Positions 1 to 64,000 of a DNA stretch of 64,000 nt are shown here, one piece after another; position 1 is the first letter of the stretch, and every line of letters starts with the position of its first letter. The notes beneath the pieces were generated by a model that had not been told where the DNA came from, made no database searches, and was given only the letters and a program-made list of their open reading frames with translations. Source of the stretch: Aurantibacillus circumpalustris (lineage in GTDB: Bacteria; Bacteroidota; Bacteroidia; B-17B0; Aurantibacillaceae). The translations under genes and the position numbers were made by a program. Location: NCBI RefSeq assembly GCF_029625215.1, contig NZ_CP121197.1, positions 3,596,001-3,660,000 on the forward strand, read 5' to 3'.

Positions 1-111
1 AAAACTACTACCAATAGTTTAACAAAAAGGTTTAAAATAGAATTTCATTCAAACGCAACGGAAAAAATAATAACTTAACAGGTAATTTACACCAACTCAA
101 AAACACAATCT

Positions 112-1218
112 ATGAAACGAATTACAATTATCTTGTCTGTTTTTTCTCTCTTCTTGTCGGGGTTTTCTAAGGCCCAAGAACATGACGCTTATGAAACGGG
201 AATAAATGAAGTAACTGTCTTACTCAAATTCAGGGATTTAAACGGAAATATTCTTGCCGGTGAGTCAATGACTATTTTTGAATTCTCTTCAGGGAATTCA
301 AAAATATTTAAAAGCTCGCCAGTAGGTACCCTTATTTTGAAGGGATTATCCGGATCGGTGTTTGACATCAGTTTCAAATACAACCCACATTACCTTATAA
401 TCGATACAAAACAGTATCAAGAAAGGATAATTGAAATACTGGTGACTTACGAGGGGACTGCCGAATTAGAACGACAAAAAATTGAACGAGAAAAGTTTGA
501 AAAAATGGCACGCGAAAGATGGGGGTCGACCAATGCTGAAGGATTTAAAAAAGACCTTGAAAACTACTCTAATGGAAAATATAAATTCCAGGATGAGGTA
601 TTTTTAAAAGTCCTGAAGAGAAACGTAAAATGGAAGAATAAACTCATAGTGTGCGATATTACTGGTAGTATGTATCCATATATTGGGCAGGTTTTATTAT
701 GGTACAAACTTAATTATGCGGATGAGAAGACAACGCAGCTTTGTTTTTTTAATGACGGTGATTCAAAAAGTGAAGACCAAAAAACTATAGGTAATACAGG
801 TGGGATATATTATTGCGATAAGTGTGAGGAAGATTCATTGACGGACGTAATGGTAAGAGCAATGGTTGGGGGCTGCGGTGGAGACGCTCCTGAAAACGAC
901 TTAGAAGCACTTATTAAGGCATCAAATAAAATGAAAGATTTCAAGGAATTAATATTGGTTGCAGATAACAACAGTGATGTAAAAGATATAGCGTTACTAA
1001 AAGAACTGAAAATACCGGTTCGTGTTATTGTATGCGGTTCGAATAACCGCGTGGCTTCAGATTACTTGGAGATCGCATACAAAACTAAAGGCTCTGTTCA
1101 TACTATTGAAGAGGATATAGAAACCGTTTCTGCAATGAAAGAAGGTTCTGAAATTAAGATCGGGGGTAGGAAATATAAATTACGTAAAGGGGAATTTATT
1201 CTTATAAACAAAGGGTGA
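112..1218 (+). CDS. secreted protein with a VWA-like domain
   Basis: The 368-residue product starts with a Sec signal peptide (hydrophobic residues 5-20, likely cleavage after the Ala-Gln at 21-22). Residues 25-115 look like a small beta-rich domain, and 115-170 are charged and probably helical. From about 176 a von Willebrand A-type fold is suggested: a beta strand leads into DITGSM (D182, T184, S186), a variant of the MIDAS metal motif DxSxS, and a GGDAPEND stretch near 256-263 resembles the conserved acidic loop of VWA proteins. Four cysteines (211, 235, 238, 255) could form disulfides. It stands alone, with no operon partner visible. Periplasmic or surface metal-dependent protein binding is inferred from the fold; I do not recognise a named family. 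Confidence 0.7.
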   Translation: MKRITIILSVFSLFLSGFSKAQEHDAYETGINEVTVLLKFRDLNGNILAGESMTIFEFSSGNSKIFKSSPVGTLILKGLSGSVFDISFKYNPHYLIIDTKQYQERIIEILVTYEGTAELERQKIEREKFEKMARERWGSTNAEGFKKDLENYSNGKYKFQDEVFLKVLKRNVKWKNKLIVCDITGSMYPYIGQVLLWYKLNYADEKTTQLCFFNDGDSKSEDQKTIGNTGGIYYCDKCEEDSLTDVMVRAMVGGCGGDAPENDLEALIKASNKMKDFKELILVADNNSDVKDIALLKELKIPVRVIVCGSNNRVASDYLEIAYKTKGSVHTIEEDIETVSAMKEGSEIKIGGRKYKLRKGEFILINKG

Positions 1219-1408
1219 GTGTAAATCAGTTCGTCAATACAATAAGTCAATTTGAAGAGCGCGATATCTTATAACGACAAACTTAATTTATGAGGACAAG
1301 GAAGAAATATTAGTACGAATCAACTAAACGACTTAGGTCTCTGAAAAAACATTGAACCACAGAATTACTGTTAACAACAGCCTTGTTATTAAAACTTAAG
1401 TCACTTAA

Positions 1409-3847
1409 TCACTCCTTCAACAAAATTTTCATCTCTACCCTTCTGTTTTTTTGTCGCCCCTGAGGAGTTGCATTATCTTCAATAGGTTTACTTTGTCCGA
1501 ACCACTCAGTAATTATTTGTTCTTCTTTAACAGCTTTCTTAACAAGATAATTTTTCACCGCTAAAGTCCGTTTTTCTGAAAGTACAAAATTCTTTTCTTC
1601 ATCGCCTGAATTATCAGTATGTCCAGAGAGTTTTAATTTCCAGTCTTTTGAATGTGCCACCATTAATTTTGCTAAAGCATTTAATGCAGGTAGTGATTTG
1701 GCTTTGATAATATCTTTAGCAGATGCAAACTCAAGACTAGCGAAAGCCTTTTCTATTATTTTTTTCTCAGCCGCTTTCATTGGTACTTCCTGAGGAGCAG
1801 TCTCAAGGACTACCGGACGTGAAACAGGACATCCTTTCAGTTCTACTAAACCAAATTCTTTCGGGCAATTATCATCTTTATCTAACACACCGTCGCCATC
1901 CGTATCTACATATGGACAACCTTTGTTTTCAATAGGCCCCGCTTGATCAGGGCACTCATCATTTTTATCAACAATTTTATCTCCATCCTTATCAGGACAA
2001 CCCTTGAATTCTTTAGGACCAAACTCATCAGGGCAACCGTCGTATTTATCTGGCGTTCCATCAGCGTCTTTATCTGGGCATCCACTAAATTCACTCGAGC
2101 CTGGGTCAAACGGACATTCATCTAACCTATCAATAACCTTATCACCGTCGGTATCAGGACAACCTTTAAATTCAGCTGTTCCAGCACTATCCGGACACAT
2201 ATCATCCATGTCGGTTATTCCATCACCATCACTATCAGGGCAACCCATCAATTGGATTAAACCAGGTACATCTGGACAGCGGTCATCTGAATCTTGAATA
2301 TGATCACCATCTCTATCAGGGCATCCTTTAAATTCCCATACACCAGGAATTCTGGGACACTTATCTTTTTTATCACTAATTCCGTCTTTATCATAATCCT
2401 TTTTAATGCCGGTAGGAATAGGTATTTTAAGTAAAAAATAAAAATTTGCTCCGTACGTGTCCTTCTTGCTAAAATAGGAGATAACATTGTTAGATCCCAC
2501 CACTAAAGGCCCCAGTCGCAGCATAGCTCCCATTGCAATTTTACTTCCTCTATTTGCTGACAAAGTATTATAAGAAAGAGGTATCCCTAAACCTACCCAT
2601 TTATCTTCCACACGAGGCGTTAAGCTAATAGTTGTATAATCATAAACCTTAGACTCTTTGTTCTTGAAAAAATTGCTAAAATTCCCAGTCAAATTCACAT
2701 AAAAAGGCTTCCAGATATTATAATCTACTTGAAGATTAATAGCCATTGGTAAACGCATGGTAAAGGTTCGCTCGTCATTTTTTGCGGGAAACTCATTAGG
2801 GTGAGCTTTAAGGGTGGAATCAAAGCCATTTATACCATCCGCATCCTGAAATATGGAAATATTAAACCTATTTACATCGGCTGTAAAATCATTAGACAAA
2901 GCTCCTTTCTTAAATCGAATTCCACCAATATCATTAACAGCCAAACTCGCTTTCAATTTATATTTATTTTTATCACGTCTGTATAAACCCGACACCCCAT
3001 CCATTTCGTACTGATATTCGTCAAAATCAGGTCGCCATTCGTATACCACACCAATATCTAAACCAAAACCAGGAGAGGAAGTGAACTTATAAATTTCATT
3101 AGGATTACTAGAGTTGAAATTTAGATTATCTGAATGTCCATAAGCAATTTCAGTTTTAAAAAAACTAACGGTATCCTTTGTACTAACCAAATAATCTAGA
3201 TCTCTCGCATAAAAATAGGCCGCTTCAAGACCTTGTAATAATTTAACAGTCAACCCCGCCTTTAAAAAATGGGGGCCATCCATCTTCACAACACGTGCGT
3301 AAGACAAGCCGTATTCTGCCCAGGCCATTTGTTGAATGCTCAAATTTTTATTGGTGAGTCGTTCATTTAATAATCTGTCCACCGAAAGTTCACCAAACAA
3401 AAGATCAGCCAAATCTTGCGAAATACCATCAACATTAATATAATTACGCACACTCCAATTAAATGCAATTGCATTTTTCCTATTTATGGAAACCATAAAT
3501 GAAGGTAATGCTAGTCGATTTGAAACGTAAAATGCTTTTGATTTCCCATCATTTAAAATGGAAAGGGTTTGATTTCTATCTCTCCAAAGTGTGTCTGAAA
3601 ATATCGAATAACCATTTTTAACTCCCATATAATTATTGTCTACCGTCGCATTTAATCCAAGCAAAGAAATGTCTAATACGAATCTATTGTCTACAATATT
3701 TGCCGGATTTACAATCGCACCGGTTACACCCGAATAATTACTGCTTTGAAGACCTAAAAAGTCTTGTGCATTTAAAAAGTTAGAAAGGAGTATTATTAAA
3801 AAAAGGAAAATTCTTTTCATAAATAATTTGTATAGGGTGATAAACAA
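1409..3847 (-). CDS. DUF5723/OmpA-family outer-membrane protein with thrombospondin type 3 repeats
   Basis: The 812-residue product has three parts. The N-terminal ~480 residues match the Bacteroidota DUF5723 beta-barrel-like family, with an opening rich in NPAN-type motifs after the signal peptide. Residues ~487-700 hold about eight Asp-rich calcium-binding type 3 repeats (DxDGDxxxDxxDxCP). Residues ~712-812 form an OmpA-like peptidoglycan-binding domain (SGHTDNSG, then a QNRRVE-type ending). It probably links the outer membrane to peptidoglycan. The start used here adds nine residues before a second Met (genomic 3820) that begins a more typical signal peptide (MKRIFLFLIILL), so the real start may be 3820. 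It is monocistronic. Confidence 0.88.
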   Translation of the reverse strand: MFITLYKLFMKRIFLFLIILLSNFLNAQDFLGLQSSNYSGVTGAIVNPANIVDNRFVLDISLLGLNATVDNNYMGVKNGYSIFSDTLWRDRNQTLSILNDGKSKAFYVSNRLALPSFMVSINRKNAIAFNWSVRNYINVDGISQDLADLLFGELSVDRLLNERLTNKNLSIQQMAWAEYGLSYARVVKMDGPHFLKAGLTVKLLQGLEAAYFYARDLDYLVSTKDTVSFFKTEIAYGHSDNLNFNSSNPNEIYKFTSSPGFGLDIGVVYEWRPDFDEYQYEMDGVSGLYRRDKNKYKLKASLAVNDIGGIRFKKGALSNDFTADVNRFNISIFQDADGINGFDSTLKAHPNEFPAKNDERTFTMRLPMAINLQVDYNIWKPFYVNLTGNFSNFFKNKESKVYDYTTISLTPRVEDKWVGLGIPLSYNTLSANRGSKIAMGAMLRLGPLVVGSNNVISYFSKKDTYGANFYFLLKIPIPTGIKKDYDKDGISDKKDKCPRIPGVWEFKGCPDRDGDHIQDSDDRCPDVPGLIQLMGCPDSDGDGITDMDDMCPDSAGTAEFKGCPDTDGDKVIDRLDECPFDPGSSEFSGCPDKDADGTPDKYDGCPDEFGPKEFKGCPDKDGDKIVDKNDECPDQAGPIENKGCPYVDTDGDGVLDKDDNCPKEFGLVELKGCPVSRPVVLETAPQEVPMKAAEKKIIEKAFASLEFASAKDIIKAKSLPALNALAKLMVAHSKDWKLKLSGHTDNSGDEEKNFVLSEKRTLAVKNYLVKKAVKEEQIITEWFGQSKPIEDNATPQGRQKNRRVEMKILLKE

Positions 3848-3928
3848 ATATAGTTATTTTATCCAATTAGCACTTATAAATTGAAATACAGAGACTTTTA
3901 AAAACATGTTGAACAGAAACTTAAACAA

Positions 3929-5791
3929 CTAGTTGATTTTTTTAATTGAAAACCAAAGATCGTCAAAATAAATTGTATCAGCTGTTGGGTTTTGTAAATA
4001 GAACAAACTCTCAGAAGAGTCACAGCCAGCCGGCATTGACAAAACCATTCGCATCCTTTCCCATCCATTATTTTCTTTCAACTGAGCATCATCATGCGCA
4101 AAGTAGTAGCCGTTACAATTAATGCCTTCGCCCGTAAAAATAAGTTGGCCTTTGCTGGCTTTTTGCCAAGCTCTCATCTCCAAAAAACTTCCCGAATAAA
4201 TATTTTTCACTTTATAAACGGCCGATAAAGAAGAATTCGGGGGCATGACAAGAGAATGATTTCCTGATCGATGAACCTTGGTAGTCAAGACATTTGTACC
4301 TTTCAGCAGTATACTGTCATTCGACGTTAATAAAAATCCTTCTGCATTTATTTTTTCCACATCGCATGAAACCTCAATTTTACTTATGCACGTTTCTTTG
4401 TAATAGCGTGTATAGAGCAAATTGAATGTGATACCATTGGCAAGAAACACAAACAAAATAACAATAGGCGCAACATTTAATTTTATTTTAATCCAGGATA
4501 CATTGCAAAGAATAAAAAGTAAAGGCATTACCGGAACAAGATATCTTCCCTGAATAGAATCTGCAATATCCCTACCAACGGCGTTCCAAATAAGGTGCTG
4601 CGACAAGACAATTAAAGAGAAAGTAAGAATGGCAGCAGAAAAAATAATTAGTTTTTTAAAAAAAGAAAGGTAAATTTTTGTCTTTTCTGTGACCGCAACA
4701 AATAAAATCACCAGGTATGAGTTTATAAAAAACCAAAACGGAATGCCCGAATCCATGTAAGCTCCAAAATGTCCAATATAACTCGACAAATAGAAATCGG
4801 CAGTTTTAACCGTAGTGTTATAAAGTACCTTTGGGAAAAAAGTGCCGTGTGCGAGCAAATGCGCTTTCTGTTTGTGATAATCTGCACCCTCACGAATGGT
4901 AGTATGCGGTCTGAACTGAAGATTATAATCGTCGTAACCAATGAAATAAGGTGATAAGGCCTGCGTCCATAATGCCGCACATAAAAAAGCAACTAAAACA
5001 ATGCTTCCTAATAGTACATATTTTCTAAGCTTTGATGTAAAAACATGTGCTGGAAGAATCAATAAAATTAAAAGTAAAGACACGTAAATAGTTTTACTTA
5101 GCGGCAAAAAAATGCAGAGAAGAAAAAGCAAAGCAATTTCCTTTTTCGTGATAGGCTTAGTGTAAAAAGAAAACTTTAGTACTATGGCAATCAACATAAA
5201 AGATAAAATATTTGTAACAGTATCCGCAGTGATTGAACTCGCTAAATACATATTCATGGGCAATAAAAACACCATTACGAATAACCATTTATAAGATGGA
5301 AGTGTTTTTATAATGTACCACATTGCCAAAAGCCAAATAAAAAACGTAAACACTCTAGTGACATCGTACATCATCCCAACTGAAAAATGAAATTGGCGGA
5401 GAATAAACAAAGTCAATGCTTGAGGAATGTAAGCTACAGCAGAATAATTACTCGTATTCGGAAAATCTTTAAACACCTTTTCTTTATCCGAAAATTTAAT
5501 TTCATAACCCTTGGCAATTTCTTCAGAAGTTAGTTTGTACGGAGAAAAAACTGCACTAGTTATGTAAAGAGACATGTACTGCGCAAAACAAACTGGCACC
5601 TCTCCACCAAGACGTTGATCTTTTTTCTCAGGTAAAAATTTTCCTTCACTTATCTGATACGCTCTTAAAAAATGATTAAACTCATCGGGAGATTGCATGG
5701 CAGGTCTAAGAAAAAAATACACAATACCCAAAGTAATTGCAGCAAATACAAAAAACGAAGCGGGATTTATTTTTGAAATTAGTTTAAGCAT
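3929..5791 (-). CDS. DUF2142 family polytopic membrane protein
   Basis: The 620-residue protein has an N-terminal transmembrane helix followed by the family signature PDEFNHFLRAYQISEG (about residues 35-50), then around ten further hydrophobic helices up to residue ~450, and a soluble beta-rich C-terminal domain of ~170 residues that looks like a carbohydrate-binding sandwich. DUF2142 proteins resemble GT-C glycosyltransferases and commonly occur with cell-surface polysaccharide genes, but none is adjacent here. The PDE acidic pair sits where GT-C enzymes keep a catalytic Asp in their first outer loop. The family call is firm; glycosyl transfer is an inference. Confidence 0.82.
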   Translation of the reverse strand: MLKLISKINPASFFVFAAITLGIVYFFLRPAMQSPDEFNHFLRAYQISEGKFLPEKKDQRLGGEVPVCFAQYMSLYITSAVFSPYKLTSEEIAKGYEIKFSDKEKVFKDFPNTSNYSAVAYIPQALTLFILRQFHFSVGMMYDVTRVFTFFIWLLAMWYIIKTLPSYKWLFVMVFLLPMNMYLASSITADTVTNILSFMLIAIVLKFSFYTKPITKKEIALLFLLCIFLPLSKTIYVSLLLILLILPAHVFTSKLRKYVLLGSIVLVAFLCAALWTQALSPYFIGYDDYNLQFRPHTTIREGADYHKQKAHLLAHGTFFPKVLYNTTVKTADFYLSSYIGHFGAYMDSGIPFWFFINSYLVILFVAVTEKTKIYLSFFKKLIIFSAAILTFSLIVLSQHLIWNAVGRDIADSIQGRYLVPVMPLLFILCNVSWIKIKLNVAPIVILFVFLANGITFNLLYTRYYKETCISKIEVSCDVEKINAEGFLLTSNDSILLKGTNVLTTKVHRSGNHSLVMPPNSSLSAVYKVKNIYSGSFLEMRAWQKASKGQLIFTGEGINCNGYYFAHDDAQLKENNGWERMRMVLSMPAGCDSSESLFYLQNPTADTIYFDDLWFSIKKIN

Positions 5792-5895
5792 GAAACGTTA
5801 AAAACGTATTGTACACGGTATCTAGGATAATTTGGTTGGCCACAAGCAATACTAGTATTTTTTGGCTAAACAAGCAAAAGAATTCAGCAATTTCC

Positions 5896-5903
5896 TATCT
5901 TTG
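5896..5903 (+). promoter_or_regulatory. Bacteroidota-type -7 promoter box for prfA
   Basis: The octamer TATCTTTG matches the Bacteroidota consensus TAnnTTTG exactly and lies 17 bases before the prfA start codon, giving a very short leader. No convincing -33 TTTG is seen at the usual spacing. Confidence 0.6.
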
Positions 5904-5919
5904 CGATCCTTAAAATGCT

Positions 5920-6990
5920 ATGTTAGAAAAATTAGAAGAAATAAAACGCCGCTACGAAGACGTGGAATTAAAATTGGCCGACCCAAAGGTTATTGGCGAT
6001 ATGAAGTTGTTTAAAAAACTCAACATCGAATACAAAGAACTAGGTGATATTGTTACCCATATCAACGAATACAAGAAAGTACTCTCAAACATCGATGGTG
6101 CTAAGGATGTACTTGCTACCGAAAAAGATAAAGATTTTTTAGAAATGGCGAAAGCCGAGTTGGAAGAGAACCGCGAGAAAGAAGAAAAATTGACCGAAGA
6201 AATTCGCTTAATGTTAATTCCAAAAGACCCTGAAGATGTAAAGAACTGCGTGATGGAGCTCAGAGGTGGCACTGGTGGTGATGAAGCCGCCATTTTTGCA
6301 GGTAATCTTTTTGAAATGTACTCTCGTTTTTGCGAAAAAAAAGGTTATCAATTAGAAATAGTGGACTCTAGCCCAGGTACTATGGGTGGTTTTAAAGAAA
6401 TTGTTTTTAATGTAAAAGGAATTGGCGCTTATGGTACCATGAAGTTCGAAAGTGGTGTTCACCGCGTGCAACGTGTACCGGCTACCGAAGCTTCTGGAAG
6501 AGTTCATACTTCTGCAGCATCGTTAGTAGTTTTGCCTGAGGCGGAAGAATTAGATGTAGATATTAAAGATTCTGATATTGACATGGCTACCGCTCGAAGT
6601 GGCGGGGCTGGTGGACAAAATGTAAACAAAGTAGAAAGTAAGGTAATTTTAACGCATAAACCTACAGGTTTAGTGGTGACTTGCCAAACAGAGCGTAACC
6701 AACTTGGTAATCGTGAGAAAGCCATGCAAATGCTCCGTTCAAAAATATACGATATCGAATACCAAAAACGTTTAGAAGCCGTTACCAAACGTAGAAAAAC
6801 AATGGTAAGTACTGGTGACCGTAGTGCGAAAATCAGAACCTACAATTATCCTCAAAATAGAATTACCGACCATAGAATTAATGTTACTTTATACGATCTA
6901 ACAAATTTTATGAATGGTGATATACAAGAAATGATAGATAAATTGCAATTTGCAGAAAATGCAGAGCGCATGAAGGAGGGTGGATTGTAA
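5920..6990 (+). CDS. prfA: peptide chain release factor 1
   Basis: This 356-residue protein terminates translation at UAA and UAG codons on the ribosome. The tripeptide anticodon of class RF1 is present as PAT (residues 187-189, in [10 protein letters not shown]), rather than the SPF of RF2. The universal GGQ motif that triggers peptidyl-tRNA hydrolysis is at 231-233 ([11 protein letters not shown]). Length and domain order are normal for the family. An exact TAnnTTTG box lies just upstream. The gene stands apart from prmC, with which it is often paired in other bacteria. Confidence 0.98.
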
Positions 6991-7125
6991 TGGGACGTTC
7001 ATTGTAACTTGTACATTGTACATTACCTGTGTTTAATAGGCGTACAGACAAGTAATATGTTACAGTATACAATCTACAACTAGGCACACAGACAAGGTAC
7101 AACTAAGCACAAAAAACAAAATTAA
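6991..7125. repeat. short degenerate intergenic repeats
   Basis: The spacer after prfA contains imperfect direct copies of a CAGACAAG-containing unit (around 7045 and 7088), of ACAACTA(A/G)GCAC (around 7076 and 7099), and of TTGTACAT (around 7008-7024). It looks like a small non-coding repeat cluster without coding potential. Confidence 0.35.
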
Positions 7126-7839
7126 ATGACATCAGAAGGAGAAGATAGAATTAGAGACGCTTTCGCAAACAAGGACTGGAATGATATTAAGGCTCAAAAC
7201 AGCTGGCAGATCTTCAAAATAATGAGTGAGTTTGTTGAAGGTTTTGAAAAAATGGGTCGTATTGGTCCCTGTGTATCCATCTTTGGTAGCGCGCGCACTA
7301 AGCCAGAAAACAAATATTATAAGTTAGCTGAAGAAATTGCTTTTAAACTTGTAAAAGAAGGTTACGGTATTATTACAGGTGGTGGCCCCGGAATTATGGA
7401 AGCTGCAAACAAAGGCGCACGCAGAGGCGAAGGTAAATCAGTAGGTTTAAACATTGTATTGCCTTTTGAACAAACAAACAATCCTTACATTGATACAGAC
7501 AAGTCCATTAACTTCGATTACTTTTTTGTACGCAAAACTATTTTCTTAAAATATTCTCAAGGTTTTATTGGAATGCCAGGTGGTTTTGGGACCATGGATG
7601 AGTTATTCGAATCACTTACTTTGGTGCAAACAAATAAGATTGCACAGTTTCCCGTAGTATTAGTTGGTACTGAATATTGGAAAGGCATGATTGACTGGAT
7701 TAAAAATACCATGCTCACTGAAGAAAACAATATTAACGCCATTGATTTGGAACTTTTTAAAATTGTTGATACCGCAGAAGATGCTGTAAAACACATTGTA
7801 GATTTCTACAGCAAATACCTTTTAAAACCAAATTTCTAA
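7126..7839 (+). CDS. LOG/TIGR00730-family nucleoside 5'-monophosphate phosphoribohydrolase
   Basis: The 237-residue Rossmann-fold protein carries both family motifs: GGGPGIMEAANKGA (residues 85-98) and PGGFGTMDE (151-159), the latter holding the catalytic Glu of the PGGxGTxxE signature. Family members hydrolyse the N-glycosidic bond of cytokinin ribotides or other nucleotides. The bacterial physiological role is often nucleotide salvage, and the substrate cannot be told from sequence. About 45 N-terminal residues precede the fold. The next gene begins one base after the stop codon, so the two are probably translated from one mRNA. Confidence 0.9.
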   Translation: MTSEGEDRIRDAFANKDWNDIKAQNSWQIFKIMSEFVEGFEKMGRIGPCVSIFGSARTKPENKYYKLAEEIAFKLVKEGYGIITGGGPGIMEAANKGARRGEGKSVGLNIVLPFEQTNNPYIDTDKSINFDYFFVRKTIFLKYSQGFIGMPGGFGTMDELFESLTLVQTNKIAQFPVVLVGTEYWKGMIDWIKNTMLTEENNINAIDLELFKIVDTAEDAVKHIVDFYSKYLLKPNF

Positions 7840-7840
7840 A

Positions 7841-11229
<3,389 letters not shown>

Positions 11230-11284
11230 ATTGTAAATTTATATATTCTTTAAGAACCTGTATGAGAAATTATTTCAATTGTTT

Positions 11285-11644
11285 TTAGGATTTAAACTCT
11301 TTCTTTAAAATGTTTTTAACAACCGTTTTTATCTCCGGTAAATCTTTTTGAATAATTTCCCAAACAGCTCTCATCTTAATGTTAAAGTACTCATGAGCGA
11401 TCATGTTTCTGAATGAACGGACTTTATACCAAGGGTAATTGTATTTATCCAATATGTCTGATTCCACATGTATAATAGCTTCGCCAATTATAATAAACTG
11501 AAGCAAAACTGCGTCCTGCAACATTTCATTTTTGAGAAACAATTTTAAATCAGTTGAGCCAACAAACTTTTCAATACTTGAAATTGCTTTTCCAATATGT
11601 TCCAACCTTTCATGACTTTCCAGATGACTATCTTTCATAAACAA
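11285..11644 (-). CDS. hepT: HepT-like HEPN ribonuclease toxin (DUF86)
   Basis: The 119-residue all-helical protein carries the HEPN catalytic motif R79-NMIA-H84-E-Y86 (R-X4-H-X-Y), which in HepT toxins forms the RNase active site; the Tyr is the residue modified by the partner antitoxin. It overlaps the 3' end of the HTH-nucleotidyltransferase gene by 17 bases, so the two are translationally coupled. A second ATG two codons in (genomic 11638) is an equally good start. In characterised HepT/MntA (type VII) systems the nucleotidyltransferase blocks the toxin by oligo-AMPylation; here this is inferred from family and gene order. Confidence 0.88.
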   Translation of the reverse strand: MFMKDSHLESHERLEHIGKAISSIEKFVGSTDLKLFLKNEMLQDAVLLQFIIIGEAIIHVESDILDKYNYPWYKVRSFRNMIAHEYFNIKMRAVWEIIQKDLPEIKTVVKNILKKEFKS

Positions 11645-12215
11645 GCTTCAAATCTGGCTCAACGTTTTTTAGAATATAGGGTTTAAATGAATCTATAAAT
11701 CCAACATCCACTTTACGATTAAGTTTACTTTCTAAAAGATGTTTTACTTCGGCTAAATCAAAATACGAAAACGTTTTATCCGTTTGTAGAGCTATGTCTA
11801 CATCACTTTTCGGACCATCGTCAGCTCTGGCAAAGGATCCATATATCCACGCTTTTTGAATGTGTTTAAATCCCTTTATTGCCGTTTTTATTTTCTTTAA
11901 TAGTTCGTTTCTATCAATCTTTTTAAAGTTGATGTACTCTATTTTTTCTTCAGCTACTTGTAACACCTTTAAGGCCATGTGCTCATCTTCTAGCGTATTG
12001 ACCAGTTTATCAGACAACCACGAAACCAATAAATCGCTTTCTTGTACTTTAAAGTATTTTGCAAGTTTTACAACATTTTCACGTGTTGCGTTTCGCTGCC
12101 CCCGCTCAATCTTACTCAAAATCGCTTGATCTATTTCCAAATAAGCTGCCACTACGCGTAAAGGCATTTTTCTTTCTTCTCTTAATTTGCGAATTATTTC
12201 TCCTAAGCTCTCCAT
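11628..12215 (-). CDS. XRE-type HTH fused to MntA-like minimal nucleotidyltransferase antitoxin
   Basis: Residues 6-60 form an XRE/Cro helix-turn-helix (LSKIERGQRN at the recognition end). Residues ~100-195 form a minimal nucleotidyltransferase with GSFAR at 126-130, SDVD at 137-140 and a third acidic residue at D170, so all catalytic positions of the MNT family are present. It is the first gene of a two-gene unit with the HEPN toxin. The fusion suggests one protein both neutralises the toxin by AMP transfer and represses the operon. A perfect inverted repeat lies directly upstream (12230-12250). Confidence 0.88.
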   Translation of the reverse strand: MESLGEIIRKLREERKMPLRVVAAYLEIDQAILSKIERGQRNATRENVVKLAKYFKVQESDLLVSWLSDKLVNTLEDEHMALKVLQVAEEKIEYINFKKIDRNELLKKIKTAIKGFKHIQKAWIYGSFARADDGPKSDVDIALQTDKTFSYFDLAEVKHLLESKLNRKVDVGFIDSFKPYILKNVEPDLKLVYER

Positions 12216-12229
12216 TTCAATTTCTTCAC

Positions 12230-12250
12230 TTTTGACAATTTATGTCAAAA
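12230..12250 (-). promoter_or_regulatory. inverted-repeat operator over the promoter of the HTH-MntA/HepT operon
   Basis: The site is a perfect dyad, TTTTGACA-N5-TGTCAAAA, beginning 15 bases before the antitoxin start codon. On the minus strand a TAATTTTG octamer (12246-12253), an exact TAnnTTTG -7 box, runs into the distal arm. A repressor bound to the dyad would therefore block RNA polymerase. The fused XRE domain of the antitoxin is the obvious candidate ligand. Confidence 0.65.
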
Positions 12251-12399
12251 TTATAAATAAAAACTGAGACTTTAAAATATTCTATTTTGATCTCTTTTTT
12301 AGTTTTGCTTTAACATTATAAACCTACATTTATAACATCTAAAAAGACTTAATAAACGTAAATAGAACATTATTCCGTTCCAATAGACTAAAAAGTCAA

Positions 12400-13011
12400 A
12401 TGACAATACTTGAAAACTACATAAAAACGGGCATTCTTGAGCAATTTGTGCTCGGTTTATCCACCGAACTAGAAAATCTTCAGGTAAAAGAAATGTGTAT
12501 TCAGTATCCACAGTTGGAGGTCGAAATTGATACTATCATTGCTTCACTTATTACCTATGGAGAAACAAATGCTCCTGAAATAGATCCAACGATTAAACCT
12601 TTGCTCATAGCAACGATTGACTACACCGAACGTTTAAAAAACGGAGAAACACCTACTTTTCCTCCCGAATTAAACGAGCGATCGCTTATAAACGATTACG
12701 CAGAATGGTTAAACCGAAAAGATTTAGAACTCTTAAACATAGACGAAGAAATTGAGCTTAAATTAATTGGGCATACACCTAAAATAATGACCGCTATTTT
12801 ACGCATTAACACAGTAACACCAGCCGAAACACATACGAAAGAATTTGAGAAATTTTTAATTCTAGAAGGTTCCTGCGATATTGAAACACCAAATAAAACA
12901 TATTCGTTAACGCCTGGAGATTATTTTTCGATTCCTTTACACGTGAAGCATTCAATTAAAGTAACATCAAAAGAGCCCTGCAAAGTTATTTTGCAGAGGG
13001 TTGCTGCTTAA
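12400..13011 (+). CDS. anti-sigma-factor-like N-terminal domain with C-terminal cupin
   Basis: The 203-residue protein starts with YIKTGILEQFVLGLSTELE (residues 6-24), closely resembling the N-terminal helices of Bacteroidota RskA-type anti-sigma factors. The C-terminal half (about 105-203) is a cupin beta barrel (PAETHTKEFEKFLILEGS and PGDYFSIP segments), the architecture of ChrR-like regulators. Only some metal-binding cupin residues are visible (His147, Glu151, His189), and there is no transmembrane helix, so it is cytoplasmic. No sigma factor gene is adjacent, and the neighbours are a divergent toxin-antitoxin operon and blaI. Function as a sensor or anti-sigma protein is inferred. Confidence 0.72.
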   Translation: MTILENYIKTGILEQFVLGLSTELENLQVKEMCIQYPQLEVEIDTIIASLITYGETNAPEIDPTIKPLLIATIDYTERLKNGETPTFPPELNERSLINDYAEWLNRKDLELLNIDEEIELKLIGHTPKIMTAILRINTVTPAETHTKEFEKFLILEGSCDIETPNKTYSLTPGDYFSIPLHVKHSIKVTSKEPCKVILQRVAA

Positions 13012-13336
13012 CTAAACATAGAACGATAATCAACGATTAAACACTATGCACTAATCTTCGTTGTATCATTCGTCAATTACATATTTTTTGCAACCTCTTT
13101 TTTCAGACACTTTGTGTTTATTCATTGACCAAATCCACATTGTCTTAAATCCAAATAAACCATAAGATACGGCTCTTAACTTTTCACGGAAATTATTAGC
13201 AGGAATTTAACAAAAATAAAATACTGAAATTCAATTGATTATACCATTTAAACTATATTTATAGTTTTATAACTATAAATATAGTTGATAGTACTAAATA
13301 TTCAGTTTACATTTGAAGTAAAATAAATCTAATACC
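13012..13336. other. intergenic region before the blaI-type operon
   Basis: This stretch has no gene. Its last third carries the paired dyad operators described separately. The first two thirds are AT-rich, and I see nothing recognisable there. Confidence 0.6.
13251..13286 (+). promoter_or_regulatory. two tandem dyad operators for the BlaI-like repressor
   Basis: The 16-mers AACTATATTTATAGTT (13251-13266) and AACTATAAATATAGTT (13271-13286) are exact reverse complements of each other, and each is palindromic except for its central two bases. They lie 20 bases apart, start to start, about two helical turns, so two repressor dimers could bind the same face. The nearer site ends 50 bases before the blaI start codon. 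BlaI/MecI repressors are known to bind ACTA/TAGT-type dyads upstream of their own operon. Confidence 0.75.
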
Positions 13337-13714
13337 ATGAACGAATTAACAAAAGCAGAAGAACAGATTATGCAAGTTCTTTGGGAAAAGGAAAAAGCAT
13401 TTGTAAAAGATATTATTGATGAATTGCCAAAACCAAAACCTGCTTACAATACTGTTTCAACCATTATAAGAACACTCGAACGAAAGAAGTTTGTTCATCA
13501 TAAAAGTTATGGAAACTCACACCAGTATTTTCCTATTGTTGAAAAAAGTGACTACACAAAATTGTTTATGAAGCGCGTCATCAGTAATTATTTTGATAAT
13601 TCGCTTCACCAAATGGTTTCTTTTTTTTCGAAGGAAAACGATCTGAATATTAATGAGGTAGAGGAAGCAATTAAACTTATGCAAGAAATTAAATCCAAAA
13701 AAAAACATGAATAA
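13337..13714 (+). CDS. BlaI/MecI/CopY-family transcriptional repressor
   Basis: The 125-residue protein is a typical penicillinase-repressor winged helix: LTKAEEQIMQVLWEKEKAFV at the N-terminus, then PAYNTVSTIIRTLERKKFV as recognition helix and wing (residues ~35-55), and a C-terminal dimerisation region that in the family is cleaved after signalling. Its gene overlaps the following M56 protease gene by eight bases, the classic blaI-blaR1 arrangement. Two tandem dyads upstream are the likely autoregulatory operators. No beta-lactamase gene is nearby, so the inducing signal is probably something else. Confidence 0.93.
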   Translation: MNELTKAEEQIMQVLWEKEKAFVKDIIDELPKPKPAYNTVSTIIRTLERKKFVHHKSYGNSHQYFPIVEKSDYTKLFMKRVISNYFDNSLHQMVSFFSKENDLNINEVEEAIKLMQEIKSKKKHE

Positions 13715-16022
13715 TTTTATCATTTACTCGTTAGAGATCGCAATAAGCCTTGCTTTATTTTTTTCAGCCTACTGGCTCCTTTTGAAAAACGAAACTTTTT
13801 TTAAGCTTAACAGATTTTATCTGGTCTCTTCGGTCGTGATAGCTTTGTTACTGCCACTTCTTAATATAAGTTTGGCTGAAACAAATGGAGAAAATTCATT
13901 TATCACCAGATACCTGGTGTTACCAATCGAACAAATCGAACAGAGTCTCCTTGGAAACACCACGAGCGAATCCATTCCAATAAAAAACAGAACCACTCTT
14001 TTAAAAAACAACCTAAATACGCTAAATGCTGAATCCGAAAGTCTTTTAGGCTCCACACAAAGCATGGCTGCAACGTCGATTGAAAGTAGTAGTGATAGTA
14101 AATTAAATTGGCTTAGCATTGTGTTGGTATTGTATTTTATCGGAGCGGCGCTTTTCTTGATTCGTTTTATTGCCAATTTAATTTGGGTTTTTACCTCTGT
14201 TTTGAAAAACAAATCCCAACAACTACTTGGTAGGCGAATAATTCGAATTAAAAGAAATAGTTCGCCATTTTCTTTTTTAAATTTCATATTCATTAGTGTG
14301 AATGAATATCGGGAAGATGAATTGGTTAAAATAATCACGCATGAAAAAATACATATCCAACAAAAACATTCCTTAGATCTTATTCTATTCGAATTATTGT
14401 TGGTTTTTCAATGGTTCAATCCCTTTGCATGGTTTTACAAACATGCCATAAAAATTACACATGAGTATTTAGCCGACGAAGGAACTTTAAACTCAGGAGT
14501 AGATGTAGCAAGTTACCAATACTCTTTGCTCAATCAGGTTCTGAGTGAAAACAATTTAGAAATTGCAAGCAACTATAATTTATCCATTAAAAAAAGAATA
14601 GCCATGATGATGAAAAAAAGAACCTCAAAATTAGCTACACTAAAACTAGTTATTACTTTACCACTAGTGATTTTTCTATTTAGTGCGTTTGCTTTTTGTA
14701 CTACATCCCCTGAAAAGGATGTTGAGCAGAATGAAACAAATCAATCAGTTCCAATTGGCGATACAACCATCAAACGTGTAGATGTTCCTATTGAGTATTT
14801 AAAATTATTGGAGGGTGAGTACATTTCTACTAATGAGCATGGCAGAGTGAGAAGAATCATTTTTACCGAATTGCTAGGCACCTTGCGTGGTTGGGACAAT
14901 ATGATCGAATTTGACCATGGTTACTCATACAAAATAATACCCGTTGGAGAGGAAAAATTTATTAATCCTGATGATCACGAATCTCTGGTATTTGATACTA
15001 AAGACAAGAATGACATAAGCTTATTGCTTTTTGGAAGGATTAATTTAAAGAAGGTGAAATTAGAGAAAGATAAATTTGCTCACGGAGCTAATGCTGTTAG
15101 GTTATCGATTGCTTATCCTTTAGCAAGTATGATGTTGAAGGAGGGTATCCCTGCAGCGCTTTCGTATTACAAAGCCAGAAAAGATTCCATTTATCTTGCT
15201 GAACATGAAATGAATTTTGCTGGATACGATCTGTTACAAGCCGGAAAACCCAAAGAAGCTGCGGCAATTTTTAAGTTAAACTCTGAACTATTTCCAAATT
15301 CATTTAATGCTTACGATAGTTATGGAGAAGCTTTAATGGCTCTTGGAGAAAAAACTCTGGCTATTGAAAACTACAAAAAATCAGTACAATTAAACCCTGG
15401 CAGCAAAAGTGGCATAAAGGTGTTGAAAGAAGCCGGTATAAATACGGACGACCTCATCAAAACTGTAAAATTGACTACTGAATATTTGAAACTTTTAGAA
15501 GGTGATTATCTTTCCACCAATCAGCCCACCTGGATGAGATGGATAAAATTTGTTGTGGAAGATGGTGTATTAGTTGGCGTCGACAATGGTTATAGATACA
15601 AATTGCTTCCAATGGGAAACGGAAAATTTATCAATCCTGATGATGGAGTACCTTTAGTATTTGATACAAAAGACAAAAATGCAATAAGCTTATTTATTTT
15701 TGGAAAAACAACTTTAAAGAAAGTAAAAAGATCTGAAGTTATTGATATAAAAAAATACACTGGTGTTTATTTGCCTGCTAAAAAGGACACGATACTAAAG
15801 CCAATGGAAATAATTAATAAGGAAGCTAAATTATTCAGATTCATCAGTGATGCACAAGGTGCCAATAAAATGGTTGAATTGGAAGCTGCATCGGATAAAA
15901 TTTTCTTTTATACCGATAAGAGCTTTAGAAGCATTGAATTTATTTTAGATAATAATAATGAAGTCACAGGTTGTATTATGAGAAGATCAGATGGTATTTT
16001 TAACCTTTCTCGAAAAAAATAG
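13707..16022 (+). CDS. BlaR1-like M56 membrane metalloprotease with duplicated C-terminal domain and TPR segment
   Basis: The 771-residue protein begins with the M56 integral-membrane module: helices near 5-25, 37-55 and 133-163, the zinc site HEKIH (H212, E213, H216) with a third-ligand region HEYLADE (252-258), and a last helix at about 311-330. Beyond it, residues ~363-451 and ~592-674 are two copies of one domain (both open with EYLKLLEG and contain KFINPDD and FDTKDKN). TPR-like helices (about 505-570) lie between them and a third beta-rich segment ends the protein. No penicillin-binding sensor domain is seen. The gene overlaps blaI by eight bases. It probably cleaves the repressor on sensing an unknown envelope signal. 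Confidence 0.85.
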   Translation: MNNFIIYSLEIAISLALFFSAYWLLLKNETFFKLNRFYLVSSVVIALLLPLLNISLAETNGENSFITRYLVLPIEQIEQSLLGNTTSESIPIKNRTTLLKNNLNTLNAESESLLGSTQSMAATSIESSSDSKLNWLSIVLVLYFIGAALFLIRFIANLIWVFTSVLKNKSQQLLGRRIIRIKRNSSPFSFLNFIFISVNEYREDELVKIITHEKIHIQQKHSLDLILFELLLVFQWFNPFAWFYKHAIKITHEYLADEGTLNSGVDVASYQYSLLNQVLSENNLEIASNYNLSIKKRIAMMMKKRTSKLATLKLVITLPLVIFLFSAFAFCTTSPEKDVEQNETNQSVPIGDTTIKRVDVPIEYLKLLEGEYISTNEHGRVRRIIFTELLGTLRGWDNMIEFDHGYSYKIIPVGEEKFINPDDHESLVFDTKDKNDISLLLFGRINLKKVKLEKDKFAHGANAVRLSIAYPLASMMLKEGIPAALSYYKARKDSIYLAEHEMNFAGYDLLQAGKPKEAAAIFKLNSELFPNSFNAYDSYGEALMALGEKTLAIENYKKSVQLNPGSKSGIKVLKEAGINTDDLIKTVKLTTEYLKLLEGDYLSTNQPTWMRWIKFVVEDGVLVGVDNGYRYKLLPMGNGKFINPDDGVPLVFDTKDKNAISLFIFGKTTLKKVKRSEVIDIKKYTGVYLPAKKDTILKPMEIINKEAKLFRFISDAQGANKMVELEAASDKIFFYTDKSFRSIEFILDNNNEVTGCIMRRSDGIFNLSRKK

Positions 16023-16129
16023 AGCCGATAAAGAGTTGATTGTAAAATAGTTTAATTAGTCAAGAACATAATCAAGTATATTCTTACTAAAACTGTTTTA
16101 CTCTCAACAAACTATAAAAATGGTTTTGC

Positions 16130-16897
16130 CTATACAACAATCTGCAAACCATCAATTGCCAGCTCCATATTGTCCGGTAACTCCTTATTTAATTCTTCAT
16201 GGAGTCCGAGTTGATGTGAGATGTGTGTAAAATAAGCCTTTTTAGGCTTAAGCTCTTTGACCATTTCAATTGCTTCTTCAAAAGTGAAATGAGAAATATG
16301 TGGTTCTCTTCTTAAAGCATTTAAAACTAAAACGTCAAGATTTTTTAGTTTTTCTTTCTCTGTTTCCGCTATAAAATTTGCATCGGTGATATAAGCAAAG
16401 TTATTGGCTCTAAAACCTTTAACCGGCAATTTATAATGCATTACATTAATTGGCTGCAAAATAATGTCCTTGATATGAAAAACTTCGTTATCGAACTCAT
16501 AAAGATCCACGTCAGGAATACCTGGATACTTTATATCCGCAAAAATATAAGCGAACTCTCTTTTTAAAGCGTCCTCTACTCTTTGTGTAGCGTAAACAGG
16601 CATCCTCATTTTATTGAGAAAGTTAAAAGCTTTTATTTCATCTAATCCCGCAATGTGATCTTTGTGTTCGTGTGTAAAAACAACGGCATCTATTTTTTTA
16701 ATTTTTTCTCGTAGCATTTGCATTCTAAAATCAGGTCCAGAATCAATGACTATTCGCGTTTTAGCAGTTTCTATTAGAATGGAAGAGCGCAAACGCTTGT
16801 CCCTTGAATCATCGCTCGTGCAAACCCTGCAACCGCAGGCAATCATAGGCACACCTTGCGAAGTGCCTGTTCCTAAAAATGTGACTTTAATTGACAA
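16130..16897 (-). CDS. MBL-fold metallohydrolase (PhnP-like)
   Basis: The 255-residue protein has the metallo-beta-lactamase metal motif HEHKDH (H76, H78, D80, H81), a GTGTSQGVP opening, a cysteine cluster GCGCRVC (residues 22-26) like that of PhnP-type phosphodiesterases, and a final HISHQLG segment (about 227-233) supplying another ligand. Such enzymes hydrolyse cyclic phosphodiesters or related substrates, and the actual substrate is unknown. It is cytoplasmic, with no signal peptide. The small lipoprotein gene lies 10 bases upstream on the same strand, so the two are likely co-transcribed. Confidence 0.88.
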   Translation of the reverse strand: MSIKVTFLGTGTSQGVPMIACGCRVCTSDDSRDKRLRSSILIETAKTRIVIDSGPDFRMQMLREKIKKIDAVVFTHEHKDHIAGLDEIKAFNFLNKMRMPVYATQRVEDALKREFAYIFADIKYPGIPDVDLYEFDNEVFHIKDIILQPINVMHYKLPVKGFRANNFAYITDANFIAETEKEKLKNLDVLVLNALRREPHISHFTFEEAIEMVKELKPKKAYFTHISHQLGLHEELNKELPDNMELAIDGLQIVV

Positions 16898-16907
16898 ATC
16901 TTTTTTA

Positions 16908-17285
16908 TTAATCTTCTGTTACTGCAACGTTAACTTCTATAGTACTTTCCGAACCCACGTGCACTGGTGTTCCGCCAACTACTATGTAGGGAGGAAGAAT
17001 ATCATAATCGTAACCAAAACCATATAAAAAGTAATCACCTTTATAACACTTAATCGAAAAATTTCCTTCAGCATCTGCTCTTACTTTATCGTCATAAGTA
17101 GTTGTATCGTCGCCTGGAAAATTCTTAGCGTCAAATTTTATAAAAACACTTGCATTTGCAATAGCTTTTGAATGATGGGCTACTTTACCCTTTATGGTAT
17201 GACTTCCTCCTAATTGATTTTTTTTACACGAAAAAAAGGCCACGGAGAGTGACAATAAAAGACCTACTAGAACAATTTTTTTCAT
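16908..17285 (-). CDS. small lipoprotein with a carboxypeptidase-regulatory-like (Ig-type) domain
   Basis: The 125-residue product has a type II signal peptide with lipobox AFFSC (Cys20). The mature part opens a beta-sandwich of the carboxypeptidase regulatory-like kind: HTIKGKVAHHSKAIANASV, later ADAEGNFSIKCYKGDYFLYG. It is anchored in the outer or inner membrane and its function is unknown. It is the first gene of a probable two-gene unit with the MBL-fold hydrolase. Confidence 0.75.
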   Translation of the reverse strand: MKKIVLVGLLLSLSVAFFSCKKNQLGGSHTIKGKVAHHSKAIANASVFIKFDAKNFPGDDTTTYDDKVRADAEGNFSIKCYKGDYFLYGFGYDYDILPPYIVVGGTPVHVGSESTIEVNVAVTED

Positions 17286-17696
17286 TTTGTATAAAATTAG
17301 AATTTTAAACTTTGAGTGAGATCAAGAAAAAAAGTTAAACCCCACTTTAAAACTTACACAGGTAAAGGTATTTAAAAAAATACTTTTATAGAATCATAAA
17401 ACCAAGCTTTAAACACTTTTTGGCATTACGATTTTTAATTAAACCTCACCAAAAACATATAGAATCAAACAGATATATTGAATGACTTTACTTACGAACC
17501 TTTACAAGCAATTTATTATGTTAAGACAAAAAAATTAGCTTTTAAACGTATTTAAATTTGCCTTAAAAAGACGAAAAATTAACAATAAAACGCCTATTTT
17601 ACACTCCTAACTGAAAACCAGTAAGTTATACAACGTGTTTAGAAATATCTATTTTTCAAAAATTTCTATCTTTGCGCCCTAACTTATTAAAATACC
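17286..17696. other. AT-rich intergenic region before accA
   Basis: Neither strand shows a convincing gene. Apart from the accA -7 box near its right end I see no structured element. The length allows separate divergent promoters for the lipoprotein and accA. Confidence 0.55.
17667..17674 (+). promoter_or_regulatory. Bacteroidota-type -7 promoter box for accA
   Basis: The octamer TATCTTTG fits TAnnTTTG exactly, 23 bases before the accA start codon. It is followed by GCG, the same context as the prfA box at 5896. Confidence 0.6.
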
Positions 17697-18662
17697 ATGA
17701 CGTATTTGGATTTTGAAAAACCAATTCAGGATATAGAAGAAGAACTCGTTAAACTAAGAGAGGTCGCTTCAAAAAGCAAAGTTGATTTAACGGAGAAGAT
17801 TAAAGAATTAGAATCTCACATGCATGAAAAAACTAAAGAGATTTATTCTAATCTAACAGCCTGGCAATGTGTTCAAGTAAGCAGACATCCAGAAAGACCT
17901 TATACCTTAGCCTACATAGATGCAATAACTGATAAAACTTTTATTGAATTACATGGAGACCGAACCGTTGGTGATGATAAAGCGATGGTTGGTGGTTTTG
18001 GAGAAATAGATGGTCAAACTGTGATGTTTATTGGTCAGCAAAAAGGATTAAACACCAAGATGCGTCAAATAAGGCGCTTTGGAATGGCTAATCCGGAAGG
18101 TTACCGCAAAGCCTTGCGTTTAATGAAACTTGCCGAAAAATTCAATAAACCAATTGTAACTTTAATAGATACTCCTGGTGCTTATCCTGGACTAGAAGCC
18201 GAAGAGCGTGGACAAGGCGAAGCCATTGCAAGAAATTTATTGGAAATGGTTCAACTAAAAGTTCCTGTAATTTGTATTGTGATTGGCGAAGGAGCTAGCG
18301 GTGGAGCTTTAGGTATAGGTATTGGCGATAAAGTGCTCATGCTTCAAAACTCCTGGTACTCTGTTATTTCACCCGAAAACTGTTCATCTATTTTATGGCG
18401 TACATGGGCCCAAAAAGAAAAAGCTGCTGAGGCCTTAAAACTAACCTCACACGACATGAGTAAAAACGGATTGGTTGATGGCGTTATTCCTGAACCTTTA
18501 GGTGGAGCGCACCGCAATCCAGAAGAAGTTTTTACAACGGTAAAAGAAGAAATTAAAAAGCATTTAAAAACTTTGGCTAAAGTAAAACCTGAGAAAAGAA
18601 TAGAACAAAGGATCGAAAAATTCTCAGCGATGGGTGTCGTACACGACTTATCAGAAGAGTAA
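17697..18662 (+). CDS. accA: acetyl-CoA carboxylase carboxyltransferase subunit alpha
   Basis: The 321-residue protein matches AccA over its whole length. It forms, with AccD, the carboxyltransferase that makes malonyl-CoA for fatty-acid synthesis. A coiled-coil N-terminus (about 10-50) is followed by the crotonase-fold core, with the family segments ELHGDR (84-89), [16 protein letters not shown] (158-173) and [10 protein letters not shown] (197-206). The cytoplasmic enzyme's partner genes accB, accC and accD are not in the window. efp follows after 43 bases on the same strand and may share the transcript. Confidence 0.97.
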
Positions 18663-18705
18663 AATTCTAAATAAAAAAATTGTAAATAATTAAATAATAA
18701 ATCAA

Positions 18706-19269
18706 ATGGCAGACACAGGCGATATCAATGTAGGTTCAATTATTCGTTTTAACGGAGAATTGGTACAAATTACCGATTACCAGCACAGAACTCCAGGAAA
18801 TCTTAGAGCATTTTATCAAGCGAAAATGCGCAACTTAAAAAATGGCAAACAAACCGAAAATCGTTTTAGAAGCGGCGAAGGTGTTGAAATTGTACGCGTA
18901 GAATTTCGTATGATGCAATTCATATATACAGAAGGTGAATTCGCTGTGGTAATGGATAATACAACCTTCGAACAAGTTCATATTCCCATGCTAATGTTTG
19001 GCGATAGCGGACGTTTCTTGAAAGAAGGAATGGAAGTGAAAATTAGTTTTGAAGGCGACGACGCAATTCTGGCCGAAGCACCAACATTTGTAGAAGTTCA
19101 AATAACCTATGCAGAACCAGGATTAAAAGGAGATACAGCAACCAACACGCTAAAACCTGCAACCATTGATACCGGAACAGAAATTCGCGTACCACTTTTT
19201 GTAAACGAAGGCGATTGGGTGAAAGTAGACACTCGCACGGGCGAATACGTTGAAAGGGTTAAAAAATAA
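18706..19269 (+). CDS. efp: elongation factor P
   Basis: The 187-residue protein has the three-domain KOW/OB/OB layout of EF-P, which rescues ribosomes stalled at polyproline. The tip of domain I is HRTPGNLRAF: aligned with the PGKGxAF loop of the E. coli protein, the position of the modified Lys34 is Asn32 here, with Arg34 two residues later. The rest, including the LKEGMEVKISFEGD-like centre and the VPLFVNEGDWVKVDTRTGEYVERV end, is typical. No modification gene (epmA/B, earP, ymfI-like) is adjacent. A strong hairpin terminator follows. Confidence 0.95.
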   Translation: MADTGDINVGSIIRFNGELVQITDYQHRTPGNLRAFYQAKMRNLKNGKQTENRFRSGEGVEIVRVEFRMMQFIYTEGEFAVVMDNTTFEQVHIPMLMFGDSGRFLKEGMEVKISFEGDDAILAEAPTFVEVQITYAEPGLKGDTATNTLKPATIDTGTEIRVPLFVNEGDWVKVDTRTGEYVERVKK

Positions 19270-19275
19270 ATTAAT

Positions 19276-19308
19276 AAAAAAGCGAGAAGAATTTTTCTCG
19301 CTTTTTTT
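19276..19308. terminator. bidirectional terminator between efp and msrA
   Basis: An A-run, the stem AGCGAGAA/TTCTCGCT and a T-run form a near-perfect hairpin. Both strands end in a T-run, so it can serve efp and the convergent msrA. Confidence 0.8.
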
Positions 19309-19315
19309 ATGCCTA

Positions 19316-20011
19316 TCAATTCTTCTTCATCTTATCCTTAAAAATTTTTTCAAACTTCTCAACCTTTGGTTGAATTACAAAACGGCAGTATCCCTCGCTC
19401 CCATTCTGATTGTAATAATTTTGATGATAATCTTCAGCAGGATAATAATTGGTAAAAGCGGCTATTTGTGTTACAATAGGATTCGGATAAACATGCGCCT
19501 CATTTAACTCCTTTTTGTAACGCTCTGCTTTTGCTTTTTGCTCTTCATTATGATAAAAAATCGCCGAACGGTATTGAGTGCCGTGATCATTACCCTGACT
19601 GTTTAAAGTTGTTGGATCATGCGTTTTCCAAAACACCTCGAGTAATTCATCGAAACTAATTTTCGTCTTGTCGTATTCAATTTGGCAGACCTCAGCGTGT
19701 CCGGTAGTTCCATTACATACTTCTCTGTAAGAAGGGTTTTTAACGGTGCCGCCGCTATACCCACTCTTAATACTAATAACTCCTTCCAAACGTTGAAAAA
19801 CAGCTTCTACGCACCAAAAACAGCCTGCGCCAAAAGTAGCAGTATCTATTGTTTGATTTGATGTATTGTCATTTACCGGTTTTGCTTTAGTTTCTTCTGT
19901 GTTCATAGTTACAGTATTTGTGGAGGTTGTTTTACTCTGTCCGCAAGCGGAGATAAAAAAAAGAGCCGCAACAAATGTTACAGCTACTTTTATAATTTGT
20001 TTTCGTTTCAT
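19316..20011 (-). CDS. msrA: lipoprotein peptide-methionine (S)-S-oxide reductase MsrA
   Basis: The 231-residue protein is MsrA behind a lipoprotein signal (lipobox ISAC, Cys23) and a low-complexity linker (about 24-58). The catalytic centre GCFWC places the nucleophilic Cys at 64, within the family context TFGAGCFWCVEAVF. The later blocks YRSAIFYHNEEQ and PAEDYHQNYY are also canonical. It reduces methionine-S-sulfoxide in periplasmic or surface proteins. No MsrB domain is fused. The gene follows a 180-residue membrane-anchored protein with three bases between them, so they are co-transcribed. Confidence 0.95.
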   Translation of the reverse strand: MKRKQIIKVAVTFVAALFFISACGQSKTTSTNTVTMNTEETKAKPVNDNTSNQTIDTATFGAGCFWCVEAVFQRLEGVISIKSGYSGGTVKNPSYREVCNGTTGHAEVCQIEYDKTKISFDELLEVFWKTHDPTTLNSQGNDHGTQYRSAIFYHNEEQKAKAERYKKELNEAHVYPNPIVTQIAAFTNYYPAEDYHQNYYNQNGSEGYCRFVIQPKVEKFEKIFKDKMKKN

Positions 20012-20014
20012 GAC

Positions 20015-20557
20015 CTATTTACGATCTCCGTCACCTTTTGGTTCTTCACCTGGGTCAACAATTTCGAAAATTTTATTTTCTTTTTTCTTTTTTGGTTTTT
20101 TTGGCTTCCCACCTTTTTCGCGACCAACAAAATCAAAATACTTCTTGAGCTTATCGTTTTTGGTAATTTTTATAGTTCCATCCAAATCCCACTCAATCGA
20201 CACAAAATTTATAGTCACAGTTTGATTGTCTTCATTTGTAGCAGACGATTCCACTTCAAGTAAACGTACTTCTGTGTCAGTTGAATCGGTATAGATAGAA
20301 TCTTTGTTAATGCGATATCTCATCCATTTATAACCAAACTTGCTAAATAAATAATCACTGAATAATTTACCATCCTTAAAAGTCATTTTATCTTGTATTC
20401 CTTTCTTTGCAGCAACGCTATCCTTCATCTGATCCAACATAATGTTAAAAGTTCTTTTATGTAAAGAATCTTTCTCACCTTTAAAAGCCATTAAAGCCAT
20501 AAACAAAACAACACATGCAACAACTGCTTTGAATGAACTAGTTTTTAATATACCCAT
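20015..20557 (-). CDS. uncharacterised membrane-anchored or secreted protein
   Basis: The 180-residue product has one N-terminal hydrophobic helix (residues 9-25; an anchor or uncleaved signal), a mixed alpha/beta middle, and a strongly basic Lys/Pro-rich tail (about 147-163) ending in an acidic stretch. I do not recognise a family. It is immediately upstream of msrA on the same strand, three bases away, so a role in the same envelope oxidative-repair unit is possible but unproven. Confidence 0.6.
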   Translation of the reverse strand: MGILKTSSFKAVVACVVLFMALMAFKGEKDSLHKRTFNIMLDQMKDSVAAKKGIQDKMTFKDGKLFSDYLFSKFGYKWMRYRINKDSIYTDSTDTEVRLLEVESSATNEDNQTVTINFVSIEWDLDGTIKITKNDKLKKYFDFVGREKGGKPKKPKKKKENKIFEIVDPGEEPKGDGDRK

Positions 20558-20632
20558 AACAATTTTTATAGAATTTTCTACGTAAAAATAGGAATTTATT
20601 ATTTACTTAAGCGTTAAATATAATTAACAAAA

Positions 20633-21904
20633 ATGCAACCACTCGCAGAGCGTGTTCGTCCGAAAAACCTTGATCAATATATTGGTCAGCAACATATAAT
20701 CGGCGCTAATAGCGCACTAAAAAACGCGATACAAAAAAACTTACTTCCTTCTCTTATTTTATGGGGACCACCAGGTGTTGGTAAAACATCATTAGCATTA
20801 ATTATTGCCGGAGAATTAAAACGTCCTTTTTACATGCTTAGTGCAATTAACAGCGGTGTGAAAGATGTGAGAGAAGTCATTGAGAAAGCAGGTGACAACA
20901 ATCTATTTAATCAAAACAAACCAGTATTATTTATCGATGAGATTCACCGCTTTAGTAAATCTCAACAAGACTCGCTTTTAGGTGCGGTTGAAAAAGGTGT
21001 AGTTACGCTTATAGGCGCAACAACTGAGAACCCTTCATTTGAAGTAATTCCTGCACTTTTATCGCGTTGCCAGATTTATGTTTTAAAATCATTAGAAGAA
21101 CTCGAACTGCTTGAACTCTTAAAAAAAGCAATTCATGAAGACGAATATCTTTCGACAAAAAAAATAGAACTAAAAGAACATGAAGCGCTTATTCGTGTCA
21201 GCGGTGGCGATGCTCGTAAATTATTAAATGCCTTAGAAATTACGGTAAATAGTATTGGTGCAAACGAAATTGTAATTACAAATGAACTTGTATTAAACAC
21301 GATTCAACAAAATCTTGCCCTTTATGATAAAAGTGGAGAACAGCACTACGACATTATCTCAGCCTTTATAAAATCAATTCGCGGTAGCGATCCAAATGCC
21401 GCACTTTATTATCTCGCAAGAATGTTAAAAGGTGGAGAAGATCCCTTATTTATAGCCAGAAGATTACTTATTCTCTCTAGCGAAGACATTGGTAATGCTA
21501 ACCCAAATGCCTTGCTTTTAGCTAACAATTGTTTTAATGCTGTAAATGTTATTGGGATGCCCGAAGCGCGAATTATTCTTGGTCAGTGTGTAACCTATTT
21601 AGCCTGCAGTACTAAGAGCAATGCTAGCTATATGGGGATTAACGAAGCCATGACGGCTGTAGATCAAACAGGTGATTTACCTGTGCCTTTGCAACTAAGA
21701 AACGCGCCAACAAAATTGATGAAAAATCTGGATTATGGTAAAGATTATAAATACGCTCACTCCTACGAAAACAATTTTATAGAGCAGGAATTTTTACCCG
21801 ATGCTTTAGCTGGCAAAAAATTTTATGAACCAGGAAATAATCAACGCGAAGCTGAACAACGGGCTTACCTCAAAAAATTATGGAAAGAAAAATATGGGTA
21901 TTAA
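20633..21904 (+). CDS. rarA: replication-associated recombination protein A (AAA+ ATPase)
   Basis: The 423-residue protein matches RarA/MgsA, which acts at stalled replication forks together with SSB. The Walker A motif is GPPGVGKT (45-52) and Walker B with sensor is LFIDEIHRF (99-107). ATTENPSFEVIPALLSRC includes sensor 1 and the arginine finger. The C-terminal tetramerisation region (ARMLKGGEDPLFIARRLL and following) is intact. It is monocistronic, bounded by a hairpin downstream. Confidence 0.97.
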   Translation: MQPLAERVRPKNLDQYIGQQHIIGANSALKNAIQKNLLPSLILWGPPGVGKTSLALIIAGELKRPFYMLSAINSGVKDVREVIEKAGDNNLFNQNKPVLFIDEIHRFSKSQQDSLLGAVEKGVVTLIGATTENPSFEVIPALLSRCQIYVLKSLEELELLELLKKAIHEDEYLSTKKIELKEHEALIRVSGGDARKLLNALEITVNSIGANEIVITNELVLNTIQQNLALYDKSGEQHYDIISAFIKSIRGSDPNAALYYLARMLKGGEDPLFIARRLLILSSEDIGNANPNALLLANNCFNAVNVIGMPEARIILGQCVTYLACSTKSNASYMGINEAMTAVDQTGDLPVPLQLRNAPTKLMKNLDYGKDYKYAHSYENNFIEQEFLPDALAGKKFYEPGNNQREAEQRAYLKKLWKEKYGY

Positions 21905-21931
21905 TCCCAAAGTTGCTCTATTCCTTCAAAC

Positions 21932-21961
21932 AAAAAAGCCCTCAATTACGAGGGCTTTTCT
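21932..21961. terminator. bidirectional terminator after rarA
   Basis: The stem AAGCCCTC/GAGGGCTT with loop AATTAC is flanked by an A-run and a T-rich tail. It lies between convergent rarA and the His-rich peptide gene. Confidence 0.75.
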
Positions 21962-21980
21962 TATAAATTCTCAATAAGTA

Positions 21981-22286
21981 TTAGTGATGGGCAGGTTCTG
22001 CCTCTGGGACAGTTGTTTCAGCTGGCATTGAATCTGAATTTTCAGTTACAGCAGCAGCGTGACTTTCTGAATGATGCTCTTCAGATGCAGCAGCCTCATG
22101 ATGCATTGCTTCTGTAGAAGCTCCTTCATGGCCATGACCTTCTGCGGCGTGGTGAGGTTTAGGGTCACAAAGACTTAAAAACAATACTACTGCAATAATA
22201 ACGGCTGTAGCCAAAAAAAATGGCACCGTAAACGATACTGGTTTTTGTTCCATTGAATGATGTTCTTCGTGATGACCTGCTGACAT
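21981..22286 (-). CDS. histidine-rich single-pass membrane protein
   Basis: The 101-residue protein has one transmembrane helix (about 18-38) flanked by His-rich segments: HHEEHH near the N-terminus and, after the helix, PHHAAEGHGHEG, MHHEA and EEHHSESHA. About 19 of the 101 residues are His, with many Glu. This suggests metal binding (Ni, Zn, Cu or Co) or pH-dependent charge at the membrane. The gene is expressed alone and no metal transporter is adjacent. I recognise no named family, although the composition argues against a spurious frame because the helix is well formed. Confidence 0.65.
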   Translation of the reverse strand: MSAGHHEEHHSMEQKPVSFTVPFFLATAVIIAVVLFLSLCDPKPHHAAEGHGHEGASTEAMHHEAAASEEHHSESHAAAVTENSDSMPAETTVPEAEPAHH

Positions 22287-22371
22287 ATGTTTAAATTTTA
22301 TGTTGCGAAAATAATCAGATTTATTTGAGAATCAAATAAAATTTACTCTAAAAAAACAAATAGCCTAAATT

Positions 22372-23445
22372 TTACTGTTTAATAAATTTTAAATAACTTT
22401 CTTGACCATCTACAGTTGCCTTAATTAAGTAGATCCCAGCCTCGAGTTCACTAACATTCAATTGATTTTCAGTCTCAAACAAATCAGTTTTTAAATCCAA
22501 AACTTTTGTACCATCCAAACTGTAGATTTCATAATTTGAATCCCTTTTTACGTTTTTCTGAAAATATAATATATCCTTCACTGGGTTTGGATAAACTCGT
22601 GCATCATTAATGTCTGAGTTTTCTGAAATCCCAACATTAATTTGAGTTTTTTCATAACCTCTGTAGCGCGCTTGAGTGGGCGTAAAATTTGTACCCAGTA
22701 AACTACCAGTAATTTCAAGATAAGGAATTTTACCAATTAAAGTCATCCATTGATAACTTCTTTGATAATTAGGAAAACCAAGAGGAATTGGGATAATCGT
22801 ATTTTTTATGGAGTCAACTGCATATTGAGTAGTGATGAGGCGAAGGCAATTTTCCGTTCCATAAGGCGTAGTAATGGTTCCCCAACCATCAACTACTGTT
22901 ACCCGATAACCCACTTTAGAATAACTAATCGGAATTATGCCTCCGGTGGATGTAGTAAATTTAAATGTAGTGCTATCATATTTAGGATATGTCATTGGAA
23001 AATTATACAATTCATCTTTATCCGAATAATAACTTGGTACCGGAACACTACTAAACGTCATTCCCACTCCATCCGCTATAAAAGCCGCAGGAGAAGTCTG
23101 TTTTTTATAAAAATTATAATAGTTTGTCATTGTTAACGGCCCCGCCCCAATAGTATCAGCAATTTTTTCACCGTAGGCATTTAAACCAAAAAGGATACTG
23201 TAGGGAGTCTGTAGTCCATTTTTAAAACTTCTAACGCCTTCAGTTGTGGAATTTACCTGAGAAAAATTCCAGGTAAAATTCACGCCTGTTTGCGTATAAT
23301 TTCCTGCAGTATTAATCTGAAAATTAGTATAACGCAAGGTGTCACCACTTCCTGGCATATTACTATTACCTAAAGTAATAGGTGTTTGGGCAATAATGGC
23401 TGTTGCGCAAACGTTTAATGCAAATAACAAATAATTTTTATTCAT
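22372..23445 (-). CDS. secreted T9SS type A sorting-domain protein of unknown function
   Basis: The 357-residue protein has a signal peptide (cleavage after Ala-Gln, residues 19-20), an uncharacterised beta-rich body, and a C-terminal type A sorting tail from about residue 284 (VYPNPVKDILYF, then LEAGIYLIKA and a final KFIKQ). T9SS cargo of this kind crosses the outer membrane and is released or anchored to lipopolysaccharide. The body has no motif I recognise. It is divergent from the Omp85-type gene, 66 bases away. Confidence 0.82.
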   Translation of the reverse strand: MNKNYLLFALNVCATAIIAQTPITLGNSNMPGSGDTLRYTNFQINTAGNYTQTGVNFTWNFSQVNSTTEGVRSFKNGLQTPYSILFGLNAYGEKIADTIGAGPLTMTNYYNFYKKQTSPAAFIADGVGMTFSSVPVPSYYSDKDELYNFPMTYPKYDSTTFKFTTSTGGIIPISYSKVGYRVTVVDGWGTITTPYGTENCLRLITTQYAVDSIKNTIIPIPLGFPNYQRSYQWMTLIGKIPYLEITGSLLGTNFTPTQARYRGYEKTQINVGISENSDINDARVYPNPVKDILYFQKNVKRDSNYEIYSLDGTKVLDLKTDLFETENQLNVSELEAGIYLIKATVDGQESYLKFIKQ

Positions 23446-23511
23446 GGTTGATTATTTTTGTAATACTTTGGTCTTTCATAAATGTAACCTTTTTTTATTA
23501 TCAAAATATTT

Positions 23512-25257
23512 TTGTTGAATAGCTCCTGTAAATATTTTAAGCTTTTTCTAATCTTACTGTTTGTAATGAATGCAAAATCGCAAAGCGTTAGTTTGAAAAT
23601 AAAATCGAAAGAACATAAAAGTCCCGCTACAAAGCTAAATTACCGAAAAAAATTTCCAACGAAATCTGAGGCTCGCAAGGAAGTTGAAAATATTTTACTT
23701 ACCCTTCAATACAAAGGATATCTGCTTGCGGCGGCGGACAGCGTCCTCACTGATTCGCTTTCTATTACTGCCTTTATTTCAGAAAATGCCTTGTATAAAA
23801 CAGCTCACTTAAAACTAGGTAATCTTGATCCAGGATTAGCTTCTAAACTTGGTATTAGTGAAAAACTCTACTTTAACAAGCCTTTTCGATACCGGGAAGT
23901 TGCTAAAAGCTTAGAAAAAATAATTATTTATTACGAAAACAATGGTTATCCATTTACATCGGTAAACCTTGACAGCGTAACTACGATAAACAATGAATTG
24001 TCTGCCGTTTTTAACGTTCAAAAAAACAAACAATTTAAAATCGACTCCATTAAAATAGTTGGTACTGCTAAAATAAATTCAGGCTTTATTAACCGGTACC
24101 TCTCCATAAAACCAAAGATGACATACAATGAAGAAATAGTAAAGAGCATTTCTCAAAAAATCAGACAACTACCCTTTATTAATGAGAAACAGACCCAGCG
24201 CGTGCAACTCACCGACCGAACAAACAAACTGATTCTGTTTTTAGATAAAAAAAACGCCTCCCAATTTGACGGAATACTTGGCCTACTGCCAGATGCCGAC
24301 TCAAAAAAAACAATCATTACAGGTGACTTAAAACTGAAAGTGATAAATGGCATATTAAGAAATGGAGAAACATTCGATCTTGAATGGAGACGACTGCGAT
24401 CACAAACACAAGATTTTAACGGACGTATAATTTATCCCTTTCTACTTGGATCGCCAATTGGTGTGGATTATGCGATAAAAATATATCGAAAGGACACAAC
24501 GTTTATTGATATCACGAACAACATTGGGCTACAATATTATTTTAAAGGTTTGAATAATATCAAAGTATTCTACAAACAAAGAACAAACAATTTAATCTCC
24601 ACTAGTGGTTTAACTTACATAACAACACTCCCAGAATACGCAGATATTTCTACTAATGCTTATGGCGCAGGTATTTTTTTAGAAAAACTTGATTACCGTT
24701 TTAATCCGCGCAGGGGTGTTGCTCTTACCTTGAATGGCCAAACCGGGACACGCACAATCAAAAAAAACTCAAAGGTAAATGAAGTAGCTTATAATGGACT
24801 TCTTTTGCGATCAACCCAATTTCAATTCGATGGAAGTGCGGCAGCGTATATAAATATAAAGGGAAATAGTGTTTTAAAATTTGGGGTTCAGGCTGCTTCA
24901 GTGTTTGGTAACTCTACTATTTTTAAAAACGAGTTGTTTAGAATTGGTGGTTTAAAAACCTTAAGAGGATTTGATGAAGAAAGTATTTTTACTTCAACGT
25001 ATGTTATTCCAACATTGGAATACCGTTTTCTATTTGCTCAAAACTCGAATCTGTTGCTGTTTGTGGAGGGTGCTTGGTATGAAAACAATAGTAATAAACA
25101 ATATGTTAAAGACACACCTATAAGCGCGGGTGCAGGTGTAAATTTTGAAACAAAAGCCGGAATCTTATCTATTAACTATGCCCTTGGCAATCAATTTGGC
25201 AATGGATTCGATTTAAGGAATGGTAAAATCCATTTTGGACTTACCGCTTTGTTCTGA
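23512..25257 (+). CDS. Omp85/BamA-TamA-like outer-membrane protein
   Basis: The 581-residue protein has a signal peptide, POTRA-like repeats (about 95-245, including PFRYREVAKSLEKIIIYYENNGY) and a C-terminal 16-strand-type barrel. The hallmark loop-6 motif is present as LRGFDEE (R485, G486, F487), and the last residue is Phe, as expected for a barrel. At 581 residues it is shorter than BamA (about 800 or more) and has fewer POTRA domains, so a TamA-like or specialised assembly or secretion role is likely. The only start giving a signal peptide is TTG (23512 or 23515); an internal ATG at 23566 would cut the signal sequence. Confidence 0.85.
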   Translation: MLNSSCKYFKLFLILLFVMNAKSQSVSLKIKSKEHKSPATKLNYRKKFPTKSEARKEVENILLTLQYKGYLLAAADSVLTDSLSITAFISENALYKTAHLKLGNLDPGLASKLGISEKLYFNKPFRYREVAKSLEKIIIYYENNGYPFTSVNLDSVTTINNELSAVFNVQKNKQFKIDSIKIVGTAKINSGFINRYLSIKPKMTYNEEIVKSISQKIRQLPFINEKQTQRVQLTDRTNKLILFLDKKNASQFDGILGLLPDADSKKTIITGDLKLKVINGILRNGETFDLEWRRLRSQTQDFNGRIIYPFLLGSPIGVDYAIKIYRKDTTFIDITNNIGLQYYFKGLNNIKVFYKQRTNNLISTSGLTYITTLPEYADISTNAYGAGIFLEKLDYRFNPRRGVALTLNGQTGTRTIKKNSKVNEVAYNGLLLRSTQFQFDGSAAAYINIKGNSVLKFGVQAASVFGNSTIFKNELFRIGGLKTLRGFDEESIFTSTYVIPTLEYRFLFAQNSNLLLFVEGAWYENNSNKQYVKDTPISAGAGVNFETKAGILSINYALGNQFGNGFDLRNGKIHFGLTALF

Positions 25258-25304
25258 TTATTCTCCACCTATCAAATCAGGTAAAAAATTGGGGTAAAAT
25301 AAAC

Positions 25305-25312
25305 TATATTTG
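25305..25312 (+). promoter_or_regulatory. -7 promoter box for the first choice-of-anchor B gene
   Basis: TATATTTG matches TAnnTTTG exactly and lies 15 bases before the start codon at 25327. No clear -33 element is visible at the usual spacing. Confidence 0.5.
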
Positions 25313-25326
25313 TGTAACTCATCACC

Positions 25327-26748
25327 ATGAAAAAAATTCTATTCCTTGCCCTGTTTTTCTGTACTGTTAATTTACACTCACAGATCTTTCAAAGTTATAA
25401 CATAAATCTTCTCAGTTTGTCACAACCCAACTTAGGAGATGAAGGCGTTGATAACCGACGTTACTCAGGATGTTGGGGTTGGCACCAGGTTTCTAAAAAC
25501 AAAGAATACGGCATCTGTGGAGCAAGTAATGGTACATACTTTATTGATGTGTCCTCTCCCACTACACCCACTGTTTCTGGATTTATGCCAGGTGCACAAA
25601 AAAGCACCTACCGTGAAATGAAAACTTACCAGCACTACTGCTACATTGTGAGTGATGATGGTCAGAACAAAAACTTTCAAATTGTGGATATGCAATATCT
25701 TCCAGATAGTATTCATGTTGTATATAACGACTCCACCCTTTTTCGACGCGGTCATACCATTTGGATCGATAAAGACAAAATGTACATAGGTGCCATGATT
25801 CAAACCCTACCCCTTGCTATAACTTCAATGGCAGTTTATAGTTTGGCAAATCCTGAGTCGCCCGTTTTACTACGAAAGCTTGATCAAGATCTCCCCCTTC
25901 TATCGTACATACACGATATGTATGTTCGTAACGATACGGTATTTGCCTCAGCTGGATCTCAGGGTTTATATATTTTAAAATTTGATCCCATCATGAATAA
26001 GTTTAGTCAGCTAGGCACTTATGTTGATTACCAAAGTCACGGATATAACCATTCTAGTTTTTTGACAAAAGACGGGAAACACCTTATATTTTGTGATGAA
26101 GTACCTGAAAGACTTCCTATACATTTTGTTAACGTAGAAAATCTTAGTAACATACAACCCATTAAAGATTGGAATCCCACTGGAGGAAATACAACGCCGC
26201 ACAACCCATACATAAGAGATAATTTTGCTATTGTATCGTGTTATCAGGATGGATTATTTATCTACGACATTTCTCAACCTTCAAATATAAATACTGTAGG
26301 ATATTTTGACACACATCCACAAGCCGGACAGAACATCGGTAATTACATGAACGCGCCATATCGTGGTAACTGGGGAGCTTACCCATTTCTTCCAAGTGGT
26401 ATTATAATCGCGAACGATATGCAAAATGGTATGTTTGTATTAAGCGCAGCCAGTGCTTTTACAACAACAATTAAAAACCCAGTAGGTATAAAGGAAAATA
26501 CTGCTCAAGAATCAAATCTCATTATTTATCCAAATCCTGCTTCGACGCAAATAGCCCTGCATTATACTACACAAAACCCAAGCACTCTTTACCTAAAAAA
26601 CATTTTAGGTCAGGTAATTACTGAAAAGGAATTTAACGGTTCCTTAAGTGAATACTTAGATGTGCGCTCGCTTGAAAGTGGGACATATTTTATTTCTATA
26701 TCAGAAAAAGGAAACATTAAAACCAAAAAACTAATTATAAATCACTAA
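25327..26748 (+). CDS. choice-of-anchor B family T9SS protein (LVIVD-type beta propeller)
   Basis: The 473-residue secreted protein has a signal peptide (to about residue 19), a choice-of-anchor B body with repeated short beta-propeller blades (for example YSGCWGWHQVSKNKEYGIC, TYFIDVSSPTTPTVSGF, GLFIYDISQPSNINTVGYF) and a type A sorting tail from about residue 398 (IYPNPASTQIALHY, then LESGTYFISI and KLIINH). The repeats are of the kind found in LVIVD proteins. It is followed after 131 bases by a paralogue with the same body, a tandem duplication. The ligand is unknown. Confidence 0.88.
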   Translation: MKKILFLALFFCTVNLHSQIFQSYNINLLSLSQPNLGDEGVDNRRYSGCWGWHQVSKNKEYGICGASNGTYFIDVSSPTTPTVSGFMPGAQKSTYREMKTYQHYCYIVSDDGQNKNFQIVDMQYLPDSIHVVYNDSTLFRRGHTIWIDKDKMYIGAMIQTLPLAITSMAVYSLANPESPVLLRKLDQDLPLLSYIHDMYVRNDTVFASAGSQGLYILKFDPIMNKFSQLGTYVDYQSHGYNHSSFLTKDGKHLIFCDEVPERLPIHFVNVENLSNIQPIKDWNPTGGNTTPHNPYIRDNFAIVSCYQDGLFIYDISQPSNINTVGYFDTHPQAGQNIGNYMNAPYRGNWGAYPFLPSGIIIANDMQNGMFVLSAASAFTTTIKNPVGIKENTAQESNLIIYPNPASTQIALHYTTQNPSTLYLKNILGQVITEKEFNGSLSEYLDVRSLESGTYFISISEKGNIKTKKLIINH

Positions 26749-26879
26749 TACTTCAAGAACGGGAAATATTAAAATAGTAGGTTGAAAATCACATAGTAAT
26801 CATCTTAGTTTAATTAGCTCATTATTTTATTTCATCAAATAAGTAAACACTAATCAATATTAATTTAAAAAAAAATCCC

Positions 26880-28757
26880 ATGAAGCTCAGACACATTTTT
26901 TTAATCCTTGTAATATTTTTATCGTTGAAGCAATACGCTCAAACTTACGCTGCTTCAAATTTCACACTTATTGGTCTTAGTAATCCCGAAACTACCTTTA
27001 ATCCCGATTCACAAAAATATTCAGGCTGCTGGGGATGGTATCAGGCCTCAAAAAATAAAGAATATGCCGTAGCCTGTTCTCACAAAGGTACTTACTGGAT
27101 AGATATTTCAAACCCGTCCACACCTACTGTATCTGCCTACCGAGCAGGTAAAAAATCTGGTTGTACATGGCGGGAAGCTAAGTCATATAGAAATTACCTT
27201 TATGTTATTAGCGATGATTTCGGGAATAACAGTTTTCAAATTTTTGACATGCAGTATTTACCCGATAGTGTACATAAAGTGTATGATGGCCAAACGCTTT
27301 TTGCACGAGCACATACACTTTACATTAATCAAGATAAATTATACATTGGTTCTGCAACTCTGGGGAGCAGTTTCTCTAGTATGCGGGTATACAGTTTAGC
27401 AAATCCTACTAATCCAACACTAATAAGAAGACTCGAACAGGATTATCCGCTCATTAACCATGTGCACGATATGATGGTGAGAAACGATACCGTTTATGCT
27501 TCCTGCGGAAATCAAGGCCTCTATATCTATAAACTTTTGGCCAACAACACGTTTACTCTGCTGGGCTCTTTAACTAATTATCCTTTTGCCGGCTATAATC
27601 ATAGTAGTGCTTTAACACCAAACGGTCAAACACTCGTGTTTATGGATGAAGTTCCATCAGGACTTCCCATAAAAGTGGCTAACGTTTCAAATTTCTCAAA
27701 CATACAAGTACTTGCCACCATTAATCAGTTTACCAACACAACACCGCATAACCCGTTCATGGTAAGCAATCAGTATTGTTTTGCAAGTAGTTATCAAGAT
27801 GGCTTGCAACTGTTTGATATTGCTAATCCTTCTTCACCATTTTTAGCCGGTTATTTTGACACGCATCCACAATCTGGAGGAAATAACAACACATGGCTAA
27901 CGGGTGATGAGTATAATGGCCAATGGGGCGCTTATCCCTATTTTCCAAGCGGCACAATTTTCGCATTAGACCGTCTCAATGGAGCGTTTTTTCTAAACAC
28001 AAGTCTTTATCAAACACCACTCGTTTCTGCATCGCTCTCTGCCAAAGACACAGTTTGTGTTGGAGCTACGCTTGATCAAATAAATAATAGTACCGGTGCA
28101 AATACGTTTACATGGACCTTTCCTACAGGAGCTGTTGTGAGTCAAACACTAGGTAACGCAAGTATTTCCTTCACAAGTGCTGGAGTTTATACTGTTAATC
28201 TAATTGCTTCAAACACATCATTCTCTTCTTCGGTTACTAAAACAATTACCGTAATAAATAATAATTTAAATGCTACCATTAATTCATACAACGCATCGTG
28301 CAGCTCATGTAACACTGGTAGTATTATAGTAGTCACTGTTAACGGAAACAGTCCTTTCATTTACAATTGGCATCCACAAGCTCCCAATTCAGCTACAATT
28401 TCTAATCTGGCACCCGGCTGTTATACAGTTGATATTGTTGACCGCCTTGGATGCGCCACATCCACCAACGCATGCGTTTCTTTTAATTCAACCGTTGGTT
28501 TATCTTCTTTGAAGAATAATTCTGATTTGCTTATTTATCCTAACCCTGCATCTACTTACCTCTATTTTGTTTATCCTAATTCGAAAGAGGTAACATTGGA
28601 ATTAAAAAATATTTTAGGAGAAATCGTTCTTCAAAAGCGGGTACAAGGAATCGCGCCAAATCAAATTGATATCCGCCATTTAGTGAATGGCAGCTATTTT
28701 ATTTCTATTTTAGAGAACGAATCTATTCAAAATAAAAAAATAATAATTCAACATTAA
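26880..28757 (+). CDS. choice-of-anchor B family T9SS protein with inserted PKD-like domain
   Basis: The 625-residue paralogue of the preceding gene keeps the propeller body (YSGCWGWYQASKNKEYAVAC and GLYIYK-type blades, residues ~25-370). It adds a PKD-like domain (about 375-460, TFTWTFPTGAVVSQTLG) and an adhesin-like SprB-type repeat (about 463-545, with the block NATINSYNASCSSCNTGSI), before the sorting tail (IYPNPASTYLYFVYP onward, about 552-625). It is therefore a longer, modular version of its neighbour. It is secreted by T9SS and probably sits at the cell surface. The next gene begins 13 bases later on the same strand. Confidence 0.87.
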   Translation: MKLRHIFLILVIFLSLKQYAQTYAASNFTLIGLSNPETTFNPDSQKYSGCWGWYQASKNKEYAVACSHKGTYWIDISNPSTPTVSAYRAGKKSGCTWREAKSYRNYLYVISDDFGNNSFQIFDMQYLPDSVHKVYDGQTLFARAHTLYINQDKLYIGSATLGSSFSSMRVYSLANPTNPTLIRRLEQDYPLINHVHDMMVRNDTVYASCGNQGLYIYKLLANNTFTLLGSLTNYPFAGYNHSSALTPNGQTLVFMDEVPSGLPIKVANVSNFSNIQVLATINQFTNTTPHNPFMVSNQYCFASSYQDGLQLFDIANPSSPFLAGYFDTHPQSGGNNNTWLTGDEYNGQWGAYPYFPSGTIFALDRLNGAFFLNTSLYQTPLVSASLSAKDTVCVGATLDQINNSTGANTFTWTFPTGAVVSQTLGNASISFTSAGVYTVNLIASNTSFSSSVTKTITVINNNLNATINSYNASCSSCNTGSIIVVTVNGNSPFIYNWHPQAPNSATISNLAPGCYTVDIVDRLGCATSTNACVSFNSTVGLSSLKNNSDLLIYPNPASTYLYFVYPNSKEVTLELKNILGEIVLQKRVQGIAPNQIDIRHLVNGSYFISILENESIQNKKIIIQH

Positions 28758-28770
28758 AGAGTACCTGTTT

Positions 28771-29946
28771 ATGTTTACAAAAAAGTCAGAGATTGGTGTA
28801 ATTGGAAGTGGTGCCATGGGAAGCGGAATAGCACAAGTTGCAGCCACAGCTGGTCACCGAGTATTGGTATACGATAATAATAAAAAAGCTTTACAACAAT
28901 CAGAACTCAATTTAAAAAAAACACTAACTAAGCTTGTTGAGAAACAAAAAATAAACTTAGAACAACAAACAAACGTTCTAGCTAATATTCATTTTGTAAA
29001 TGAACTTACTCAACTTTCTTCGAGCGATCTTATAATTGAAGCCATTGTTGAAAATCTTGAAATTAAAAAATCAGTTTTCAAAGACTTAGAGAAAACAGTT
29101 AAAGGAGAATGTGTGCTAGCATCCAACACTTCATCGCTCTCAATTACCTCCATTGCTTCAGCTTGCGAAAAACCTGAACGCGTAATTGGAATTCATTTTT
29201 TTAACCCACCAACTCTTATGCCTCTGGTGGAAATAATTCCCGGTATTGCAACAAACGAAAACATTACTATTGCCTGCAAATCGCTTATCGATACCTGGGG
29301 AAAAGTGACGGTTATTGTAAAAGACACCCCAGGATTTATTGTCAACCGCGTTGCAAGACCTTTTTACAGCGAAGCGCTACGAATATTTGAAGAAGGAATT
29401 GCTGATATTTCTACCATCGATTGGGCCATGAAAGAAATTGGTGGTTTCAGAATGGGACCTTTTGAATTAATGGATCTCATTGGGCATGATGTAAATTATG
29501 TAGTTACTGAAACCGTATGGAAACAATTTTATTATGACCCGAAGTTTAAGCCAGCACTTTCACAAAAACGACTGTTGGAAGCAGGATTTTTAGGGAGAAA
29601 AAGTGGAAAAGGCTTTTATAATTATGCAGAAGGTGCAAGTTCTCCAGAACCTACAAAGAATAAAGAACTTGGACAACAAATTTTTACCAGAATTCTTGTT
29701 ATGTTGATTAATGAAGCTGCCGACACGCTTTATTTAAAAGTAGCCTCAGCAAACGACATTGATTTAGCCATGACAAAAGGAGTTAATTATCCGAAAGGTC
29801 TTCTCAAATGGGCCGACGAACTCGGAGTTGACAATGTTGTAAAACAACTTACAGCTTTAAAAGACTTTTATGAAGAAGATCGCTACAGAATTAGCCCTTT
29901 GCTAAAGCAGAATTTTGTACTTAAAAAAACTTTTTATCCAAGTTAG
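28771..29946 (+). CDS. 3-hydroxyacyl-CoA dehydrogenase
   Basis: The 391-residue enzyme oxidises 3-hydroxyacyl-CoA with NAD+. The dinucleotide motif is GSGAMG (12-17), the catalytic His is H142 in GIHFFNPP, and the 3HCDH C-terminal domain (about 188-285, DTPGFIVNR to GRKSGKGFYNY) is followed by a second, shorter C-terminal repeat (about 305-385). This two-repeat layout resembles PaaH/PaaC-type dehydrogenases as well as 3-hydroxybutyryl-CoA dehydrogenase, so the chain length of the substrate is open. It is cytoplasmic and no other beta-oxidation gene is near. Confidence 0.92.
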   Translation: MFTKKSEIGVIGSGAMGSGIAQVAATAGHRVLVYDNNKKALQQSELNLKKTLTKLVEKQKINLEQQTNVLANIHFVNELTQLSSSDLIIEAIVENLEIKKSVFKDLEKTVKGECVLASNTSSLSITSIASACEKPERVIGIHFFNPPTLMPLVEIIPGIATNENITIACKSLIDTWGKVTVIVKDTPGFIVNRVARPFYSEALRIFEEGIADISTIDWAMKEIGGFRMGPFELMDLIGHDVNYVVTETVWKQFYYDPKFKPALSQKRLLEAGFLGRKSGKGFYNYAEGASSPEPTKNKELGQQIFTRILVMLINEAADTLYLKVASANDIDLAMTKGVNYPKGLLKWADELGVDNVVKQLTALKDFYEEDRYRISPLLKQNFVLKKTFYPS

Positions 29947-30023
29947 TTAGCCTAATTAAGCTTTTTTTAGAGAAATTTGCTCGATCAATACTTTTTGCCT
30001 ATTTTTGATGTAATAGTTAATTT

Positions 30024-30554
30024 ATGAAAAACTACTTTACCCTTATTGGATTAGTTATTGTTCTTAATGTTACATTTTCCTGCAAGGATAAAAATGACAA
30101 AGGTGCGATATCACCTGACTATAGCTCTACCGGCAATCCTTACCCAAATAATCAAACCGTTACGGGTTCTACTACTTTTACAAGTCCAGCGACTCAAAAT
30201 ACAAGCTTTATTGTTGGTGACATTGGATGGAGCAACCCAAGTTGTATTTCCACGTCGAGTACAGGCTTAAGAGCACAAAAAAACAATATTGATGTCATTC
30301 TTAGCTTTGCAAGCGCTGCAACAAATGGCACTTATGCAATTTCTAGTAACGTAGGTGCAGGCTCTTGTGTGCTCACAGCATACAACGTGCCAGATCAACC
30401 TGCAGGTGTTTATTGGTATGGTAAGGGAGGTTCTGTTATTATAACAACAAACGCTACTTCAATCAGTGCTAAGTTGGTTAATGTTGTTTGCACTCAAAAA
30501 GAATTTAACTTTCCTCAAGTTCTTATTTCAGGAGCTATAGGTTGTAGTCAATAA
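30024..30554 (+). CDS. small lipoprotein of unknown function
   Basis: The 176-residue product has a type II signal peptide with lipobox TFSC (Cys20) followed by a charged and Ser/Thr/Asn-rich linker (21-55) and a beta-rich domain with four more cysteines (C78, C117, C155, C174). No family is recognised. It is monocistronic with a strong hairpin terminator downstream. Confidence 0.7.
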   Translation: MKNYFTLIGLVIVLNVTFSCKDKNDKGAISPDYSSTGNPYPNNQTVTGSTTFTSPATQNTSFIVGDIGWSNPSCISTSSTGLRAQKNNIDVILSFASAATNGTYAISSNVGAGSCVLTAYNVPDQPAGVYWYGKGGSVIITTNATSISAKLVNVVCTQKEFNFPQVLISGAIGCSQ

Positions 30555-30576
30555 ACAACCAAATTTAAAATTTTAT

Positions 30577-30604
30577 AAAAGACAGATTCTATCTGTCTTT
30601 TTTT
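30577..30604 (+). terminator. rho-independent terminator after the lipoprotein gene
   Basis: A perfect 11-base stem AAAAGACAGAT/ATCTGTCTTTT with loop TCT is followed by a T-run. Confidence 0.85.
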
Positions 30605-30685
30605 ATTTTTACACCACTGTACACACTAACAAAAATAAAACGTTTTTTCGTAACCCATTACGCGCTCGATCTAAGAGCTCTTTCT

Positions 30686-32050
30686 TTGATGCGTATAGGC
30701 ATAGCCTTGATTAGTATTGCAGACCTTTTAATTCGTGGCGCTGACTTAACAGCTCATTATACCGATCAAGGAATCTGGCCAATAAATCTTGTTTACAATT
30801 TCGGTTGGAACACTGGCTATTGGAGTCTACACACACTAAACGGTTCTTTCAATTTTGAGCTGAGTTTATTTATACTGCATTTCGTTTTTGCGATTTGTCT
30901 ACTTATTGGTTTTAAAACACGTTTATTTACAATTCTTGTATGGCTGCTCACCATCTCTCTTCATAATAGAAATGTTTATGTATTACAAGCAGGCGATGAT
31001 CTTTTAAGGCTGATACTTATGTGGGGAATCCTCATACCCTGGCAAGCCTATTACTCAATGGATTCCAAATTAAAACCTTTCAAAACAAAACAAAACATAT
31101 ATAGTAACTTTGGTTATTTGCTGCTTCTTGCCTCGGTTTATTTTTTCTCAACTACTCTGAAAACAAGTAACGAGTGGCATTCTGAAGGTACGGCTATTTA
31201 TTACGCACTCAGTCTTGAACAAATACGCTTACCAGTTGGTGACTGGTTGTATCAATTTCCAGGTCTATTAAAAGTACTTACGCATTTAGTATTCTATACG
31301 GAACTTGCGTTAGTTGTGTTGATTCTGTATCCCCTAAAAAAAGGCACCTCGCGATTTCTTGCTTTTACTTTACTTGTTATAATTCATGTAGGCATTGGTC
31401 TAACTCTTTATGTAGGTTTGTTTTTCCTAATTAGTATTGTTTCTGGAATTGGTTTATTACCTGCTTTTGTTATGGATCGTTTTGATGCTCTTTTAAAACT
31501 AAAGAAAAAAGTTAGCCTTATCAATCAAGCTAAATCAAATTTTACTAAATGGCTTAATATTGGTTTATGTACATTTCTGATATTTTTCTGTCTTATGACA
31601 AATTTAGGGTCTGTCAATTGGTTTCCTTATGAAATGAGAAATGAATTAACAGTTACCACTAACGCTTTAAGACTAAATCAATATTGGGGAATGTTTTCAC
31701 CTTCAGTTCTTAAAAAGGACGGCTGGTTTGTTTATTATGGTAGAGATTCAATTGGAAGGCAATGGGATCTTAGGCGCAATGAAGATTACGTAGATTTCTC
31801 AAAACCAAAACGATTAGTGAGTATGTACAAAAGTGACAGGTGGCGCAAACTTGCTGAGAACCTTCAAAGCGATCGCTATATATTTTTGCGTCCTTTATTT
31901 TGCAAGTATATTCTTCATAAATGGAACAAAAAACATTCTAAGAAAAAAATTAGTTCGTTGAGTGTTTATTTTATGGAGAAGGAAAATTTACCAAACTATA
32001 GTACTTCAACTCCTGTTAAAACCTTACATTGTTTGTGTTATGACGATTAA
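30686..32050 (+). CDS. HTTM (horizontally transferred transmembrane, VKGC-like) domain protein
   Basis: The 454-residue frame has the HTTM signature start MRIGIALISIADLLIRG, several transmembrane helices to about residue 300, and a polar C-terminal domain (NQYWGMFSPSV and following) as in the gamma-carboxylase-related family. The function in bacteria is unknown. The first listed codon is TTG at 30686 with ATG at 30689, but family-like residues (YALDLRALSL) continue in frame for at least 14 codons upstream, where no ATG, GTG or TTG exists. The real start is therefore unresolved. The 3' end overlaps the methyltransferase start by 11 bases. Confidence 0.82.
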   Translation: MMRIGIALISIADLLIRGADLTAHYTDQGIWPINLVYNFGWNTGYWSLHTLNGSFNFELSLFILHFVFAICLLIGFKTRLFTILVWLLTISLHNRNVYVLQAGDDLLRLILMWGILIPWQAYYSMDSKLKPFKTKQNIYSNFGYLLLLASVYFFSTTLKTSNEWHSEGTAIYYALSLEQIRLPVGDWLYQFPGLLKVLTHLVFYTELALVVLILYPLKKGTSRFLAFTLLVIIHVGIGLTLYVGLFFLISIVSGIGLLPAFVMDRFDALLKLKKKVSLINQAKSNFTKWLNIGLCTFLIFFCLMTNLGSVNWFPYEMRNELTVTTNALRLNQYWGMFSPSVLKKDGWFVYYGRDSIGRQWDLRRNEDYVDFSKPKRLVSMYKSDRWRKLAENLQSDRYIFLRPLFCKYILHKWNKKHSKKKISSLSVYFMEKENLPNYSTSTPVKTLHCLCYDD

Positions 32051-32840
32051 TATTCATCAAATAAAACATTTCATTGGCCACTTTATTTTAGCAAAAAGAA
32101 ACGGACATGGAATTCACTCGCCCTTTGCTTACCAATTGTGTGAGGAAGTATTTTATAACCACAATCAATTTTACGACTTTAAATCCCTAAATTCTATTAG
32201 AAATGGTTTACTCGCCAATCAAACAAAACTTAGTATTGAAGATTTTGGTGCTGGCTCCAAAACATTTAAAACGAATACAAGAACAATAAAAGATATCGCC
32301 TCAAAAGGTATTAGCAGCAGAAAACAATCAGAATTACTCTACAAACTTCTAAATTTCTTAAAGTGTAAAAATGTTATTGAACTAGGAACCGCTCTTGGTT
32401 TAAACACCTTGTATCTGGCTCTTGCTAATAAAAAAGCTCAAGTAATCAGTATAGAAGGTAGTTCCGAGCTTTATAATTTCGCACAACAACTTTCAAAAAA
32501 AAACAATACAGGTAATATTCATTTCACAAATAATGTTTTTGATAAGGCCTTACCAGAAACCCTTACTAGTTTAAACGAACTCGATTTTTTATATGTAGAT
32601 GGTAATCATACTTACGAGGCTACTTTAAATTATTTCCATCAGGCGCTCAAAAAAAAACACAACAATTCTGTTTTTATATTTGATGATATCTATTGGAGTA
32701 AAGGAATGACAAAGGCTTGGCAAGAAATAAAAAAGCATCCATCTGTACGTTTAAGTATAGATTCCTTCTATTTTGGGATGGTGTTTTTTAAAGAAGAACT
32801 AAAAGAAAAAGTAGATCTAAAACTTTTCTTACACTATTAA
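32040..32840 (+). CDS. class I SAM-dependent methyltransferase
   Basis: The 266-residue protein (start chosen at ATG 32040, inside the end of the HTTM gene) has the SAM-binding motif IELGTALGLNTLYLA, an acidic loop VISIEGSSE, and FLYVDGNHTYEATLNYFHQA, which is typical of the methyltransferase_24/O-methyltransferase group. An in-frame upstream start at 31962 would add residues unlike the family. The preceding HTTM gene overlaps by 11 bases, so the two are translationally coupled. The substrate is unknown. Confidence 0.85.
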   Translation: MTINIHQIKHFIGHFILAKRNGHGIHSPFAYQLCEEVFYNHNQFYDFKSLNSIRNGLLANQTKLSIEDFGAGSKTFKTNTRTIKDIASKGISSRKQSELLYKLLNFLKCKNVIELGTALGLNTLYLALANKKAQVISIEGSSELYNFAQQLSKKNNTGNIHFTNNVFDKALPETLTSLNELDFLYVDGNHTYEATLNYFHQALKKKHNNSVFIFDDIYWSKGMTKAWQEIKKHPSVRLSIDSFYFGMVFFKEELKEKVDLKLFLHY

Positions 32841-32893
32841 ATCGCTGTTGACAATTCTAAATCAATATGTTACTTCTATCAAGATCAGAAGAA

Positions 32894-34159
32894 TCAATTA
32901 AAAAAACTCTTAGTTCCGTTTAAGATTCCCACTACTTTACCTTTTAAGTCTTGCCCGAAAAAAGGTGAATTCCGCGAACGAGAATGATTGGAATCTTCTG
33001 TAAAACTTGTATTCTTATCAATCACAAATAAAGTAAGGTTAGCTGTTTCATTCACTTTCACCTCAAACTGGTCTATACCTAGAATTTTTCTTGGGTTGTA
33101 GGTTAAAGCGTGAACAATACTTTCAATGTTTTTTTCCTTTAATCCTTCAAGTGCACAATTAAATGCAGTTTGAAGATTAATCATTCCCATGTCAGCATGA
33201 TCAAATTCTAACTCTTTACTTTCTGCATCTTGAGGAAGATGATCGCTTACAATCACGTCAATAGTGCCATTCTCCACTGCAGTTCTTAATGCTTGCACAT
33301 CTTTCTTTGTTCTGAGCGGAGGGTCTAATTTATAATTCGTATCAAAGTCTTTTAAAACAGAATCGTCCAGAAATAAATTTACAGCAGCAACGCCACAGGT
33401 AACATTCATCCCAGCAGACTTTGCCTTTTTAATAAGTTCTGCACTTCCTTTGGTACTGATGGTTGGAATATGAATGCGGCCGTTCGTATATTCAAGTATT
33501 GATAAATTTCGTTGAACCATTAATTCCTCTGCAAGAGCCGGCATTCCTTTTAAACCAAGCGTTGTAGCCACTGCTCCTTCATTCATTTGGCCGGCCATTG
33601 AAATACTTTCGTCGTTACAATGAGTTACAACTAATGTTTCAATATTATCGGCATATTGCAGCGCACGCATAACCATACCAGCATCTTTAATTGGGTGCTT
33701 ATAATCGCTAAAGGCAATGGCCCCAGACATTTTCATATCATACATTTCTGCCATATCCTTACCATTACCACCCACAGTAATAGTTCCAAAAGGCAAAACA
33801 CTTACGATTTTATTGCGGGTTTTATTAATTAAATATTCAATTTGCGACTTGTTGTCAAGTGCTGGTAAATTATAATTATGTACACAAACAGCAGTAAATC
33901 CTCCTGCCGCTGCACATTTAATCATGGTATCTAAATTCTCTTTGTACTCAAACCCTGGATCGCAACTCGCTGTCTGCATGTCTATCCATCCTGCCGAAAC
34001 ATGTAACCCTTTTTCTTCAATAATTTTCACATTTCCTTTAGGAGAAATTGTTTTTTTTATATCAACAATTACTCCTCCTTCAATAAGAATGTCCATCACC
34101 TTATTATTTAAAGCTGTGTTGGACGAAATAATTGTAGCCTCCTTAATTAGTATGTTCAT
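32894..34159 (-). CDS. dihydroorotase-like protein lacking metal ligands (probable pseudoenzyme)
   Basis: The 421-residue protein follows the type I dihydroorotase fold from end to end. The signature DxHxHxRxPG is, however, DMQTASCDPG (60-69): both zinc His are replaced (Gln62, Ala64), as is the substrate Arg (Cys66). The MPNTxP block is VHNYNLP, and the HxxHxST block is IHIPTIST (Thr233 for His). His180 and Asp306 remain. Catalysis by the normal binuclear zinc mechanism is unlikely. Non-catalytic dihydroorotase homologues are known to support aspartate transcarbamoylase assembly, a plausible role here. It lies nine bases after a BatA gene. Confidence 0.87.
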   Translation of the reverse strand: MNILIKEATIISSNTALNNKVMDILIEGGVIVDIKKTISPKGNVKIIEEKGLHVSAGWIDMQTASCDPGFEYKENLDTMIKCAAAGGFTAVCVHNYNLPALDNKSQIEYLINKTRNKIVSVLPFGTITVGGNGKDMAEMYDMKMSGAIAFSDYKHPIKDAGMVMRALQYADNIETLVVTHCNDESISMAGQMNEGAVATTLGLKGMPALAEELMVQRNLSILEYTNGRIHIPTISTKGSAELIKKAKSAGMNVTCGVAAVNLFLDDSVLKDFDTNYKLDPPLRTKKDVQALRTAVENGTIDVIVSDHLPQDAESKELEFDHADMGMINLQTAFNCALEGLKEKNIESIVHALTYNPRKILGIDQFEVKVNETANLTLFVIDKNTSFTEDSNHSRSRNSPFFGQDLKGKVVGILNGTKSFFN

Positions 34160-34168
34160 GTGATAATT

Positions 34169-36220
34169 TTATTTTAATAATCGTAATAAAGCTATTTCTG
34201 TGGCAATAAATAACAAGGCTAAAATTATAAATAATTTCCATAATTTTTTCCCTTCAACGCCTAACTCAATTTGTTTTGAGATATCGCCACTAGTTTCATT
34301 AAAAATAGTAACCGATTTCCAACCCTTTTCTTCAATTGTTTTAGTTAATTCTTCCTTCGAATAACAATTAAGGTTTGACTCCTTTCTTGAATAATTAAAA
34401 GCCACAGGTAGCAATGCAGTGCCAATATGGCTAACTTCATAAAATCCTGGAGTATTCACGTGACCTTGCGTATATATAAAAACACTGTTATTTACACTAC
34501 GGATTTCAGGAATAATATCAATGGTGCTATCTGTTTTAATGATATGTGGTGGCTCTTCCCTTAAACGAGACGTGTTCTTAAGACTCATAACCACATTAGT
34601 ACCAGACTGGTAAAATAAAGGCACCGACTGCAAACTACTAAAACTAATCTGATAAAAACTTGGCACGAATAAAGCGTGTTTATTAAAATTGGTAGCCCCG
34701 TCATTTAGTGCTCCCGAAAACAAATATACCAATGCGTTGTTGAGTCTCGCTCTACCTATAAAAACATCACCGTTTTGTAAAGTGACCAAGGGCTCAAAAT
34801 CACTTCTGCTAGTTTTTACAAATGTGTAATGCTTATTAACAATCGGCAAATTCATCCGATCTTCTATTTTTTCAAAAACTCCACTATAAAACCCTGAGGC
34901 AATTTCGATTTTATCGGTTTTAAGTGCCGCACTATCTAATGAAATAAAAGCAGGTAACTTTAATGCCGCCAAAGCCAAATTATAGGAATCGTAATTTATT
35001 TTTAAAGAAGGAATAATAACAAGCGCTCCACCCTTATTTGTAAACTTTACAAGTTCTGAGACGATTCCACTGCTTAATTCTGACAATTCGTTTAATATAA
35101 TAACATCGCTTGTTTTAAACGAAGTATAATCAATAGTTTGTTCTGAAAAAGAATTAAATTTAAAAAGGCTATCGTTTTTAAATAATGAAGAGAAGGAATT
35201 AGTGCCACTTTGATTCTTTCCGTTTATTAAGCTTACCGAAACATTCACCTTTGAATTAAAAGCAAAAAACAATTCATTATCAAACGTAACTGGATAATCT
35301 TCAATCTTAATTGAGCCATAGTTAAGTCCGCCTTCCTTGCACTCAAATGTGAATTTAATTTCAGCGTCTGAAAAAGGGTCTAAAGAAAAGGATGCTATTG
35401 CAATTTGTTGTTTATTAATAAACAATTTTGCTGAGCTGACATCAATTTTATTGTCTCCATTGTTTGTGATTTTTGCATGCATAATTTGAATAAACCCTTT
35501 TTGTTGAATCGGTGTTTCAAACCAACACGTATCAACAAATACGTTGTTTACTTTATTTGCAGTAAGAGGAATTAGAGCTGTTTGAATGGAAGTGTCTGGC
35601 CCAATTTTTTCCAAATTAAAAGTAGAACGTTGCGCGTCAGAAAAAACATAAATTTTCTTGTTAGCAAAACTGGAATTATTCAAAAAATCAGCTTGCCTTC
35701 TTACCACATCAGAAAGGTTTCGAACGGATGAAGACACTTTAATCTCATCAATTATATTCAGTGCATTTTCTTTTGTATTAAACCGTTGATGCTTACCTTC
35801 AAAATCGTTCGTGATTATTTGAAATTTATCTGCATTACTGTACACTTTGAGAACGTTTTTTGCCTGAGATTTTGCCATTTCAAGCAAAGGGCCCTGCTTA
35901 TTTACATTGACCATACTAAAAGAATTATCAATATAAATACTAATTGCATTAATACCATTATTTTTTGCAGGACTGTTTTCGTTTTGAATAATTGGCTGAC
36001 TAAAAGCTAAAACAAGGCAAATAATTGCAAAACACCTCGCTATTAAAACAAGGATTTGTTTCAATCGCGATTTTGATTTACTTTCTTGTTGAAGTTCCTT
36101 TAAGAATTTAACATTAGTAAAATAGACCTTTGTGTATTTTCTGAAATTAAATAAATGAATGATTATTGGTATAGCGATTGCCGCTAAAGCCCATAAAAAC
36201 AAGGGAGAAACAAACGTCAT
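34169..36220 (-). CDS. BatA-type membrane protein (aerotolerance N-terminal and VWA-like domain)
   Basis: The 683-residue protein starts with the BatA N-terminal segment: FVSPLFLWALAAIAIPIIIH then FNFRKYTKVYFTNVKFLKEL, with a second helix at about 54-75. A VWA-like domain follows (INAISIYIDNSFSM near 85-105, with the MIDAS form DNSFS). The large remainder is periplasmic, with a last transmembrane helix at about 662-680. Its role in Bacteroidota is unsettled, and it is not part of a full bat operon here. It is the first gene of a pair with the dihydroorotase-like protein. Confidence 0.83.
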   Translation of the reverse strand: MTFVSPLFLWALAAIAIPIIIHLFNFRKYTKVYFTNVKFLKELQQESKSKSRLKQILVLIARCFAIICLVLAFSQPIIQNENSPAKNNGINAISIYIDNSFSMVNVNKQGPLLEMAKSQAKNVLKVYSNADKFQIITNDFEGKHQRFNTKENALNIIDEIKVSSSVRNLSDVVRRQADFLNNSSFANKKIYVFSDAQRSTFNLEKIGPDTSIQTALIPLTANKVNNVFVDTCWFETPIQQKGFIQIMHAKITNNGDNKIDVSSAKLFINKQQIAIASFSLDPFSDAEIKFTFECKEGGLNYGSIKIEDYPVTFDNELFFAFNSKVNVSVSLINGKNQSGTNSFSSLFKNDSLFKFNSFSEQTIDYTSFKTSDVIILNELSELSSGIVSELVKFTNKGGALVIIPSLKINYDSYNLALAALKLPAFISLDSAALKTDKIEIASGFYSGVFEKIEDRMNLPIVNKHYTFVKTSRSDFEPLVTLQNGDVFIGRARLNNALVYLFSGALNDGATNFNKHALFVPSFYQISFSSLQSVPLFYQSGTNVVMSLKNTSRLREEPPHIIKTDSTIDIIPEIRSVNNSVFIYTQGHVNTPGFYEVSHIGTALLPVAFNYSRKESNLNCYSKEELTKTIEEKGWKSVTIFNETSGDISKQIELGVEGKKLWKLFIILALLFIATEIALLRLLK

Positions 36221-36525
36221 AGCTCATAAAAGTACTAATTTGATTTCTGTAAGACAATACTTGTTTAGCATCTTTTAAGAAAGATATTTACGTTCTTTTT
36301 AAATTCAAGATTTTGTTTCATTAAACCACAAATCTAAAAATCAATATAATCAGTGTAAAAACACAAAATTAGAAGTTCAGGACAATCTCTTGATTTTTGG
36401 CCCTCAATATAGGTCTGATTAATCATTTATTGACCCCCCGGGGCATCCAAACCTTTAAATACTCACGAATAATTTAATACTGCAATAATATTATTCCTAT
36501 ATTTACCTTACTAATACCACATATC
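36221..36525. other. intergenic region between divergent genes
   Basis: The spacer holds no gene. A short GC-rich palindrome (CCCCCCGGGG, about 36435) stands out in AT-rich DNA, and a weak -7-like TATATTTA occurs about 30 bases before the next start codon. I see nothing else. Confidence 0.5.
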
Positions 36526-37164
36526 ATGAACTCTGCAATCGCGGTAATCGGAAAAAATTTAATTTTAATTGGACTCGTATTTCTTTCGACTTTTAATTTT
36601 ATGTTTGGCTGGTTAAACATAAGGGAATTGCTCGGTGTACAAAGTCTTGTTGGTCTTGCTTACATTTTTTTAAGTTGTTACGAATACCTTAATGCCAGTT
36701 ATAAGGCTTCCCTACCAGTTCAGCGCTATCCATACTTTACCAGTAAATTTATAATGTTTAGAGCATTAAAAATCGCTGTGTTTATTTCTTTTGCTATTCT
36801 TCTATTCGCTTCGCGCACAAGCATAAAATATATTTATCCTATTTGTATAATTATTGCAGGCACGGAAGGAGTTATTCTCTACTTAAAATATAAAAAAGGG
36901 CTTTGTTTCGTAAATGTTTATGCGAATTATATTCTCATAATGGAAAGCAGAGTCACTAAACTTTTCGCTTCAGAAATTCTTCTCATAGAATTCCGTCACG
37001 GTATTTTTTACTTTGTAAAGAAAAATCGCAAAACAGTGTCCATAAAATTGGAACACATCCGTTACCACGAAGCTTTTGTGCAAGCCATAAACAGTTGGAT
37101 TAACAGGAACAATATTTTGGTAAGTGCTGAATCTAAAGTTAAAATATCAGAACTTATTGCTTAA
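36526..37164 (+). CDS. uncharacterised four-helix membrane protein
   Basis: The 212-residue protein has hydrophobic helices at about 8-26, 35-52, 82-98 and 103-120, followed by a soluble domain of ~90 residues resembling a small PH-like beta fold (FVNVYANYILIMESRVTKLF, EILLIEFRHGIFYFV). No family is recognised with confidence. It is monocistronic, and the only neighbour on the right is a tRNA on the other strand. Confidence 0.65.
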   Translation: MNSAIAVIGKNLILIGLVFLSTFNFMFGWLNIRELLGVQSLVGLAYIFLSCYEYLNASYKASLPVQRYPYFTSKFIMFRALKIAVFISFAILLFASRTSIKYIYPICIIIAGTEGVILYLKYKKGLCFVNVYANYILIMESRVTKLFASEILLIEFRHGIFYFVKKNRKTVSIKLEHIRYHEAFVQAINSWINRNNILVSAESKVKISELIA

Positions 37165-37244
37165 ATAGAAGTTTTTTTAGCGAAAAACTTAATCCGTTGA
37201 TTATAAATATCTTAAGCGCTTAAAACGCCTCAATGCAACCCAGT

Positions 37245-37279
37245 AAAAAACCCCTAAAGAACTAATCTTCAAGGGTTTA
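37245..37279 (-). terminator. terminator of the tRNA-Met gene
   Basis: On the minus strand, directly after the tRNA, AAACCC and GGGTTT pair around an inner AAGA/TCTT stem, followed by a run of six T residues. Confidence 0.6.
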
Positions 37280-37282
37280 CAG

Positions 37283-37356
37283 TAGCGGGAAGGTGAATCG
37301 AACACCCGACCTCAGGGTTATGAATCCTGCGCTCTAACCATCTGAGCTACCCCGCC
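37283..37356 (-). tRNA. tRNA-Met (anticodon CAT)
   Basis: The minus strand folds as a cloverleaf of 74 bases without encoded CCA. The acceptor GGCGGGG pairs with TCCCGCT (two G-T wobbles), the D arm is GCTC/GAGC, the anticodon loop is TTCATAA, and the T arm is GGGTG/CACCT with loop TTCGATT. The CAT anticodon means elongator Met most likely; initiator Met or lysidine-modified Ile cannot be fully excluded. There is an A-C mismatch at the base of the anticodon loop. Confidence 0.93.
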
Positions 37357-37420
37357 GTTTTCGGGCTGCAAATATAAAACAAACATGAGCATTAGCCAAA
37401 CATTTTTTTGAAGGATTTAA

Positions 37421-37451
37421 TTTGCTTTGATGTAATTTTTTTATATATTTC
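37421..37451 (+). promoter_or_regulatory. likely promoter of the H1-like/START-like fusion gene
   Basis: TTTG (37421-37424), 19 bases, then TATATTTC (37444-37451) matches the Bacteroidota TTTG-N19-TAnnTTTG pattern except for the final base. It lies 17 bases before the start codon. Confidence 0.45.
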
Positions 37452-37468
37452 ACAAAATTTTAGAGAGT

Positions 37469-38551
37469 ATGTCGAAAACGAAAAAGGTTATTAAGAAGAC
37501 TGCAAAAAAAGGTCCTGTTAAAAAGCCTCTCAAAAAGGCTGCAAAACCTTCCCCAAAAAAGAAAGCGGCCAAAACTCCTTCTAAGCCTATTAAAAAGTCC
37601 ACCTCAGGTGTGAAAACTAAACCAGTTGTTAAAAAATCGTCCTCAAAAGCTGCTAAACCAGTTGTTGCAAAGAAAAAAGCTCCAGCAAAAGCATCAAAGT
37701 CAAAAACTACAGTTAAGATTTCTCCTAAAAGTGTATCAAAAAATACTAAGCCTAAAAAGGTATCTGCTCCAGTTAAATTAAAAAAAGTAGCTCCAGTAAA
37801 GAAAAAGGAAGTCAAAAAAACAGTCCCTAAAACTGTCGGCAAAAAACCAATTGCTAAAACTATTAAAAAGGTGGAACCCAAGAAAGAATTGGCGAAACCC
37901 ATTGCTTCCAAAAAAATTGAGACTAAGGCCGCACCAGCACCAAAAAAAGAAACTGCTGCTCAAATTGAAAAGGCAAGAAAAGCGGAAGAACTTAGTTTAA
38001 AAAAACAAGAAGCTGAAAGAAAATCCAACGAGGTACTTGCTATCACTAATACAATTCCTGTGAAGGAAAAAAATGAAATTTCTCTTTCTAAAATCGCATC
38101 TATTTCGCACTCCATTACAAATCCCGTTAAGAAAACAGATTCTTATGCGATTAAACCTGAAAAAGAACCAAATGGTAAATTTGAACTCGAATTTGTAGTT
38201 CACTCTTCAGCAGAAATGCTTTATGAGTTCTTATCAACGCCGAGTGGGCTTTCAGAGTGGTTTTGTGATGATTTAAATATTCGCAACGGTATTTACACTT
38301 TTATTTGGGACGATCAATTGCAACAAGCACGTTTATTGAAGACTGTGGATTTACAATTGGTGCGGTTTCAATGGGTAGATAAAACAGATGGTAGTTATTT
38401 TGAATTTAGAATTCAACGTGATGATTTAACCAATGACATTTCTCTTATTATTACAGATTTTGCTGAATCAGTTGGTGACCGTGAATCTGCGAAATTATTA
38501 TGGCATAGTCAGATTGAAAAATTAATGCATGTAATAGGATCCATTTTCTAA
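37469..38551 (+). CDS. histone-H1-like Lys/Ala/Pro-rich tail fused to a START-like (SRPBCC) domain
   Basis: Residues 1 to about 175 are a disordered, strongly basic stretch built from KKxAKK, KKPxxK and PKK motifs, like bacterial histone-H1/Hc1 tails. Residues ~175-200 form a charged helix (AAQIEKARKAEELSLKKQE). Residues ~233-360 form a START-like domain (FELEFVVHSSAEMLYEFLSTP, then GLSEWFCDD), the Bacteroidota START-like family related to AHSA1/SRPBCC proteins. The START-like domain normally occurs almost alone at about 125 residues, so this protein looks like a fusion. DNA or RNA binding by the tail is inferred from charge. Confidence 0.85.
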   Translation: MSKTKKVIKKTAKKGPVKKPLKKAAKPSPKKKAAKTPSKPIKKSTSGVKTKPVVKKSSSKAAKPVVAKKKAPAKASKSKTTVKISPKSVSKNTKPKKVSAPVKLKKVAPVKKKEVKKTVPKTVGKKPIAKTIKKVEPKKELAKPIASKKIETKAAPAPKKETAAQIEKARKAEELSLKKQEAERKSNEVLAITNTIPVKEKNEISLSKIASISHSITNPVKKTDSYAIKPEKEPNGKFELEFVVHSSAEMLYEFLSTPSGLSEWFCDDLNIRNGIYTFIWDDQLQQARLLKTVDLQLVRFQWVDKTDGSYFEFRIQRDDLTNDISLIITDFAESVGDRESAKLLWHSQIEKLMHVIGSIF

Positions 38552-38568
38552 TTACAGTATTACTTCAC

Positions 38569-38605
38569 AAAAAAATCCCGGTAAATTATTTACCGGGATT
38601 TTTTT
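38569..38605. terminator. bidirectional terminator
   Basis: A stem of about 17 bases (A-run, ATCCCGGTAAA and its complement, T-run) with a TTA loop lies between the convergent START-like fusion gene and the TonB receptor gene. Confidence 0.85.
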
Positions 38606-38653
38606 ATTTAATCAGTTCGCTAAGAAACGCAAGCACTAACCAGTTTTTAGTCA

Positions 38654-41110
38654 TTAAAACTTCAAACTTATTCCACCCAAAAAATTAAGTGGAGCAGATG
38701 GGGCAAAATAGTTGTAAGTATAAAGCTTTGCGTCGGTATAGTAACTATATGTATAACCATTCGTTTCATATTTGGTATTAAGCACATTGTAAACACTTAA
38801 CATAAACCCAATTTCGGGTATTAATTTAGTTTTGATTGTGTAATTTAATCTGACATCTAAAACATTATAAGGCTTTATACTGCGTTTTACATTCGTTGTG
38901 TTGTCCAGATATTGCAGCCCCACATTTTTATCAATTAAAGATATTTCCAGGCCTTTAAGCGGTTTAATAGTGAGTACCAAAGAAGAAACGGTATTTGGAG
39001 AAAAAGAAATATCTGTGTTTCTATACTCATTTTTGTATTGAGTACTAATAGAATAATCTGCATTGCTGCTGTCGATGTATTCAACAAACTTTGCGATTTT
39101 ATTTTGTGATACAGCTAAGTTAGCACCTAAGGCCAAGTATTTGTTCAATTTAATATTCACCTCCACTTCAACACCTCGTCTATAACTGCTTGCAACATTA
39201 ACCCTATTATAAGCACCAACATTGTTAACTTGACCGTTAAGAACCAATTGATTTTTATATTGCATGTTATAAAAATTTGCCGAGAGCGTTATTTTTTTCT
39301 TTGTGTAGTGAGCTCCAGCTTCAATATCCATTAATTGCTCATGTTTTGGACGACTTTGAGGACTGCTTTGAACAAAATCGTCGCGATTAGGCTCTTTGTT
39401 TGCAAACGCAAGTGAAGCGTAAATATTTAAATTTTTATTAGCGTCATAGCTCAAACCAAACTTAGGATTAAAAAAAGTGTAAGACTGGATTTGTTTTTTT
39501 TCTTCTAAAAGATCATTGAATCCAACAAAAGTATAATCAACCTGCCTCGCCTGTAAATCCACAAAAACGTTCAGGTTAGAAAATGGTTTGTAATTTGTTT
39601 TTAAATAAGCATTTGCGTCATTCTTATTTGCAACATCCAAATAGTACTGATGATCAATTTCCGCGTTAGAGGCATATTGTGCCCACATCACTCTTCCAAA
39701 ATGCTTTCCAAAATAAGTATTGTAACCACCACCTAATGTGAACAATAACCGAGAATTGGCAGTATAATTAAAATTACAAATTGCTCCAGCAAAATCATTA
39801 TCTAACCATAAGCGGCGAATTAAATTTGTTTCTCTTATGGTATCGTCACCAATAATTACATTTTCTAGTCCATACTTTGAAAGTTTTGCCCCTGAGCCTC
39901 CTACTAAAGCTTCTTTTGCTGGGTTTTTATATTGTTCGTAATAACCTTTCCCTTTTGTATAGTGGGCTGTAATATTAAAATTCATTCTTGAATTCACTTG
40001 GTGAATAAAATGCAATTGAAAATTATTTTGTTTATAATTATCTGTTTCATTTTTGTAATGCTGCAATGCACCAGTAGCATCGTAATATTCACCGCTAGGA
40101 TTATAGGTGCGATTTCCATTCTTTATAGAATCTTCAGGCACGTAATACCAAGCTTGATAAGTTTTTTCCTGCCCTAGAAAATTAATAAATTTTAAAACTG
40201 ATTTTTTACCATAATAACCGGCTGCTATATAATACGACTGCAAATTTGATTTAGCTCTATCAATGTAACCGTTGCTCGAAATATTGGATGCTCTCGCGTC
40301 TAAAGTAAATTTATTATTTAAGAGTCCGGTGCCAGCCGCAAGTGTATTTCTAAGGGTTCCGTATGAGCCAGCTGTTGAAATCACATTTGCATAAGACTTG
40401 TCTTTCAAGTCGTTTGTTTGAAAATTAATAGTTGCCCCAAAAGAACCTGCTCCGTTGCTTGACGCACCTACACCGCGCTGTACTTGAATATTATTGGTGC
40501 TTGAAACCAGATCTGGCATGTCAACAAAATAAGAGCCTTGCGATTCAGCATCATTTATTGGTACGCCGTTAATTGTAACATTTATACGTGTTGCGTCGGA
40601 ACCTCTGATTCTAATACCTGTGTATCCGACAGCGTTTCCTGCATCTGAATTTACTACCACGTTTGATAATTGATTCAACATGTAAGGTGCGTCTTGCCCC
40701 GTGTTTTGTTTTTTCAGGGTTTCTGAATCAATATTATTATATGCCATTCCATTGCCTTTGTCTACCCTGGTTGCGTTCACAACAACTTCATCTAAGTTTT
40801 TGTTCGAAGCAATTAACACTGGGTTAAACTCAGCGTTTGCAATAATATTTATTGTATCTATCCCGTCTAAATACCCCACACTTTTAGTTGCGAGAATGTA
40901 GACATCGTTTTCTAGATTTTTAAATTTAAAGTTACCATCAGCGTCTGCGGTAGCTGCTAATTGCGTGTTTTTTAGTCCTACAATGGCAAAAGGAATTGGT
41001 TCTCCGTTATTTGTTTTTACTTGCCCTGAAAGCGATAATTGAGCTTTCACACTCAAAGAGCAAACGAATGCGCCGGCGAAAAAAGCCCTTGCGATTTTTT
41101 TGTTTTTCAT
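38654..41110 (-). CDS. TonB-dependent outer-membrane receptor, probably for thiamine
   Basis: The 818-residue protein has a signal peptide (cleaved near Ala-Gln, residues 23-24), a carboxypeptidase-regulatory-like beta domain (about 27-110, LSGQVKTNNGEPIPFAIVGL), a plug domain (about 115-230, IRIRGSDATRINVTINGVP) and a 22-strand-type barrel ending in Phe. The energy-coupled import substrate is not readable from the protein. A TPP riboswitch precedes the gene, so thiamine or a precursor is the likely ligand, as for riboswitch-controlled receptors in Bacteroides. No pnuT or thiamine kinase gene follows; the transcript ends at a hairpin. Confidence 0.9.
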   Translation of the reverse strand: MKNKKIARAFFAGAFVCSLSVKAQLSLSGQVKTNNGEPIPFAIVGLKNTQLAATADADGNFKFKNLENDVYILATKSVGYLDGIDTINIIANAEFNPVLIASNKNLDEVVVNATRVDKGNGMAYNNIDSETLKKQNTGQDAPYMLNQLSNVVVNSDAGNAVGYTGIRIRGSDATRINVTINGVPINDAESQGSYFVDMPDLVSSTNNIQVQRGVGASSNGAGSFGATINFQTNDLKDKSYANVISTAGSYGTLRNTLAAGTGLLNNKFTLDARASNISSNGYIDRAKSNLQSYYIAAGYYGKKSVLKFINFLGQEKTYQAWYYVPEDSIKNGNRTYNPSGEYYDATGALQHYKNETDNYKQNNFQLHFIHQVNSRMNFNITAHYTKGKGYYEQYKNPAKEALVGGSGAKLSKYGLENVIIGDDTIRETNLIRRLWLDNDFAGAICNFNYTANSRLLFTLGGGYNTYFGKHFGRVMWAQYASNAEIDHQYYLDVANKNDANAYLKTNYKPFSNLNVFVDLQARQVDYTFVGFNDLLEEKKQIQSYTFFNPKFGLSYDANKNLNIYASLAFANKEPNRDDFVQSSPQSRPKHEQLMDIEAGAHYTKKKITLSANFYNMQYKNQLVLNGQVNNVGAYNRVNVASSYRRGVEVEVNIKLNKYLALGANLAVSQNKIAKFVEYIDSSNADYSISTQYKNEYRNTDISFSPNTVSSLVLTIKPLKGLEISLIDKNVGLQYLDNTTNVKRSIKPYNVLDVRLNYTIKTKLIPEIGFMLSVYNVLNTKYETNGYTYSYYTDAKLYTYNYFAPSAPLNFLGGISLKF

Positions 41111-41138
41111 TTTTTTATTTTCTTTTTAATTAAACATA

Positions 41139-41158
41139 TTGATACAGGGGTGTATCAA
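41139..41158 (-). promoter_or_regulatory. expression-platform hairpin of the TPP riboswitch
   Basis: An 8-base perfect stem TTGATACA/TGTATCAA closes a CCCC loop (minus-strand reading) between the aptamer and the receptor start codon. The loop region CACCCCT is complementary to AGGGGTG at the 5' strand of aptamer helix P2. The two could therefore pair when TPP is absent and separate when it is bound. Confidence 0.5.
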
Positions 41159-41160
41159 CT

Positions 41161-41357
41161 TTTAATTAGTTTTCCCTCCGCACGAATTACCGTGATCAGG
41201 TGTTTAACAGCAAATGTTGGTCATTTAACTGTTAACGGGTTTAATCTCAGCCTTATGAAATTAAAAATGTAAAATGAAGAATGTAAAATGAAAGATTATA
41301 GTAATTTTTCATTTTCCGACTTTTAATTTTTAATTTCTTAAAGCACCCCTTAAGACG
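41161..41357 (-). promoter_or_regulatory. TPP (THI-box) riboswitch with an extended P3 arm
   Basis: Read on the minus strand, all conserved THI elements occur in order: AAGGGGTGC (41344-41352), GGCTGAGA (41245-41252), ACCC (41237-41240), ACCTGATCACGG, the TAAT loop closed by CACG/CGTG (41178-41194), and CGGAGGGAA. P3 is unusually long: CTTTAAGAAATTAAAAAT pairs with ATTTTTAATTTCATAAGG, with about 60 extra bases beyond, including a 14-base direct repeat. The element sits 50 bases before the TonB receptor, which it should repress when thiamine pyrophosphate is abundant. Confidence 0.93.
41266..41292. repeat. two direct 14-base repeats inside riboswitch P3
   Basis: AATGTAAAATGAA occurs at 41266-41278 and again at 41280-41292. 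The copies lie in the variable distal part of P3, so the expansion does not disturb the ligand-binding core. Confidence 0.7.
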
Positions 41358-41416
41358 CCGCAAAAGTACATTGTGTAAATGGATTGTGCAAAAAAATATT
41401 TTGAGTAACAGAAATA

Positions 41417-42589
41417 ATGCTCAGTTTTGCACCAATGAAAGACAAAAAACGCATTGCCGTTATTGGAAGTACAGGGAGTATTGGAACACAGGCCCTTGAA
41501 GTTATTAAAGAACATTCAGAATGCTTTGAAACAGAAGTTTTAGTAGCCCATTCAAATGCAGATCTATTAATTAAACAAGCATTAGAACTTAATCCCAATG
41601 CGGTTGTGATAGGTGACGAATCAAAATACGCGCAAGTAAAAGAAGCCTTAATTCCTCACGATATAAAAGTATTTGCTGGTGCAAAAGCTGTTGAACAAAT
41701 TGTTGAGATGGAAACCATTGATCTTGTGTTAGCCAGTATTGTTGGATATGCGGGGCTTGCAAGTACCATCAATGCCATTAAACATAAAAAACAAATTGCC
41801 CTGGCCAATAAAGAAACGATGGTAGTTGCGGGCGAGTTGGTAACAAAACTTGCGCTCGACAATGCCGTAAATATTTATCCCGTTGACAGCGAACATTCGG
41901 CTATTTTTCAATGTCTTGCTGGTGAGTGGGAAAATAAAGTAGAAAAAATTTACCTCACAGCTAGCGGTGGTCCGTTTAGAGGTAAAGACAAATCATTTTT
42001 AGAGACCGTAAAAAAAGAACAAGCTTTAAAACATCCTAACTGGGTGATGGGCTCTAAAATCACTATCGACTCTGCAAGTCTTATGAATAAAGGACTGGAA
42101 GTAATTGAAGCAAAGTGGCTATTTAACTTAGAAGTAAATCAAATTGATGTGATTGTGCATCCCCAAAGCATTGTGCACAGTCTTGTTCAGTTTGAAGATG
42201 GTAGCATGAAGGCGCAGATGGGTTTGCCAGATATGAAATTACCAATTCAATATGCCATGGCTTATCCTGAACGTTTAAAAAATAATTTTCCTCGATTCAA
42301 TTTTCTTAACTATCCGAATCTAACTTTTGAAAAAGCAGATATGGAAGCGTTTCCCAACTTGGGACTTGCCTTTGAAGCCATTAAAAAAGGCGGTAACATG
42401 CCCTGTGTTTTAAATGCGGCTAATGAAATTGTTGTGCAGGCCTTTTTGGAGGATAAAATTGGTTTTTTGGAAATGAGTAGTGTTATTGAAAAAACCTTAT
42501 CAAAAGTGGCTTTTATTAAATCGCCTGGGTATTCGCAATACATAGACAGCGATAGAGAAGCGAGGATTTTGGCGACAGAATTGATCTAA
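41417..42589 (+). CDS. dxr: 1-deoxy-D-xylulose-5-phosphate reductoisomerase
   Basis: The 390-residue enzyme converts DXP to 2-C-methylerythritol 4-phosphate, the committed step of the non-mevalonate isoprenoid pathway, using NADPH and a divalent metal. Seen are the nucleotide motif IGSTGSIGTQAL, the metal/substrate block VDSEHSAIFQCL, GPFRG with the following catalytic loop, and LMNKGLEVIEAKWLF. The length is normal. ATG at 41435 (MKDKKRIAVIG) gives the more typical N-terminus and may be the true start. Confidence 0.97.
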   Translation: MLSFAPMKDKKRIAVIGSTGSIGTQALEVIKEHSECFETEVLVAHSNADLLIKQALELNPNAVVIGDESKYAQVKEALIPHDIKVFAGAKAVEQIVEMETIDLVLASIVGYAGLASTINAIKHKKQIALANKETMVVAGELVTKLALDNAVNIYPVDSEHSAIFQCLAGEWENKVEKIYLTASGGPFRGKDKSFLETVKKEQALKHPNWVMGSKITIDSASLMNKGLEVIEAKWLFNLEVNQIDVIVHPQSIVHSLVQFEDGSMKAQMGLPDMKLPIQYAMAYPERLKNNFPRFNFLNYPNLTFEKADMEAFPNLGLAFEAIKKGGNMPCVLNAANEIVVQAFLEDKIGFLEMSSVIEKTLSKVAFIKSPGYSQYIDSDREARILATELI

Positions 42590-42709
42590 AATCATAATAT
42601 TCTTTAAAAGAGAAGTAATTCCGTGCAAATCAGTCAAAAAACATTAATTTTACGCTGCTCGTAAATAAAATAAATTGCATTACGACGTCTTTACAATTTA
42701 ACTTATACT

Positions 42710-44041
42710 ATGTTCATAAAAATAGCTCAGCTTTTTCTCAGTTTAACCATTTTAGTTACGCTTCACGAATTCGGTCATTTTTGGTTTGCAAAACGTTTCA
42801 AGTGTCGTGTGGATAAATTCTATTTATTTTTTGACTTTTTGTTTCCATTTGCATCAGTGATGAACTTTGCACTTTGGAAAAAAAAGATTGGTGATACCGA
42901 ATACGGCTTAGGATGGTTTCCATTTGGTGGCTATGTTCAAATTGCTGGCATGGTGGATGAGCAAATGGATAAAAGTTTAATAGATGCTCCACCACAACCT
43001 TGGGAATTGCGTAGTAAGCCAGCTTGGCAACGTTTACTGGTTATGATGGGCGGAATTTTAGTAAATCTTATTCTTGGTGTTTTTATTTTTTGGATGGCAC
43101 TTATTGCTTACGGGAAAGAAACTCTACCTATCACTAACATTCCACATGGTTTAATGGTTGACAGTGCTGCTTACAATTTAGGTTTACGCAACGGCGATTT
43201 TATTACTTCACTTGATGGAAAACCTGTGCGTTCGATAAATCGCATTCCTGTTGAAATTATAATGAATGGAATCAACACCATTGAAGGAATTCATGCAACA
43301 GGTGAAAAATTTTCAATTCCAGTTAACAACGACGATCGTGGAAGGATTTTAAAACGGATGAAGAAATCAAACTTTGTTGCCGCTCGTTATATTCCTAGAG
43401 TAGATTCGGTTGATAACGCAAGTTTTGCTGCCAATGCAGACATTAAAAAAAATGATAGGATCATTGCAATAAATAATGTTGCTGTTACTTTTATTGATGA
43501 ATACAAAAAACAAGTAGTTCAAAACAGGGGTAAAAAAATTGAAATCAGTTTATTAAGAGGATCGGACACTATTCGTACAAGCTGTCAAGTAGCTGAGACT
43601 GGGATTTTAGGTATCTATCAAGTACCGATGACGGAAATAAAGGTAGATGAACAAAAATTTAGTGTTGCGCAAGCTTTTGTGCAAGGCATTAAAGACGGTA
43701 CCGAATTAATAGTAATGCAAGCAAAACAGTTTGTGGTTTTATTTACTGTTAAAGATGCTCATCAGCAAGTAGGAGGTTTTTACACTATGGTTCAACAAAT
43801 GAACTCTGATTGGAACTGGCAGCAATTTTGGATGTTTACCGGCTTCCTGTCTTTAGCACTTGCGTTTATGAATTTCCTTCCTATTCCAATGTTAGATGGA
43901 GGTTATATCATGTTCATTTTATGGGAAATGATTACAGGAAAAAAAGTCTCTGATCAAGTTATTTATTATGCTAACAATGTTGGCTTATTTATTGTGTTAG
44001 GTCTTATGGTTTATGCCAATACCGACTGGCTCAGAAATTAA
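42710..44041 (+). CDS. rseP: RseP-type site-2 intramembrane metalloprotease
   Basis: The 443-residue protease has HEFGH (H19, E20, H23) in its first transmembrane helix and the third zinc ligand Asp396 in NFLPIPMLDGG near its C-terminal helices. Two PDZ-like regions (about 135-235 and 235-330) lie between. It cleaves transmembrane anti-sigma factors or signal-peptide remnants within the inner membrane. It follows dxr on the same strand after 120 bases, an order seen widely in bacteria. A secreted protein gene follows after 27 bases. Confidence 0.96.
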   Translation: MFIKIAQLFLSLTILVTLHEFGHFWFAKRFKCRVDKFYLFFDFLFPFASVMNFALWKKKIGDTEYGLGWFPFGGYVQIAGMVDEQMDKSLIDAPPQPWELRSKPAWQRLLVMMGGILVNLILGVFIFWMALIAYGKETLPITNIPHGLMVDSAAYNLGLRNGDFITSLDGKPVRSINRIPVEIIMNGINTIEGIHATGEKFSIPVNNDDRGRILKRMKKSNFVAARYIPRVDSVDNASFAANADIKKNDRIIAINNVAVTFIDEYKKQVVQNRGKKIEISLLRGSDTIRTSCQVAETGILGIYQVPMTEIKVDEQKFSVAQAFVQGIKDGTELIVMQAKQFVVLFTVKDAHQQVGGFYTMVQQMNSDWNWQQFWMFTGFLSLALAFMNFLPIPMLDGGYIMFILWEMITGKKVSDQVIYYANNVGLFIVLGLMVYANTDWLRN

Positions 44042-44068
44042 ATAGGTTAACTTATTCCATTACTGAAA

Positions 44069-44860
44069 ATGAGATGTTCGTGTATTATTTTTAGTTTTCT
44101 CGTCTTAACAATTGGCTTAAGCGCGCAAGAGTCTACGATCAGTCAGAAAAAAACAACTGAAAGAGAATCTGTTGCCGCACACAAAGCGATGATCATTCCC
44201 TTTTTGCCCAAGTTATATCTTGGAGAAATAGATCGAAACATTAATGCGGAAACTAAATTATCTTCGAAAGAAATTCGTCATAAATTCAGAGATGGATTAA
44301 ATGAACAATTGTATAAAGCCTTTAAAACAGCCAAATACAATGTTGTGGATTTAATGGACGATACTGTAAAGTATAAAAAAGACCTTACTGGGATATACCA
44401 ATACTTGAGTTATGAGTATTTAAAAGTTCCTGATCAAACTAATTACAAGGTTCCTAAAAAAGAAAAACAAGAAAAAAAAATTGAAAAGGGACAAGTAATT
44501 GTTGAGACTAACAGCGACAAACGTTTTATGGAAACAAGAATTACCAGCCCCAAGGTTGTTCCTGCACTTTATACCAAATACAAAACTGATATTTTTGTTT
44601 TTATTAATCAGTTGGACATGTTGGCCAGTGGCTCTAAAGATCCTGTGGAAATGGGATTAGGAAACCCTAACAGAAAAATTGTTGTACACTATACTGTATA
44701 CACATACAATGGCAACGAAATTAATTCCGGCACGATTGAAGAAGAGTTTGATCCAGCCTTAAATAATCCAAAAAAAATAATTGATAAACATTTTTCAAAA
44801 ATAGCACTAACCCTTGTGCAACGTGTAAATAAAGGTCTTTTAACTCTTGATCAGAAATAA
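44069..44860 (+). CDS. secreted protein of unknown function
   Basis: The 263-residue protein has a signal peptide (residues 1-20, cleavage after SAQ). The mature region is mixed alpha/beta with a FLPKLYLGEIDRNINAE segment and a basic linker near 130-150. No catalytic motif or known family is evident. It follows rseP by 27 bases on the same strand and may be co-transcribed, and it is convergent with htpG. Confidence 0.7.
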   Translation: MRCSCIIFSFLVLTIGLSAQESTISQKKTTERESVAAHKAMIIPFLPKLYLGEIDRNINAETKLSSKEIRHKFRDGLNEQLYKAFKTAKYNVVDLMDDTVKYKKDLTGIYQYLSYEYLKVPDQTNYKVPKKEKQEKKIEKGQVIVETNSDKRFMETRITSPKVVPALYTKYKTDIFVFINQLDMLASGSKDPVEMGLGNPNRKIVVHYTVYTYNGNEINSGTIEEEFDPALNNPKKIIDKHFSKIALTLVQRVNKGLLTLDQK

Positions 44861-44910
44861 TGCTATTCAAAATTATTTCTACTTTATCACCAACATAAAA
44901 CTTCTTTAAA

Positions 44911-44947
44911 CAAAAAATCCGTTTACTGTTAAAAACAATAAACGGAT
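44911..44947 (-). terminator. terminator of htpG
   Basis: On the minus strand, ATCCGTTTA and TAAACGGAT form a perfect 9-base stem followed by a T-run, 20 bases after the htpG stop codon. Confidence 0.8.
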
Positions 44948-44966
44948 CATGTAATTCAGAACTACT

Positions 44967-46868
44967 CTAAATCATCTCTACACTACGCTTAATAAAATTG
45001 GTAAGTTTTTCTCCCTTTAATAAGCCTTGTGATAAGAGTGCAAGGTCAGCTGCTTGTTTGGCTAAGGTTGTTTGTTTTTCCTTATTTGCTTCTGCAAGAA
45101 TCTTCGTAATTAACGGATGATTTGAATTTACAACAAGGTTGTACATATCAGGCATACTTCCATAAAATCCCATAGAACCACCACCCATTTGATTCATGTC
45201 TTTCATTCTACGCATAAACTCTGGACGTGTAATGAGCATTGGAGAATCTTTCTCGCTTAAATTTTCAAACACAACATGAAATTGTTCCTTGTTTACAGCT
45301 TGTTCGATGATCGGTTGCAATTCCTTTTGTTGATCTTCTGTAATTTTACTTACCGTATTTTCTTCTTTGTTGATCAACTTGTCAATTGTATCTGAATCTA
45401 CACGGACAAAAGAAATATCTTTTAATTTTCCTTCTAATTGATTGATGTAGTGTGGGTCAAGCATGGTTTCCATTAACAATACTTCGTATCCTCTACTCTT
45501 TGCAGCATCAATATACGCATGTTGCTCATCTACATTAGTTGCATATAAATACACAATCTTTTTGTCTTTATTTGTTTGAAGAGCTTTTACTTTATTTTCA
45601 AATTCTTCAAAGGTGTGAAACTTGCCATCGGTTGTTTTAAGCAGTGCAAATTTTATGGCTTTTTCATAAAATTTTTCGTCGCTAATCATTCCATACTGTA
45701 CAAATATTTTTATGTCATCCCACTTTTTCTCGAAATCAGCGCGTTCCTTTTTAAAAAGTTCTTCTAATTTATCTGCTACCTTTTTAGTAATATGACTCGC
45801 GATCTTTTTCACATTGCCATCCGCTTGAAGGTAACTTCTGCTAACATTTAAAGGAATATCCGGACTATCAATAACACCACGTAGTAAAGTAAGAAAGTCT
45901 GGTACAATATTCTCAACATTATCTGTTACAAACACCTGATTTGAATAGAGTTGAATTCTATCCTTAGGCATTTCAAGCTTATTGCTAAGTTTAGGGAAGT
46001 ATAAAATACCCGTAAGATTAAAAGGAAAGTCAACATTTAAATGAATCCAAAAAAGAGGTTCGTCAAATTGCATCGGATACAATTCACGGTAAAAGCTCTT
46101 ATAATCGTCGTCTGTTAAATCAACTGGTTTTTTTGTCCAAGCTGGTGTTGGATTATTAATAATGTTATCAACCTCTATCTCTTCCTGCTTAACATCTTCT
46201 GGTTTTTGCCCTTCTTTTAACTCAGGCGTAACGCGGTCTTTACGTGTGCCAAATTTAATTTCAACTGGTAAAAATTTACAGTATTTGGTAAGTAATTCGT
46301 CAATTTTGAATTTCTCAAGATATTCCTCACAATCGTCAGCAATATGAAGTACGATATTTGTTCCTCTATCCTTCCTGTTCTCAATTTCTTCAATTTGATA
46401 TTCAGGACTTCCATCACATTCCCAACGAACAGCCTTTGATCCCTCCTTATATGAAAGAGAAAAAATTTCAACTTTTTTTGCAACCATAAAGGCTGAATAA
46501 AAGCCCAAGCCAAAATGTCCTATAACAACATTTTTGTCAACTTTATCTTTGTACTTATTAACGAATTCTTCAGCCCCACTAAAAGCAATTTGAGTAATGT
46601 ATTTTTCAACATCCTCTTTTGTCATACCTATACCTTTATCTTTAATGGTAATGGTCTTGTCACTTTTGTCAACTTCAATTTCAATTTTAATATCGCCCAA
46701 ATCTCCCTGCACCTCACCCATGCTTGCGAGTGCTTTGAGTTTCTGCGTAGCATCTACTGCATTACTTACCAATTCTCTTAAAAAAATCTCATTGTCACTA
46801 TAAAGAAACTTCTTTATAATTGGGAAAATATTTTCCGTTTGTACATTAATTTTTCCTTTTGTGCTCAT
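44967..46868 (-). CDS. htpG: molecular chaperone HtpG (bacterial Hsp90)
   Basis: The 633-residue protein is full-length HtpG. The N-terminal GHKL ATPase shows FLRELVSNAVDATQKL, IKDKGIGMT and VIGHFGLGFYSAFMVA. The middle domain contains LPLNVSRS-type residues (here IPLNVSRSYLQ), and a C-terminal dimerisation domain follows. It refolds or remodels client proteins in the cytoplasm with ATP. It is monocistronic with its own terminator. Confidence 0.98.
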   Translation of the reverse strand: MSTKGKINVQTENIFPIIKKFLYSDNEIFLRELVSNAVDATQKLKALASMGEVQGDLGDIKIEIEVDKSDKTITIKDKGIGMTKEDVEKYITQIAFSGAEEFVNKYKDKVDKNVVIGHFGLGFYSAFMVAKKVEIFSLSYKEGSKAVRWECDGSPEYQIEEIENRKDRGTNIVLHIADDCEEYLEKFKIDELLTKYCKFLPVEIKFGTRKDRVTPELKEGQKPEDVKQEEIEVDNIINNPTPAWTKKPVDLTDDDYKSFYRELYPMQFDEPLFWIHLNVDFPFNLTGILYFPKLSNKLEMPKDRIQLYSNQVFVTDNVENIVPDFLTLLRGVIDSPDIPLNVSRSYLQADGNVKKIASHITKKVADKLEELFKKERADFEKKWDDIKIFVQYGMISDEKFYEKAIKFALLKTTDGKFHTFEEFENKVKALQTNKDKKIVYLYATNVDEQHAYIDAAKSRGYEVLLMETMLDPHYINQLEGKLKDISFVRVDSDTIDKLINKEENTVSKITEDQQKELQPIIEQAVNKEQFHVVFENLSEKDSPMLITRPEFMRRMKDMNQMGGGSMGFYGSMPDMYNLVVNSNHPLITKILAEANKEKQTTLAKQAADLALLSQGLLKGEKLTNFIKRSVEMI

Positions 46869-47252
46869 GTTTTAAATATTAAGTATCTCTTCTTTTGCAA
46901 AAACAATACCAAGAGGCTAAATAATGACAAAATGACAATAAATCAATTAGTTTATATTAAATCATTTTACTTGCAAGTATTAAGAATTTATTTTTTAATT
47001 AGTCGAAAACATCCTATTTAATTTACTAGATTTTTTTGATTGCCGAGTGAGTTTTATACATTTTAAAGAATTTAGATAAAAGCCGGATCTTAAAGTCGAC
47101 GCAAGGTATTAATCGTTTAAATGGAATAGCAATATAATTTTAATTGCCCTTTCTCTTTACAAAGAACTGCAAGGGGTTGGTGTTAATAATTAATAGTTTT
47201 TAAACCAAAAAAAAATATAGATTTGTAGTACTCATTAAATTTTTTTTAAACA
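46869..47252. other. intergenic region between divergent htpG and the first glycine-rich gene
   Basis: This stretch is AT-rich and I see no gene or structured RNA. Near the right end is the TAGATTTG promoter box of the glycine-rich gene. Confidence 0.5.
47218..47225 (+). promoter_or_regulatory. -7 promoter box for the first glycine-rich paralogue
   Basis: TAGATTTG matches TAnnTTTG exactly, 28 bases before the start codon at 47253. No good -33 element is seen. Confidence 0.5.
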
Positions 47253-50200
47253 ATGAAAAGCTATATAAATTTACCTTCAGTTTTAGGGCGTTTAACCTAC
47301 ATGAAAAGCAATTTTTGTCTATTTGCATTATTCTTAATGCTCTGCTCTCTAACTTCTTTTTCACAAGTAAACTATACCTTCACGCCTTGTGGTAAAACTG
47401 GGCAGACAGGCCCTAGTCAATTGCAGGTGAATACTGCTTATTCAACTACAAATTTAAATGGAAGTGTAACAGTGATAGGTAATGGTGTGCAGCAATGGAC
47501 AGTACCTGCTACTGGCATGTATGGAATTAGAAGTATAGGAGCGTCGGGTGGTTCACCTATCTCAGGATGTATAACTCCTGGTGGAAAAGGAGCTTACATA
47601 TATGGTGAGTTTAATTTAACTGTCGGTCAGGTTATTAAAATATTAGTAGGTCAAGCGGGTTCACCTTCCACTTCAAGTGAAGATGGTGGCGGCGGTGGTG
47701 GCAGCTATGTAACAACAAGCGCCAGTGTGGCAATGGTTGTTGCTGGTGGTGGTGGTGGTGGCACAAGTAACCTAGGTGGTTGCGTCGGAACCCAAAGGAA
47801 TGGTCTTAATGCATCTATAACTACAACAGCAACCAACGGCGCAAATGGCATGGGTGCCGGAGGTGTTAACGGAACTGGTGGAACTGGAACTGGTGGTGGC
47901 GCTGGTGGTGGCTTTACAACAAATGGCACTGGCGGTTCAACAACTGGTTTTGGATTGGCTTTTATGAATGGCGGTGGCGGCGGTAACTATGGTACTGCTG
48001 GTTTAGGTGGATTTGGCGGCGGCGGCGCTGGATTCTGGGAAGGTGGAAATGGCGGCGGTGGCGGCGGTTACTCTGGTGGCGGAACCAACAGCACCAATCC
48101 ATACGCAGGTGGAGGCGGTGGCGGCTCCTTTAATTCAGGAACTAATCAAACCAATACTATTGTTACAACAACCGGTGATGGTGTTGTTGTGATTACCAAA
48201 TTGTGTTCAATTGCTGTAAATGGTACCGGAGTTAATGCAAATTCTGCTATTTGTGCGGGTAACTCAGTTACCCTAACGACTAATGCGATAAGTAATTATT
48301 CGTGGAGTACAGGTGCAACTAGTTCATCAATAGTGGTTTCTCCAACAATTACAACCATATATACTTTAGGAGCTACAAGCCCTTCACTTTGTTATACAAC
48401 ACAAACATTTACAATAAATGTAAATTCTGCAATACCAACCTTAACAGTTACTAATACTGCTAATAGTGGTGGTATTTGTCCTAATTCAACTGTTAATCTT
48501 ACAGCAAGCGGCGCTACAACATATACGTGGACAGGTGGAACTACGTCGGTAACAAACGGCATTCCTTTTTCTCCTACCTTAGCAGCCAGTTATTTAGTAA
48601 CAGGTGGCAATGCTTGTGGAACAACAACCGCAGCAGCTTCTGTTTCTGTGCATCCTTTTCCAACGGTTAATCCTGTTACCAGTACTTCTACATTATGCGC
48701 TGGTGGCAGTGTAACACTTACAGCAATTGGTAATGCAACTAATTATGTGTGGTCTGGTGGTATCACTAACGGTGTGGGTTTCACCCCTCCGTTAACGGCA
48801 ACTTATACGGTTATTGGAACAAGTGCGTTGAGTTGTACTGCGTCGGCTACTATACCTGTTACAGTGTATGCAACACCTGTCAATCCTCCAACTTCAAACC
48901 CTTCGATAGTTTGTATTGGGGGTTCTTCTACCCTTTCTGCAACGGGTGCTCTTTCTTACACTTGGTCAAGTACTACGCAAACTGTAAATACAGCCAATTT
49001 TATTGTGACGCCAGGTTTAGGAATCACAACATATACCATTACAAAAGCAAATTCTTCGTGTGTTAACACTCAAGTACTTTCTGTGCAAACAAATCCTTTA
49101 CCAACTGTTTTTGCGATTGTAACTCCTACTGTGGTTTGTGCGCTAACACCTGCAACACTTGCAATTGGTGGTGCGCTAACTTATACATGGACATCTCCCG
49201 GACCTCCAACTTATACTTTTACTGGTGCCAGTCCCATTGTTAGTCCTATAGCTCCTTCCGTGTATTCAGTGACTGCTTCTGATGGAACTTGTATTAGTAC
49301 AACCACGGTGTTTTTAAATGCAAATCCAAATCCAACAATTACGGCTACAGCGAGCACACCTTCATTGTGTGAAGGTCAAACCGTTAACCTTAATGCAAGT
49401 GGTGGAATTAATTATACTTGGACTGCTACCGGTGGTGGTATTTTTAACGGAGCTAGTATTGCTGATACTCCAACAACGGCTACTGCTTATAATGTAACAG
49501 GTGATAATTCTTTTGGTTGTACTTCTGGTGCTAGTCAGGTTGTTTTAGTTTATGCAAAACCTAACTTAACGGTAACATCAAATAAAGCCTTGATCTGTTC
49601 TGGCGGTGCTGCCACTTTAACGGCTCTTGGAGCTAACACTTATAGTTGGGATGCAAATGCCAACAATGTTTTAACTCAGGCAGCTGTTGTAAATCCAATT
49701 GCACTTACCTCGAGTGCTGTTATGTATACCGTTGAAGGAACAAACTCTAATACAGGTTGTAAAAACACCCAAACAGTATTGGTAAACGTTTTTGTTCCTA
49801 CACTTACAATTAATGGTAGCACAAACACTTGTTCTGGCGGACTAATTAATCTAACCGCGGGTAACGGCGTTTTGGGTACATACAACTGGCATACAGGTAG
49901 CGGTACTCCAATTACCAATCAAATTCTGCAAATGCCGCTTACTGTAGCATCCGTATTCACTCTTACTGCCAATAGCAATTCTGTTGGTTTAATTTGTCCT
50001 GCAACACAAACCATTGCTTTGGGTATTTATTACAATCCTACCATTACTGCGGTTCCTGCAAGAACACTTATTTGCACAAAAGAATCTGTTGGAATTACAG
50101 CGGCCGGAGCTACCAGTTACGCCTGGAATAATACGATGACAGGACCAACCATTACGGTATCTCCAACTGGCACTACTGCAAATTATACAGTAACAGGAAC

Positions 50201-50516
50201 AGATGATAACGGTTGTAGCAGTACCGCAACGGTTCAGGTAAAAATATCAAACTGCTCTGGAATAAATGAATTAAGTAGTTTAAATAGCGAAATAAGCATT
50301 TATCCAAATCCGAATGATGGTAAGTTTACTATTCAAACGAATGCCGATTTAAAATTGAGTTTAGTAAATGAACTCGGTCAACTCATTAGAGTGATAAATC
50401 TGTCTGCAACCAATAATCATGAAGTAAACATCAGTGATCTTGCAAAAGGAATTTATTTTGTGAGTGGACAAAAAGATGGGCTTCAGATTTATCAGAAGAT
50501 TATAGTAACGAAATAA
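47253..50516 (+). CDS. glycine-rich, Ig-repeat T9SS surface protein, paralogue 1
   Basis: The 1087-residue protein has a signal peptide (cleavage near Gln38; ATG at 47301 would give a shorter, more typical one). Residues ~80-315 are a glycine-rich domain, with runs such as EDGGGGGGSYVTT and VVAGGGGGGTSN, resembling the ALK/LTK-type Gly-rich fold. From ~320 there are about nine Ig/PKD-like repeats of 70-85 residues, each opening with a Pro-Thr/Cys block and ending YTVxGTxxxGC. The last ~75 residues are a T9SS type A tail (IYPNPNDGKFTIQ to IIVTK). An adhesin or matrix role at the surface is likely. It is the most diverged of four neighbours at its N-terminus. Confidence 0.88.
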   Translation: MKSYINLPSVLGRLTYMKSNFCLFALFLMLCSLTSFSQVNYTFTPCGKTGQTGPSQLQVNTAYSTTNLNGSVTVIGNGVQQWTVPATGMYGIRSIGASGGSPISGCITPGGKGAYIYGEFNLTVGQVIKILVGQAGSPSTSSEDGGGGGGSYVTTSASVAMVVAGGGGGGTSNLGGCVGTQRNGLNASITTTATNGANGMGAGGVNGTGGTGTGGGAGGGFTTNGTGGSTTGFGLAFMNGGGGGNYGTAGLGGFGGGGAGFWEGGNGGGGGGYSGGGTNSTNPYAGGGGGGSFNSGTNQTNTIVTTTGDGVVVITKLCSIAVNGTGVNANSAICAGNSVTLTTNAISNYSWSTGATSSSIVVSPTITTIYTLGATSPSLCYTTQTFTINVNSAIPTLTVTNTANSGGICPNSTVNLTASGATTYTWTGGTTSVTNGIPFSPTLAASYLVTGGNACGTTTAAASVSVHPFPTVNPVTSTSTLCAGGSVTLTAIGNATNYVWSGGITNGVGFTPPLTATYTVIGTSALSCTASATIPVTVYATPVNPPTSNPSIVCIGGSSTLSATGALSYTWSSTTQTVNTANFIVTPGLGITTYTITKANSSCVNTQVLSVQTNPLPTVFAIVTPTVVCALTPATLAIGGALTYTWTSPGPPTYTFTGASPIVSPIAPSVYSVTASDGTCISTTTVFLNANPNPTITATASTPSLCEGQTVNLNASGGINYTWTATGGGIFNGASIADTPTTATAYNVTGDNSFGCTSGASQVVLVYAKPNLTVTSNKALICSGGAATLTALGANTYSWDANANNVLTQAAVVNPIALTSSAVMYTVEGTNSNTGCKNTQTVLVNVFVPTLTINGSTNTCSGGLINLTAGNGVLGTYNWHTGSGTPITNQILQMPLTVASVFTLTANSNSVGLICPATQTIALGIYYNPTITAVPARTLICTKESVGITAAGATSYAWNNTMTGPTITVSPTGTTANYTVTGTDDNGCSSTATVQVKISNCSGINELSSLNSEISIYPNPNDGKFTIQTNADLKLSLVNELGQLIRVINLSATNNHEVNISDLAKGIYFVSGQKDGLQIYQKIIVTK
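48651..50516 (+). repeat. conserved 3' repeat block, copy 1 of 4
   Basis: This is the coding segment for the last ~620 residues of paralogue 1. Its DNA is nearly identical to copies 2-4, and most closely to copy 4 (constant offset 10671 over at least 1.3 kb). Confidence 0.85.
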
Positions 50517-50536
50517 GTCGCTTTAGAAAGCTAAAT

Positions 50537-50566
50537 AAAAAAACCTCCTAAATCGGAGGTTTTTTT
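50537..50566 (+). terminator. terminator of paralogue 1
   Basis: Stem AAACCTCC/GGAGGTTT, loop TAAATC, T-run. Its loop is the reverse complement of the loop in the terminator of paralogue 2. Confidence 0.85.
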
Positions 50567-50667
50567 ATGGGAACTGTTTTCAGAATGTGTTAATCTGAAG
50601 TAATTAAAACAAACGTGAGGCAGAGAATTTTTATCAAAAATCGATGGTCCATTAAAGCAAAATTTAG

Positions 50668-50675
50668 TAACTTTA
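50668..50675 (+). promoter_or_regulatory. probable -7 box for paralogue 2
   Basis: TAACTTTA (one base off TAnnTTTG), 37 bases before the ATG at 50712. It is preserved at the same place before paralogue 3 (54145-54152). Confidence 0.35.
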
Positions 50676-50711
50676 GTCATCTTATTGTATTTAAGTCCAA
50701 GAAAAAATGTC

Positions 50712-53700
50712 ATGAAAAGAAAAATTTACAAATTATTATCGAGCACAAAACAAGTATTGTTTGCACTTGCATTGACCGTATTTTGGGGTGTGGCACACTC
50801 ACAAACAACGTACACTTTCAATTACACTGGAGGTCAACAAACCATAGCCCTTCAGGCAGGTACTTACACCATAGAAACATGGGGAGCTGATGGTGGCGAT
50901 AATTTAGGCAATGGTAGCACTACATATTTTCAAAACGGTGGCAAAGGAGGATATTCCATTGGCATATATACTCTCGCAAGTGCAGCGACTATTTATGTGA
51001 ATGTAGGCGGTAGAGGAAGTAATTCGACTAGCACACTTAATGTGACTGCTCCAGGCGGGTATAATGGTGGCGGTTATGGAAGTGTAAATACTGCCTCTGG
51101 TAAATCCAGCGGTGCAGGTGGCGGTGGAGCTTCACACGTTGCAACGGCAACAGGAACATTAGGTGCTTTAGTGAGTAGCCAATCAGCAGTTCGTATAGTT
51201 GCCGGTGGCGGTGGCGGCGCAGGTGAAAGTAACTATATCAGTACCAATACATCATATAATTCAAACGGTGGTAATGGAGGAGGAGTATCTGGTCTTCAAA
51301 ACGTATCTAGCAGTTATCAAGGGCGACACGGTCAGGGAGGAACACAACTTGCTGGTGGTGGTGGTGGCGATAACGGAAGCGCTGTTGCCGGAGTTCCCTT
51401 ACAGGGCATTTTTGGAGCAGGTGGATATAACAGTACAGCGAATGGTAATACAACTGGAGGTGGTTCCGGTGCTGGTGGCGGCGGTGGTGGTTGGTATGGT
51501 GGTGGTTCAGGATGGGTGGGCAGTACCGGTTATCAAGCAGGCTCTGGCGGCGGCGGTTCAGGTTACATTGGCGGTGTAACTAATGGCACAACTGTTGTGT
51601 CAGGTCAAACTGGTTTTGTGACCAATCCAGATCTTATAGGAAATGGTAGGGTACTTATTAAAGAGTTATGTGGCATCTCCCTTTCAAGTTTAACCAGCAG
51701 CAGTATCAATGCTATTTGTAATGGTAATTCAGCTACTCTAACAACTAACGCTGTAAGTAATTATTCGTGGAGCACAGGCGCAAGCAGTTCTTCTGTTGTG
51801 GTTTCTCCAACAACTACAACTACTTATTCTTTGGGTGCAACCAGTGTTTCAAACTGTGTAGCATATGCTGCCATTACCATAACAGTAAATGGATCTCTTC
51901 CTGTTTTAACGGTTGCAAATACAGCCAGTTCAAGTGGAGGTATTTGTCCAACACAAACAGTTATGCTTACAGCAAATGGTGCTTTGGTTCACAATTGGGC
52001 TGGTGGAGCTATTCCAGTAACCAATGGTGTTGTATTTTCTCCCACTTCAGCAGTTAGTTATACTGTGAGTGGCGTGAATGGCTGTGGTACAACAACGGCT
52101 GTGACTTCAGTTTCAGTTCATCCTTTTCCAACGGTTAATCCTGCAACAAGCACTTCTACTTTATGTGCTGGCGGTAGTGTCACTTTAACTGCAACGGGTA
52201 ACGCAACCAATTATGTTTGGTCTGGCGGTGCTGGCGGTATCACTAACGGTGTGGGGTTCACCCCCCCGTTAACGGCAACTTATACTGTTATTGGAACAAG
52301 TGCTTTAAGTTGTACAGCTTTTGCTACTATGCCGGTTACGGTTTATCCAACACCGATTAATGTACCTACCGCAAATCCCGGTTTAGTTTGTATTGGGGGT
52401 TCTTCTACCCTTTCTGCAACGGGTGCTCTTTCTTACACTTGGTCAAGTACTACGCAAACTGTAAATACAGCCAATTTTATTGTCACTCCAGTTTTGGGAA
52501 CTACAACGTATACAATTACAAAAGCAAATTCTTCGTGTGTTAACACTCAAGTACTTTCACTGCAAACAAATCCTTTACCAACTGTTTTTGCGATTGTAAC
52601 TCCTACCGTAGTTTGTGCACTAACACCTGCAACGCTTGCCATTGGTGGTGCTCTAACTTATACGTGGACGTCTCCAGGACCTCCAACTTATACCTTTACC
52701 GGTTCTAGTCCTATTGTTAGTCCTATTGCGCCTTCAGTTTATTCAGTGTCTGCTTCTGATGGAACTTGTATTAGTACAACCACGGTGTTTTTAAATGCGA
52801 ATCCAAATCCAACAATTACGGCTACGGCGAGCACACCTTCATTGTGTGAAGGTCAAACCGTTAATCTTAATGCAAGTGGTGGAATTAATTATACTTGGAC
52901 AGCTACCGGTGGTGGTATTTTTAACGGAGCTAGTATTGCTGATACACCAACAACGGCTACTGCTTATAATGTAACAGGTGATAATTCTTTTGGTTGTACT
53001 TCCGGTGCTAGTCAGGTTGTTTTAGTTTATGCAAAACCTAACTTAACGGTAACATCAAATAAAGCCTTGATCTGTTCTGGCGGTGCTGCCACTTTAACGG
53101 CTCTTGGAGCTAACACTTACAGTTGGGATGCAAATGCCAACAATGTTTTAACTCAGGCAGCTGTTGTAAATCCAATTGCACTTACTTCGAGTGCTGTTAT
53201 GTATACCGTTGAAGGAACAAACTCTAATACAGGTTGTAAAAACACCCAAACAGTATTGGTAAACGTTTTTATTCCTACACTTACAATTAATGGTAGCACA
53301 AACACTTGTTCTGGCGGACTAATTAATCTAACCGCGGGTAACGGCGTTTTGGGTACATACAACTGGCATACAGGTAGCGGTACTCCAATTACCAATCAAA
53401 TTCTGCAAATGCCGCTTACTGTAGCATCTGTATTCACTCTTACTGCCAATAGCAATTCTGTTGGTTTAATTTGTCCTGCAACACAAACCATTGCTTTGGG
53501 TATTTATTACAATCCTACCATTACTGCTGTTCCTGCAAGAACGCTTATTTGTGTAAAAGAATCTGTTGAAATTACGGCAGCCGGAGGCTCAAGTTATGCT
53601 TGGGATAATACCATGACAGGGCCAACCATTACAGTGTCTCCAAACGGCACTGCTGCCAATTATACAGTAACAGGAACAGATGATAACGGTTGTAGTAGTA

Positions 53701-53993
53701 CCGCAACTGTTCAAGTGAAAATATCAAGCTGCGCTGGATTAAATGAATTAAGGCATTTAAATAACGGAATAACCATTTATCCAAACCCTAACGATGGTAA
53801 GTTCACGATTCAAAGCACCGCTGATTTAAAATTGAGTTTGGTAAATGAACTTGGTCAATTAATCAGAGTGATTAATTTGTCTGCAACCAATAACCATGAG
53901 GTAAATATCAGTGATCTTGCAAAAGGAATTTATTTTGTGAGTGGACAAAAAGATTCAAGTCAGATTTATCAGAAAATTGTGGTGACGAAATAA
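50712..53993 (+). CDS. glycine-rich, Ig-repeat T9SS surface protein, paralogue 2
   Basis: The start is placed at ATG 50712 because MKRKIYKLLSSTKQVLFALAL begins a proper signal peptide shared with paralogue 3; an upstream in-frame TTG (50685) adds nine unlikely residues. Of 1093 residues, about 30-305 form the glycine-rich domain (WGADGGD, APGGYNGGGYG, AGGGGASHVA, RIVAGGGGGAG, ending GGGGSGYIGG), closely following the ALK/LTK glycine-rich pattern. The Ig/PKD-like repeats and T9SS tail then follow. The C-terminal ~620 residues almost match the neighbours, with a few distinct residues (ICVKESVEIT, CAGLNELRHLNNG). It has its own hairpin terminator. Confidence 0.88.
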   Translation: MKRKIYKLLSSTKQVLFALALTVFWGVAHSQTTYTFNYTGGQQTIALQAGTYTIETWGADGGDNLGNGSTTYFQNGGKGGYSIGIYTLASAATIYVNVGGRGSNSTSTLNVTAPGGYNGGGYGSVNTASGKSSGAGGGGASHVATATGTLGALVSSQSAVRIVAGGGGGAGESNYISTNTSYNSNGGNGGGVSGLQNVSSSYQGRHGQGGTQLAGGGGGDNGSAVAGVPLQGIFGAGGYNSTANGNTTGGGSGAGGGGGGWYGGGSGWVGSTGYQAGSGGGGSGYIGGVTNGTTVVSGQTGFVTNPDLIGNGRVLIKELCGISLSSLTSSSINAICNGNSATLTTNAVSNYSWSTGASSSSVVVSPTTTTTYSLGATSVSNCVAYAAITITVNGSLPVLTVANTASSSGGICPTQTVMLTANGALVHNWAGGAIPVTNGVVFSPTSAVSYTVSGVNGCGTTTAVTSVSVHPFPTVNPATSTSTLCAGGSVTLTATGNATNYVWSGGAGGITNGVGFTPPLTATYTVIGTSALSCTAFATMPVTVYPTPINVPTANPGLVCIGGSSTLSATGALSYTWSSTTQTVNTANFIVTPVLGTTTYTITKANSSCVNTQVLSLQTNPLPTVFAIVTPTVVCALTPATLAIGGALTYTWTSPGPPTYTFTGSSPIVSPIAPSVYSVSASDGTCISTTTVFLNANPNPTITATASTPSLCEGQTVNLNASGGINYTWTATGGGIFNGASIADTPTTATAYNVTGDNSFGCTSGASQVVLVYAKPNLTVTSNKALICSGGAATLTALGANTYSWDANANNVLTQAAVVNPIALTSSAVMYTVEGTNSNTGCKNTQTVLVNVFIPTLTINGSTNTCSGGLINLTAGNGVLGTYNWHTGSGTPITNQILQMPLTVASVFTLTANSNSVGLICPATQTIALGIYYNPTITAVPARTLICVKESVEITAAGGSSYAWDNTMTGPTITVSPNGTAANYTVTGTDDNGCSSTATVQVKISSCAGLNELRHLNNGITIYPNPNDGKFTIQSTADLKLSLVNELGQLIRVINLSATNNHEVNISDLAKGIYFVSGQKDSSQIYQKIVVTK
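52119..53993 (+). repeat. conserved 3' repeat block, copy 2 of 4
   Basis: Near-identical to copies 1, 3 and 4. Within it, a 5' part matches copies 1/4 (about 52228-52283) and the next part matches copy 3 (about 52316-52388), a mosaic pattern. Confidence 0.85.
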
Positions 53994-54285
53994 GTCGCTT
54001 TAGAAAGCTAAATAAAAAAACCTCCGATTTAGGAGGTTTTTTTATGGGAACTGTTTTCAGAATATGTTAATCCGAAGTGCTAAGAACAAACCAGAACAAG
54101 AAAATTTTTATCAAAAATCAATAGTCTATTAAAGTAAAATGTAATAACTTTAGTCATCTTATTGTATTTAAGTCCAAGAAAAAATATCATGAAAAGAAAA
54201 ATTTACAAATTATTATCGAGCACAAAACAAGTATTGTTTGCACTTGCATTCACCGTATTTTCGGCTGCGGCCTATTCGCAAGCAA
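53988..54285 (+). repeat. duplicated intergenic and leader block (second copy of 50511-50808)
   Basis: The end of the preceding gene, the terminator, the spacer with its promoter-like box, and the signal-peptide codons closely repeat 50511-50808 at an offset of 3477 bases. This marks the unit of the tandem duplication between paralogues 2 and 3. Confidence 0.8.
54014..54043 (+). terminator. terminator of paralogue 2
   Basis: Stem AAACCTCC/GGAGGTTT, loop GATTTA, T-run. It is identical to the paralogue 1 terminator except that the loop is inverted. Confidence 0.85.
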
Positions 54286-57200
54286 CATACACTTTCAATT
54301 TTACAGGAAGTACGCAAACCTTAGCCCTTCTGGCAGGTTCTTATTCAATAGAATGCTGGGGAGCAGATGGTGGAGATGGTGGAGATGTAAGTGTATCCAT
54401 ATTTGGCGGTAAAGGTGGTTATAGTAAGGGCGTTTACGCTGTAACTTCACCCACAACACTATACATATATGTTGGAGGAAAAGGTCAAACGACAAATACT
54501 GCAGGTGCCGTAGTGGTTACAGCAGCTGGTGGTTGGAATGGCGGCGGGGGTGGTTTTAACGGTTCTTCAAATACCAGTTACAGAGGAGGAGGAGGAGGAG
54601 GCTCAGATGTCAGAACTACTCAAAATACTATTTATTCAAATAGAATAATTGTTGCCGGCGGCGGCGGCGGCTGTGGCGGTGCTTATAGTGCAGGTTTTCT
54701 TGGAATTGGTGGTAATGGCGGTGCTTTATCAGGTCAAGATGGTATATTAGGAACTTCGCAAGTTAACCACAACGGTAAAGGAGGAACGCAAAGCGCAGGC
54801 GGTGCAGGTGGCATATATGCCACCACCAGTATAGGAGTTGCCGGTAGTTTTGGTCTTGGTGGAGATGGAGGGAGTATATCAGGCAACGTTTTTCCTGCCG
54901 GCGGCGGTGGCGGCGGCTGGTATGGCGGTGGTGGTGGTGCAACTCAAGGTGGCGGCGGTGGCGGCGGTTCCGGCTACATTGGTGGAGTAACAAGTGCTAC
55001 AACTATCATGTATGGTCAACCCGGTTTTGTGACCAGACCCAATGTTACAGGAAACGGGATGGTAATTATTAAAGAATTATGCAATATTTCACTTTCAAGT
55101 TTAACCAGCAGTAGTATCAATGCAATTTGTAGCGGTAATTCGGCTACCTTAATCACCAATGCAATCAGTAATTATTCGTGGAGCACTGGCGCAAGTACGT
55201 CTTCAATTGTTGTTTCTCCTTTGTCTAATACTGTTTATAGTTTAACTGCAACAAGTCCTTCTAATTGTACAAGCTCTGCAGTAATTACAATAACAGTAAA
55301 CGGATCCATTCCCGTTTTATCAGTAGCTAATACAGCGAGTGCAAGCGGTGGTATTTGTCCTACAAAAACAGTCATGCTTACTGCAAGTGGTGCACTGAAT
55401 TACTCTTGGTCTGGGGGTTCAATTCCTGTAACAAATGGCGTGGTGTTTTCACCCACTTCAGCAGTGAGTTACACCGTGAGTGGTGTGAATGGTTGTGGAA
55501 CAACAACGGCTGTGACTTCAGTTTCAGTTCATCCTTTTCCAACGGTTAATCCTGTTACCAGTACTTCTACATTATGTGCGGGCGGTAGTATAACACTTAC
55601 AGCAACTGGTAATGCAACCAATTACGCGTGGTCTGGTGGCTCTGGCCCTATTACCAATGGCGTTGGCTTTGTGCCCGCTATAACAGCCACTTATACCGTT
55701 ATTGGAACAAGTGCTTTAAGCTGTACAGCCTTTGCTACGATGCCGGTTACGGTTTATCCAACACCGATTAATGTACCTACCGCAAATCCCGGTTTAGTTT
55801 GTATTGGGGGTTCTTCTACCCTTTCTGCAACGGGTGCTCTTTCTTACACTTGGTCAAGTACTACGCAAACTGTAAATACAGCCAATTTTATTGTGACGCC
55901 AGGTTTAGGAATCACAACATATACCATTACAAAAGCAAATTCTTCGTGTGTTAACACTCAAGTACTTTCTGTGCAAACAAATCCTTTACCAACTGTTTTT
56001 GCGATTGTAACTCCTACTGTGGTTTGTGCGCTAACACCTGCAACACTTGCAATTGGTGGTGCGCTAACTTATATGTGGACCTCTCCTGGACCTCCAACTT
56101 ATACTTTTACTGGTGCCAGTCCTGTTGTTAGTCCTATTGCGCCTACTGTTTATTCTGTAGCAGCTTCTGATGGAACTTGTATTAGTACAACCACGGTGTT
56201 TTTAAATGCAAATCCAAATCCAACAATTACGGCTACAGCGAGCACACCTTCATTGTGTGAAGGTCAAACCGTTAACCTTAATGCAAGTGGTGGAATTAAT
56301 TATACTTGGACTGCTACCGGTGGTGGTATTTTTAACGGAGCTAGTATTGCTGATACACCAACAACGGCTACTGCTTATAATGTAACAGGTGATAATTCTT
56401 TTGGTTGTACTTCTGGTGCTAGTCAGGTTGTTTTAGTTTATGCAAAACCTAACTTAACGGTAACATCAAATAAAGCCTTGATCTGTTCTGGCGGCGCTGC
56501 CACTTTAACGGCTCTTGGAGCTAGCACATACAGTTGGGATGCAAATGCCAACAATGTTTTAACTCAGGCAGCTGTTGTAAATCCAATTGCACTTACCTCG
56601 AGTGCTGTTATGTATACCGTTGAAGGAACAAACTCTAATACAGGTTGTAAAAACACCCAAACAGTATTGGTAAACGTTTTTGTTCCTACACTTACAATTA
56701 ATGGTAGCACAAACACTTGTTCTGGCGGACTAATTAATCTAACCGCGGGTAACGGCGTTTTGGGTACATACAACTGGCATACAGGTAGCGGTACTCCAAT
56801 TACCAATCAAATTTTACAAATACCGCTTACTGTAGCATCTGTATTCACTCTTACTGCCAATAGCAATTCTGTTGGTTTAATTTGTCCTGCAACACAAACC
56901 ATTGCTTTGGGTATTTATTACAATCCTACCATTACTGCTGTTCCTGCAAGAACACTTATTTGCACAAAAGAATCTGTTGGAATTACAGCGGCCGGAGCTA
57001 CCAGTTACGCCTGGAACAATACCATGACAGGGCCAACTATTACGGTATCTCCAACTGGCACTACTGCAAACTATACAGTAACAGGAACAGATGATAACGG
57101 TTGTAGTAGTACCGCAACTGTTCAAGTAAAAATATCAAACTGCTCTGGATTAAATGAATTAAGTAGTTTAAATAGCGAAATAAGCATTTATCCAAATCCG

Positions 57201-57404
57201 AATGATGGTAAGTTTACTATTCAAAGTAAGGTTGATTTAAAATTGAGTTTAGTAAATGAACTCGGTCAACTCATTAGAGTGATAAATCTGTCTGCAACCA
57301 ATAATCATGAAGTAAACATCAGTGATCTTGCAAAAGGAATTTATTTTGTGAGTGGACAAAAAGATGGGCTTCAGATTTATCAGAAGATTATAGTAACGAA
57401 ATAA
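54189..57404 (+). CDS. glycine-rich, Ig-repeat T9SS surface protein, paralogue 3
   Basis: The start at ATG 54189 gives the same signal peptide as paralogue 2 (MKRKIYKLLSSTKQVLFAL); the in-frame TTG at 54162 is less likely. Of 1071 residues, about 30-305 form a glycine-rich domain with its own sequence (WGADGGDGGD, AAGGWNGGGGGFNG, YRGGGGGGSDVRTT, RIIVAGGGGGCGG). Ig/PKD-like repeats and the T9SS tail follow. The WGADGG start, the central NGGGG and the RIIVAGGGGG block are the invariant points shared with eukaryotic-type Gly-rich domains. The repeat at about 475-500 (SGPITNGVGFVPAITATYT) differs from paralogues 1, 2 and 4. Confidence 0.88.
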   Translation: MKRKIYKLLSSTKQVLFALAFTVFSAAAYSQATYTFNFTGSTQTLALLAGSYSIECWGADGGDGGDVSVSIFGGKGGYSKGVYAVTSPTTLYIYVGGKGQTTNTAGAVVVTAAGGWNGGGGGFNGSSNTSYRGGGGGGSDVRTTQNTIYSNRIIVAGGGGGCGGAYSAGFLGIGGNGGALSGQDGILGTSQVNHNGKGGTQSAGGAGGIYATTSIGVAGSFGLGGDGGSISGNVFPAGGGGGGWYGGGGGATQGGGGGGGSGYIGGVTSATTIMYGQPGFVTRPNVTGNGMVIIKELCNISLSSLTSSSINAICSGNSATLITNAISNYSWSTGASTSSIVVSPLSNTVYSLTATSPSNCTSSAVITITVNGSIPVLSVANTASASGGICPTKTVMLTASGALNYSWSGGSIPVTNGVVFSPTSAVSYTVSGVNGCGTTTAVTSVSVHPFPTVNPVTSTSTLCAGGSITLTATGNATNYAWSGGSGPITNGVGFVPAITATYTVIGTSALSCTAFATMPVTVYPTPINVPTANPGLVCIGGSSTLSATGALSYTWSSTTQTVNTANFIVTPGLGITTYTITKANSSCVNTQVLSVQTNPLPTVFAIVTPTVVCALTPATLAIGGALTYMWTSPGPPTYTFTGASPVVSPIAPTVYSVAASDGTCISTTTVFLNANPNPTITATASTPSLCEGQTVNLNASGGINYTWTATGGGIFNGASIADTPTTATAYNVTGDNSFGCTSGASQVVLVYAKPNLTVTSNKALICSGGAATLTALGASTYSWDANANNVLTQAAVVNPIALTSSAVMYTVEGTNSNTGCKNTQTVLVNVFVPTLTINGSTNTCSGGLINLTAGNGVLGTYNWHTGSGTPITNQILQIPLTVASVFTLTANSNSVGLICPATQTIALGIYYNPTITAVPARTLICTKESVGITAAGATSYAWNNTMTGPTITVSPTGTTANYTVTGTDDNGCSSTATVQVKISNCSGLNELSSLNSEISIYPNPNDGKFTIQSKVDLKLSLVNELGQLIRVINLSATNNHEVNISDLAKGIYFVSGQKDGLQIYQKIIVTK
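55530..57404 (+). repeat. conserved 3' repeat block, copy 3 of 4
   Basis: Near-identical to copies 1, 2 and 4 over about 1.87 kb. It shares the segment at 55742-55800 with copy 2 rather than with copies 1 and 4. Confidence 0.85.
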
Positions 57405-57423
57405 GGTTTATTGAAACTTTTAT

Positions 57424-57460
57424 AAAGCCGTAACAAAAATTTGTTACGGCTTTTATTTTT
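57424..57460 (+). terminator. terminator of paralogue 3
   Basis: A 14-base perfect stem AAAGCCGTAACAAA with its complement is followed by a T-rich tail. It is unrelated to the terminators of paralogues 1 and 2. Confidence 0.85.
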
Positions 57461-57625
57461 TTAATAAGTTTAAATTACACAATCACAAAAACTAATACCG
57501 GTAATGTATTATAACAACAGAGCCATTAAATTAAAAATCAATTGGTATAATAACCAGTTGACCGAAAACTAATCTTATCAAAAAAAACCTAGGAAAAACG
57601 CGAATAAAAATATTTAGTGAAATAA

Positions 57626-57853
57626 GTTATTCAACTAAAAAATAATTGTGTCGCATCAGATGCAAGAAAAGTAGGCGGGTATGCGAGAATCACACAAGGT
57701 TGGCAAATCGGGCTATTGTAGCCAGCAGTGGTGGCGCAGGTACAAATACCTCCTATATTGGTGATAATAGATAATAGCGGGGTCTTAACCGGAAGAACTG
57801 ACACAGACTTTAGTCAAGATCAAATAGACCTTTTCGTGTCGCAAGACTTCTAA
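57626..57853 (+). pseudogene. possible gene remnant interrupted by one TAG codon
   Basis: Within the 510-base gap between paralogues 3 and 4, one frame stays open for 75 codons apart from a single TAG at 57719. It reads like protein (ASDARKVGGYARITQGWQ before the stop, and IIDNSGVLTGRTDTDFSQDQ then a stop after VSQDF). The base composition is less AT-rich than the flanks. It has no start codon or signal and does not resemble the paralogues. I do not recognise the family. The remainder of the gap holds the terminator and the paralogue 4 promoter. Confidence 0.3.
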
Positions 57854-57862
57854 GAAATAATA

Positions 57863-57893
57863 TTTGTATAAGACTTACTATTCACTATATTTA
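57863..57893 (+). promoter_or_regulatory. promoter of paralogue 4
   Basis: TTTG (57863-57866), exactly 19 bases, then TATATTTA (57886-57893): the Bacteroidota -33/-7 layout with one mismatch in the -7 box. It lies 21 bases before the start codon and is not shared with the other paralogues. Confidence 0.6.
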
Positions 57894-57914
57894 CTTAGCT
57901 AACAACATACAACT

Positions 57915-60900
57915 ATGAAAATAAAAATTTACAAATTATTATCAAGCGCAAAACAGGCATTGTTTGCACTTGTGTTGACCGTATTTTCAGGTACGGCATA
58001 TTCACAAGCAACGTACACTTTAAATTTTACAGGAAGTGCACAAACACTAACTCTTCCAGTAGGTAATTGGGGTATACAGTGCTGGGGTGCAAATGGTGGA
58101 TCCATAACTTCAGCAGGTGGCCAAGGTATCGGTGGTTATTCAAGCGGACAGTATAACATAGTAAGCCCCGGGACGGTACTCTATATATATGTGGGAGGTA
58201 AAGGTTATCCGGCTACCGGAACCACTTCCTCTGCTGGAGCTGGTGGCTGGAATGGTGGTGGTGGCGGTGCTGCTGTAGGACGTTCAGGTGCCGGCGGCGG
58301 CGGCGGTACGGATGTTCGCGTAGGTGGAGCGTTAGCTGGAAATAGAATTATAGTTGCCGGTGCTGGTGGTGGTGCTGCATATTATGGTAGTACTCTTATT
58401 ACTAATTCTGTAGCCCCAGGAGGTAATGGCGGTGCTCAAATTGGGCAGAGTGGGGCTATTGTTAGCAATGTCGGCCTTGTTACCCCCGGTGGTGGTGGTG
58501 CAGGCGCAAACGGCGCAACGCCAGGCTTGGCGACTGTTGGTACCTCAAACGGTACAGCTTCCGGCGCGGGTGGCGGTGGTAATTGCGCTTCTGGTGCGTC
58601 AGTTGGGCAACCAGGTAGTGGTGAAAATGGCGGAGCCGCTGGAAACCCTGGAAGTGGAGCTACAGGCAGTGCCGGCGGCGGCGGCGGCGGATATGCAGGC
58701 GGAGCAGGAGGAGTACAAACTAGTAATGGGGGTCTAGCTGGTGGTGGTGGTTCAGGCTACATTGGTGGTGTAACGAGTGGTACAACTATCATGTATGGTC
58801 AAACCGGTTATATTCCCAATCCAGATCTTACAGGAAACGGAAGAGTAATCATTACTGAGTTATGCAACATCACACTTTTAAGTTTAGCCAGCAGTAGTAT
58901 CAATGCTATTTGCAATGGTAATTCAGCTACTCTAACAACTAACGCTGTAAGTAATTATTCTTGGAGTACAGGCGCAAGCACTTCTTCAATTGTGGTTTCT
59001 CCAACGGCTACCACATTATACTCTCTTACTGCAACCAGCGTTTCTAATTGTATAAGCTCTGCAGCGATTACAATAACAGTAAACGGATCTCTTCCCGTAT
59101 TAACGGTTGCTAATACAGCCAGTTCAAGTGGTGGAATTTGCCCAACTCAAACCGTAATGCTCACTGCAAATGGTGCGTTGAATTACTCTTGGTCAGGGGG
59201 TTCAATTCCTGTAACAAATGGCGTGGTGTTTTCACCCACTTCAGCAGTGAGTTACACCGTGTTCGGTGTTAACGGTTGCGGAACGACATCGGCTGTGACT
59301 TCAATTTCCGTGCATCCTTTTCCAACAGTTAACCCAGTTACTAGTTCTCCTACTTTGTGTTCTGGTAATAGTGTCACTTTAACTGCAACGGGTAATGCTA
59401 CTAATTATGTGTGGTCTGGTGGTACTGGCGGTATCACTAACGGTGTGGGTTTCACCCCTCCGTTAACGGCAACTTATACGGTTATTGGAACAAGTGCGTT
59501 GAGTTGTACTGCGTCGGCTACTATACCTGTTACAGTGTATGCAACACCTGTCAATCCTCCAACTTCAAACCCTTCGATAGTTTGTATTGGGGGTTCTTCT
59601 ACCCTTTCTGCAACGGGTGCTCTTTCTTACACTTGGTCAAGTACTACGCAAACTGTAAATACAGCCAATTTTATTGTGACGCCAGGTTTAGGAATCACAA
59701 CATATACCATTACAAAAGCAAATTCTTCGTGTGTTAACACTCAAGTACTTTCTGTGCAAACAAATCCTTTACCAACTGTTTTTGCGATTGTAACTCCAAC
59801 CGTAGTTTGTGCGCTAACACCTGCAACACTTGCAATTGGTGGTGCGCTAACTTATACATGGACATCTCCCGGACCTCCAACTTATACTTTTACTGGTGCC
59901 AGTCCCATTGTTAGTCCTATAGCTCCTTCCGTGTATTCAGTGACTGCTTCTGATGGAACTTGTATTAGTACAACCACGGTGTTTTTAAATGCAAATCCAA
60001 ATCCAACAATTACGGCTACAGCGAGCACACCTTCATTGTGTGAAGGTCAAACCGTTAACCTTAATGCAAGTGGTGGAATTAATTATACTTGGACTGCTAC
60101 CGGTGGTGGTATTTTTAACGGAGCTAGTATTGCTGATACTCCAACAACGGCTACTGCTTATAATGTAACAGGTGATAATTCTTTTGGTTGTACTTCTGGT
60201 GCTAGTCAGGTTGTTTTAGTTTATGCAAAACCTAACTTAACGGTAACATCAAATAAAGCCTTGATCTGTTCTGGCGGTGCTGCCACTTTAACGGCTCTTG
60301 GAGCTAGCACATACAGTTGGGATGCAAATGCCAACAATGTTTTAACTCAGGCAGCTGTTGTAAATCCAATTGCACTTACTTCGAGTGCTGTTATGTATAC
60401 CGTTGAAGGAACAAACTCTAATACAGGTTGTAAAAACACCCAAACAGTATTGGTAAACGTTTTTGTTCCTACACTTACAATTAATGGTAGCACAAACACT
60501 TGTTCTGGCGGACTAATTAATCTAACCGCGGGTAACGGAGTTTTGGGTACATACAACTGGCATACAGGTAGCGGTACTCCAATTACCAATCAAATTCTGC
60601 AAATGCCGCTTACTGTAGCATCCGTATTCACTCTTACTGCCAATAGCAATTCTATTGGTTTAATTTGTCCTGCAACACAAACCATTGCTTTGGGTATTTA
60701 TTACAATCCTACCATTACTGCCGTTCCTGCAAGAACACTTATTTGCACAAAAGAATCTGTTGGAATTACAGCGGCCGGAGCTACAAGTTACGCCTGGAAC
60801 AATACCATGACAGGGCCAACTATTACGGTATCTCCAACTGGCACTACTGCAAACTATACAGTAACAGGAACAGATGATAACGGTTGTAGTAGTACCGCAA

Positions 60901-61187
60901 CTGTTCAAGTAAAAATATCAAACTGCTCTGGATTAAATGAATTAAGTAGTTTAAATAGCGAAATAAGCATTTATCCAAATCCGAATGATGGTAAGTTTAC
61001 TATTCAAACGAACGCCGATTTAAAATTGAGTTTAGTAAATGAACTCGGCCAATTAATCAGAGTTATTAATTTGTCAGCTAACAATAATTATGAAGTAAAC
61101 ATCAGTGATCTTGCAAAAGGAATTTATTTTGTGAGTGGACAAATAGATGGGCTTCAGATTTATCAGAAGATTGTGGTGACGAAATAA
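57915..61187 (+). CDS. glycine-rich, Ig-repeat T9SS surface protein, paralogue 4
   Basis: The 1090-residue protein starts with a diverged form of the same signal peptide (MKIKIYKLLSSAKQALFALV, cleaved after SQ). The glycine-rich domain (about 32-310) has its own sequence (WGANGGS, GAGGWNGGGGGAAVG, AGGGGGTDVRV, RIIVAGAGGGAAY, GGGGGGYAGGAGG). The Ig/PKD-like repeats and T9SS tail (NPNDGKFTIQ to IVVTK) follow. The last ~620 residues are nearly the same as paralogue 1, three genes upstream, rather than its immediate neighbour. It has its own promoter and terminator, so each of the four genes could be expressed separately. Confidence 0.88.
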   Translation: MKIKIYKLLSSAKQALFALVLTVFSGTAYSQATYTLNFTGSAQTLTLPVGNWGIQCWGANGGSITSAGGQGIGGYSSGQYNIVSPGTVLYIYVGGKGYPATGTTSSAGAGGWNGGGGGAAVGRSGAGGGGGTDVRVGGALAGNRIIVAGAGGGAAYYGSTLITNSVAPGGNGGAQIGQSGAIVSNVGLVTPGGGGAGANGATPGLATVGTSNGTASGAGGGGNCASGASVGQPGSGENGGAAGNPGSGATGSAGGGGGGYAGGAGGVQTSNGGLAGGGGSGYIGGVTSGTTIMYGQTGYIPNPDLTGNGRVIITELCNITLLSLASSSINAICNGNSATLTTNAVSNYSWSTGASTSSIVVSPTATTLYSLTATSVSNCISSAAITITVNGSLPVLTVANTASSSGGICPTQTVMLTANGALNYSWSGGSIPVTNGVVFSPTSAVSYTVFGVNGCGTTSAVTSISVHPFPTVNPVTSSPTLCSGNSVTLTATGNATNYVWSGGTGGITNGVGFTPPLTATYTVIGTSALSCTASATIPVTVYATPVNPPTSNPSIVCIGGSSTLSATGALSYTWSSTTQTVNTANFIVTPGLGITTYTITKANSSCVNTQVLSVQTNPLPTVFAIVTPTVVCALTPATLAIGGALTYTWTSPGPPTYTFTGASPIVSPIAPSVYSVTASDGTCISTTTVFLNANPNPTITATASTPSLCEGQTVNLNASGGINYTWTATGGGIFNGASIADTPTTATAYNVTGDNSFGCTSGASQVVLVYAKPNLTVTSNKALICSGGAATLTALGASTYSWDANANNVLTQAAVVNPIALTSSAVMYTVEGTNSNTGCKNTQTVLVNVFVPTLTINGSTNTCSGGLINLTAGNGVLGTYNWHTGSGTPITNQILQMPLTVASVFTLTANSNSIGLICPATQTIALGIYYNPTITAVPARTLICTKESVGITAAGATSYAWNNTMTGPTITVSPTGTTANYTVTGTDDNGCSSTATVQVKISNCSGLNELSSLNSEISIYPNPNDGKFTIQTNADLKLSLVNELGQLIRVINLSANNNYEVNISDLAKGIYFVSGQIDGLQIYQKIVVTK
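59313..61187 (+). repeat. conserved 3' repeat block, copy 4 of 4
   Basis: Near-identical to copies 1-3. From 59430 it runs almost base-for-base with copy 1 at a constant offset of 10671. Confidence 0.85.
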
Positions 61188-61207
61188 GGTTTTAAAATCT
61201 ATAAAAC

Positions 61208-61246
61208 AAAAAACCCATTTCTTAACTGAAATGGGTTTTTTTGTTT
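61208..61246 (+). terminator. terminator of paralogue 4
   Basis: A 13-base stem AAAAACCCATTTC with its complement, loop TTAACT, then a T-run. Confidence 0.85.
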
Positions 61247-61283
61247 AAAGTAGAATATCTTAAATTGCGATCGCAAAGTCCTT

Positions 61284-62072
61284 ATGACATCAGATTTAAA
61301 AAGCATAAAAGAATTTCTTGATGAAAAATATTTTCATTACAATAATAAATCGTTTATAGAGAATGATCCTATAAGCATTCCTCACCTCTATTCAAAAAAA
61401 GAAGACATAGAAATTGCCGGCTTTTTAGCTGCTACAATAGCTTGGGGTAACCGAAAATCAATTATTACAAACTCTCAAAAACTCATGAATTGGATGGATA
61501 ATTCACCTCATGAGTTTATTATTCATTCCGTAAAAAAAGATCTAAAACCTTTTGAGAAATTTGTACACCGAACATTTAATGGAATAGATTGTGTGTTCTT
61601 TATTGACTCTTTAAAAAACATTTACTTAAATCACAAAGGTTTAGAAGCCGCATTTGGCATTAATCCGAAAAAAGACACAGAAGGCTTAAAAAATAACATT
61701 GCTAAATTCAGAGAACTATTTTTAGAAATAAATCATTTGAAGCGCACTGAAAAACACATTTCCAATCCGTTACAAAAATCAAGTTCGAAACGTTTATGTA
61801 TGTTTTTACGCTGGATGGTGAGGCAGGATAAAAAAGGTGTCGATTTTGGAATCTGGAAAAACATCTCACCCTCTCAATTATGTCTTCCTTTAGATGTACA
61901 TACAGGCAATGTGAGTAGAGCACTTGGATTATTGACACGCAAACAAAATGATTGGCAGGCGGTTGAAGAAATCACCTCTGTTTTAAGAAGCATGGACTCA
62001 TCAGATCCCATCAAATATGACTTTGCATTATTTGGTGTTGGCGTGGATAAAATTTTAGGTAAATTGACTTAG
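61284..62072 (+). CDS. TIGR02757/DUF2400 family protein
   Basis: The 262-residue cytoplasmic protein matches the TIGR02757 family throughout: LYSKKEDIEIAGFLAATIAW near the N-terminus, SSSKRLCMFLRWMVRQD in the middle and PLDVHTGNVSRALGLLTRKQ in the C-terminal half. The LDVHTGNVSRALGL region resembles the helix-hairpin-helix region of base-excision DNA glycosylases, so a nucleic-acid role is conceivable but unproven. It is monocistronic. Confidence 0.88.
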   Translation: MTSDLKSIKEFLDEKYFHYNNKSFIENDPISIPHLYSKKEDIEIAGFLAATIAWGNRKSIITNSQKLMNWMDNSPHEFIIHSVKKDLKPFEKFVHRTFNGIDCVFFIDSLKNIYLNHKGLEAAFGINPKKDTEGLKNNIAKFRELFLEINHLKRTEKHISNPLQKSSSKRLCMFLRWMVRQDKKGVDFGIWKNISPSQLCLPLDVHTGNVSRALGLLTRKQNDWQAVEEITSVLRSMDSSDPIKYDFALFGVGVDKILGKLT

Positions 62073-62110
62073 TACGTATATATAAAACGCAACAAAGTAA
62101 AAATCACTTT

Positions 62111-62665
62111 TTAATGAGGTGTTTTAATTCTCTCACTTACATCATCACCACTAATAAGATCATGCCCTGTTAGTTCAACATATTGAATAGTAGGGCTCAT
62201 CAAACTACCACCACTAATTTTAATAAATATTTTATCTAAAATAGCAGTTTTACCCTTAATCAAAACCTCTACATGATAGTGATTATCTTCTCCACTTTTT
62301 TTGAGATATAATTTTACTTTATCATAGGCAACTAAATGAATTTCATATATTCCATTTTTTTCATCGATCAAATCTGTATTAACCCCATATGCAAACTTTC
62401 TTTGAAAAAAAGAAAGCTCACTCTTTGTTCCTCCGTCTTCAAAATTTATCCAATATACTTTTACAGGTTCTTTGTAATTCAAATCTGCACTTAAATCATA
62501 ATTGAGTTCATAAATCAGCGTGTTTCGATTAACAGTCCTCTGCAAATAAAATAACATCTTCTTATTTGGCGTAGGTTCAGGAAAAGGCCCATAAAAAGGT
62601 TTGATCCTTTGACTAAAAAGAGAAAAACTGAATACAATTATAAAAAGAAATAAAATCTTCTTCAT
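62111..62665 (-). CDS. DUF4833 secreted protein
   Basis: The 184-residue protein has a signal peptide (residues 1-19, cleaved after FSQ) and a single DUF4833 domain (LFYLQRTVNRNTLIYELNY, VKVYWINFEDGG, LTGHDLISG). The function is unknown. It lies 20 bases downstream of the ABC permease genes on the same strand, so it is probably the last gene of that operon. Confidence 0.83.
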   Translation of the reverse strand: MKKILFLFIIVFSFSLFSQRIKPFYGPFPEPTPNKKMLFYLQRTVNRNTLIYELNYDLSADLNYKEPVKVYWINFEDGGTKSELSFFQRKFAYGVNTDLIDEKNGIYEIHLVAYDKVKLYLKKSGEDNHYHVEVLIKGKTAILDKIFIKISGGSLMSPTIQYVELTGHDLISGDDVSERIKTPH

Positions 62666-62685
62666 CTTAGAACAAAATACAAAAA

Positions 62686-63804
62686 TTAGCTCGTCTTTTT
62701 ATAATTAATAATTGCCCAAGTATTTAAAACAAGTGCAAATATAGCAACTACACCTAAGTTGGGTAAAACATCGCGCAGACCACTCCCTTTTAAAACAACC
62801 ATGCGCATCACATCAATAAGATAACTTACCGGGTTTAGACGTGAAATTAATTTAGCCCAATCAGGCATACTATCAATAGATGTAAACAGTCCACCCATTA
62901 AAATAAAAATCATCATAAAGAAAAACATAATAAACATTGCCTGTTGTTGGGTATCACAAAAAGTTGAAAGCAATAATCCAAAACCCAGAATTGCTAATAA
63001 AAACACTCCAATAAATCCATACAACAAAGCAATATTTCCTAAAGGAACTATTCCATATACCAACCAGGAAACTATCATTCCAACAGTAAAAACAACATTT
63101 CCAAGTACCCAAAAAGGAATAAGTTTTCCCAAAATAAAATGATGCTTTTTAATTGGCGTTACATTGATTTGTTCAATTGTTCCAACTTCCTTTTCCTTAA
63201 CAATATTCAAGGCGGAAAGAAAGCCTCCTATCATAGTAACTAGAATGGCCAAAATACCTGGAACCATATATACTTTATAATTTAGTGTGCCATTATACCA
63301 ATTAGATGAGGCAATTTCAATGCTAGGGTAATAATTTATTTTTGATGGGCCACTCAATTGTAATTGAATTTCTGTATTATAATTGCGAATTACGTTTGCC
63401 AAATAAGCTCCGCCAAGATTTGCTTTTGTTCCATTAATGGCATTTACAGCAATAAATAACTTTTGACCGTTTTCTCTAATAAGATTTTTTTCAAAATTAT
63501 GAGGGACTTCTAAAATAAGATCTGCCTTATCTGATTCAATTAATTTAAATGATTCCTTAAAAGAAGAGTTATAATTCACCAATCTAAAATATCCAGAAGA
63601 AGTAATAGAAGAAATTAATTTTTGTGAGTACGGCGACCTGTCATTATCTATCACCGCTAAATTAATATTCTTCACTTCATAGTCTGCGGCCAAAGGTAAT
63701 ATTATCAGTTGCATAACTGGCATCACTATAATAAGCGCCAGAATTGTTTTATTTCTAAAAATCTGACTAAACTCTTTCTGCAATAAAAATCTAATAATTC
63801 TCAT
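62686..63804 (-). CDS. ABC-2 type transporter permease (YhhJ/YbhR-like)
   Basis: The 372-residue protein has one N-terminal transmembrane helix (about 22-40), a large periplasmic domain (40-170) and five or six C-terminal helices (about 175-370) with the family segment VKEKEVGTIEQINVTPIKKHHFILGKL split by a membrane turn. ABC-2 permeases of this group export drugs or lipids together with an ATPase and an HlyD-type adaptor, which should lie beyond the right edge. Its start overlaps the upstream permease stop by four bases (ATGA). Confidence 0.92.
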   Translation of the reverse strand: MRIIRFLLQKEFSQIFRNKTILALIIVMPVMQLIILPLAADYEVKNINLAVIDNDRSPYSQKLISSITSSGYFRLVNYNSSFKESFKLIESDKADLILEVPHNFEKNLIRENGQKLFIAVNAINGTKANLGGAYLANVIRNYNTEIQLQLSGPSKINYYPSIEIASSNWYNGTLNYKVYMVPGILAILVTMIGGFLSALNIVKEKEVGTIEQINVTPIKKHHFILGKLIPFWVLGNVVFTVGMIVSWLVYGIVPLGNIALLYGFIGVFLLAILGFGLLLSTFCDTQQQAMFIMFFFMMIFILMGGLFTSIDSMPDWAKLISRLNPVSYLIDVMRMVVLKGSGLRDVLPNLGVVAIFALVLNTWAIINYKKTS

Positions 63805-64000
63805 GTCAATCTGATTTTAAAATTTTTAATACTTATTGCAAATAAAAACAAAGTCATTCCAATTAGTATCACAGTCTCTTTCCACACAGCCGAAAACCCA
63901 ACACCTTTAATCATTATTCCTTTTACAATGATGTAAAACCATTTAGATGGAACAATATTTGAAATTACCTGCAAGGGTATAGGCATATTTTCGATTGGAA
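63801..64000 (-). CDS. ABC-2 type transporter permease, C-terminal part (cut by window edge)
   Basis: Only the last ~66 codons are in the window; the frame is open to position 64000. The residues (PIENMPIPLQVISNIVPSKW, then a hydrophobic helix near the end) match the end of ABC-2 permeases and the equivalent part of the next gene. It overlaps that gene by four bases, so two related permeases are encoded in tandem. Confidence 0.85.
   Translation of the reverse strand, partial: PIENMPIPLQVISNIVPSKWFYIIVKGIMIKGVGFSAVWKETVILIGMTLFLFAISIKNFKIRLT

Follow-up and report, generated by a model that had tools for sequence, protein, structure and literature searches.

On the minus strand of the 64,000-nucleotide stretch of Aurantibacillus circumpalustris DNA analysed here (the window; contig NZ_CP121197.1, positions 3,596,001 to 3,660,000), the gene for a TonB-dependent receptor is preceded by an element that, judged from its sequence, is a real TPP riboswitch of a new structural variant, and for which ligand binding is predicted. 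We estimate a probability of about 0.6 that this element is a TPP-sensing OFF switch for an outer-membrane receptor of thiamine or a related compound, operating through competition for a single strand. While TPP is bound, the 5' strand of P2, whose GGGG lies near the 5' end of the mRNA, would be kept in P2; without TPP, it would be captured by a CCCC hairpin loop that sits about 40 nt upstream of the start codon, in a long-range kissing or pseudoknot interaction that would represent the ON state. At the junction, an extra helix in J2/4 may serve structurally in place of P1, and the output would be translation initiation, not termination or mRNA decay. Comparison with relatives supports the aptamer motifs, the extra helix, the hairpin, the complementarity of loop and P2 with its compensatory changes, and the position of the loop relative to the start codon.

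The comparisons draw on an anchored search that yielded 149 unique elements from 205 loci; 51 of the loci gave no element, among them receptor orthologues such as L042, L052 and L054. Receptor-type elements number 121; for 67 of them a BLASTP match to the window's receptor (E < 1e-20) confirms the type, and the others were assigned because they lie in DNA retrieved from upstream of a receptor match, or by hand (L028, L029, L070 and L081). The names given to non-receptor genes (thiS-like, thiM-like, pnuT-like) come from reading ORFs, the gene at L020 is of no assigned kind, and some start codons are mis-assigned, for instance in L051, L081 and L089.

Aptamer motifs, covariance-model score and thiamine genes

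The receptor gene (38654-41110, minus strand) encodes a protein of 818 amino acids with the Pfam domains CarbopepD_reg_2, Plug and TonB_dep_Rec_b-barrel, Plug (36.6 bits) and the barrel (76.1 bits) each scoring above the Pfam cut-off. The start codon is at 41110, and the 3' end of the aptamer lies 62 nt upstream of the gene. All features of the leader are likewise on the minus strand. A predicted promoter, TTTG-N20-TACTTTTG (41361-41392), was read from the sequence by its resemblance to what we take to be the Bacteroidota -33/-7 consensus, and transcription would start a few nucleotides downstream of it. The opposite strand carries dxr, encoding DXP reductoisomerase, at 41417-42589, pointing away from the riboswitch leader. 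Both isoprenoids and thiamine derive from DXP, and the proximity of dxr to the leader is probably a coincidence.

The earlier note had proposed that the THI-box elements stand upstream of the receptor gene, and the motifs it named are indeed found there: P2 with CTGAGA and ACCC, and P4-P5 with ACCTGA and GCGNAGGGA. The P2 5' strand, AGGGGTG, is at 41344-41350. It is followed by the P3 region (41251-41343), which by its fold has a long AT-rich extension that varies among relatives, the spacing from GGGG to CTGAGA ranging from 14 to 101 nt across 78 elements. The conserved J3/2 motif and the P2 3' strand ACCC together form CTGAGATTAAACCC (41237-41250), recognised from the sequence and from relatives, and P4-P5, with ACCTGATC...GCGGAGGGA, was placed at 41173-41201 by the cmscan alignment and the sequence.

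A covariance-model scan for the THI element, suggested in the earlier note as a check, does return RF00059 at 41156-41235 (28.9 bits, E=6.7e-4, cmscan, 341-base search), but below the Rfam gathering score of 54.3 bits. In an Rfam scan of the whole window no RNA family except one tRNA reached its gathering score, and across the genome, a single contig of 4.6 Mb, the element is the sole RF00059 match at E <= 10. The low score is attributable to structure, because, besides a long P3, the element has a covarying J2/4 helix that is missing from the Rfam model; cmscan places the J2/4 hairpin on the 5' half of the model, so that in our reading the score understates the match. Matches to RF00059 at E <= 0.1 occur in 78 of 87 genomes of the window's family, and in 31 of the 87 they exceed the cut-off; the best receptor-leader match placed in the family reaches 51.1 bits (G032:C46). 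Thirty of the family's 36 above-cut-off matches were fetched as loci and examined: tblastn found no receptor sequence near 29 of them, the lone exception being L028, where a receptor lies nearby, behind a pnuT-like gene. The curated cut-offs thus have a blind spot in this family.

A score under the threshold would also be expected of a degenerate TPP riboswitch that has lost its response to TPP, as would the shortening of P2 by a G-A at its end (AAACCC) and the lack of a canonical P1 in the window. Such decay is very improbable, given that 50 sequences show no variation in CTGAGA and ACCTGA and almost none in GCGNAGGGA, and that the design is common to the receptor orthologues of the family. 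Further, ThiC was not found in the genome (the control was positive in 13 of 14 genomes), making regulated uptake plausible; the organism is likely to be ThiC-less and to depend on thiamine uptake. PF04263 thiamine pyrophosphokinase was not found in the genome either, with a control that was positive in 7 of 14 genomes.

The genome encodes a single PF04973 (PnuC/PnuT family) gene, at 833375-833905, adjoining a TMP-TENI-like gene that scores above the Pfam cut-off and has a second, sub-cut-off match adjacent to it. This PF04973 gene is taken as PnuT because its start is similar to those of the pnuT-like ORFs that follow TPP elements in genus g7; the genome-wide RF00059 search found no TPP riboswitch match at it. 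Hence the earlier claim that the receptor lacks the pnuT partner seen in Bacteroides holds locally but not for the genome, and the accessible part of one paper likewise lists the receptor (BT2390) and pnuT-tnr3 (BT2396-2397) of B. thetaiotaomicron as separate operons (PMC5613172). In genus g7 (L028, L029, L083, L084) a pnuT-like ORF and a receptor lie close together, each behind its own TPP element, and the J2/4 insertion is present only in the element of the receptor. The thiamine specificity of the window's receptor is a prediction from the riboswitch and from context, including that of genus g7.

Two other loci have unusual arrangements. At L025 (G074, C58:172676-173280), three RF00059 matches of 41.9, 62.3 and 67 bits start about 250 nt apart, which suggests a tandem triple TPP riboswitch; tblastn found no receptor near the three matches. 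At L020 (G033:C199), a TPP element with an 8-bp P1 is followed by a GC-rich hairpin and a T-run, and by its sequence looks like a terminator-type switch.

The J2/4 insertion and P1

In the window, J2/4 (41202-41236) is 35 nt long and contains an extra hairpin with an ACCAA loop and arms at 41228-41235 and 41204-41211. Neither this helix, nor the lack of a canonical P1, nor the conservation among relatives had been remarked on in the earlier note. Within the window's family (f1), the insertion is present in all 47 receptor elements recovered (28-42 nt in 46 of them, 16 nt in one) and in none of the 28 non-receptor elements, where J2/4 is at most 7 nt throughout; inside the family, as far as these elements show, the insertion therefore goes with the gene and not with the genome. 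In the other families of the class, J2/4 is at least 16 nt in 33 of 74 receptor elements and at most 7 nt in 41. More extreme are the receptor-associated TPP elements of family f40 (L119, L126, L127, L131 and L144), with J2/4 of 85-98 nt.

Covariation identifies the insertion as a helix. RNAalifold gave ten pairs, every one with changes on both sides (for instance, one pair is CG in 24, AU in 15, UA in 7, GU in 2 and other in 2), in an alignment of 50 of 55 sequences, from which L056, L099, L109, L153 and L188 were omitted as the most divergent in J2/4 length or sequence. The first four pairs are kept in all 40 unique f1 sequences, with up to five pair types, and the pairing does not hold in those 40 when the registers are shifted by one. 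The mean fold energy of J2/4 is -10.4 kcal/mol, against -3.1 kcal/mol for mononucleotide shuffles (54 sequences). The apical loop is CCAAA in 19 of 60 sequences, with variants such as ACCAA, CTCAA and ATCAA, and such conservation suggests that the loop may make a tertiary contact. A phylum-wide search with a J2/4 model, R1, matched 217 of 296 genomes, a count that is no measure of how far the insertion has spread, because most matches listed span about 47-48 nt and are aptamers without the insertion.

No canonical P1 is visible in the window, the only candidate being TTAA/TTAA, seven nucleotides from P4, and the predicted promoter near P2 would leave space for only a few P1 nucleotides. Among 28 insert-type receptor representatives the P1 score is 8.49, compared with 7.95 when the 5' flank is shuffled, and a P1 of at least 5 bp can be formed in some register in 8 of the 28, with a clear 7-bp P1 in L157. 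For 11 non-receptor representatives the corresponding scores are 11.38 and 8.03, with at least 5 bp in 10 of 11, and for 31 receptor representatives without the insertion they are 8.51 and 7.33. The extra J2/4 helix may stand in for P1 in the junction.

Complementarity of the hairpin loop and P2

Between the aptamer and the start codon lies the expression-platform hairpin (41127-41168), defined by folds and by the stem pair types in relatives, with outer arms at about 41161-41168 and 41127-41134, inner arms at 41151-41159 and 41138-41146, and a CCCC loop at 41147-41150. The earlier note had pointed out that CACCCCT (41146-41152) is complementary to AGGGGTG of P2, and this is borne out both by the 7 bp in the window, with a duplex energy of -11.7 kcal/mol, and by compensatory flank changes in relatives.

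Of 65 insert-type receptor leaders, 53 contain a C[CT]CC motif somewhere between aptamer and start codon, compared with 8.4% for mononucleotide shuffles; for the other leaders the figures are 43 of 55 and 20.8%. The 12 insert-type leaders without the motif include L110 and L132. The motif is at -36 to -47 in 37 of 45 unique f1 insert-type leaders, the eight outside this range including mis-assigned starts and TCCC in place of C[CT]CC. The best anti-P2 site, determined for 64 insert-type elements, lies at a median of -40 relative to the start codon (IQR -42 to -39); the mean probability that its bases are unpaired in the downstream fold is 0.94. By MFE, the site is in a hairpin loop in 18, paired in 7 and unpaired in 3 of the 28 insert-type receptor representatives. 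In the stem beside the C-rich site, the second position pairs in 71 of 74 elements and the third in 67, with six pair types each, whereas the 74 of 74 at the first pair arises partly by construction, since the best loop offset was picked for each element. With the offset chosen in the same way for flank shuffles, the stem reaches the 5% level in 53 of 74 elements.

Since the P2 GGGG hardly varies, support for the long-range pairing has to be sought in the flanks. For 59 cluster representatives, whose lineages are related and not fully independent, matched loop:P2 partners score 16.78, compared with 14.92 when partners are permuted (z 7.1, 0 of 5000 permutations). The insert-type representatives alone give z 3.7 (n=28) and those without the insertion z 5.3 (n=31). 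When the flank of each element is itself shuffled, so that composition effects drop out, the score is 14.88 (z 6.2), with 37 of the 59 above the mean of their own shuffles and 22 not; a flank from further upstream gives 14.76, and a reversed leader 13.57, the real one being better in 45 of 59 with 2 ties. Compensatory pairing is exemplified by TAAACAGGGG/CCCCTGTTTA in L060, ACTGGGGTG/CATCCCAGT in L069 and GCATTCGGGGTG/CGCCCCGGATGC in L193. For the 11 non-receptor representatives the permutation is not significant (z 1.6, p 0.058), and the own-flank test gives z 10. An alternative loop partner, AGGGA of the P4 3' strand, gave no signal (11.98 vs 12.00 shuffled).

In a dinucleotide-shuffle analysis the duplex energies of receptor elements were -11.5, compared with -10.9 with swapped 5' strands; a median of 12.5% of shuffles was as good for receptors, and the 5% level was reached in 43 of 117 receptors and 20 of 28 others. 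This comparison is little informative because the shuffles retain C runs. Taken across the class, the comparison supports the loop:P2 interaction, and the conserved complementarity makes the pairing a credible switch element, as had been suggested, with a predicted effect on expression.

Expression platform and known systems

In the modelled folds of the window RNA, the start codon and the A-rich spacer are unpaired in both states, and simple occlusion therefore does not explain OFF. For the same reason, the step from loop:P2 pairing to expression is put forward here as a prediction. The P2 state, at -59.7 kcal/mol, equals the open state (-48.0) plus the loop helix (-11.7), with the kissing penalty and pseudoknot topology excluded. 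As the MFE loop comprises only CCCC, the 7-bp kiss requires opened stem pairs, taking the hairpin from -9.9 to -5.6 kcal/mol.

The MFE fold of the window retains P2 and the hairpin together, which would also suit an ordinary TPP riboswitch in which the complementarity of loop and P2 is incidental and control is exerted by an undetected conventional sequester or terminator. Such control has some precedent among the receptor elements that lack the long insertion, where 17 of 52 have an anti strand that pairs with the start region (mean start-codon pairing probability 0.62). We consider it quite unlikely for the window's element, since among insert-type receptor leaders the anti strand pairs with the start region in just 1 of 64 (mean 0.32), the C-rich site is at a near-fixed distance with compensatory flanks, and, on reading the sequence, neither a long U-tract after the window hairpin nor a canonical terminator was seen. 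The non-receptor leaders of the family behave differently: their anti-P1/P2 strand (CATTCCTAAAGT against ACTTTAGGGGTG in L019, for instance) is paired to the start region in 15 of 28 leaders, and the mean start-codon pairing probability is 0.76. Their biosynthetic platform would be a standard translational strand exchange that sequesters the start codon, whereas in the insert-type receptor leaders a hairpin loop, at a near-fixed distance, displays the anti strand. A candidate OFF helix in the window MFE, pairing UCUU at the 5' end of the leader with AAGA before the start codon, is not supported as conserved; over 59 elements the leader-to-start pairing is 8.60, against 8.26 with the leader shuffled and 9.06 with the start region shuffled, and partner permutation is weak (p 0.034).

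Control could instead be transcriptional, with the loop:P2 pairing or the free hairpin setting pausing or Rho-dependent termination before the receptor gene. The 3' arm of the hairpin is U-rich, and for the thiC riboswitch of E. coli, according to the part of that report consulted, a regulatory pause within the region of translation initiation is important (PMC5234074). This is unlikely in view of the near-fixed distance between site and start codon and the lack of a visible terminator; moreover, as far as the available text goes, the mRNA of those B. thetaiotaomicron transport operons that carry predicted TPP riboswitches does not change significantly with thiamine (PMC5613172). The distance and the unchanged mRNA together favour translation initiation as the output. 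The unchanged mRNA fits post-transcriptional control and could equally mean that transport is unregulated.

The reading favoured here has a more specific form, in which the J2/4 helix replaces P1 and ligand-controlled kissing between the P2 strand and a hairpin loop some 40 nt upstream of the start codon regulates initiation, with neither a Shine-Dalgarno sequence nor occlusion of the start codon. This form is tentative, at slightly under even odds. To our knowledge, the Bacteroidota phylum is without Shine-Dalgarno signals. The proposal amounts to a defined strand exchange for uptake genes that can be put to the test, with a counterpart for biosynthetic genes, and suggests how such switches could act in bacteria without the usual ribosome-binding signal.

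With the E. coli thiM and thiC riboswitches (RF00059) the window element shares CTGAGA in J3/2, ACCC in P2, ACCTGATC...GCGNAGGGA in P4-P5 and a gene context that is probably of the thiamine type; it differs in the covarying J2/4 helix, the lack of a canonical P1, the loop-presented anti-P2 strand and the fact that no start-codon sequestration is seen. A second parallel is with pseudoknot riboswitches that we take, from the references given, to be of the cobalamin class, in which ligand binding favours the pairing. These riboswitches, in the passage concerned, use a pseudoknot between a C-rich loop and a sequence outside the aptamer core, and so resemble the window element in pairing a C-rich loop across the boundary of aptamer and expression platform (PMC2258182). 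Unlike in the cobalamin class, the C-rich loop of the window is part of the expression platform and would act in competition with P2.

Rodionov 2002 may refer to facultative stem-loops. Neither a J2/4 helix nor a loop:P2 pairing was found described for TPP riboswitches in the open-access literature consulted, including the accessible parts of PMC5613172, PMC13273304, PMC2258182, PMC3766115, PMC9723704, PMC6847099 and PMC2211319. THI-regulated omr genes, encoding btuB-like outer-membrane receptors, were reported in 2007 with reference to work of 2002; they too have a TPP riboswitch upstream of an outer-membrane receptor, and the available passages mention neither structural variants nor mechanism (PMC2211319). 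In B. thetaiotaomicron, TPP riboswitches precede OMthi, pnuT-tnr3 and thiSEGCHF-tenI, and the sections available term the mode of action of TPP riboswitches in Bacteroidetes uncertain and, in describing the elements, mention no loop:P2 pairing or J2/4 helix (PMC5613172). The OMthi locus described there is nonetheless like that of the window, with a TPP element before the gene of a TonB-dependent outer-membrane transporter, apart from pnuT (PMC5613172, same sections).
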